DNA of 35,940 bases from Candidatus Solincola quzhuomuensis. Lineage in GTDB: Bacteria; Actinomycetota; Geothermincolia; Geothermincolales; RBG-13-55-18. Position numbers and translations under genes: made by a program. Location of the stretch: contig JACVJF010000018.1 of NCBI GenBank assembly GCA_015711855.1, forward strand, positions 1 through 35,940. The letters run 5' to 3'. The notes beneath the pieces were generated by a model. That model was not told the origin of the DNA and searched no databases. It saw only the letters and a program-made list of their open reading frames with translations. This document shows positions 1-35,940 of this stretch, in pieces (position 1 is the stretch's first letter; the number at the start of each line of letters is the position of its first letter).

Positions 1-174
1 CTAAGGATATTCTGGGAGGGACATCCGCACCAGGCGCATCGAGCCTTTAAAGACGATATCAACACCAGGTGCTCGGGACCGTGTCGATCCCGAATGCTGG
101 AATCGTTTTCTGACGAGCTTCAAGTCATAGGCCTGCCTTTCCGGTAAAGTCTAACCGTAAATAGAAATCCGGCT

Positions 175-1287
175 TTAAAAGGCGGGCTGCAGTGAGTAAT
201 CCAGGCCGGCGTCCCCGGCTCTTTTCCGAAAGCGGGCCAGGTCCACGAAGGCTTCCAACCGGGTGGCCAAGCCGGCCTTCCCGGTCATCTCGTCTATGAC
301 TATGGAGAGGACGGGAATACCCAGGTCGCGCGAGACCCTGGGCAGGATGCTCTTGGCGATGGTCTCCGGCATGCAGGTAAAGGGCATGACGTGCACCACA
401 CCGTCGTATCCCAACCGGTGATAGAGAACCGTAGCCCCCACCGACCTCAACCCCTCTCCCCCCACGAAGTGGGTCAGATAGGGCCTCGCCGCCTCCTCCA
501 CCTCCCGGTCGTGGTGGCCGGCCACGGGATTGTTTCCCGAGGGCCGCAACCAGTCGGTAAGGTAGACGCTACGTTCGACGAAAGCACCCAAGTTGCCCAG
601 TTTCTCCTCCACCCCCAGGTTGAAGAAGGGCTCCAGCACTAGATAGAACTCCCCCACTATCCCTATCTTCACCGCCTCCCTTTCCTCCCTAGGGACGCTT
701 TGCAGAAGCTCGAAGGCTTCCCGTTCCACCCTCCGCAGGGCGGCATAGGAATCCGCCTCCCAAACCATGCGGTAGCACCTCTCCAGCGCCTTGGTGGTGG
801 CTCCCCTTTCCCGGTCCAGGCAGCGCTGGTGTAGGGCCTGCTGTTCCAGGCGATCGATGAGGTAGGCCTTGCTGAGGGCGAACTTGATGGCACCGATAAC
901 GGACCTCCAGGGCCGCCCCTGTTTCAGCTCCTTCAGCTTCCTGACGGTGGCCGGTATCCTGTTGGGCTCGAATTCCAACATCACCATGCGGAAATCATAG
1001 CCGGCGTCCTCCAGGATACGCCTCTGCGTCTCGGCATAGAACCCGAAGCGGCAGGGCCCCTTGCCGGACACCATGATCAGGGTATCCGCTCCCTCCTCGA
1101 GGGCCTCGATGAAGTTGCCCAGGGTGGTCTTTAGCGGGAAGCAGGCGAACTCCGGACCATAGCGCGTGCCCAGCTCCAGAGTTCGCTGGGAATTGGGGGG
1201 TGGGAGCACGTAATCCAGTCCCAGCTCCTCGAACACGCTGCCGAGCACGAACTCCAAGCTGCCCATGTGGGGCCAGCTAATCCTCAT
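175..1287 (-). CDS. Acyl-CoA dehydratase activase-related Fe-S protein, second of a pair
   Basis: The protein has 370 residues and looks like the family of 2-hydroxyacyl-CoA dehydratase / CoA-protein activase-related proteins (DUF2229-like). These are soluble proteins with conserved cysteines thought to ligate an Fe-S cluster. Cysteines sit in short conserved-looking contexts: FACFPLK near the N-terminus, GPCRFGFY soon after, and MPFTCMPE in the C-terminal third. The C-terminal stretch (SIVIDEMTGKAG, then a TRLEAFVDL segment) closely mirrors the gene upstream, so the two are paralogues. I chose the ATG at 1287 because it forms an ATGA overlap with the upstream stop codon. The open frame runs on to 1569, but that part is a shadow of the neighbouring gene. 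In known systems such proteins sit beside an ATPase activase of the BadF/HgdC type. None is visible here, but one could lie beyond the left edge. Substrate unknown. Confidence 0.8.
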   Translation of the reverse strand: MRISWPHMGSLEFVLGSVFEELGLDYVLPPPNSQRTLELGTRYGPEFACFPLKTTLGNFIEALEEGADTLIMVSGKGPCRFGFYAETQRRILEDAGYDFRMVMLEFEPNRIPATVRKLKELKQGRPWRSVIGAIKFALSKAYLIDRLEQQALHQRCLDRERGATTKALERCYRMVWEADSYAALRRVEREAFELLQSVPREEREAVKIGIVGEFYLVLEPFFNLGVEEKLGNLGAFVERSVYLTDWLRPSGNNPVAGHHDREVEEAARPYLTHFVGGEGLRSVGATVLYHRLGYDGVVHVMPFTCMPETIAKSILPRVSRDLGIPVLSIVIDEMTGKAGLATRLEAFVDLARFRKRAGDAGLDYSLQPAF

Positions 1288-2273
1288 ACCGCCACCGCCT
1301 CCCTTGCCCGTAAGGCGGGGTCCTTGCGCCGCCGGAGCATGTCCACGAAGGCCTCGATGCGGGTGAGGAAACCGCCCTCGCCCGTGTGCTCGTCGATGAC
1401 CAAACTGAGCATAGGGACCCCTCCCAAGCGCCGGTTCTCCTGTTCGCAGAGCACGCGGATGATGGAGTCCGGTCCGCAGGGGAAGGAGATCATGAAGATT
1501 ATCCCGTCCACCAGCCGGTAGCGGGAGCAAGCAAGTATGGCCCCCGCTACCTCCCGCTCGTAACTCCAATAGATCTCCTTGGGCAACCGTTTGAGCTCAC
1601 GCTCCTTGAGCTTTTCCGGCACCATGTCCGCGGTCACCACGTCTACCCCCATGTACCCCAAGCGGTCCAGGAGGGACATGGTGGTGAAGGTGTCGTAGAC
1701 GTTGTAATGGTGGCCGATGACCCCGATCCTCAACTCCCGGCCCTCACAGAGAAGGTCTACCGCCTCCCCTTTTAGGGCGCTCCGGTGGTCCAGACCCAAG
1801 GTAAGGCGTTCCAGGTAAAGGCGGTGTTCGCGCCAGGCCTCCATCCCGGCCCGGAGGATGCGGAACGGATTGCGGGCGAAAAGGCGCCCTAAAGAATAAA
1901 CGGCACGGTAGTTGGCCCACATCCCTTCCTGGAAATTAATGGTAGGAGCGATCACGGGTATCTCGTCTTCCACCGCCGCCCGGGCCAGATCGGGGAGGCC
2001 CAGCATCTTAGGGCAGGTATGGGTTCCTCTTTTGACGCTGACCAGACGGGGGACGAAGATGGCGTCCACCTTGCCCCGCAGGGCCAGGACGTGCCCGTAA
2101 AACACCTTTACCGGCAGGCAGCTCTCGTTTTCCGCCTTACTCACCCCGGAGGAAAGGATGGAACGGGTGGTCTCCCCCGATTCCACCACCTCCGCCCCCA
2201 GGGCTTCCAGAAAGGAGGTCCACAGCTTTCCGTATCGATAATAGAGCAGTCCTCCGGGAATGCCTACTTTCAT
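1284..2273 (-). CDS. Acyl-CoA dehydratase activase-related Fe-S protein, first of a pair
   Basis: The protein has 329 residues and belongs to the same family as the downstream gene. It starts MKVGIPGGLLYY, a typical opening for these proteins. Three cysteine contexts look like Fe-S ligands: ESCLPVKVF, THTCPKMLG and FPCGPDS. The C-terminus carries SLVIDEHTGEGG followed by TRIEAFVDML, matching its paralogue. The ATG at 2273 is preceded by GAGGGGCGG at good spacing, which decides against the longer frame that reaches 2351. The last base of the stop overlaps the next start (ATGA), so the two are translationally coupled and probably work together. About 140 bases without a gene separate it from acpP upstream. 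Its role as an activator or atypical dehydratase subunit is inferred from the family. The substrate cannot be read from the sequence. Confidence 0.8.
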   Translation of the reverse strand: MKVGIPGGLLYYRYGKLWTSFLEALGAEVVESGETTRSILSSGVSKAENESCLPVKVFYGHVLALRGKVDAIFVPRLVSVKRGTHTCPKMLGLPDLARAAVEDEIPVIAPTINFQEGMWANYRAVYSLGRLFARNPFRILRAGMEAWREHRLYLERLTLGLDHRSALKGEAVDLLCEGRELRIGVIGHHYNVYDTFTTMSLLDRLGYMGVDVVTADMVPEKLKERELKRLPKEIYWSYEREVAGAILACSRYRLVDGIIFMISFPCGPDSIIRVLCEQENRRLGGVPMLSLVIDEHTGEGGFLTRIEAFVDMLRRRKDPALRAREAVAV

Positions 2274-2413
2274 GATCCGCCCCTCAACGGGATCGGCACC
2301 GTTTCCGCCCGTCGAGAAATCCGGGCCGCTTCCTTCTCCGTATTTCGCCACCTCTTCGGGAGAGCAGGTTACGCGCGGCGTGCCGGCCGGCCACGGGTCG
2401 CCGCCTCGAGGGT

Positions 2414-2659
2414 CTAGACCGCCACCTTCCTCATGATAAGGTCGACGGCGTCTCCCACCGTCTCGATCTCCGCCGCTTCCTCGTCCGAGACCTTGAATCC
2501 GTAAACCCTTTCCATCTCCAGTAGGAGTTCCACCAGGTCCAGGGAGTCGGCCTCCAGGTCCTCCTTGAAGCGCGACTCCTCCTGGATGTCCTCCTCGGGC
2601 AGCTCCAGGGCTTCCGCCAGGGCTGCGCGCACTTTGGCGAGAACCTCTTTCCGGTTCAT
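2414..2659 (-). CDS. acpP: Acyl carrier protein
   Basis: An 81-residue acidic protein with the acyl carrier fold. It carries acyl intermediates as thioesters on a 4'-phosphopantetheine arm during fatty-acid synthesis in the cytoplasm. The attachment site is Ser39 in EADSLDLVELL, the canonical D-S-L motif at the start of helix 2, and the length is normal for a stand-alone ACP. The start ATG follows a purine-rich GGAAGGAAGGAG leader. It lies 11 bases after the small membrane-protein gene of the sigma-factor pair, so it may be cotranscribed with it. No fab genes are in the window, so I cannot tell whether this is the housekeeping ACP or one dedicated to another pathway. Confidence 0.9.
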   Translation of the reverse strand: MNRKEVLAKVRAALAEALELPEEDIQEESRFKEDLEADSLDLVELLLEMERVYGFKVSDEEAAEIETVGDAVDLIMRKVAV

Positions 2660-2670
2660 CTCCTTCCTTC

Positions 2671-2976
2671 CTAAACCCCTACGGTAACCGCCCGCCGCCT
2701 CAGATGCTTGCCAACAGCATACGCGGCCACTCCCAGAAAGGGAAGGGCGGAGAATATGGCTCCCCCGATCACTATCCCTCTTCGGTGCCGAGGTCCGACC
2801 GCATCCGTCTCCGCCACCATAAGATCGTCGGCGCCCATGCACCGGCAGAGGTCCCCCAGGCGACTAATAAACCGAGGGTCGGGGTCCAAGGGAAGCAGGT
2901 AGCTCTTGAGCAAGTTCACCGTGTAGCGGTAACCCCGCTTCTCCGCGCGCTTTCCGCGTTTTCCCTTTGCGGTCAT
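2671..2976 (-). CDS. Small membrane protein coupled to the sigma factor
   Basis: A 101-residue basic protein that I do not recognise. The N-terminal half is soluble, with an LDPDPRFISRLGDLC stretch. A single hydrophobic segment (about residues 67-86, GIVIGGAIFSALPFLGVAAY) is followed by a basic tail HLRRR. By the positive-inside rule the tail should be cytoplasmic. The start ATG overlaps the stop of the upstream sigma factor (ATGA) and follows AAGGAGGGAG, so the two are translationally coupled. A one-segment membrane protein next to an ECF sigma factor suggests an anti-sigma factor or another regulator. However, it lacks the HxxxCxxC motif of zinc anti-sigma factors, so the role is only inferred from context. 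Confidence 0.65.
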   Translation of the reverse strand: MTAKGKRGKRAEKRGYRYTVNLLKSYLLPLDPDPRFISRLGDLCRCMGADDLMVAETDAVGPRHRRGIVIGGAIFSALPFLGVAAYAVGKHLRRRAVTVGV

Positions 2977-3548
2977 GTTTCTCCCTCCTTTTCGGAGAGG
3001 CGTCGGTGAAGGCTGATCAGCGAGCGGTGTACGAGCACCTTCACCGCCCCCGCGCTCTTACCCATGACCTCTCCGATCTCTTTATGCCTCATCCCCTCCG
3101 CATAACGGAGGATGAGCACTTGCTGGCGCTCTTCAGGAAGGGAAGCCAACGCTTCCCGAAGGCGGCGGATCTCGTCCTCCCTTTCCAGTGCCTCCTCGGG
3201 CGCAGGACGTACGTCCCTCAAATCACCCGCCGCCTCCAGGTCCACCGTCCGCTGGCGACCGGCACTGCGATGCCAGTTGGCGACCAAGTTGTGGGCTATG
3301 CGCAGCAACCAGGCGGAGAAGGGAATCCCCCGATCCTCGTAACTGTCCAGGTGAAGCAGGGCGTGCAGGAACACGCTCTCCGTTATATCCTCGGCATCCT
3401 CCCTGTTGCCCACGCGGTAATATACATAGGTGTATACCTTCCTGAGATACTTGGTATAAAGTACCTCAAAGGCTTCCTTTTTCTCCTGCGCCCGGCGCAC
3501 CAGGATCCCGTCTTCGTGACATAGGCCTCGGTTGCCCTCCCGGCTCAT
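2973..3548 (-). CDS. ECF-type RNA polymerase sigma factor
   Basis: A 191-residue sigma-70 family protein of the extracytoplasmic-function type, with region 2 and region 4 only. Region 2 spans roughly residues 20-90 (FEVLYTKYLRKVYTYVYYRV, GNREDAEDITESVF, then FSAWLLRIAHNLVANWHR). Region 4 lies near the C-terminus (LPEERQQVLILRYAEGMRHKEIGEVMG, then GAVKVLVHRSL). It would direct RNA polymerase to a small regulon. The start is set at the ATG at 3548 because AGGAGG lies ten bases upstream. An in-frame ATG seven codons earlier has no ribosome-binding site. Its stop overlaps the start of the membrane protein described next to it. A perfect TATAAT lies about 50 bases upstream. Confidence 0.9.
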   Translation of the reverse strand: MSREGNRGLCHEDGILVRRAQEKKEAFEVLYTKYLRKVYTYVYYRVGNREDAEDITESVFLHALLHLDSYEDRGIPFSAWLLRIAHNLVANWHRSAGRQRTVDLEAAGDLRDVRPAPEEALEREDEIRRLREALASLPEERQQVLILRYAEGMRHKEIGEVMGKSAGAVKVLVHRSLISLHRRLSEKEGET

Positions 3549-3599
3549 AAGGCGTCGTCCTCCTCGCATCTACGCGAAGCTCCGTTCCGGAATCCATTG

Positions 3600-3605
3600 A
3601 TTATA
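3600..3605 (-). promoter_or_regulatory. Candidate -10 box for the sigma-factor operon
   Basis: TATAAT is read on the minus strand about 50 bases before the sigma-factor start codon. No good -35 hexamer is seen at 16-18 bases, so the assignment rests on the perfect -10 box and its position. Confidence 0.4.
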
Positions 3606-3779
3606 AACACTTGCGGATCGAGTCGGGTTACGCGTACGAGCCTTACGCTTGCCGATTTCCGCATCCGGAACCTTCGAGTTTCGCGCCCATCATCGGATTT
3701 ATGATAGCATCTTAGGCAGGTAAAAAGGGTTTTATGTCGCCGGGCGGAAAAATTGCGCCCAACCTCAACGGAAGGTCAG

Positions 3780-3813
3780 AACCTGGACGCGCTCCAGGTT
3801 AGGACAAGGAGGT
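3780..3813 (+). promoter_or_regulatory. Leader hairpin and strong Shine-Dalgarno
   Basis: AACCTGGA and TCCAGGTT form a perfect 8-bp stem with a CGCGC loop (3780-3800). Six bases later comes AAGGAGGT (3806-3813), with the ATG five bases after GGAGG. The hairpin stands right before the ribosome-binding site of the small Cys-rich gene and could influence its translation. A regulatory role is inference. Confidence 0.45.
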
Positions 3814-3817
3814 CGGG

Positions 3818-4057
3818 ATGGGTAACGTCCCCGGAGCTTATTGTCCCTTTCGCGTTTCGGCCATAACCGGAACGCTTTCGCCGTGCAACGACGAGTGTGC
3901 TCTATACATCCCCACCTCCAAGATGCCTCCCCAGAAATCCTGTGCCCTGTCCATCCTCGGTGTATATGCCCTGCAGAGAATCGTCTTCAAACAACAGGCC
4001 GAGGGGGGCGGGAAAAAGCCAGGCCCGGACGAAAAGGCGGGTGGGCCTCCCGCATGA
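3818..4057 (+). CDS. Small Cys-rich protein, possible metal-binding
   Basis: A 79-residue frame with one of the best ribosome-binding sites in the window. The N-terminal half holds four cysteines at positions 9, 23, 27 and 42 (AYCPF, SPCNDECALY, KSCALSILG). This C-x13-C-x3-C-x14-C spacing resembles small zinc-binding or disulphide proteins. The CALY and CAL contexts remind me of short hypothetical proteins seen in other genomes, but I cannot name a family. The tail is Gly/Pro/Lys-rich and probably disordered. The overlapping minus-strand frame lacks a comparable start. The gene lies in the divergent region between the sigma-factor operon and uppS and could lead the uppS-recO unit, with 226 bases between. 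Confidence 0.55.
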   Translation: MGNVPGAYCPFRVSAITGTLSPCNDECALYIPTSKMPPQKSCALSILGVYALQRIVFKQQAEGGGKKPGPDEKAGGPPA

Positions 4058-4283
4058 TTCCCGGGGAGACATCGGTCCGCGCCTCCCCTTTGCGGCCGTA
4101 TCTTTACCCCGCTCCGCACATGGCGGATAATTATCCCCAAGATCGGCAGCACGGCGCACACGCACTCGAGGAAACGGGGCGACGGTCGCCAACGTTCATC
4201 GCCGCTCGGAGGACCGCCGACCCGATGGGGCGGGACGACCAATCGGAGCCGGCAAGGGGACCGTTACCCCACGGGAGGTGTTC

Positions 4284-5021
4284 ATGGAGAAAGAAGAGGT
4301 CCTGAGGCCGGAAGGAGAGCTTCCCTTCCACGTGGCCATCATCATGGACGGAAATGGGCGCTGGGCTAAGAAACGCGACCTGCCCCGCATCGCCGGGCAC
4401 AAGGCGGGCGAGAGATCCATAACCGACGTCATCCGTGCCGCTTCCGAGTGGGGCATCGGCGCACTTACCCTCTTCGCCTTTTCCACGGAGAACTGGAACC
4501 GCCCGGAGAACGAGGTGAAGTTCCTCATGAGCTTCAACCGTAATCTCCTGAACAAGCGGGTCCAGGAGTTCCACGAGCGCAACATCCGCATCAGACACCT
4601 GGGCCGGAGGGATCGCATTCCTCCCTCCACCCTGCAGGCCATAGACAACGCCGTGGAGCTGACGAGGCACAACACCGGGATGTCCCTGAACATCGCCTTC
4701 AACTACGGAGGAAGGGCGGAGATAGTGGACGCCATCCGCTCCCTGTGCGCCGACGTGGCCGCCGGAAAGGTCGATCCCGAGGACGTGGACGAGGATGTCT
4801 TCCGCTCCTACCTCTATCTCCCCGACGTGCCCGACCCCGACCTGCTCATACGCACGGCGGGAGAGATGCGCATAAGCAACTTCATGATCTGGGAGCTGGC
4901 CTACACGGAGATATACGTGACCGACGTCCTTTGGCCGGACTTCGACAGGCGTCACCTGGCGGAAGCCATCCGCGATTACCAGAGGAGGGAAAGGCGCTTC
5001 GGCGCCATCCGCGAGGAGTAG
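4284..5021 (+). CDS. uppS: Isoprenyl transferase (undecaprenyl diphosphate synthase type)
   Basis: A 245-residue cis-prenyltransferase that extends farnesyl diphosphate with isopentenyl diphosphate to make the lipid carrier for peptidoglycan. Conserved blocks are all visible: IIMDGNGRWAKKR with the catalytic Asp22, GHKAGERS, FSTENWNRP, FNYGGRAEI, and the RTAGEMRISNFMIWELAYTE block near the C-terminus that binds the pyrophosphate. I chose the ATG at 4284 because GGGAGG sits five bases upstream. The GTG two codons earlier lies inside that ribosome-binding site. recO follows after six bases, so they form an operon. Chain length of the product (C50 or C55) cannot be read from the sequence. Confidence 0.95.
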   Translation: MEKEEVLRPEGELPFHVAIIMDGNGRWAKKRDLPRIAGHKAGERSITDVIRAASEWGIGALTLFAFSTENWNRPENEVKFLMSFNRNLLNKRVQEFHERNIRIRHLGRRDRIPPSTLQAIDNAVELTRHNTGMSLNIAFNYGGRAEIVDAIRSLCADVAAGKVDPEDVDEDVFRSYLYLPDVPDPDLLIRTAGEMRISNFMIWELAYTEIYVTDVLWPDFDRRHLAEAIRDYQRRERRFGAIREE

Positions 5022-5027
5022 TCCCCC

Positions 5028-5840
5028 TTGGTCGTCTACAAGGACGAAGCCATCATCCTACACGCGCACGACCTGGGCGAGGCCGACCGCATCGTATCCA
5101 TGATCACCGCAGGCCGGGGCCTGCGCCGGGCGGTGGCCAAGGGGGTCAAGCGCACCAGCAGCCGGTTCGGAGCCCGTCTGGAACCCTTCACCCACCTTCG
5201 CGTGGTCCTTCACGAGGGCAGAAACCTGGACACCGTGACCCAGGCGGAAATCGTGCGCTCCCACGCGGCGGTGCGCGAGGATTTCGAGAAATTCCTTTTC
5301 GGGGAGGCCATGCTGGAGCTTATAGAGAAGTCCTTGCAGGAAAACCAGACCATTCCAAGACTTTTTGAGATCCTCGAGGTCACCCTGGGGATACTGGAGG
5401 GGGAGGTAAGGGAACCGGCATTACTGCTCTCTGCCTTTCTTTTAAAGACCTGCGCGCTGGTGGGTTACCGTCCACGTCTGGAGGACTGCATCCTCTGTGG
5501 GAGGGAGATGGGCGCGGAGCGTTGCTTCCTGGACCCCGGAGGAGGAGGAGTGGTTTGCTCGGCTTGTAAGGGACAGGTCCCCACGGGGATGCCGCTCAAT
5601 CCGGAGGCCCTAAGGTTGATGCGCAGTCTGCTTGGGGAGAAGATGGCGGGTGCGGCTCGGCGGGAAGAAGAAAACCGCCTCGTAAATGAGGTCATCCGGG
5701 CCTCCTTTCTTTTCGCGGAAAGCGTGCTGGAGCGCCGCTTGAAGTCCCGGTCCGTCGTTTTGGGACACCTGGAGAGGAAGGGGGAAGCCGGACCGGGTGA
5801 AAGCCCTCATGCCACCACTAATACCCGGGAATTAGACTGA
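5028..5840 (+). CDS. recO: DNA repair protein RecO
   Basis: A 270-residue RecO. It helps load RecA on SSB-coated DNA together with RecR in the RecFOR pathway. The N-terminal OB domain is clear (VYKDEAIILHAHDLGEADRI, then GLRRAVAKGVKR). The C-terminal part has a zinc motif with Cys154, Cys157, Cys177 and Cys180 (CILC and CSAC), as in many RecO proteins. The start is TTG, with GAGGAG about nine bases upstream inside the end of uppS; no ATG is available nearby. It is transcribed with uppS and converges on deoC. The last residues are followed by about 350 bases without a protein gene. Confidence 0.93.
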   Translation: MVVYKDEAIILHAHDLGEADRIVSMITAGRGLRRAVAKGVKRTSSRFGARLEPFTHLRVVLHEGRNLDTVTQAEIVRSHAAVREDFEKFLFGEAMLELIEKSLQENQTIPRLFEILEVTLGILEGEVREPALLLSAFLLKTCALVGYRPRLEDCILCGREMGAERCFLDPGGGGVVCSACKGQVPTGMPLNPEALRLMRSLLGEKMAGAARREEENRLVNEVIRASFLFAESVLERRLKSRSVVLGHLERKGEAGPGESPHATTNTRELD

Positions 5841-5888
5841 TGGGGCAGAGAAATTGCAAGTTTTTCTAAAATCCCAGTAAAAAGGGTA

Positions 5889-5917
5889 TTGACCGATTAA
5901 TACTTTGGTGTTATGTT
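5889..5917 (+). promoter_or_regulatory. Sigma-70-type promoter for the small RNA candidate
   Basis: TTGACC (5889-5894), a 17-base spacer and TATGTT (5912-5917) make one of the best matches to the vegetative promoter consensus in the window. Seven bases downstream of the -10 lies the first strand of the closing stem of the RNA candidate, so the promoter points at a transcript that starts in the stem. The next plus-strand protein gene is far away. Confidence 0.7.
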
Positions 5918-5920
5918 TTA

Positions 5921-6056
5921 GATGACCCCGAGAAGCTGGAGGGAAGTCCAGACGGGGGATCCGGAAGGAAGAACCGGAAGGCGCAAGCCGGAAGGGGAAG
6001 CCGGAAGGGTAACTCGTAGGGATGGACCAAAGGTTACTCGGGGTCACTCCTTTTTA
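5921..6056 (+). ncRNA. Candidate GGA-rich structured small RNA (CsrA/RsmA-sponge-like)
   Basis: No protein frame is convincing here, but the sequence has RNA-gene architecture. TGACCCCGAG (5923-5932) pairs with CTCGGGGTCA (6037-6046), giving a 10-bp closing stem followed by CTCC and TTTTT, like an intrinsic terminator. Inside are CTGGA/TCCAG with loop GGGAAG (5936-5951), TCCGG/CCGGA with loop AAGGAAGAA (5960-5978), CCGG/CCGG with loop AAGGGGAAG (5988-6004), and GTAAC/GTTAC enclosing AGGGATGGA (6009-6037). Eleven GGA triplets lie between the arms, several in predicted loops. AGGGATG matches the core of the CsrA consensus (ARGGAUG). This is the design of CsrB/RsmZ-type RNAs that sequester CsrA. 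No csrA is in the window, so function is inference. It does not match SRP RNA, RNase P or 6S RNA as far as I can see. Confidence 0.55.
5961..6008 (+). repeat. Four short direct repeats of CCGGAAGG
   Basis: CCGGAAGG occurs at 5961, 5974, 5988 and 6001, with periods of 13, 14 and 13 bases. Because CCGG is self-complementary, neighbouring copies can pair and present the purine-rich GGAAG stretch in the loop. The repeats lie inside the small RNA candidate. Confidence 0.85.
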
Positions 6057-6188
6057 TTCTCATGAACGGCTACCCGATTTCCGGTCGCGTTAAATCACCT
6101 TAGGCCTTGGACGAACGGGTCGACAGCAGCCCGGCACGCGGAGCGAAGTCGCTGCCCGGCGGCCAGTCCTGAGGCATAAATCCCGGGC

Positions 6189-6923
6189 TCATTTGTTCCA
6201 AGGTAGGATATGCAGGTATTCGCGTAGTATGCCAGAGGCGGCACTGGTCCCGATGCGGTTGGCCCCCGCCCTCACCATCTCCACCACATCCGCCAGGGTA
6301 CGGATTCCCCCGCTGGCCTTCACGCCGAAACCCGGCCCGACCACTTCCCGCAGGAAGCGGACGTCCTCCGCGGTTGCTCCCCTCGGTCCGAACCCGGTGG
6401 AGGTCTTCACGAAATCGGCGCCCGCCTCCATGGCCAACTCCGCTCCCCGCCTCATCTCCTGCCGGCTCAGGTAACAGGTCTCCAGGATGACCTTCACCAC
6501 CACGTGCCCCTCGCCCTTTCCCGCGTCGTAGCGTCGCGCCAGACCCACCACCGAGGCGATGTCCTCCTTCACCCGCTCCCACCTCCCCGAACGAAGGGCG
6601 GATATGTTTATGACCATGTCCAGTTCCCCGGCCCCCTGTTGGAGGGCGAACACCGCCTCCGCCTTTTTGGCGTCGGTGGACTGATAGCCGAAAGGGAATC
6701 CGACGGGAGCACCCAGGGCCACCCCGGTCCCCTTCAGCTCCATGCGGGCCATGGGCAGGTAGTAGAGGGGGACGAAGACGGAGCGGAACCGGGCGTCCGC
6801 CGCTTCTCTAAGGAAGTCGAGGTACTCGCGCTCGTCGGCCTCGGGCCTCAGGAGGGTGGCGTCCAACAGGTAGGTTAGGTGCCCCACGCTGGGGAACATC
6901 TCCAGGATTTGCTCTCTTTCCAT
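6189..6923 (-). CDS. deoC: Deoxyribose-phosphate aldolase
   Basis: A 244-residue class I aldolase that cleaves 2-deoxyribose 5-phosphate to acetaldehyde and glyceraldehyde 3-phosphate in deoxynucleoside catabolism. The Schiff-base lysine lies in VVVKVILET (about Lys144) and the second active-site lysine in FVKTSTGFG (about Lys173). The acidic partner is in GELDMVIN (about Asp102). GVKASGGIRT and GANRIGTS form the phosphate-binding end. The segment that usually reads V-C-V-x-P here reads SVFVPLYY, so the common cysteine is missing; it is not essential in the mechanism. The ATG at 6923 is preferred over the GTG four codons earlier because GAGGA lies five bases before it. It is the last gene of the era-mgtE-deoC stretch, 22 bases after mgtE. 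Confidence 0.93.
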   Translation of the reverse strand: MEREQILEMFPSVGHLTYLLDATLLRPEADEREYLDFLREAADARFRSVFVPLYYLPMARMELKGTGVALGAPVGFPFGYQSTDAKKAEAVFALQQGAGELDMVINISALRSGRWERVKEDIASVVGLARRYDAGKGEGHVVVKVILETCYLSRQEMRRGAELAMEAGADFVKTSTGFGPRGATAEDVRFLREVVGPGFGVKASGGIRTLADVVEMVRAGANRIGTSAASGILREYLHILPWNK

Positions 6924-6945
6924 GGGCTTCCTCACGTGTAGACCG

Positions 6946-8292
6946 TCAGATGAGCGCCGTAGCCACCAGCAGGTAAACGGCCAGGCCGAGCACGTCCATC
7001 AGAATGGCCAGAAAGGGCTCGGAAGCCTTGGAGGGATCCCTCTTCAACGCCTTCAGCAAGAGGGGAAGGGAGGCACCCACCAGGGCGGCGAAGATCACCG
7101 TGCAGCCCATGGCCAATCCCACCACTAGGCCGAGCCTGACGTTTTCCCGCATGGACCAGGCCACGGAGGATATGAAACCCCCGGCCAGGGCGGCGACGAC
7201 CATGCCGATGGCCAACTCTCCGGCCACGGTACGGAGGAAACGACGCCTCCCCTCTCCCTGCAGGATGTCCACGGACAGGCGCGTGGCGCTCTGGAGGGAA
7301 ACGATCCCTCCCATGGACAGTATGGCGGGTATGAAAAAGATGATCGCCAAATGTTTTCTCAGGACTTCCGATAGGGATCTGAGGATGCCGCCCGCCGCCA
7401 GCAACTCGAGGACCAACCCGATCAGAACCCAGGGCAGTCTACCCAGGAAAGCTCCCAAGAGGGGACGTTTCTCCAGCTCTTCCTCCGCTTCCCAACTTCC
7501 CACCAAACTGTAGATGTCCTCCTTGGCCTCCTCCTCGATCACGTCCATGACGTCGTCCACGGTCACGATCCCCAAGAGCTTTCCCGCCTCGTCCACCACA
7601 GGGACGGCTAGGAGGTCGTAGCGGTCGATGAGCGCGGCGACCCTCTCCTGGTCCTCATCCGGACGGACGGTGATGAGCTCCCGATGCATGATCTCCGACA
7701 CCGGCTGTTCCGGCCGGGCCACAATAAGTTCACGAAGCGAGCTCACCCCCACCAGGCGACCCTCCTCGTCCTGGAAATATACGTAATAGATCATCTCTAC
7801 CTGCTCCGGGACCTCGCGCAGCCTTTCCAGGACCTCTCCCACGGTCAAGGTGTGGCTGAGGACCATGGCCTCCGGGGTCATAAGCCCTCCGGCGGTCCGC
7901 TCGCCGTGTCGTAAAAGACCCTGGAGCTCCGCCGCCCGTGAGGGATCCAGCCCGGAGAGTATGGGCTCCGTCACCTTGGGCGGCAGATCGGCCAAGAGGT
8001 CCACGGCGTCGTCCGGGGGCATCTCGGCGATTATCCTCACCGCCACGTTCCTGGCCAGCCCCTTCATCACCTCCACCTGGCCGTCCTCGGACATCTCCAG
8101 GAGCGCGTCCGAGGACTCCTCCGCGTCCCAGACTCGAAAGATGCGCAACCTCTCCTCGTAGGGGATGCTCTCCAGGACCTCCGCGGCGTCGGCCGGCTGC
8201 AGCCCGTCCAGCAAGGCCAGGACGGCCTGCATCTTCCCCTGCGAAAGAAGATCGCTAACCGTCTCGCCCAGAATCCGGTTTCTCTCCTCCAT
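6946..8292 (-). CDS. mgtE: Magnesium transporter MgtE
   Basis: A 448-residue MgtE channel/transporter for Mg2+ in the cytoplasmic membrane. The order of domains is standard: an N-terminal alpha-helical domain (about 1-130, with LQPADAAEVLESI and MPPDDAVDLLADLP repeats), a CBS pair (about 135-255), a connecting helix, and a C-terminal membrane domain with about five segments (about 275-448). The membrane part holds the conserved IPAILSMGGIVSLQSATR and RLGLVVGLAMG stretches. The CBS and N domains sense cytoplasmic Mg2+ and gate the pore. The start ATG has AGAGGT ten bases upstream. It lies 36 bases after era. No M-box riboswitch fits in this short gap, so control probably comes from the protein itself. 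Confidence 0.95.
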   Translation of the reverse strand: MEERNRILGETVSDLLSQGKMQAVLALLDGLQPADAAEVLESIPYEERLRIFRVWDAEESSDALLEMSEDGQVEVMKGLARNVAVRIIAEMPPDDAVDLLADLPPKVTEPILSGLDPSRAAELQGLLRHGERTAGGLMTPEAMVLSHTLTVGEVLERLREVPEQVEMIYYVYFQDEEGRLVGVSSLRELIVARPEQPVSEIMHRELITVRPDEDQERVAALIDRYDLLAVPVVDEAGKLLGIVTVDDVMDVIEEEAKEDIYSLVGSWEAEEELEKRPLLGAFLGRLPWVLIGLVLELLAAGGILRSLSEVLRKHLAIIFFIPAILSMGGIVSLQSATRLSVDILQGEGRRRFLRTVAGELAIGMVVAALAGGFISSVAWSMRENVRLGLVVGLAMGCTVIFAALVGASLPLLLKALKRDPSKASEPFLAILMDVLGLAVYLLVATALI

Positions 8293-8328
8293 GCGGGCTT
8301 CGACCTCTTTGAACCCTCCCGAATTCCC

Positions 8329-9237
8329 TTAATATCCCATCCTCCGCACCAACTGGGGGCGTTTGGACCAGTCCTTCTCCACTTTGACCTGCAGGCGCAA
8401 ATAGACCTTCTCCCCCAGCAGAGGCTCTATCTCCTGACGGGCGCGCGTGCCGATCTCTTTGAGCATCCGGCCGCCCCTCCCGATGATGATGCCCTTCTGG
8501 GATTCCCTTTCCACGTATATGGTGGCCTCGATGTCCACTATGTCCGCGTCCTCCCTTTTCCCCATCTCCTCCACCACCACGGCCACGCTGTGGGGCACTT
8601 CCTCCCGGGTGAGGTGGAGAACCTTCTCCCGGATAAGCTCGGCTACGATGAAAGATACGGGTTGGTCCGTGATCATGTCCTCCGGATAATATTTCGGACC
8701 CTCAGGCAGCAGGTCCACGATGCGCTCGATGAGGGCGTGCACGTTCTCTCCCGTCTTGGCCGAGACGGGGATGATGTCTTTGAACTCGCCCAGCTTCTCC
8801 ACCACGGCCGTCTGGGCCTCCACCTGCTCGGGGGTCAAGCGGTCGATCTTGTTCAAGACCGCCACCACGGGAGTTTCCAAGTCGGCCAGTTCCCCGGCGA
8901 TGAAGAGGTCACCCCTCCCGATGACCTGGGTCCCGTCCAGCATGAAGACCACCACGTCCACCTCGGAAAGAGTTTCCCGCACCGCCTTGTTCAGCCGTTC
9001 TCCGAGGGCGTTGCGCGGCTTGTGAAATCCCGGCGTGTCCACGAAGATTATCTGGGCGTCTTCTCTTGTGAGTATGCATCTTATCTTGTTCCTGGTCGTC
9101 TGGGGTTTTTCGGATATGATGGCCACCTTTCGGTGCATGAGGTTGTTGAGTAGCGTGCTTTTCCCCACGTTCGGCCGTCCTATTATCCCCACGAAGCCGG
9201 AACGATAAGGGCTTTCCGTGTTCGCACCCTCTTCCAT
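8329..9237 (-). CDS. era: GTPase Era
   Basis: A 302-residue Era, a GTPase that binds the 3' end of 16S rRNA and helps assemble the small ribosomal subunit. The G motifs are clear: GRPNVGKST (G1), the switch region with QTTRNKIRCI, DTPGF (G3), NKIDRL (G4) and VSAKTGENV (G5). The C-terminal KH domain shows the IIGRGGRMLKEIG motif. The ATG follows a strong GGAGGAGGT. The gene lies about 140 bases after rodA and leads into mgtE. That gap has no gene I can support. Confidence 0.97.
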   Translation of the reverse strand: MEEGANTESPYRSGFVGIIGRPNVGKSTLLNNLMHRKVAIISEKPQTTRNKIRCILTREDAQIIFVDTPGFHKPRNALGERLNKAVRETLSEVDVVVFMLDGTQVIGRGDLFIAGELADLETPVVAVLNKIDRLTPEQVEAQTAVVEKLGEFKDIIPVSAKTGENVHALIERIVDLLPEGPKYYPEDMITDQPVSFIVAELIREKVLHLTREEVPHSVAVVVEEMGKREDADIVDIEATIYVERESQKGIIIGRGGRMLKEIGTRARQEIEPLLGEKVYLRLQVKVEKDWSKRPQLVRRMGY

Positions 9238-9375
9238 TTACCTCCTCCCGTCACCTCTGCCGTCCCCGTTTCGACGATCCCCAAAGGTGCCCTTTTCGGG
9301 AAGACCAGCTACCCCCATATCGAATCGCGAACCTTCCCGCAAGGGCGCTTTTCAGTTAGATGGAATAAATTACCA

Positions 9376-10551
9376 TCATATTTGCGAGAATCTCCTCATG
9401 TGGATGTTGGTAAGTAGACCAACGGCCGCCAAATTGACGATGAGGCTGGAGCCTCCATAGGAAATGAAGGGGAGCGGGATGCCAGTTATGGGCATGATCC
9501 CCATCGTCATGCCTATGTTCACGATGATCTGGAATGCCAACATGGTCACTATTCCCAGGGCGATCATGGTCCCGTAGAAATCGCGCGCGTTGTTGGCGAT
9601 GCGCATGCCCCTCCAAAGGAGATAACAGAAGGCACCGATGAGGACCATCGCCCCCAAAAGCCCCAACTCCTCCCCAACCACGGAAAAGACGAAGTCGGTG
9701 TGGTGGGCGGGAATGAACTTGAGGTTGGTCTGGGTGCCTTTAAGCAGGCCCTTTCCCACCAGCTGTCCCGACCCGATGGCTATCTTGGACTGCATGAGCT
9801 GGTATCCGGCGCCCTGGATGCTCTCCCCCTGCTTGAGAAAGGCGGTAAAGCGCTCCACCTGATAGTCGTGAAAGAGATGGAAGACGAAGCCCAGGGAGAA
9901 ACCCAGTATTCCCAGCCCCAAAAAACTCAGCCAGTAACGCATGCGGCAGCCTACCAGATAGAGCATCCCCAGGAGGATGGCGGTCAGGACGAGGGTGGTC
10001 CCCAGGTCCGGCTGCAGGAAGATAAAGAAAAGGAAGGGAAAGGCCCACAACACGGGTATCAGAAAGCTCCGGAAGGAAGCGGGATCGGCCTTGTTGTCGG
10101 AGAAGTAGTTGGCCAGGGCCAGGATGAGCACGAGCTTGCAGTACTCGGAAGGCTGAAAACTCAAGGGCCCCAGGGTTATCCATCTCTGGGCCCCCATGGC
10201 CTCCTCGGTAAGGAAGACCACCAGCAAGGCGAGGAGAAAGAACCCGTAGATGAAAGGCGTGGCCACCTTCAAGCGTCGGTAATCGAAGCTCAGCACGGCT
10301 CCCATCACCATCAGGCCCAAAAGAAGGTTCACAGCGGTCCGGACCACGTAATAGGTTGGGTTTTGCGGATGATCCGCCCTGGTGGCGCTGTATTGCACGA
10401 GCATCCCGAAGGCTATCAAGAAAAAGGTGATGGCCAGGAGCGACCAGTCCGCGTGGCGTACGGGCAACCCGCTCAGCCGGCGGGCCATCTCGTCGGACCT
10501 TCTCCTCTCGGTGACCTTGGGAGCCAGGACCCTCCCCAGACGGGTGGGCAC
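9376..10551 (-). CDS. rodA: Rod-shape peptidoglycan glycosyltransferase RodA (SEDS family)
   Basis: A 391-residue SEDS polytopic membrane protein that polymerises lipid II during side-wall elongation, paired with PBP2. About ten hydrophobic segments are visible after a basic N-terminus. Family blocks include the Q-rich loop WITLGPLSFQPSEYCKL, LQPDLGTTLV, and the C-terminal GIPLPFISYGGSSL, which is a SEDS hallmark. The start is GTG, with GGAGGT eight bases upstream. It follows mrdA by 16 bases, and this pairing with PBP2 and MreBCD says RodA rather than FtsW or SpoVE. Confidence 0.95.
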   Translation of the reverse strand: MPTRLGRVLAPKVTERRRSDEMARRLSGLPVRHADWSLLAITFFLIAFGMLVQYSATRADHPQNPTYYVVRTAVNLLLGLMVMGAVLSFDYRRLKVATPFIYGFFLLALLVVFLTEEAMGAQRWITLGPLSFQPSEYCKLVLILALANYFSDNKADPASFRSFLIPVLWAFPFLFFIFLQPDLGTTLVLTAILLGMLYLVGCRMRYWLSFLGLGILGFSLGFVFHLFHDYQVERFTAFLKQGESIQGAGYQLMQSKIAIGSGQLVGKGLLKGTQTNLKFIPAHHTDFVFSVVGEELGLLGAMVLIGAFCYLLWRGMRIANNARDFYGTMIALGIVTMLAFQIIVNIGMTMGIMPITGIPLPFISYGGSSLIVNLAAVGLLTNIHMRRFSQI

Positions 10552-10567
10552 GTTGCCTTACCTCCTT

Positions 10568-12517
10568 CTACTCGGTTACCGTGGCTTCCGGCTGCCCCGC
10601 GGGCAGTCCGAAGATATGCTCCAGGATGTGGCGGGCGATGGGGGCGGCTACCAGGCCTCCATGCCCCCCTTCCTCCACCATCACCACCACCACGAACTGC
10701 GGGTCGTTGGCCGGGGCGTAACAGGCGAACCAGGCGCAGGGCTGTTTTCCCTGCACCTCCGCCGTCCCCGTCTTCCCCGCCACGGGTATCTGCTGGACGG
10801 GGAAGCCGGCGAAGGCGCCGGCCGCCGTACCTCCCCTGGAAACTACCCCGGTCAGCGCGCTGCGGATGACATCCAGCTTGCCCTTGTCCACGTATATTCC
10901 CAGCTCGTTGTCCCGAACGGTTATGTCCCCCAGCTGCTGGGGCTGTATGGTGCTCACCTGTTCCCCCAAATAGGTGATGATCTCCTTCCCCACGTGGGGG
11001 CGGTAATAAGGACCGCGGTTGGCGATGGCCGCATATAAAGTGGCCAGCTGAAGTGGCGTGACCAGTATGTCGCCCTGTCCCACCGCCAGGTTGACCGTGT
11101 CTCCCGGATACCACCTCTGATAATCCGGGTTCCCCTGGTTGAACTCCCATTTCCACTGCGGCGTGGGGACCCTACCCTCGAATTCGTGGGGGAGGTCCAC
11201 TCCCGTGGTTCTTCCCAGGCCCGACAGGCGGGCATAATCCTGCAGGCGGGTAACCCACCCCTCCCGGTTCCTGTTCTCGTAAAACGCGTAACCCAATTCA
11301 TAGAAGACGACGTCGCAGGACTGGATGATGGCTCCGATGAAGTTGATGGATCCGTGCGTCCCCCAACAGGTCTTGGGAAACTGCTGGAACTCGCCCCGGT
11401 TGAAAACGTGCCGGCAAAGGAAAGTGGAGGAAGCGGCGACCAGCCCTTCCTGCAGGGCGGCCATGGCGGTAACCACCTTGAAGGTGGAGCCCGGCGGGTA
11501 CTGACCCACGATGGCCCGGTTGTTGAGGGGATAGTTGTTGCGCGGGTCGTTGAGCTCGGCCCATTCTCTTTCGTCGATGCCCCCCACGAAATCTTCCAGG
11601 TTGAACGTGGGCTCGCTGGCCATGGCCAGTATCTCTCCCGTGCGGGGGTCGAGGACCACCGCCGCTCCCGCCGGGGCCACGTAATTCTTGCCTCTCTCTC
11701 TGTCGAAATAAGTGCGGGCCCTGGCCATTCCCTCGCGGAGGTGGCGCTCCACCGCCCTCTGCAAATCCTTGTCCAGGGTAAGAACCAGGGTCTTTCCCGG
11801 ATTCCGTTCCTCGCGGCCCACTTCCCGGAGGGGCATGCCCCTGGCGTCCACCTCCATGATCACCTTACCGTCCACGCCCCTCAAGATGTCCTCGTAATAG
11901 GCCTCCACGCCGGACGTGCCCACGATGTCCCCCGCCTTATAGCCCTTGTCCCTGAGCACCTCCAGCTGTTCCTCGGAGATCTCCCCGAGGTAACCCAGAA
12001 CGTGCGCCGCCAGGGTCTCGTCGCCTTCGGGGTATTCGCGAACCGGCATCTTCTCCGCCAATACCCAAGGATAGTCCCTTTGCCTCTCGGATATGAAGAA
12101 ATAGACCTGTGGATCCACGTCCTTCCTTATGAGGACGGGTTTGTGGGGTTGCACGTCCTTCCCCTGCAGCTTGCCCATGATCTCCTCGGCGGTCATCCCC
12201 AGCATGGCTCCCAGGCGAGCGGCTTCCTCTTCTTTTTTCTCCAGTTTCTCGAACTCCGTGGGCAGGACGTAGATGGAAAGGGCCCAGCGGTTTCCCACCA
12301 GCATCTGGTAATTCCTGTCCAATATCTTTCCCCGGGAGGCTTCCAGAGGGATCTCCCGGATGCGGTTGCCCTCCGCCAGGGCTCGGTAGCGGTCCCCTTG
12401 AACCACCTGCAAGAACCACAGTCTCACCACCAGAACCGCCACCATCACGGCGACGATCATCACGAAAAGGGTGTAGCGGTGGACCATCGCTCCCTTCTGC
12501 TGTGGGTTGACGGGCAC
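10568..12517 (-). CDS. mrdA: Penicillin-binding protein 2 (elongation transpeptidase)
   Basis: A 649-residue class B penicillin-binding protein that cross-links peptidoglycan in the elongasome. It has one N-terminal membrane anchor (about residues 15-37), a dimerisation/pedestal domain opening with ASRGKILDRN, and a C-terminal transpeptidase domain. The catalytic motifs are STFK (Ser344, Lys347), SCD at 400-402, which is the SxD form found in PBP2, and KTGT (582-585). The start is GTG behind GGGGTGGA. It lies 15 bases after mreD and 16 before rodA, so all belong to one operon. Its neighbours separate it from the division enzyme PBP3/FtsI. Confidence 0.96.
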   Translation of the reverse strand: MPVNPQQKGAMVHRYTLFVMIVAVMVAVLVVRLWFLQVVQGDRYRALAEGNRIREIPLEASRGKILDRNYQMLVGNRWALSIYVLPTEFEKLEKKEEEAARLGAMLGMTAEEIMGKLQGKDVQPHKPVLIRKDVDPQVYFFISERQRDYPWVLAEKMPVREYPEGDETLAAHVLGYLGEISEEQLEVLRDKGYKAGDIVGTSGVEAYYEDILRGVDGKVIMEVDARGMPLREVGREERNPGKTLVLTLDKDLQRAVERHLREGMARARTYFDRERGKNYVAPAGAAVVLDPRTGEILAMASEPTFNLEDFVGGIDEREWAELNDPRNNYPLNNRAIVGQYPPGSTFKVVTAMAALQEGLVAASSTFLCRHVFNRGEFQQFPKTCWGTHGSINFIGAIIQSCDVVFYELGYAFYENRNREGWVTRLQDYARLSGLGRTTGVDLPHEFEGRVPTPQWKWEFNQGNPDYQRWYPGDTVNLAVGQGDILVTPLQLATLYAAIANRGPYYRPHVGKEIITYLGEQVSTIQPQQLGDITVRDNELGIYVDKGKLDVIRSALTGVVSRGGTAAGAFAGFPVQQIPVAGKTGTAEVQGKQPCAWFACYAPANDPQFVVVVMVEEGGHGGLVAAPIARHILEHIFGLPAGQPEATVTE

Positions 12518-12532
12518 GGTTTATCCACCCCT

Positions 12533-13039
12533 TCAGAACATCATGACCCTCTCCTCCACCCCGGCGAACCTTCCCAGGACGGGGTAGACCACCAGGGTGA
12601 GCACGGCGTTGTAGAGGGCTAGGCCGGCGATGATCCCGAAGCTGAAAGGCGGCCTGTTCTCCAGGCCCACCACGGTCCAGGCGGCGAACTTGATGAGCTC
12701 GTGGAGGACGGTGCCTAAAAAGACGGTCAACATGGGCCAGAAAACGGACTTGGAGACAATACGCTCCTTGAGCTCTCCCGCGAAATAGCCGATGACCGTC
12801 TTGGCAAATGCTCCCACCCCCAGCACGGTGGTGGTGAAGACGTCCTCCAGGAGCCCTCCCCAGAACCCGAACAGCGTTCCCCGACTGGGCCCCTCGAAAA
12901 GGGCCCAGCATATGGCGGCCACCAGCATGATGTCCGGCTTCACGCTTCCTATGCTCATCTCCCCCGCCACCCCTACCTGCAGGAGCAGGACCACGAGGAC
13001 TATGACGGCGAAGACCAGTCGGCGGCGGGCTATGCTCAC
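12533..13039 (-). CDS. mreD: Rod-shape-determining membrane protein MreD
   Basis: A 168-residue hydrophobic protein with about five membrane segments and the usual MreD features: an early SVKPDIMLV block followed by EGPSRGTLFGFWGGLLEDVF. It belongs to the elongasome and bridges MreC and the RodA-PBP2 pair. The start codon is GTG and overlaps the mreC stop (GTGA), so translation is coupled. The length is typical. Confidence 0.93.
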   Translation of the reverse strand: MSIARRRLVFAVIVLVVLLLQVGVAGEMSIGSVKPDIMLVAAICWALFEGPSRGTLFGFWGGLLEDVFTTTVLGVGAFAKTVIGYFAGELKERIVSKSVFWPMLTVFLGTVLHELIKFAAWTVVGLENRPPFSFGIIAGLALYNAVLTLVVYPVLGRFAGVEERVMMF

Positions 13040-13905
13040 AGGTTTTTCCCTCCTTCAGCCACCCCGGGAACGGTGGTCGGAGGCGGCGAGACCACCACCA
13101 TGACCTTATCCAGGCGGGTTAGGTTAGCTCGAGGTTCGATGATGATTCCCACCGAGAGGTCCGCCTGCTTCTCCCCTATCTCCGTGATCACTCCGATGGG
13201 GATGCCCGCGGGGCAGGTTCCCCCCATCCCCGAGGTGACCACCACGTCCCCCGTTTTCACGTCAGCGTCCAGGTTGAGGAGCTCGAGATGCACCTTGCCT
13301 CCCCCCTCTCCCCGAAGCACGCCTATCTCCGCGTTCCGCTGCAGTTTGGCCCCCACCGCACTGCTGTCGTCGGTGATGAGCTGGACCACCGAGGATTGGG
13401 AAGTGCAGAGGATGATCCTACCCACCAGGGAGCCGTCCTCGCTTAAAACGGCCATATACTCCCGAAGCCCGTCCGAGTAGCCGGCGTCGATGATGATGGT
13501 CTGTTCCCATACGTCGGGGTTGGTCCCAATGACGTCCACCACCAGGAATTCAAGCTCGGGGTACTCCTCCTTCACGGCGATCATCCGCCGGAGCGCATCG
13601 TTCTCGCGCCGGATCTCCTCCAGTTCGTGGATGCGTTCCTCCAGGTTCTTCACTTCCTCTCGGAGCCGGTCCCTCTCTCCTCTGGCCCTGCCCAAATCGA
13701 CCAGAAACCCTACGCCGTTGCGCACCGGGCTGAGGACCTTGCTCACCCCTTTCTGGAGAGGGGAGATGACATCCATGAAGAACCTCTGCATCCGGTGAAA
13801 AAGGCCGTTGTCGCTCTCGCGGGAGTAGACGGTGACCAAAAGGACGCAGACGATGACCAGCGTGACCATCAGGTAGCGTTGTCTTCGATTGCGTCTTTCC
13901 AGCAT
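13036..13905 (-). CDS. mreC: Rod-shape-determining protein MreC
   Basis: A 289-residue bitopic protein. After a basic start comes one membrane segment (about 10-27). A periplasmic/extracytoplasmic coiled coil follows (about 75-110, ERDRLREEVKNLEERIHELEE), then two beta-barrel domains with the conserved stretches GTNPDVWEQTIIIDAG, DDSSAVGAKLQ and GDVVVTSGMGGTCPAGIPIG. MreC scaffolds the cell-wall elongation machinery and activates PBP2. It lies 17 bases after mreB and overlaps mreD. Confidence 0.95.
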   Translation of the reverse strand: MLERRNRRQRYLMVTLVIVCVLLVTVYSRESDNGLFHRMQRFFMDVISPLQKGVSKVLSPVRNGVGFLVDLGRARGERDRLREEVKNLEERIHELEEIRRENDALRRMIAVKEEYPELEFLVVDVIGTNPDVWEQTIIIDAGYSDGLREYMAVLSEDGSLVGRIILCTSQSSVVQLITDDSSAVGAKLQRNAEIGVLRGEGGGKVHLELLNLDADVKTGDVVVTSGMGGTCPAGIPIGVITEIGEKQADLSVGIIIEPRANLTRLDKVMVVVSPPPTTVPGVAEGGKNL

Positions 13906-13922
13906 GACTTCTCATCCCCGGG

Positions 13923-14978
<1,056 letters not shown>

Positions 14979-15024
14979 TTAACGGCCCGAAGGCCGCTAT
15001 TTGTTCGCAACTACATCAAAAGTA

Positions 15025-15035
15025 ATTTTAGCACA
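15025..15035 (-). promoter_or_regulatory. Extended -10 promoter for mreB
   Basis: On the minus strand this reads TGTGCTAAAAT, an extended -10 (TG-n-TAAAAT) with no clear -35. It would start transcription about 65 bases before the mreB start and drive the mre-mrd-rodA operon. The identical 11-mer stands before murI. Confidence 0.5.
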
Positions 15036-15153
15036 TGAACCGGAAAGTCCACTTTCCATCCATCCACCTCACCCGGCCCAAGGCCTTTTGCTGCTCCCCA
15101 TCGAGCCGCTAAATGGCAGGCGTTGGGCCCACCTTGAGGGTTTCCCGAAAGGT

Positions 15154-15588
15154 TCACGTCCCCTCCCCGGCAAGCTCCGGGAAGAAGAGACCGACCTCCC
15201 GAGCGGCGCTCTCCGGACCGTCCGAGCCGTGCACGAGATTTCGGGTTATCTCCACTCCGTAATCGCCCCGGATTGTGCCCGGCGGCGCCTCTAGGGGATT
15301 GGTGGGGCCCATGACCTTGCGCACCAGGGTGATGGCCTTCTCCCCTTCCAGGACCATGGCCACCACCTTCCCGGAGGTGATGAAGTCCAACAGCTCCGGA
15401 TAGAAGGGCTTGTCCGCGTGCTCGGCGTAGTGGCGCGACGCCAGCTCCTCGTCCACGTCGAGCATGCGCATAGCCACGATGCGCAAGCCTAACCTCTCAA
15501 AGCGGGAGATTATCTCCCCCACCAGTCCCCTTTCCACTCCGTCTGGTTTCACCAGGACCAGGGTTCTCTCCGCTACCATGATCACCAT
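15154..15588 (-). CDS. ndk: Nucleoside diphosphate kinase
   Basis: A 144-residue Ndk that balances nucleoside triphosphates by phosphate transfer through a histidine. The phosphohistidine is His120 in RNLVHGSDG, and other family blocks are [23 protein letters not shown] and [19 protein letters not shown]. Three starts are possible behind the one GGAGG site: ATG at 15588 (3-base spacing), GTG at 15585 (6 bases) and ATG at 15579 (12 bases). I give the longest. It follows folC by about 170 bases. That gap holds an inverted repeat, GGTACCG/CGGTACC (15715-15751), whose role is unclear. Confidence 0.96.
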
Positions 15589-15757
15589 CTTCCTCCGTAT
15601 TCCTTTCCCGTCGACCTAAGTTGGTTTCGCCGTCTCACCGGTTGCACGCGCCACCCGGGCCGTTCTCTCCACGGCACGGATATCCTTTCATCCATGTTAT
15701 AGGATTAGGATGCCGGTACCGACCCCAGGACCCCAGGCCGGGCACGGTACCGTATCC

Positions 15758-17071
15758 CTACCCCGGTCGCAGTCCCATAGCCGTCCGCGCCTCTCCCACG
15801 GTGTAGAGGGAACCCGTGACGCAGACCATGTCCGTTACCGCCGCCAGGGTTCGCCCGAACCTTACCGCCTCGCCGATGTCCTCCACCACCACGCAATCGT
15901 AACCCATGCTCCTGACCGCAGCCGCGAGCCTCCTCGCCGGCATGGCCCTCTCCTCGTGGCTCTGAGTGACCACTACCGTATCCGCCAGGGGGAGCAACTT
16001 CCGGAGCACATTGCGCACGTCCTTGTCCTCCAGCATGCCTATGACCAAGACAAGCCTGTCGTAGTCCAGGTCGTTGCGGATGACCTGCGCCAGCTTGGCC
16101 GCCCCGTCGGGGTTGTGAGCACCGTCCAGAAGGACCAGGGGATGCAGGGAGACCACCTCCAGCCTCCCCGGGGAGGTCACCCGGGAAAGCCCCGTTTCCA
16201 CTTCCGTTGGGGAGAGGTTTAAGGCCGAGCCCGCGAAGGCCTCGCAGGCAGCCACGGCGCAGGCGGCGTTCACTGCCTGGTGCTCCCCCAGGAGGGGCAG
16301 GAAGAGATCGCCGTATTCCCGGAAAAGGCCGCGTATGCCTATGGCCTGACCGATCTTGCCCGTGTCCACCCCGTAGGAGATCTGGTATATTAGCTGGAAA
16401 TCCTTCCCATAGAGCTTTAGGGCGCATTCCTTTTCCGCGCAAGCGGCCGCCACCACCTCCATGCTGCCCGGATGGGATACCGCGGAGATCACCGTGCTCC
16501 CTTCCTTGACGATCCCCGCCTTCTCGTAGGCAATCCTTTCCAGGGTGTCCCCCAGCTCCGCCATGTGGTCGAAGGCCACGCCGGTGATCACCTGCACCGG
16601 GGACCTCACCAGATTGGTCGCGTCCCACCTCCCTCCCAGACCCACTTCGATGACTCCCAGGTCTGCCTTCCGGCGGGCGAAGTAAAGGAAAGCCATGGCC
16701 GTGGTCACCTCGAAATAGGTCAGGGGGTCGCCGGTTTCGGCGTCGGTCTCCTCCACGGAGGGGATGATCTTTTCCAGGAGGGAGGCGAACTCCGCCTCCG
16801 ACACCAGGCGTCCGTCCACGCAAATGCGCTCGGTGACGCTCTGCAGATGGGGCGAGGTGTAACGGGCCACCCTTCTTCCGCCGACCCCCAAGATGGAAGC
16901 GATCATGCGCGCCGTGGAAGTCTTCCCGTTGGTCCCCGTGATGTGGATGGAAGGATAGGCGGTCTGCGGGTCATCCAGCTTGGAGAGGAGAAGCCGGATG
17001 CGTTCCAGGCCCGGTTTTATGCCGAACCTCGCCCGCCTGTTCAAGTACTCCTCGGCTTCCCTAAAATCCAT
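15758..17071 (-). CDS. folC: Bifunctional folylpolyglutamate / dihydrofolate synthase
   Basis: A 437-residue Mur-ligase-like enzyme that adds glutamate to dihydropteroate and to folates, using ATP. The P-loop GTNGKTS is at 46-52, followed by YTSPHLQSVTERI, FEVTTAMAF, the GLGGRWDATN segment, and DGAHNPDGA in the C-terminal domain. The ATG at 17071 gives a family-typical N-terminus (MDFREAEEYLNRRARFGIKPG). But the base next to this ATG is the edge of an inverted-repeat element, and no Shine-Dalgarno sequence precedes it. A TTG at codon 10 has GAGGAG three bases upstream and might serve instead. Its usual partner valS ends 334 bases upstream, across the element. Confidence 0.95.
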   Translation of the reverse strand: MDFREAEEYLNRRARFGIKPGLERIRLLLSKLDDPQTAYPSIHITGTNGKTSTARMIASILGVGGRRVARYTSPHLQSVTERICVDGRLVSEAEFASLLEKIIPSVEETDAETGDPLTYFEVTTAMAFLYFARRKADLGVIEVGLGGRWDATNLVRSPVQVITGVAFDHMAELGDTLERIAYEKAGIVKEGSTVISAVSHPGSMEVVAAACAEKECALKLYGKDFQLIYQISYGVDTGKIGQAIGIRGLFREYGDLFLPLLGEHQAVNAACAVAACEAFAGSALNLSPTEVETGLSRVTSPGRLEVVSLHPLVLLDGAHNPDGAAKLAQVIRNDLDYDRLVLVIGMLEDKDVRNVLRKLLPLADTVVVTQSHEERAMPARRLAAAVRSMGYDCVVVEDIGEAVRFGRTLAAVTDMVCVTGSLYTVGEARTAMGLRPG

Positions 17072-17100
17072 AAGGGGTCAGGTCTTGAATTTTGATACCC
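17072..17100 (+). repeat. Left terminal inverted repeat
   Basis: It begins AAGGGGTCAGGTC and ends GATACCC. Its first base follows the folC start codon directly. It is a perfect reverse complement of the right end. Confidence 0.95.
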
Positions 17101-17376
17101 TAACGGGTATCCCAATCCTACAAGGAAATCTCAACCTATCTTCAACAGGGGCGATCTTACAATCGCTCTTGATCGACGCGGGTTAGATATTCTCACCTAG
17201 ATTCCATACACCTTACAAATCTCAGATTATAAAATATAAAACCAACCCTTGCGACTCACGAATTGGCCGTCCTCTATATTTCAATCCCAGCCCGCAATGA
17301 GCCCACAAGAGATGATTAGACCAGAGTCTGCAAATCACAGCCGAAAGACGCAGTCCATGCATGCATATACCTAAGG

Positions 17377-17405
17377 GGGTATCAAAATTCAAGACCTGAC
17401 CCCTT
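17377..17405 (-). repeat. Right terminal inverted repeat
   Basis: It reads GGGTATCAAAATTC and ends GACCCCTT. Its last base touches the valS stop codon at 17406-17408. All 29 positions pair with the left end; the match breaks at position 30. Confidence 0.95.
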
Positions 17406-20081
17406 TTACTCTATCAGGCGGAGTTGCTCGCGGAGCTTCTCCACCTTCAGGCGGGCGTCGGCCAGCCTGCGCCTCTCCTTTTGCACCACCTCGGGCGGGG
17501 CCTTGGCCAGGAACTGGTCGTTGGACAGCTTGGCCTGGTGGCGTCTCGCTTCCTCCTCCAGGCGGGCGATCTCCCTCCGTATCCGCTCCGCCTCCTCCCG
17601 GAAGGCCTCCCCTCTCAAGGGGATAAAGGCCTCCACCCCGGCGGCCAGTCCCCGCGCGTAGGAGGCGGGGTCCTCCACGGATTCCACCACCCGCATGACC
17701 GAGAGCCGGGCCTGGGACGCCACGTACTCCTCGTGCTCCAGGAGGAGTTTTTCCCTGCCCTCCGCGATGGGGACCAGGAAGGCCTCCACCTGCGCATTGG
17801 GCCGTACCCCCATCTCCGAGCGGAGGCGTCGCAAACAGGTGATGACCTCCTGCAGCACGGCCATCTGCTCCTCCGCCGCCCGGTCCAGATAATCCCTCCG
17901 AGAAACCGGCCAGGGAGCCACCACGATGGACTCCCCCTCGTGGGGAAGCCTTTGCCAGATCTCCTCGGTGATGAAGGGCATGAAGGGATGCAGCAGTCGG
18001 AGGGCCTGCTCCAAGGTCGTCCACAGCACGTAGCGAGCGGTGCGCTTTCCCCCCTCGTCCTCGCCGTAGAGCCTGAGCTTGGAGAGCTCCACGTACCAGT
18101 CGCAGAAGTCGCTCCAGAAGAACTCGTAGAGGGCCCGGCAGGCTTCGCTGAAGTTGTAGCCATCGAAATATCCGTCCAGCGCCTCGATGAGCCCGGACAG
18201 GCGGGAGAGTATCCAGCGGTCGGCGAGGGTCAGCTCCAGATCGTCCTCGCTCACCTCCTCGGGTCGGAAATCCCCCAAGTTCATGAGCACGAAGCGGGAG
18301 GCGTTCCATATCTTGTTGCAGAAGTGTCGGCTCCCGGCTATGCGCTCCTCGGAGAGGAAGACGTCCCTTCCCGGGACGGCTATATGTCCTAGGGTGAAGC
18401 GCAGGGCGTCCGCGCCGTACCGCTCGATGATGTCCAGGGGATCTATGACGTTTCCCGAGGACTTGCTCATCTTCTTCCCCGACTCGTCCCGGATGAGGGC
18501 GGTGACGAAGACCTCCCGGAAGGGGACGTCTCCCATGAAATGCAACCCCGACATCATCATGCGCGCCACCCAAAAGAAGATGATGTCGAAGGCGGTGACC
18601 AAGACCGACGTGGGGTAAAAATAGCGCAGATCCGGGTTGTCCTCCGGCCAGCCCAGGGTGGAGAAAGGCCAGAGTCCGGAGGAGAACCAAGTGTCCAGGA
18701 CGTCCGGGTCCTGCTCCAGCTCCCCTCCACAGGGGCAGCGGTCAGGATCCTCCCGGGCCACGATTACCTGCCCGCACTCCCGGCAGTACCAGGCGGGTAT
18801 GCGGTGCCCCCACCACAACTGGCGGGAGATGCACCAATCCCGTATGTTGTACATCCAGTCGAAATAGATCTTCTCCCACCGTGCGGGGACAAAACGCGTC
18901 CTTCCTTCCTCCACCGCCTTTATGGCCGGCTCGGCCAGGGTCTTCATGCTCACGAACCACTGTTTGGAGAGGTAGGGCTCGATGACCGTGTGGCAACGGT
19001 AGCAGTGACCCACGGCGTGCACGTGGGGCTCCACCTTCTGGACGTAGTGCATGCTCTCCAGGTCCCGCACCACGGCATGGCGAGCTTCATAGCGGTCCAG
19101 CCCGCAATAGGGTCCACCGTTCTCGTTGACCCGCGCCTCGGGGGTGAAGATGTTGATCTCCGGTAGGCCATGGCGTTTCCCCATCTCGAAGTCGTTGGGG
19201 TCGTGCGCCGGGGTCACCTTGACGACGCCGGTGCCAAACTCCGGGTCCACGTAGTCGTCGGCGATGATGGGGAGCTCCCGCCCCAGGAGCGGCAGGATTG
19301 CCGTCTTCCCCACCAGATGCCGGTAGCGGTGGTCGCGGGGGTTCACCGCCACCCCGGTATCCCCCAGCATGGTCTCCGGCCGAGTGGTGGCCACGTAGAA
19401 GTATTCGTCGGAGTCCTTGAGGTCGTAGCGGATGTACCAGAGCTTCCCTTCCACTTCCTCGTGCTCCACCTCGATGTCCGAGATGGCCGTCAGGCAGCGG
19501 GGGCACCAGTTGACGATGTAGTACCCTTGGTAGATGAGGCCCTCCTCGTAGAGGCGCACGAAGACCTCACGGACGGCCCGGGAACAGCCCTCGTCCATGG
19601 TGAAGCGCGTCCTCTCCCAGTCGCAGGAGCACCCCAGGCTCTTGAGCTGTTGGATGATGGTCCCCCCGTATTTCTCCACCCACTGCCAGACCCGTTCCAG
19701 GAAGGCCTCGCGCCCTATCTCCCAGCGCGTTTTCCCCTCCTCGGCCAGGAGCCGCTCCACCACGGCGTGGGTGGCGATGCCCGCGTGGTCCGTACCCGGG
19801 AGCCAGAGGGTCTCGTATCCCTGCATGCGCTTGCGCCGGATAATGAAGTCCTGCAGGGAGTTGTTCAGGGCGTGCCCCAGATGAAGGGAGCCGGTTACGT
19901 TGGGGGGCGGGATGACGATGGTGAAGGGCTCCCGGTCCGGGTTGGGCTCGGCGTGGAAGTACCGACGCTCCTCCCAGAAGGAATACCATTTCCCCTCCAC
20001 CTGCGAAGGCTCGTAGGCCTTGGGGATGTCCCGGTTGGACTCCGTCAGGCTGCGATCCGACAACCCTTCACCCACCTCCAA
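17406..20081 (-). CDS. valS: Valine-tRNA ligase
   Basis: An 891-residue class Ia aminoacyl-tRNA synthetase that charges tRNA-Val. The signature sequences are PPPNVTGSLHLGH (HIGH motif, about 67-70) and GKKMSKSSGNVIDP (KMSKS, about residue 540). An editing domain lies between (TTRPETMLGDTGVAVNP), then the anticodon-binding helical domain, and a C-terminal coiled coil of about 65 residues (REEAERIRREIARLEEEARR) as in bacterial ValRS. A CxC-type zinc segment is present (WYCRECGQV, RCPCGGELE). The start is uncertain: TTG at 20081, GTG at 20075 or TTG at 20063, all close to one GGAGGTGGGTGAAGGG stretch. No T-box leader is seen. The gene normally leads valS-folC-ndk. Confidence 0.97.
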   Translation of the reverse strand: MEVGEGLSDRSLTESNRDIPKAYEPSQVEGKWYSFWEERRYFHAEPNPDREPFTIVIPPPNVTGSLHLGHALNNSLQDFIIRRKRMQGYETLWLPGTDHAGIATHAVVERLLAEEGKTRWEIGREAFLERVWQWVEKYGGTIIQQLKSLGCSCDWERTRFTMDEGCSRAVREVFVRLYEEGLIYQGYYIVNWCPRCLTAISDIEVEHEEVEGKLWYIRYDLKDSDEYFYVATTRPETMLGDTGVAVNPRDHRYRHLVGKTAILPLLGRELPIIADDYVDPEFGTGVVKVTPAHDPNDFEMGKRHGLPEINIFTPEARVNENGGPYCGLDRYEARHAVVRDLESMHYVQKVEPHVHAVGHCYRCHTVIEPYLSKQWFVSMKTLAEPAIKAVEEGRTRFVPARWEKIYFDWMYNIRDWCISRQLWWGHRIPAWYCRECGQVIVAREDPDRCPCGGELEQDPDVLDTWFSSGLWPFSTLGWPEDNPDLRYFYPTSVLVTAFDIIFFWVARMMMSGLHFMGDVPFREVFVTALIRDESGKKMSKSSGNVIDPLDIIERYGADALRFTLGHIAVPGRDVFLSEERIAGSRHFCNKIWNASRFVLMNLGDFRPEEVSEDDLELTLADRWILSRLSGLIEALDGYFDGYNFSEACRALYEFFWSDFCDWYVELSKLRLYGEDEGGKRTARYVLWTTLEQALRLLHPFMPFITEEIWQRLPHEGESIVVAPWPVSRRDYLDRAAEEQMAVLQEVITCLRRLRSEMGVRPNAQVEAFLVPIAEGREKLLLEHEEYVASQARLSVMRVVESVEDPASYARGLAAGVEAFIPLRGEAFREEAERIRREIARLEEEARRHQAKLSNDQFLAKAPPEVVQKERRRLADARLKVEKLREQLRLIE

Positions 20082-20191
20082 GTCGTATCCAATCCCTTCC
20101 TCGCCCCGTTATCTCCTCTGTATCTATCCTTTCTACCCGCCGAAAACCGGCGCACAGATGAGATGATACCAGATGCGATAATACCAGTTAT

Positions 20192-20220
20192 TATATATCC
20201 AGATCCGAATGGACGGTCAC
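20192..20220 (-). promoter_or_regulatory. Candidate valS promoter
   Basis: Minus strand: GTGACC (20215-20220), a 17-base spacer and TATATA (20192-20197). It would give a leader of about 105 bases. The AT-rich core also includes TATAAT one register on. Confidence 0.45.
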
Positions 20221-20333
20221 GGGGAGAACAGCGTACAGTCACTACCGACCGGAGTTTCGAGCCCTTCAGGTGCGGCGGGAGACGCGGACCGGTATCTCGA
20301 GCCGACGAACCGGTCGACGTAAAGGAATCGGTT

Positions 20334-20660
20334 ATGGGCAGGGCGGCGCTATACGTATTTCTGGCCTCACTGGGAGCGGGCGTGTTCTGCCTCGTGCTCG
20401 TGGTGCGCTTCGGCCTCCTCGTCTACCGTTCCCTGCTCTCCGCTTATGCCGATTTCCGGGTCTGGTTCGACGTCCTTACCCGTTATGTGTCGCGATGGGA
20501 GGAAGCCGCTCGAGGCATGGAGGAGAAGCTCACCCGCCTTGCCTCGGCCGGCGAGGAGATCCGCGGGTCGGTCGAGGACATACAGGACGCCCTGGAGGAA
20601 ATTCTTTCCAGTCCACTCATGCGCGCCGCCCGCTTCCTTGGTAGGCGCCGCCGCAGTTGA
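20334..20660 (+). CDS. Small membrane-anchored coiled-coil protein
   Basis: A 108-residue protein that I do not recognise. It has an N-terminal membrane segment (about 5-30, ALYVFLASLGAGVFCLVLVV), then an amphipathic/coiled region (about 45-95, SRWEEAARGMEEKLTRLASAGEE, then IRGSVEDIQDALEEIL), and a basic tail GRRRRS. The ATG is preceded by AAAGGA at good spacing. A longer open frame on this strand runs far upstream, but it is antisense to valS and not coding. The layout (one membrane anchor plus helical tail) resembles DUF948/YtxH-type small proteins only in general form. The gene is divergent from valS and convergent with clpX, with about 140 non-coding bases in between. Confidence 0.65.
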   Translation: MGRAALYVFLASLGAGVFCLVLVVRFGLLVYRSLLSAYADFRVWFDVLTRYVSRWEEAARGMEEKLTRLASAGEEIRGSVEDIQDALEEILSSPLMRAARFLGRRRRS

Positions 20661-20799
20661 GGCAACCGGGCTTGCGCCGAGGGATCCCGGCGCTCATTCT
20701 CCGCATCGTCTTTGCGGTCCGAACCGGATGGTGGCAGGAGTTGGTAATACGTGGCCAGCGTCTTGCGGCAGGGTTCGGAGGGCTGGATCGGCAGGGGCC

Positions 20800-22062
20800 T
20801 CAGGCGCTCTCCTCGTCCTTGTACTCCCCGGCGGAGGTCACCAGGGTGGGCTCGGTCCCCCTCTCGATGGTGTCCTTGGTCACCACGCAGCGGATGATGT
20901 CGTTGCGCGAGGGGAGCTCGTACATCACGTCCAGGAGACACTCCTCCAGGATGGCCCGCAGGCCTCGAGCCCCGGTGTTGCGCTGCATGGCCTTGCGCGC
21001 GACCGCCCTCAGGGCTCCCTCGGTGAAGCGCAGCTCCACGCCGTCGAACTCGAAGAACTTCTTATACTGTTTGACCAGGGCGTTCTTGGGCTCGGTGAGG
21101 ATGCGGATGAGATCGTCCTCGGAGAGCCCGTGGAAGGCGGCGATCACCGGCAGGCGCCCCACGAACTCGGGGATGAGGCCGAACTTGAGGAGGTCCTCGG
21201 GCATGACCTGCTCCAGGATCTCCCCGATATCCTTCTCCTCCCGCTTGCGCAGGTCGGCGCCGAACCCGATGCCTTTCTTGCCGATGCGGTTCTCCACTAT
21301 CTTCTCCAGGCCGGCGAAGGCGCCCCCGCAGATGAAGAGTATGTTGGTGGTGTCGATCTGGATGAATTCCTGGTGGGGGTGTTTGCGTCCTCCCTGGGGC
21401 GGCACGCTGGCCACCGTCCCCTCCAGGATCTTGAGCAGGGCCTGCTGTACGCCCTCTCCGGAGACGTCCCTCGTTATGGAGGGGTTCTCCGACTTCCGAG
21501 CGATCTTGTCTATCTCGTCGATGTAGATGATGCCCGTCTCGGCCCTCTTGACGTCGTAGTCGGCGGCCTGGATGAGCTTGAGGAGGATGTTCTCCACGTC
21601 CTCGCCCACGTACCCCGCCTCGGTCAGGGTGGTGGCGTCGGCGATGCAGAAGGGCACGTTGAGCACCCGGGCCAGGGTCTGGGCCAGGAGAGTCTTCCCG
21701 CAGCCGGTAGGTCCAATGAGGATGATGTTGCTCTTCTGGAGTTCGACGTCGTCTCCGGAATAAGCGCCCACTTGGATGCGCTTGTAGTGGTTGTACACGG
21801 CCACGGAGAGGATCTTCTTGGCCTTTTCCTGCCCTATGACGTAGTCGTTGAGAAAAGCGTAGATCTCCGCCGGTTTGGGAAGCTCTTCCAGGCGCAGCTC
21901 GGGGGTCTCCGCCAGCTCCTCCTCGATGATCTCGTTGCACAGGTCGATGCACTCGTCGCAGATGTAAACGCCGGGGCCGGCGATGAGCTTTTTCACTTGC
22001 CTCTGGCTCTTCCCGCAGAAGGAGCACTTCAGAAGGTCGCCGCCCTCTCCGAACTTGGCCAT
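20800..22062 (-). CDS. clpX: ATP-dependent Clp protease ATP-binding subunit ClpX
   Basis: A 420-residue AAA+ unfoldase that feeds substrates, including tmRNA-tagged proteins, into ClpP. The N-terminal zinc-binding domain has Cys13, Cys16, Cys35 and Cys38 (CSFC and CDEC). Walker A is GPTGCGKT, Walker B is [10 protein letters not shown], and the IGF-type loop that docks on ClpP appears as KGIGFGAD. Sensor and C-terminal domains are complete ([11 protein letters not shown], then [14 protein letters not shown]). It follows clpP by about 100 bases and is probably cotranscribed with it. The substrate tag encoded by the ssrA gene in this window ends LAA, which ClpX recognises. Confidence 0.98.
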
Positions 22063-22117
22063 GTGATCTTTACCTCCGAATCAAAGCGTTCTCCATCCGG
22101 TCACACTGGATATATCG

Positions 22118-22131
22118 CCCCGTTCGCGGGG
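22118..22131. other. Hairpin between clpP and clpX
   Basis: CCCCG-TTCG-CGGGG, a 5-bp stem with a tetraloop, followed on the plus strand by TTTCCTTT. In the clpP-clpX message it would form a stable intergenic hairpin without a U-run on that strand. It may set the ratio or stability of the two messages; that is inference. Confidence 0.35.
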
Positions 22132-22165
22132 TTTCCTTTAACTAATTTTCGGACCGGCACGGGCT

Positions 22166-22774
22166 CTATCGGGACCTGCCCTCCTCCTCCTTGCGCTCGA
22201 TGACCTCGTCGATGATCCCGTACTCCTTGGCCTCGTGGGCGGTCATTATGAAGTCACGGTCGGTATCCGCTCTGATCTTCTCCAGGGGCTGCCCGGTATG
22301 CTTGGCCAGTATGTTGTCCAGGAGATCCCGCAGTCGGAGTATCTCCCGGGCGTGGATGTCGATGTCCACCGCCTGGCCGCTGGCCCCGCCCGCCGGCTGG
22401 TGCAGTAGGACCCGCGAATGGGGAAGGGCGAAACGCTTGCCCTTGGCCCCCGCCGCCAGGAGCAGGGCCGCCCCGGAAGCGGCCTGTCCGATGCAGATGG
22501 TGGACACGTCGGCCTTGACGTACTGCATGGTGTCGTAGATGGCCAAAGTGGAGGTGACGATCCCCCCCGGGCTGTTTATGTACAGATGGATGTCCTTCTC
22601 CGGATCCTCCGATTCCAGGTGCAGAAGCTGGGCCATGACCACGTTGGCCACGTGGTCGTCGATCTCCGTGCCCAGGAAGATGATGCGGTCCTTGAGCAGG
22701 CGGGAATAGATATCGAAGGACCGCTCTCCCCGACTGGTCTGCTCGATGACTATGGGTATCAGGCTGGTTGCCAT
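22166..22774 (-). CDS. clpP: ATP-dependent Clp protease proteolytic subunit
   Basis: A 202-residue serine protease that forms the 14-subunit Clp chamber. The catalytic residues are Ser100 ([11 protein letters not shown]), His125 (LLHQPAGG) and an Asp in the ADTDRDF segment. Other blocks are [11 protein letters not shown] and [19 protein letters not shown], the latter forming the oxyanion region. The usual S-M-G after the nucleophile is S-G-A here, closer to what I remember of mycobacterial ClpP2 than of E. coli ClpP. Unlike mycobacteria, only one clpP is in the cluster. Order tig-clpP-clpX is classic. Confidence 0.97.
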
Positions 22775-22817
22775 CTCACCTCGACCTTTCCTTTCCGCGA
22801 TTCACTATCTCAAGCTT

Positions 22818-22823
22818 ATTATA
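22818..22823 (-). promoter_or_regulatory. Candidate -10 box for clpP
   Basis: A perfect TATAAT on the minus strand, about 45 bases before the clpP start. No convincing -35 is visible, which could mean activator dependence. Confidence 0.4.
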
Positions 22824-22979
22824 CCCGACCAACGGGTCGCCTCCGGTTGGGCTTGAACCGGATCCCATGCGGTCGGGAGAGGTCCGCAACCCAAGGCGAA
22901 ATCCTCTTCCGCCCTCTTCCCTCTCGGGATATCCGCCTGCAGAGCTCGCGATCGAATCGGCGTCGTCGCCTCTTTGCCT

Positions 22980-24362
22980 TTACGCCTCGTCCTCGGTCCC
23001 CTGAGGATGCTCACCCGCATCGCTCCCTTCCGCTCCGCCCGAGGGCGTCTTCCCCTCCTCGTCCGCGAAAACGGCATGATCGCCCAGGAATCGGAGGGCC
23101 TTCTCCCGGAGGAGATCCCACCTGAGCTCCTCCAGGCCCTCCCGCTCCTCGATGGCTCTGCGCAGGGTCTCCGGCTTGATGCCGAACATGTCCGCCCGCC
23201 GCTCGATCTCCCGGTCCAGCTCCTCGTCGTTCACCTCGAGCCCCTCGGCGCGGATGACGGCGTCCAGGACCAGTTCGTTGCGGATGAGACGCTCCGCTTC
23301 CTCTCCGAACTCCTCCTCCATGCGCTTTTCCGTGTAGTTGACCGCCTTGAGATAGCTCTCCAGGGATATGCCTCGGGTGGCCAAGCGGGCTTCCAGGTCC
23401 CGGCGGCGTCGTCGGGTGTAATCCTCGATCATCCTGCGCGGGATCTCCACGTCGAGGCTCTCGGCCAATTTGCGCAGCGCCTGCAGGCGCACGGATTCCT
23501 TGGCCCTTTCCGCCTTCATCTCCTGGAGACGACGCCTTATGTCGTCCCTTAGCTCCTGTATGGTGTCGAACTTGCTGGCCTCCTTGGCGAAATCGTCGTC
23601 GGCCTCGGGCAGTTTCTTCACCTTGACCTCCTTCACGATCACCTTGAAGGAGGCTATCTTCCCGGCCATCTCCGGGTCGGGGAACTGCTCGGGCATCCTC
23701 ACCTTGATGTCCAGGATGTCCCCCTTACGCTTGCCGCGCAGCTCCTGGTTAAACTCCGGCCAGATGTCCTCCGATCCTATCTCCAGCATAAAGTCCTTGG
23801 CCGAACCTCCCTCGAAAGGCTTGTTGTTCACCGTGCCCTCGAAGTCGATCAGCGCGAAATCTCCGTCGGCCAGCGTCTTGCCCGAGGCCACCTCCAGCTG
23901 GGCGAACTTCTCCCGCAGGTTGTCCAGCGCCCGCTGCACCTCCTCCTCGGTGACCTCCTCGTCCGGCCGCTCCACCACCACGCCCTTATATCCCGCGAGC
24001 TCCACGCGGGGCTTTATCTCCACCGTGGCCTGGAAGTTGAGGGGTTTACCCTCCTCTATCCGTATCTCGTCCAGGTCGATCTCCGGCTCGGCTACGGGCT
24101 CTATGTCCAGCTGTTCCAGGGCTTCTCGGTAATACTCGGGCAGATTGGACTGCTTGACCTCCTCGTATATGGTCTCCAGGCCCAGCCTGGCTTGAAGGAC
24201 CCGGCGGGGTACTCTCCCCTTGCGGAAACCGGGCACGAAGACCTCGCGGGCTATATGGCGAAAGGCGCGGTCGACGGCCCTGCTCACCTCCTCGGCGGGC
24301 ACCTCCACCGTGATGCGCACCTTGTTCCTCTCCACTTCCTCCATCTCGGCTCTTACGGTCAC
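22980..24362 (-). CDS. tig: Trigger factor
   Basis: A 460-residue ribosome-bound chaperone and peptidyl-prolyl isomerase. The N-terminal domain has the ribosome-binding signature VPGFRKGRVPRRVL (about 43-56). The FKBP-like PPIase domain covers about 155-245 (DFALIDFEGTVNNKPF, GKRKGDILDIKVRMPEQF). The long helical C-terminal domain follows to about 430, and an acidic tail rich in Glu, Gly and Ser ends the protein. The start is GTG with GGAG eight bases before; it gives the family-typical N-terminus. Upstream gene of clpP in the quality-control cluster. Confidence 0.97.
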   Translation of the reverse strand: MTVRAEMEEVERNKVRITVEVPAEEVSRAVDRAFRHIAREVFVPGFRKGRVPRRVLQARLGLETIYEEVKQSNLPEYYREALEQLDIEPVAEPEIDLDEIRIEEGKPLNFQATVEIKPRVELAGYKGVVVERPDEEVTEEEVQRALDNLREKFAQLEVASGKTLADGDFALIDFEGTVNNKPFEGGSAKDFMLEIGSEDIWPEFNQELRGKRKGDILDIKVRMPEQFPDPEMAGKIASFKVIVKEVKVKKLPEADDDFAKEASKFDTIQELRDDIRRRLQEMKAERAKESVRLQALRKLAESLDVEIPRRMIEDYTRRRRRDLEARLATRGISLESYLKAVNYTEKRMEEEFGEEAERLIRNELVLDAVIRAEGLEVNDEELDREIERRADMFGIKPETLRRAIEEREGLEELRWDLLREKALRFLGDHAVFADEEGKTPSGGAEGSDAGEHPQGTEDEA

Positions 24363-24398
24363 CTTCTACGCTCCTTCCATATACTTCCGGTCCTCTTC

Positions 24399-24426
24399 AA
24401 TATACGATTTTCCCCTCGCCGGTCGA
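24399..24426 (-). promoter_or_regulatory. Candidate promoter for tig
   Basis: Minus strand: TCGACC (24421-24426), a 16-base spacer and TATATT (24399-24404). It gives a leader of about 30 bases before tig. Confidence 0.5.
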
Positions 24427-24462
24427 AAAAAATCCCACTCCCCTCACGGGGGCAGGAACGGG
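24426..24462 (-). terminator. Possible terminator after tRNA-Leu
   Basis: Minus strand: CCCC-GTGA-GGGG, then AGTGGGA and seven T residues. The stem is short (4 bp) and the gap to the T-run is long, so it is only a fair candidate. Confidence 0.35.
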
Positions 24463-24547
24463 TGGTGCGAGAGGGGGGACTCGAACCCCCACGGTATGAA
24501 CCACTGGATCCTAAGTCCAGCGCGTCTGCCGATTCCGCCACTCTCGC
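24463..24547 (-). tRNA. tRNA-Leu (anticodon TAG)
   Basis: An 85-base cloverleaf with the acceptor pair GCGAGAG/CTCTCGC, discriminator A and encoded CCA. The anticodon stem is CTGGA/TCCAG with loop CTTAGGA, giving TAG, which reads CUA and related Leu codons. The long variable arm (GGTTCATACC region) is typical of class II Leu tRNAs. Confidence 0.97.
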
Positions 24548-24618
24548 CCGGTCTGGGGAGCGATAAATATGCTACTACAGGCACCCGGGCATGGCAACAA
24601 AACCCGGGCGGGTTGTTA

Positions 24619-24624
24619 TATAAT
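24619..24624 (+). promoter_or_regulatory. -10 box for the tRNA-Arg/His pair
   Basis: A perfect TATAAT 22 bases before tRNA-Arg. No clear -35 is seen. Confidence 0.5.
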
Positions 24625-24645
24625 AGGTGCTGCACTTTGAGGCGA

Positions 24646-24721
24646 GCGCCTGTAGCTCAAAGGATAGAGCAACGGACTTCTAATCCGTGGGTTGGAGGTT
24701 CGAGTCCTCCCAGGCGTGCCA
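24646..24721 (+). tRNA. tRNA-Arg (anticodon TCT)
   Basis: A 76-base cloverleaf with acceptor GCGCCTG/CAGGCGT, discriminator G and encoded CCA. The anticodon stem is ACGGA/TCCGT with loop CTTCTAA; anticodon TCT reads AGA/AGG. It is followed after nine bases by tRNA-His, probably in one transcript. Confidence 0.97.
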
Positions 24722-24730
24722 AAAAAACGC

Positions 24731-24807
24731 GGTGGGGGTAGCTCAATCGGCAGAGCACTGGGTTGTGGCCCCAGAGGTCGCGGGTTCGAGTCCCGTCCCT
24801 CACCCCA
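24731..24807 (+). tRNA. tRNA-His (anticodon GTG)
   Basis: A cloverleaf with acceptor GTGGGGG/CCCTCAC and anticodon stem CTGGG/CCCAG with loop TTGTGGC (anticodon GTG). The extra G at 24731 opposite the C discriminator is the G-1 identity element of tRNA-His. CCA is encoded. A run of seven T residues follows at once. Confidence 0.97.
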
Positions 24808-24828
24808 TTTTTTTGGAGAAAGGCCCTT

Positions 24829-25410
24829 TCAAGGGAGTTCCCGCTCCAGGCCTTGCGTGCTCCGTCTTTCCTCCCTCCTCCTCCGGAAGATGGGCACCGC
24901 CGACAAGAGAAGGAAAGCCGATGCACCCAAGGAAGCCCACCACTTCCACGGCTCCGGCGAGACGTCCACTTCCCGACCGGGCTCCAGCACCCTCACCTCC
25001 AGGGCGTGGATGTCGAAATCGCCCCCGTGCTCCCCGCAGTCGGCGTGGAACACCCCCGTAATCTCCAGGTAATCTCCTCGTGACCCGTGCCTTCCCAGCC
25101 GTTTTATTCTCTCCGCCTCGGAGGCCGGCATCCATACCCCTATGCCGCTGTTTCCGCCATGCAGTTCCCCCGCCTCGTGCAGAGCTCTTAGGCTGTAGGG
25201 ATCGTCATTGACCGCTACCCAGGCGAAATCCCCCCTCCAAAGGACGTCGCCCACGGCCTCGCCCTTGAAGATCACCTCTTTCCCGTCGTACTTCTCCCAT
25301 TCTTGAAGGAGGAGCCCGCTGTCCACCTCCATTCCCTCCGCCGCCGTCACTGCCGGGAAGCAGAGGCAGACCGCCGCGATGACCATGGCCAACGCGAGCG
25401 CGGTTTTCAT
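24829..25410 (-). CDS. Exported or membrane-anchored protein of unknown function
   Basis: A 193-residue protein that I do not recognise. It begins with a signal-peptide-like segment (MKTALALAMVIAAVCLCFPAV, with a possible cleavage site after TAA near 23). An extracytoplasmic beta-rich domain follows (about 30-150), with YDGKEVIFKGEAVGD and a short-chain pattern suggestive of an OB-fold (DFAWVAVNDDP, GIGVWMP, DYLEITGVFHADC). A C-terminal membrane segment (about 160-178) ends with a basic RRRREERR tail inside. The ATG overlaps the trkH stop (ATGA) and follows GGAGGGGGAG, so it is translationally coupled to the transporter. A role near the transporter is inferred from that coupling only. Confidence 0.7.
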   Translation of the reverse strand: MKTALALAMVIAAVCLCFPAVTAAEGMEVDSGLLLQEWEKYDGKEVIFKGEAVGDVLWRGDFAWVAVNDDPYSLRALHEAGELHGGNSGIGVWMPASEAERIKRLGRHGSRGDYLEITGVFHADCGEHGGDFDIHALEVRVLEPGREVDVSPEPWKWWASLGASAFLLLSAVPIFRRRREERRSTQGLERELP

Positions 25411-26909
25411 CTCCCCCTCCTCGTCCACCGGAAGAGAAAGGCGAACATGGCCACCACCGCCAGCACCTCCAGTCTTCCTGCCCACATCTCGAAAATGTAC
25501 ACCACCTTGAGAAGCGTGGGCATGGCGAAGGAGGTCACGCCGGTGGTGAGCCCCACGTTGCCCGCCGCGGATACCGATTCGAAGGCGGAAGCGGTGAGCC
25601 CGTACCCATAGAAAAGACCCACCAAGGTACCCAAGAGATAAAGTCCCAGGTAGAGGAGGGTCACCAGGAAGGCGGTGGCGGTCAACTCCTGGGTCAGCAC
25701 GTAATCGCGGATATGGTGGAAGCGCTCCACCACCACCGCCGAAGCGGGGGAGAGAGCCCTTTTGGCCCTCAACTTCAGCTCCTTGCCCATAATCCCCACC
25801 CTTATGGCCTTGATGGCCCCCGATGTGGAGCAGGAACATCCTCCCAAGGCCATGGCTATGGTGAGGGCGAAGAGAGCCAGGTCTCCCCACCTCGCTCCCA
25901 TCTGCGGACCGTATACGGTCATGAACCCGGTACCGCTATGACCCGAGACCAGTTGGTAGGCCCCGCGGCGCAGGTCGGCGGCGAATCCCCCGAAGGTCCC
26001 GGCGAGGGTCAGGCCGGCCAGTACCATGGCCAGGGTGAGGAGCAAGGTGAAGGCCAATGTGCGGTTCTCGATGTTCTTGACCAGCTCGCGGGGCCTTCCC
26101 CTCCACACCTCGTACTGCACGGCGAAGTTGAGCATGCCCAAGACCATGAAAGCAATGGTGATGAGCTCCACGGGCAGGCTGTGATAATAGAGCACGCTCA
26201 TGGACTGGGGGGTGAAGCCCCCCGTGTCGAACCCGGCCATGAAAAGGCATGCGGCATGGAAGAAGGAGCGTACCGGGGTCATCCCCTCCAATATGAGGCA
26301 CAGGCCCAGAGATACGGTACCCGCTGCCAGGTAGGCCACGCTTACCCGCCATATGAACCGGGAACTCTCCACCACGTTAGGGAGTATGCTCTCCCGCCCC
26401 TCGCTCACATAGAGCTGGGCGGCGGCGCTGGAACCGGCCATGAAATAGGAGACCACCAGGACGACGATCCCTTGGCCACCCAGAAACATTATGAAATGAC
26501 GCCAGAAGTTCATCCCATAGGCCATGTGGTCCAGGTCATGGACCAGGGTTAGACCCGTGGTGGCCAGACCGGACATGGATTCGAAACAGGCGTCGAGGTA
26601 GGAAGCGTAATGACCGTTCAGGTAGAGGGGAAACGCCGAGAAGAGCATGGCTGCCAGCCAGGAAAGGGCCACGATGACCAGACCCTGGTTCCAGGTCACC
26701 CTCCCCCGGGGGCGCAGGAAAAAATAGAGGAGGTCCCCCGCGGCCACGGTCAGGCACAGGGATATGAAGAGATCCAGGGCGCTCGCCCATTCCCCGGCCA
26801 CCAGGGAGATGACCAGGGGCACGGCCATGCACAATCCCAGGGCGATGAGGACCAACCCCACGTTGTGGAGGATGTTCTCCAGGTCCTCGCGGTATGTGCT
26901 GATCTTCAC
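25407..26909 (-). CDS. TrkH/KtrB-type potassium transporter membrane subunit
   Basis: A 500-residue polytopic protein of the superfamily of K+ transporters, with four membrane-pore-membrane repeats. The pore loops carry the filter-like glycines: LATTGLTLV, AGFDTGGFTPQS, SGHSGTGFMTVYG and AAGNVGLTTGVT. It would take up K+ across the membrane in association with an NAD(P)/nucleotide-binding TrkA/KtrA subunit. No such subunit lies in the window. The start is GTG behind GGGGGAG. Downstream it is coupled to an exported protein, and upstream (about 80 bases) is an unrecognised gene on the same strand, so the three may form one unit. Confidence 0.92.
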   Translation of the reverse strand: MKISTYREDLENILHNVGLVLIALGLCMAVPLVISLVAGEWASALDLFISLCLTVAAGDLLYFFLRPRGRVTWNQGLVIVALSWLAAMLFSAFPLYLNGHYASYLDACFESMSGLATTGLTLVHDLDHMAYGMNFWRHFIMFLGGQGIVVLVVSYFMAGSSAAAQLYVSEGRESILPNVVESSRFIWRVSVAYLAAGTVSLGLCLILEGMTPVRSFFHAACLFMAGFDTGGFTPQSMSVLYYHSLPVELITIAFMVLGMLNFAVQYEVWRGRPRELVKNIENRTLAFTLLLTLAMVLAGLTLAGTFGGFAADLRRGAYQLVSGHSGTGFMTVYGPQMGARWGDLALFALTIAMALGGCSCSTSGAIKAIRVGIMGKELKLRAKRALSPASAVVVERFHHIRDYVLTQELTATAFLVTLLYLGLYLLGTLVGLFYGYGLTASAFESVSAAGNVGLTTGVTSFAMPTLLKVVYIFEMWAGRLEVLAVVAMFAFLFRWTRRGR

Positions 26910-26992
26910 GCCGGCTCCCCCTATTGGTTAGGCCGCAAGTCGGTCTAGAAGGTGCCGCACTTCCCGCTCGACTGTGCCGTCCGCTTTAAGGG

Positions 26993-27619
26993 TCAATCCG
27001 CCAGGAGGGAAAGGCGGCTGACCACGGCCCGCGAAACGGGCCGGAAATCGCCCATATCGTGGGAATACCGGCATTCGCAGAGCGGGCCGAGGTCTCGACC
27101 GGCCCAACTGCAGCGGGCATCGGTCACCGTGTATATCTTTTCCAGACGAAAACGTACGTGCCTTCCCAACTCGGTCACCCCCACGATCCTCTGGCCAGGA
27201 TCGGTACCCAGAAGAGGCGCCGCCAGGCGGGGCAGCAAGCGGCAGAAGATGCGGTTCGCGGCTACCGCTTCCGGGAGGTGAGGGGTCAGGCGGTTGGCCA
27301 GGCGCAGGACTTTATCCTCACCGTATGCGACCTCCAGGCGCAGGATTCCCCTCTCCCCGGTATCCACTTCCAGGATCCACTTGCCGTCCCGGCGGCGGGA
27401 GTTTATGGAGGTCACCACCCTCCGGTCAAATCGGTGGAGGGAGGAGACCAGTTCCCCTCCCTCCTTGCCGTCCACGTAGAGCGTACGATAATCCTCCGGC
27501 GTGAAGTGAAATACGGCGCGGTAAGGACCCGCCGGAGTCTCCTCCCAGTCCTCGACCAGGAAGACGTCATCAGGTCCGAACTGAAGGGTGGGGATGAACC
27601 AGCCCTTCTCCACGATCAT
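26993..27619 (-). CDS. Protein of unknown function
   Basis: A 208-residue soluble protein with no signal or membrane segment, and no family that I recognise. It looks beta-rich (GPYRAVFHFTPEDYRTLYVDG, KWILEVDTGERGILRLEVAYG) and has a helical segment in the middle (AVAANRIFCRLLPRLAAPLLG). Single Cys residues near the C-terminus (RCSWAG, LCECRYSHDMG) might bind metal. The overall pattern, an opening beta-sandwich and a later variable part, looks like a small-molecule or lipid-binding fold, but this is a guess. The ATG follows GGGAG at eight bases. It lies upstream of trkH on the same strand and beside tRNA-Pro. Confidence 0.7.
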   Translation of the reverse strand: MIVEKGWFIPTLQFGPDDVFLVEDWEETPAGPYRAVFHFTPEDYRTLYVDGKEGGELVSSLHRFDRRVVTSINSRRRDGKWILEVDTGERGILRLEVAYGEDKVLRLANRLTPHLPEAVAANRIFCRLLPRLAAPLLGTDPGQRIVGVTELGRHVRFRLEKIYTVTDARCSWAGRDLGPLCECRYSHDMGDFRPVSRAVVSRLSLLAD

Positions 27620-27696
27620 CTTTAGCTCTCCCTAATTATCTGCCCCGGCGGAGGGCGTCCCATACCGCAAAAGCAAGACCTCCCCGCGGTAAAATC

Positions 27697-27774
27697 TGGT
27701 CGGGGTGGGCGGATTTGAACCGCCGACCTCATGCTCCCAAAGCATGCGCGCTGACCAAGCTGCGCCACACCCCG
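27697..27774 (-). tRNA. tRNA-Pro (anticodon TGG)
   Basis: A cloverleaf with acceptor CGGGGTG/CACCCCG, discriminator A and encoded CCA. The anticodon stem is CATGC/GCATG with loop TTTGGGA; anticodon TGG reads CCA and other Pro codons. The T-stem GGCGG/CCGCC is perfect. Confidence 0.97.
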
Positions 27775-27847
27775 ACGGGTAGATTATAGCAGCGCTTAAA
27801 GGAACCGGATAAGAGCGTCTTTTTGGCCCCTTTCCGGCCATCGCCGA

Positions 27848-27858
27848 TGTGTTAAAAT
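27848..27858 (+). promoter_or_regulatory. Extended -10 promoter for tRNA-Gly
   Basis: TGTGTTAAAAT, an extended -10 box 29 bases before the tRNA. It differs by one base from the elements before mreB and murI. Confidence 0.5.
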
Positions 27859-27887
27859 TATCTCGCCGGGGAGATCCCGGAAGGCGA

Positions 27888-27963
27888 GCGGGAGTAGCTC
27901 AGTTGGAAGAGCGAGAGCCTTCCAAGCTCTAGGTCGCGGGTTCGAGGCCCGTCTCCCGCTCCA
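27888..27963 (+). tRNA. tRNA-Gly (anticodon TCC)
   Basis: A 76-base cloverleaf with acceptor GCGGGAG/CTCCCGC, discriminator T and encoded CCA. The anticodon stem is AGAGC/GCTCT with loop CTTCCAA; TCC reads GGA/GGG. About 265 bases follow to the end of rdgB without a gene; they hold only GC-rich hairpins (for example CCTCCCG/CGGGAGG) with no T-run. Confidence 0.97.
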
Positions 27964-28229
27964 TTTTATCCTCAAACCTCAGCCTATGCCCATCTCTCGC
28001 CTTCCGTGCCCGGTCCCGCTAAACGGACCGCCGCCCACGGTCCTTCCGGGACCCATCCTTCTCCGCCGCCCGCGCTTCCCTCCCCCCGACCGCACGTCTT
28101 TTCGGCCCTCCCGGACATCTCGGGAGGCGAGGACGGTCGGCGCATCCGCACGGGGCTCTGGGCCGTTTTAGATCGGGAGATGGCCGGGAAAAGCGAAAAG
28201 CGCCCCGAAAACGATTGAAGAACCTGGGC

Positions 28230-28856
28230 CTAGCCAGGACCGCCGTAAAGCCATTCCGGCTCCCCTTTCTCCAGCAGCGCGCGGAGACGCCGCAGAGCTT
28301 TACCCCGGTGGCTGAGGGCGTTCTTCTCCTCCAGGGATAGCTCGGCCATGGTACGCACCTCACCGTTCGGCACGAAGACCGGGTCGTAGCCGAAACCTCC
28401 CTCTCCCCGCGGTTCCTCGGCTATCCTTCCCTCGCAGGTCTCGCGCACCAGGAGACGCTCTCCTCGGGGGCCGGCCAAGACCAGCACGCAGACGAAGCGG
28501 GCCCCTCTCCCCTCCCGAGGAACCCCCTCCAGCTCCCGCAGCAGGCGGGCAACGTTGCCCGCGTCGTCGCCGTGTTTTCCGGCGTAATGGGCGCTGACGA
28601 CGCCCGGCGCTCCCCCCAGGGCCTCCACCTCCAACCCGGAATCGTCCGCTAGAGCCGGCAGATCCGCCCAGCGGGCCAGGGACTCCGCCTTATGCCGGGC
28701 GTTCTCCTCGAAGGTATCTCCCACCTCCTCCACCGGAGGCCAGTCCGGAAAATCCTTCCAGGTGAAGACCTGCACGGGAAGATCCTCGAGCAGATGAGTT
28801 ATCTCCTCTATCTTGCCGGGGTTGCGCGTGGCCAGGACCAGCCGGGCTTTCCTCAA
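28230..28856 (-). CDS. rdgB: XTP/dITP diphosphatase (RdgB/HAM1)
   Basis: A 208-residue nucleotide-pool sanitiser that hydrolyses dITP, XTP and similar non-canonical purine nucleotides to monophosphates. Family motifs are clear: LATRNPGKIEEI at the N-terminus, DDSGLEVEALGGAPGVVSAHYAG in the middle, and GEGGFGYDPVFVP near residue 155, all metal- and base-binding. The start is TTG, two bases after the stop of rph, so translation is coupled. There is no ATG alternative that keeps the N-terminal motif. Last gene of the murI-MBL-rph-rdgB unit. Confidence 0.95.
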   Translation of the reverse strand: MRKARLVLATRNPGKIEEITHLLEDLPVQVFTWKDFPDWPPVEEVGDTFEENARHKAESLARWADLPALADDSGLEVEALGGAPGVVSAHYAGKHGDDAGNVARLLRELEGVPREGRGARFVCVLVLAGPRGERLLVRETCEGRIAEEPRGEGGFGYDPVFVPNGEVRTMAELSLEEKNALSHRGKALRRLRALLEKGEPEWLYGGPG

Positions 28857-28858
28857 TC

Positions 28859-29599
28859 CTACAACACCGCCTCTCCGCTGTCGGAGAGCAGGACCATGCG
28901 CTGTAGGCGGATTACGTTTTCGACTCCTTGCCGGGCCAGTTCCAGAAGCTCCTCGAGCTCCTCGAGAGAAAAGGGCCTTCTCTCTGCCGTGCCCTGCACC
29001 TCCACCAGCCGCCCATCTCCGGTCATGACCACGTTCATGTCCACCTCGGCCGCGGTATCCTCCTCGAAATCGAGGTCCAGCATGGGCACTCCGTCAACGA
29101 TTCCCACGCTGACCGCGGCCACAGCGTCGGTAAGGGGAACCTCCTGGAGTTTACCCTCGTCGACCATGCGGCGGAAGGCCTCGTAGAGAGCCACGTAGGC
29201 TCCATTGATGGCCGCCGTGCGCGTCCCGCCGTCGGCTTGGATCACGTCGCAATCCACCCATAAGGTGTACTCGTTTAGGGCCTCCATGTCCGTGACCGCC
29301 CGCAGCGACCTGCCGATCAGCCGCTGTATCTCCAGCGTCCTTCCCCCTTGTCTACCCGCCACCGACTCGCGGCTCATCCTCTCCCGAGTGGAGCGGGGGA
29401 GCATACCGTACTCGGCCGTAACCCACCCTCGCCCGGAACCCCGCAAGAACTGGGGTACCTTATACTCTAGGGTGGCCGTGCACACTACCCTAGTCCGCCC
29501 CAGCTCCACCAGGCAGGAACCCTCGGCGTGTTCCATGTAACCACGCACCAGGCGCAGGGGGCGCATCTGATCCGGCCTTCTGCCGTCCCTCCTAAGCAA
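28859..29599 (-). CDS. rph: Ribonuclease PH
   Basis: A 246-residue phosphorolytic 3'-5' exoribonuclease that trims tRNA and rRNA 3' ends. The conserved opening [13 protein letters not shown] is followed by [56 protein letters not shown] and [14 protein letters not shown] (split by shorter variable parts). The TTG at 29599 is chosen because it gives the family N-terminus and GGGAGG lies eight bases upstream. A GTG three codons earlier overlaps that site, and the frame further up is antisense-like extension only. It overlaps the end of the MBL gene by eight bases. Confidence 0.95.
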
Positions 29600-30359
29600 C
29601 GTCCGCACCTCCCAGCCGGAGGACCATACCCTCCCGGGCAACCTCCACTTCTCCATGATAGACCTCTCTCGCCTCGGCCAGTATCTCCACGGGTTCGAAG
29701 GTGGGCCATATGTGGGTGAGAAGTAGGCGACGGGCTCCGGCGGCTTCCGCCGCCTCTCCCGCCTGGTGGGAGGTCATGTGTCCGTGGGAAGCCTCTTCCT
29801 GGTAAGAGGCGGGTAGGGTGGCCTCGCAGATGAAGAGGTCCACCCCCCGAGCCGCTTCCACCAGGTGCGGCGTGGGGCCGGTGTCAGAGGAATAAGCCAG
29901 GCTCCATCCCTTTCCTTCCACGCGCACGGCATATCCCTCCACGGGATGGGAGGTGGGAAAAGCGCTCACATACACGTCGCCTATCTGGTAAATATTACCA
30001 GAACACAATGCTTCTTCTCGGAAGACCCGAGGGAGGTGTGCCCTGGCGTCCTCTCCCAGGATGCGTCCCACGAGGGAAAGCCCCCCCTCGGGGAGGAGGA
30101 GCCTCAGTCCCCAGGGCTTCCCGGGGTGGAAGCGCAGCGCGTAGTAGAGGGGATAGAGATCGGCGAAGTGGTCTATGTGCATGTGGGTGATGAGCACGGC
30201 GCTCAATTCGGTGAACTCCACCGCCATCCGCAAACGGGATAGGCATCCGTTACCTAGGTCGATTACCAGGTTTGTCTCTCCCTCTTGGACCAAATAACCG
30301 TTGCATGCCCCGCCCGGGCGGGGATAGGTGCCGGAAGCCCCCAGGACGGTGAGCATCAT
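29592..30359 (-). CDS. MBL-fold phosphodiesterase, Rv1339-like
   Basis: A 255-residue metallo-beta-lactamase-fold hydrolase. The metal site THMHIDH is at 58-64, with further ligands in [16 protein letters not shown] and LLLTHIWPT, the arrangement of the RNase Z/cyclic phosphodiesterase branch. Between murI and rph, the Mycobacterium neighbour is Rv1339, described as an atypical cyclic-AMP phosphodiesterase. The opening ([22 protein letters not shown]) resembles what I remember of it. A cAMP role is inferred from that and not visible in the sequence. The ATG at 30359 overlaps the murI stop (ATGA), and GGGAGGG is upstream; the next codon is also ATG. Confidence 0.85.
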
Positions 30360-31174
30360 TTTCCCTCCCTCCCCAGCGGGAGCTCCACCCTCTCCACCCT
30401 CTCCACTTCCGGTCCCAAAAAGATCCGTCCCAGCGAGACCGCCTGCTCCACGTCCCCAGAGCACATGAAGCGGTATACGGGTGGTGAAGAGGACTCGCGC
30501 AAATAGCCCCGCCGGGCCAGGTTCTCCTCCACCTCCCTGGCCACCTCCTCATCGGAGCTGATCAACCGGACGTTCCTACCCATGACCTCGGATATGACCG
30601 GCCGCAACAGCGGGTAATGCGTGCATCCCAACACCAGGGTATCCACGCCGCGCCTTATCAGGGGGGTCAGGTAGCGGCGCACCTCGGCCTCCACCCTCGG
30701 CCCGCTAACCTCGCCCCGCTCCACAAAATCCACCAGGGTGGGGCAGGCCCGGGAATGGACGCGGGCCCCCGCATCCAGGGCGTGTATGGCCTTCTGATAT
30801 GCCCGACTGCGGACGGTGGCCATCGTGCCGATGACCCCGATCTGTCGGTTGCGGGTGGCCTGCACGGCGCCCCTAGCTCCCGGCTCCACCACTCCCAAAA
30901 CGGGGATACTGCACTGCTTCTGGATATCCAGAAGCCCCGCCGAGGTGGCCGAATTGCAGGCCACCACGATTATCTTCACCCCCAGGGATTCCAGAAAGGT
31001 GGCGATTTCCAGGGCGAAGCGCCTTATCTCTGGTATCTCCCGAGGGCCGTACGGGCCGCGTGCGTTGTCCCCGAAATAGACGATGGACTCCGCGGGCAGA
31101 CGGCGCATGACCGCCCTCATGACGGTCAGCCCTCCCACCCCGGAGTCGAACATGCCTATGGGCGCCTCGTTCAA
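30356..31174 (-). CDS. murI: Glutamate racemase
   Basis: A 272-residue cofactor-independent racemase that makes D-glutamate for peptidoglycan. The two catalytic cysteines are Cys73 in VACNSAT and Cys184 in GCTHYP. The opening IGMFDSGVGGLTV and YFGDNARGPYG are typical. The start is TTG, preceded only by a weak GGGGG. A later ATG would cut the conserved opening. First gene of the unit murI-MBL-rph-rdgB. An extended -10 box lies about 65 bases upstream. Confidence 0.96.
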   Translation of the reverse strand: MNEAPIGMFDSGVGGLTVMRAVMRRLPAESIVYFGDNARGPYGPREIPEIRRFALEIATFLESLGVKIIVVACNSATSAGLLDIQKQCSIPVLGVVEPGARGAVQATRNRQIGVIGTMATVRSRAYQKAIHALDAGARVHSRACPTLVDFVERGEVSGPRVEAEVRRYLTPLIRRGVDTLVLGCTHYPLLRPVISEVMGRNVRLISSDEEVAREVEENLARRGYLRESSSPPVYRFMCSGDVEQAVSLGRIFLGPEVERVERVELPLGREGK

Positions 31175-31207
31175 GATCTACCCCCGGACCACCACGATAC
31201 GTTCGGT

Positions 31208-31249
31208 TTTGCGAGCGGGATCCCGCAAATTTCCCTAAATTTTAGCACA
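31208..31249 (-). promoter_or_regulatory. murI promoter and leader hairpin
   Basis: Minus strand: TGTGCTAAAAT (31239-31249), an extended -10 with no -35. About ten bases downstream comes a stem (TTTGCG/CGCAAA, with the palindrome GCGGGATCCCGC inside, 31208-31229) near the 5' end of the predicted message. It may stabilise the message or act as a regulatory site. The rest of the 307-base divergent gap to the next plus-strand gene shows no gene. Confidence 0.45.
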
Positions 31250-31481
31250 TATTTCCCACCCTCCCTCCCGCCTCGACGCCTTACGGCGGCGTCCCGTCTT
31301 CCGCGATCCCCGACCGGCGTGCGGACCCGTCCTCCTGCACTCACTTACGAGAGGGCGGGCTTTACCTCTCCGGACGGACAACTGACGTCGCCCCGATCCG
31401 GATCTCCCAAAGATGCACGAAAACGGGAAAGAATGTATGATTCGAGGTAGGGAATGGTTTGCGTGTACCTCGGGGGGAGCC

Positions 31482-31895
31482 ATGAGATGGAGAGAATACC
31501 TCCAGCGTAGGGTGGAAAAGCTGATCCCGGTTCTCCTCTGCACCAGCTACGGCCAGCCGGAAGTCGACCTAGAACAGGTTTCCGCCTTCAGCCGGGAGTT
31601 CCTTTCCTCGGGCACCCCCGCCTTTCGCCTCCTCTACTTCACCCTGATCCTGGTCCTGGAGGGACTGTGCATGTTGAGACTCCGGCGTCCCCTCCAGTCC
31701 CTCGCCCTCGAGCAAGCCCGGGACTTCCTGGAATCCATCTACTCCAGCCGCACGAGCTTGCTGAAGGCCGTTCCCCTCCTCTTGAGCGCACCGTTCTACC
31801 TGGCCCATTACGGCAGGGAGGACGTGCAGGAGGCTCTGGGCTTCCCGGTGAGCGCCCTCCAAGAGGAGGCCGCGAAGAGGGAGGTGACTCGATGA
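31482..31895 (+). CDS. Small helical protein, probable partner of the GMC oxidoreductase
   Basis: A 137-residue mainly helical protein that I do not recognise as a family. The start ATG at 31482 is preferred because GGGGGGAG precedes it; in-frame ATGs at 31413 and 31437 have weak sites. Features: a basic N-terminus (MRWREYLQRRVEKLI), a hydrophobic helix (PAFRLLYFTLILVLEGLCML, about 45-65), and further helices up to the end. Its stop overlaps the start of the GMC gene (ATGA), so they are made together. Many GMC dehydrogenases have a small helical subunit or N-terminal helical domain (as in gluconate 2-dehydrogenase subunit 3 or long-chain alcohol oxidase). This may be such a subunit, by context. 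Confidence 0.65.
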   Translation: MRWREYLQRRVEKLIPVLLCTSYGQPEVDLEQVSAFSREFLSSGTPAFRLLYFTLILVLEGLCMLRLRRPLQSLALEQARDFLESIYSSRTSLLKAVPLLLSAPFYLAHYGREDVQEALGFPVSALQEEAAKREVTR

Positions 31896-33505
31896 TCATT
31901 CGCCCCTCGGACATCTCCGGGGACGTGAGGCGCGAGGCCGACGTGGTGGTCATCGGCTCCGGAGCGGGTGGAGCGCCAGTGGCCAAGGAGCTGGCCGAGG
32001 CGGGCTACCGGGTGGTGGTCATCGAGGAGGGAGAATATTTTAAGCGTCAAGACTTCGATTTCCACGCCTCCCGCGCCTTGACGCGCTTTTATCGTGACGC
32101 CGGGCAGTCGGTGACCTTGGGGCTACCCTTCGTCCTCCTCCTCCAGGGGATGACCGTGGGGGGGACGACCACCGTCAACTCCGGGACCTGCCTGCGCCTA
32201 CCCCGCCATGTCTTAAAACGCTGGCATCTGGAATACGGCCTTCGGGACATCACCGAGGAGGAGCTCAATCTGCTCTACGCCGCGCTGGAGGAATACCTCT
32301 TCGTGAAGAGGGCCGACCCGGAGGTGGCGGGGAAGAACGCTCTCCTCTTCCTGGAGGGGGCCAGGAAACTGGGCTATTCCGCCGGATTTATACCCCGCAA
32401 CGCCAAGGACTGCGAGGGGTACGGAATGTGCCCCTACGGATGCCCCTCAGGAGCCAAACAGAGCGCCAACGTCTCCTGGATACCCGACGCCCTCAAAGCG
32501 GGGGCCGACTTGTACACGCGCTGCCGGGCCGAGCGCATAATGGTGCGCTCCGGGCGGGTGGTGGGGGTGAGAGGCCGTTTCTACCGCCCCGGGGAGAGGG
32601 CCAAGGGCCACCGCCTGGAGGTGGAAGCGCGGGTGGTGGTCCTGGCCGGGGGAGCTCTACAGACCCCTTCCCTGCTCATGCACAACCGCATCGCTCTGGG
32701 CTCGGGACAGGTAGGCAGGAACCTCTCCATCCACCCTTGTGGGGGGACCATAGCTCTCCTGGAAGAGGAAACGGGCAATCCCCGAGGCATCCCGCAGAGC
32801 ACCTACGTGGACGAGTTTGCCCCCGACGGGATCATGCTGGAGGGCGTCACCCTGCCCCCGCCCGTCATGGCCTCTACCCTGCCCTGGGGAGGGAGGAGGC
32901 ACGCCGAGGCCATGCGCCTTTACCCTTACTGCGGCACCTTCGGCTCCATGATCAGCGAGCACGACTCGGTGGGGAGGGTGGTCGCCGGTCCTTCGGCGCG
33001 CCAACCCCTCGTCTTCTACCGTTTCGGGTCCGGGGACCTGGAACGCCTGAAGCGTTCCTTCCTCCTCATGGCCGAGATCTGGTTCGCCGCCGGCGCCAGG
33101 CGGGTGTTCACCCCCATTGAGGGGTTCCGGGAGATCAATTCCCCCCGCGACCTGGAACGACTGTCCTTCCACCGCCTGAAACGGGGGGAGATATACGGAC
33201 TGAGCGCTTACCACCCCATGGGAACCTGCCGCATGGGAAGCGACCCGGAATGGTCGGTGGTGAAGAGCACGGGAGAAACGTGGGAAGTGGAAAATCTTTA
33301 CATCTGCGACGCCAGCGTGCTTCCCACCTCCCTGGGGGTCAACCCCCAACTGACCATCATGGCTTTAGCCCTGCGGACGGCCGGCTTCATAGACGAACGC
33401 CTACAGTCTTCGACGTCCGCGGGAAAGGCCGGCAGACGTCCGGCGGAGAAGGGACTGGGGGTAAGTTCTAAAAAGGCTCCGTTTTTCCGGGATCGGAGGG
33501 GATAA
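31892..33505 (+). CDS. GMC-family FAD-dependent oxidoreductase
   Basis: A 537-residue flavoprotein of the glucose-methanol-choline type. The N-terminal FAD-binding Rossmann motif GSGAGG lies at 22-27 in DVVVIGSGAGGAPVAKEL. A GGTTTVNSGTC segment (about 90-100) is typical of the long-chain-alcohol-oxidase branch. Cys174, Cys180 and Cys184 form a CxxxxxCxxxC pattern (CEGYGMCPYGC), followed by GAKQS, also found in that branch. The C-terminal catalytic block is HPMGTCRMG near residue 440, then YICDASVLPTSLGVNPQLTI. Likely substrate is a hydrophobic alcohol or sterol-like compound, but this is inference. The small helical protein upstream is translationally coupled. Confidence 0.9.
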   Translation: MIIRPSDISGDVRREADVVVIGSGAGGAPVAKELAEAGYRVVVIEEGEYFKRQDFDFHASRALTRFYRDAGQSVTLGLPFVLLLQGMTVGGTTTVNSGTCLRLPRHVLKRWHLEYGLRDITEEELNLLYAALEEYLFVKRADPEVAGKNALLFLEGARKLGYSAGFIPRNAKDCEGYGMCPYGCPSGAKQSANVSWIPDALKAGADLYTRCRAERIMVRSGRVVGVRGRFYRPGERAKGHRLEVEARVVVLAGGALQTPSLLMHNRIALGSGQVGRNLSIHPCGGTIALLEEETGNPRGIPQSTYVDEFAPDGIMLEGVTLPPPVMASTLPWGGRRHAEAMRLYPYCGTFGSMISEHDSVGRVVAGPSARQPLVFYRFGSGDLERLKRSFLLMAEIWFAAGARRVFTPIEGFREINSPRDLERLSFHRLKRGEIYGLSAYHPMGTCRMGSDPEWSVVKSTGETWEVENLYICDASVLPTSLGVNPQLTIMALALRTAGFIDERLQSSTSAGKAGRRPAEKGLGVSSKKAPFFRDRRG

Positions 33506-33558
33506 ATCTACCGCAGCAGCCGCAGCGGGGTAGACCGTCCATCCCGCCGGCGAGGCCC

Positions 33559-34284
33559 TCAGTGGCGCTTACTTTCGCCCAGGGGCCAAATTCTTCCTTG
33601 TTCCAAAAGAGACTGGAAGAGGTCTCCCGCTCCCCCCAGGATGGGTCTTCCGTGGCCGGGTAGGAGGACCTCGAAATCGAGCTCTTTCAACTTGAGCAGG
33701 GATGAGCGAGCGGCCTCGGGGTCGGGCGTGAACTGAGGGGGTGGACCCTCCAGGACGCCGTTCTCGTTGCGCAACAGATCGCCGCTGAAGAGAATTCGCC
33801 TCTTTCGCTGATAGAGGCATATGCTCCCCGCCGTATGTCCCGGGGTATGGATGACCTCCAGCCCCCCCGCCAGGTCGAGATGATCTCCTTCCCTCAGGGG
33901 ATGGTCCACCTTAAAGGGGCGGTAACGGAAGAAAGGCCATAGGGCGGTGTAAAAGATCAACCGCGAGGTCTCCACCTCAAAACGTTCGTAGGGAATCTCG
34001 CCCTGGGCGAAGGGGGCGTCCTTTTCATGAATGGCCGTGCGCACGCCGTGTCTCCGTTTCATCCCGGATATGGTGCCCACGTGGTCCCCGTGATAATGGG
34101 TGGCCACCACCAGCTGCAGGTTCCGGAAGGAGGCCCCCATGCGCCGCAGCCCCAGGTGGATGGCCGGCAGGTCCACCGGAAAACCGGCATCCACTAGAGT
34201 AAGCCCATTGCCGATCAGCAGGTATATGTTGGAACCGAAGGAATTGGTTATTTGGTAGATGTCTCGCGTCAGGTTTACCACCAT
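33559..34284 (-). CDS. MBL-fold metallo-hydrolase
   Basis: A 241-residue metallo-beta-lactamase-fold hydrolase. The metal ligands are THYHGDH (62-68), HTPGHTAGS (about 145-155), FSGDLL and LPGHGRP near the C-terminus. It resembles the glyoxalase II/flavorubredoxin-independent MBL branch. Substrate not known. The GTG at 34293 is an alternative to the ATG at 34284; neither has a good ribosome-binding site. It converges with the GMC gene and is followed upstream by the tandem-duplicated intergenic region before smpB. Confidence 0.85.
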   Translation of the reverse strand: MVVNLTRDIYQITNSFGSNIYLLIGNGLTLVDAGFPVDLPAIHLGLRRMGASFRNLQLVVATHYHGDHVGTISGMKRRHGVRTAIHEKDAPFAQGEIPYERFEVETSRLIFYTALWPFFRYRPFKVDHPLREGDHLDLAGGLEVIHTPGHTAGSICLYQRKRRILFSGDLLRNENGVLEGPPPQFTPDPEAARSSLLKLKELDFEVLLPGHGRPILGGAGDLFQSLLEQGRIWPLGESKRH

Positions 34285-34336
34285 CTTCGTCACGACCCGC
34301 GCGTCTTCACCTCTTCTGTTATTCCATGCGCATATT

Positions 34337-34725
34337 CTATCTCATCGACCGCTACTCCCGCTCCGTACGCTCCTCGCCCTCCCTCCAGGAAAAACGGCTG
34401 CATCGCCGCTCCCGTGGAGGGCGCCCCCCATCCAACGGCGCCGCGGAGCACAAGAGCGAATTATAGGCTCGGACCGGACCCCGGGGCCAGCAAGGAAAGC
34501 AAATCCGAGCCCGGGTGGCCCTCCTGGCCGCGTCTATCTCATCCACCGCTTCTCCCGCTCCGTACGCTCCTCGCCCTCCCTCCAGGAAAAACGGCTGCAT
34601 CGCCGCTCCCGTGGAGGGCGCCCCCCATCCAACGGCGCCGCGGAGCACATGAGCGAATTATAGGCTCGGACCGGACCCCGGGGCCAGCAAGGAAAGCAAA
34701 TCCGAGCCCGGGTGGCCCTCCTGGC
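34337..34725 (+). repeat. Tandem duplication, unit 197 bp
   Basis: 34337-34528 and 34534-34725 match over 192 bases at an offset of 197, with three mismatches seen (in ATCGACC/ATCCACC, GCTACTCC/GCTTCTCC and CACAAGAG/CACATGAG). The unit is GC-rich with CGGACCGGACCCCGGGGCC near its end. Long open frames cross it on both strands, but they lack ribosome-binding sites and family resemblance. It fills the gap between an MBL gene and smpB, ending 49 bases before the smpB start. High identity suggests a recent duplication. Confidence 0.9.
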
Positions 34726-34762
34726 GCCATCCGAAGGCGTGTACCCGCTGGCCCGTGTGGGT

Positions 34763-34768
34763 TATGAT
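34763..34768 (+). promoter_or_regulatory. -10 box placed for a leaderless smpB message
   Basis: TATGAT ends six bases before the smpB ATG, so transcription should begin at or next to the start codon. There is no Shine-Dalgarno sequence. The upstream -35 is weak. Confidence 0.45.
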
Positions 34769-34774
34769 TTTCCT

Positions 34775-35272
34775 ATGGCCAAGAAAAGAGAGACCTCTGG
34801 GCGGGTACGAACCCTGGCCGAGAACCGAAAGGCGAGGCACGACTTTCATATCGAGGAGAAGCTGGAAGCGGGCATCTCCCTACTCGGCTCGGAAGTAAAG
34901 TCCATCCGGGAGGGAAAGGCTTCCCTGCGGGACGGCTTCGCCAGGGTGAAGGGGGGAGAGGTTTTTTTGGAGAACGTGCACATCGCTCCCTACAGCCACG
35001 GCGGTTCCTTCAACCATCCTCCCCTCCGGGAGAGGAAACTGCTGCTACGTAGGGAGGAGATACGCAGGCTGGAGGGTAAGGTGGCCGAGAAAGGTTACAC
35101 CCTCGTCCCCTTGAGCCTTTACCTCAACGATAGGGGGAAGATAAAGGTGGAGCTGGGACTGGCGAGGGGTAAGGCCAAGGCGGACCGGCGTCGAGAGATC
35201 ATGGAGCGGGAGAGCAGGAGGGACCTTGAGAGGGCCCTCAAGGAGAGCCGAGGGTCCATCTCCCGGGAATGA
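34775..35272 (+). CDS. smpB: SsrA-binding protein SmpB
   Basis: A 165-residue tmRNA-binding protein that brings tmRNA to stalled ribosomes. The beta-barrel core shows RKARHDFHIEEKLEAGISL, GSEVKSIREGKASLRDGFA, and HGGSFNHPPLRERKLLL (read in pieces of the family pattern). The C-terminal tail is Lys/Arg-rich (GKAKADRRREIMERESRRDL), which mimics the codon-anticodon region. The ATG at 34775 gives the standard length. Longer in-frame extension to 34712 enters the repeat. No ribosome-binding site exists, and a -10 box lies directly upstream. The tmRNA gene follows 121 bases downstream on the same strand, with its own promoter candidate. Confidence 0.96.
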   Translation: MAKKRETSGRVRTLAENRKARHDFHIEEKLEAGISLLGSEVKSIREGKASLRDGFARVKGGEVFLENVHIAPYSHGGSFNHPPLRERKLLLRREEIRRLEGKVAEKGYTLVPLSLYLNDRGKIKVELGLARGKAKADRRREIMERESRRDLERALKESRGSISRE

Positions 35273-35326
35273 CCGTGGGCTTGCCCGGGCCGCATGCGCG
35301 AACATGCTACCCCCAACCGTATGCAT

Positions 35327-35353
35327 TTGCCGTTCCCGGTAGTAAAATATAAA
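35327..35353 (+). promoter_or_regulatory. Candidate promoter for ssrA
   Basis: TTGCCG (35327-35332), a 15-base spacer and TATAAA (35348-35353). The spacer is short. It would yield a precursor with a leader of about 35 bases, to be cut by RNase P. Confidence 0.4.
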
Positions 35354-35393
35354 TGGTAACGAAAGCTGACCGGATCTGATCCTTGAAAACAGA

Positions 35394-35742
35394 GGGGGCG
35401 AAACGGCTTCGACAGGGATCGGCGGCCGCGGTGGGAGCGAGCCGGGGTCCCGCGCCCCGTCAACAAGCGGGAAAACAAATAAACGCCGACAGCGAGTTGG
35501 CACTGGCCGCATAAGAGATGCGGCCCGTTCCTCCCCGGGTGGCCCGTGACCGGGGAAGGGACGTCATTCAGCGGGCTTGCCGAGGCCCGACTCCCGTAAG
35601 GGCCGAGGGACAACCCGACGGGATAGCTCCCGGTTAGCCGTTCGCCGGGCGAACCGGGGGCGAAAGCGAAACGGCGAATACGCTCGTAGAGCCCACGCGG
35701 TCGGATTTCTGGACGGGGGTTCGACTCCCCCCGCCTCCACCA
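35394..35742 (+). ncRNA. ssrA: Transfer-messenger RNA
   Basis: A 349-base tmRNA. It opens GGGGGCGAAACGGCTTCGAC and ends with the tRNA-like T-arm GGGGGTTCGACTCCCCC, acceptor CGCCTCC, discriminator A and encoded CCA. The acceptor pairs GGGGGCG with CGCCTCC (one G-U). The tag frame follows AAATAAAC and reads GCC GAC AGC GAG TTG GCA CTG GCC GCA TAA (35485-35514). This gives ADSELALAA, a short tag of nine residues with the ClpX-recognised LAA end. Pseudoknot-type arms lie in between. It works with SmpB, encoded just upstream. Confidence 0.98.
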
Positions 35743-35750
35743 AGATCACG

Positions 35751-35782
35751 GAAAACCCTTCCGGGCGAAGGGTTTTCTTTTT
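35751..35782 (+). terminator. Intrinsic terminator of ssrA
   Basis: GAAAACCCTTC pairs perfectly with GAAGGGTTTTC (11 bp) around a CGGGC loop and is followed by TTTTT. It starts nine bases after the encoded CCA. The remaining bases to the end of the window show no gene. Confidence 0.93.
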
Positions 35783-35940
35783 CATCCGAAAGGTGAGGCG
35801 ATTGGGGCCAGGTTGCCAACGGTAAAATATACCATGTCCCAAAATAGCGGTCGTGGCCCCTCAAACCCCTCGGAGCCAAAAGTTGGGTCGCCCGACGAAA
35901 CCCTTCCAAACGTGGGTTTCCTCATGAGACGGAGACTCTT

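Follow-up and report, generated by a model that had tools for sequence, protein, structure and literature searches.

A conserved rod-shaped small RNA of the Geothermincolales with symmetric purine loops and a palindrome at its promoter

The window, by which we mean the whole 35,940-nucleotide stretch of DNA that was analysed, carries a stand-alone RNA gene at 5889-6056 of the forward strand, consisting of a promoter, an RNA body and a T-run. That this RNA exists as a structured and conserved gene can be stated with high confidence, and it belongs to a previously undescribed family; literature searches, for which subscription papers fell mostly outside coverage, returned no description of it. 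The gene, its sigma-A-type promoter, the rod structure of its product, the conservation of all these and a palindrome shared with one other locus were established computationally. Taken as a whole, the best reading is that of a protein-binding regulatory or scaffold RNA which represents a new family and is controlled through the palindrome, a reading to which we assign a probability of roughly 0.55. The initial annotation of this DNA had proposed a small RNA that is rich in GGA, stands alone and has its own promoter, and this much has been confirmed.

The source genome of the window (contig C17) is 2.69 Mb in size and 96% complete, and belongs to an uncultured actinobacterium from a hot spring (order Candidatus Geothermincolales, class Candidatus Geothermincolia, Actinomycetota). 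The promoter comprises a -35 element, TTGACC (5889-5894, +), and a -10 element, TATGTT (5912-5917, +), separated by a 17-nt spacer. Both can be recognised in the sequence and by a promoter scan, in which this pair, already named in the initial annotation, is the sole sigma-70-like promoter in 5700-6250 (0.2 +- 0.5 in shuffles). The TTGAC core is kept in nearly all members, inside Geothermincolales and beyond. The rod-shaped non-coding body of about 127 nt extends from 5922 to 6048 (+), as judged from the extent of the match to covariance model R1, from the fold and from covariation. It is followed at 6049-6056 (+; Ts at 6051-6055) by a T-run, visible in the sequence, that in combination with the basal stem resembles an intrinsic terminator; most relatives also have a T-rich run after the RNA. 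The 10-bp stem that had been described ahead of these Ts is indeed present, with 5923-5932 pairing with 6037-6046. A simple terminator scan returns no short-loop terminator at the locus, because the stem preceding the T-run closes the entire rod. Upstream, the end of recO (Pfam RecO_N/RecO_C) lies at 5840; downstream, deoC (6189-6935, -) is convergent with the RNA gene, in agreement with the earlier statement that the RNA is not a leader. The same window contains five tRNA genes and a tmRNA gene, at 24466-27960 and 35394-35742.

BLAST finds clear relatives of the RNA at the levels of genus, family and order, in 14 genomes altogether. R1 detects exactly one copy in each of 17 of the 18 Geothermincolales genomes, the sole genome without a match being 62% complete, and detects none in the remaining 13 genomes of the class. 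The window RNA was itself one of the 15 sequences behind the model, which matches it with an E-value of 2.2e-31. The RNA lies directly 3' of recO, on the same strand, in 17 of 17 genomes, with deoC mostly convergent, and the DNA, promoter and structure of the gene are conserved throughout the order, with stems that covary. The forward strand has a fold z-score of -4.3, equalled by 0 of 200 shuffles, and the reverse strand one of -1.4. In a 17-sequence alignment fitted to the model, 92% of the cells are paired and 15 of 35 pairs show double-sided changes (39 cells), with 0 of 500 shuffles attaining any of these measures; when the partners are slid by one base as a control, pairing falls to about 50%. 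A MAFFT alignment built without structure agrees, with 13 of 36 pairs doubly changed and 0 of 500 shuffles reaching this count, and while kinship alone can beat such shuffles in the absence of structure, it rarely does so in the number of doubly changed pairs. Members range from 105 to 127 nt in length, differ from one another in ways that break the frame and share no common ORF, all of which argues against a peptide-coding reading. The open frame of 44-45 codons that starts at the 5' end of the RNA (window 5922-6056, +) is limited to the window's genus, and the peptide reading was rejected.

The RNA is one unbranched, covariation-supported rod in which helices of 2-10 bp are separated by internal loops. 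At its base, the 5' strand UGACCCCGAG-A-AGCU (5923-5937, +) pairs with the 3' strand GGUU-A-CUCGGGGUCA (6032-6046, +) in the covariation alignment; 99% of the cells of this basal stem are paired, and four of its pairs show double-sided changes. Read from the base, the rod runs from UGACCCCGAG/CUCGGGGUCA through a purine mismatch and AGCU/GGUU to a GGA/AAA loop, GG/CC and a variable middle. The conserved GGA and the GG after it occupy 5938-5942 (+), the GGA facing AAA at 6029-6031 and the GG pairing with CC at 6027-6028. The middle and upper rod (5946-6023, +) consists of short helices between symmetric purine loops, namely AG/AG, GG/AA, GGAA/GGAA, AAGAA/GGAAG and GGAA/GGAA, and the upper part that follows the middle reads AUCC-GGAA-GG-AAGAA-CC-GGAA-GGC-GCAA-GCC-GGAA-GG-GGAAG-CC-GGAA-GGGU. 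Its best-conserved part is the apical hairpin GGC-GCAA-GCC, with a GNRA-type loop (5980-5989, +).

The four CCGGAAGG repeats reported in the initial annotation are found at 5961-5968, 5974-5981, 5988-5995 and 6001-6008 (+), at a spacing of 13/14/13. They had been thought to form local hairpins, a reading that fails: the pair probability of such hairpins is at most 1e-4 in the window sequence, unit 1 would be disrupted by substitutions in 6 of 14 sequences, and double changes are absent from the local pairs. Covariation instead pairs unit 1 with unit 4 and unit 2 with unit 3 within the rod, leaving GGAA opposite GGAA, and the inner G-C pair that joins unit 1 to unit 4 (pair 46-81) shows a double-sided change in seven members, mostly to A-U. 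Symmetric loops account for 108 of the 119 internal loops in the 17 members (39% in shuffles), purines for 743 of 763 loop bases, or 97% (92% in shuffles), and 16 of 17 sequences fold into a single hairpin (6% of shuffles). The length of the rod and the sequence of its middle vary among members, with pairing retained. For the window RNA, the largest internal loop is 5x5, and the eleven GGA triplets that had been counted are all present in the 127 nt, four of them fully paired. Under established RNA chemistry, GGAA/GGAA loops are naturally read as tandem G.A pairing, and from sequence we infer G.A pairing in the loops of the rod.

The promoter of the RNA gene carries a second conserved feature. 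In most members of the order, the spacer between -35 and -10 reads TAATACynnrGT(g/a)(g/t)TA; in the window, this promoter palindrome (O2, TAATACTTTGGTGTTAT, 5898-5914) fills the spacer and overlaps the -10 element. About half of the members have a second, partly degenerate copy some 80 bp upstream. The window's upstream copy (O1, TAATACCCGGGAATTA, 5819-5834) overlaps the end of recO and matches TAATAC-N4-GTATTA at 11 of 12 positions; a 12/12 version lies at the same position (-101 to -104) in two other genomes, G003 and G007, and weaker versions (9/12) are found in several others. The candidate regulator palindrome can be written out as TAATACCNNGGTATTA. Searching 17 genomes for TAMTACNNNNGTAKTA returned 22 distinct sites, of which 6 lie at the promoter of the rod RNA, 14 lie upstream of a single further locus and 2 lie elsewhere; the reversed control pattern returned 4.

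That further locus encodes a second RNA of about 390 nt, found in the window's genome at G000:C6:16138-16614 (+) (L131) and represented more widely by loci L128-L142. It is an extremely conserved non-coding region preceded by the TAATAC-N4-GTATTA palindrome and closed by a strong terminator; all 18 Geothermincolales genomes have a match to it, and some 52 contiguous nt are invariant across 15 aligned genomes. Rfam has no match for it. Such near-exclusive sharing of the palindrome suggests a dedicated regulon of the rod RNA and the second RNA, and we infer a single transcription factor that would serve just these two RNA genes. The predicted energies of duplexes between the two RNAs differ from those of shuffles by no more than about two standard deviations, and the gain on cofolding is about 0 in 12 of 14 genomes. 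Beside the second RNA, loci L119-L124 encode an uncharacterised but conserved protein that bears a CPxCGLP...RKLVWTxDGGIYF motif and has no Pfam family, and a zincin-like metallopeptidase is encoded nearby.

R1 also returns matches in other Actinomycetota, which are weak but patterned. In family f24, to which Candidatus Aquicultor belongs, four genomes have matches of 168-179 nt; elsewhere the matches measure 89 nt (G294), 78 nt (G098 and G276), 66 nt (G255) and 49 nt (G058). They sit in unrelated gene contexts, and nearly all have a TTGAC-type promoter closely upstream and a T-rich run behind the same basal stem; the occurrence of probable relatives in other contexts with a promoter and T-run of their own indicates that the RNA is not a cis leader. 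The GGA-GG / CC-AAA arrangement is found again at L052 and L053, and at L053 the internal loops are mostly symmetric and purine, with a GNRA-type cap. Going by a basal stem that is short and E-values that are moderate, the RNAs of Aquicultoria and other Actinomycetota are probably homologues that share the basal stem and differ in rod length; the CCCCAAG/CUUGGGG terminator stem could, for its part, have arisen more than once. Matches at L055 and L062 are tandem repeats and were judged false, and a Verrucomicrobia record (L065) has no model match. A head-only model, R2, is blind to long rods (it misses the window RNA) and mostly reports short hairpin RNAs.

Other small RNAs were seen in the same survey. 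Family f11, made up of small AT-rich actinobacterial genomes, has an RNA of some 190 nt that consists of two rods, is preceded by a TTGACA promoter of its own and contains a GGAGGCAAC motif (L081, L082, L086, L088-L092, L094, L095, L099, L101 and L061). The model matches one to six places per genome, and in the scanned loci nothing from Rfam exceeds the gathering score. Families f14 and f49 (L097, L100, L103-L106), both of GC-rich actinobacteria, have small hairpin RNAs with one match per genome, a CCCAAGAGGCUGAGUAGAGAAC...CCCCAAAGGUCUCUUGGG stem that is conserved, with a variant form in L103, and, in some, a visible TTGACA-like promoter.

Rfam 15 has no match in the window's RNA region even at E <= 10, hence none to any known unrelated family, and no match above gathering score among the relatives tested. 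The bacterial SRP RNA resembles the window RNA in being a short rod with a GNRA-type cap, and CCGGAAGGAAG, a string of the window RNA, occurs in the SRP RNA of E. coli too. The window RNA differs in lacking an Rfam match and in coexisting with a distinct SRP gene: RF00169 matches G000:C11:34080-34179 instead, and a separate SRP RNA gene is present in 17 of 18 genomes. Y RNAs, the partners of Ro60, likewise combine a conserved basal stem with a body that varies in length; this identity was rejected, with a TROVE/Ro protein found in one of 18 genomes of the order, not the window's, and no Rfam match. A string in G011, AGAGGAAAGUCC, which we take to resemble a conserved stretch of RNase P RNA, is not kept in other genera and was set aside. 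Since true 6S and SRP RNAs coexist with the window RNA, it is not one of these known RNAs in disguise.

A 6S- or Ms1-like regulator of RNA polymerase would fit a single-copy, unbranched rod with its own promoter and terminator that is found order-wide, as these are features of both RNAs. The window RNA, however, lacks the large central bubble of 6S, and its genome encodes a canonical 6S RNA at another locus, G000:C9:10199-10386 (-) (L127), where RF00013 scores 69.8 bits and matches in place of the window; 15 of 18 genomes of the order have it. For at least part of the Actinobacteria, 6S has been described as missing (PMC9130861). Ms1 itself measures about 300 nt and lies beside a HAD-IB hydrolase gene (PMC9130861), while the window RNA measures about 130 nt and is flanked by recO and deoC. 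The window RNA thus falls outside both families as defined, and a 6S- or Ms1-like role is quite unlikely. The initial annotation had favoured a sponge of the CsrB/RsmZ type, whose GGA-bearing hairpins titrate CsrA. Like CsrB, CsrC and RsmX/Y/Z, the window RNA is a stand-alone small RNA with its own promoter and many GGA triplets, eleven of them regularly spaced, and its length is similar to that of RsmX/Y/Z, which are just over 100 nt (PMC9037510). Its triplets, however, lie in the internal loops and helices of a single rod and never in a hairpin loop, and the local hairpins that would present them have no support. Of the 18 Geothermincolales genomes, 7 encode CsrA (PF02599), this one not among them, and 17 carry the RNA, so that most carriers are without CsrA. 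No CsrB/RsmZ family is matched in Rfam, and the AGGGATG motif, present in the window genome as had been stated, is missing from other genera of the order. The sponge reading, already largely refuted, is thus hardly credible.

A base-pairing small RNA, or an anti-Shine-Dalgarno decoy acting through the GGAG, GGAGG and GGAAGG tracts, is on the whole unlikely. These tracts do resemble Shine-Dalgarno sequences, and GGAGG-type motifs recur in the probable relatives, but they lie within a stable rod whose loops measure at most 5 nt, and pairing is kept while the rod itself varies. Base pairing is the less likely role because the rod is tightly paired and its duplex with the second RNA is no stronger than shuffles; the unpaired purine runs of the rod, at most 5 nt long, likewise make a decoy less likely. 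The earlier fallback of another GGA-binding partner stands in part: a different protein-binding RNA is the best current reading, and the decoy has lost ground. A structural RNA that acts with the 390-nt RNA as part of a single ribonucleoprotein or regulatory circuit is a minor possibility, one to which the placement of 20 of 22 palindrome sites at the two loci and the presence of both RNAs throughout the order lend weight; no direct pairing is predicted, however, and a common regulator does not imply a common particle. The position between convergent genes and the T-run end would also suit a mere terminator, insulator or decayed element with no function of its own, yet the conserved promoter and operator, the covariation far up the rod and near-universal retention in the order make this very unlikely.

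On the preferred reading of a protein-binding regulatory or scaffold RNA, an RNA of about 130 nt would be transcribed from its own sigma-A-type promoter and end at the T-run. A protein would recognise the regular ladder of G.A loops in the rod, together with two conserved elements, namely the GGA/AAA loop that follows the basal stem and, at the apex, the GGAA/GGAA-GNAA element, and the RNA would then act as a regulator or scaffold. A transcription factor bound at the TAATAC-N4-GTATTA palindromes would set the amount of RNA and would act at one other locus, that of the second large RNA. The purine loops could also have been conserved for RNA-RNA packing, for the sake of a ligand or just for stability.

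Stand-alone structured RNAs present once per genome throughout an order often do central work, as in the case of 6S, SRP and tmRNA. The rod RNA has no Rfam family and an unusual build, with nearly every internal loop symmetric and purine-only. A broader reading, which we offer tentatively, is that of a new class of rod RNA in which symmetric, G.A-rich loops form a ladder. The class would be ancestral to the basal Actinomycetota, meaning Geothermincolia, Aquicultoria and probably others, and the RNA would act through a protein that binds the G.A ladder and form, with the second RNA, a two-RNA regulon under one factor. A palindrome that points almost only to two RNAs provides a handle, as the factor that binds it would reveal the circuit.
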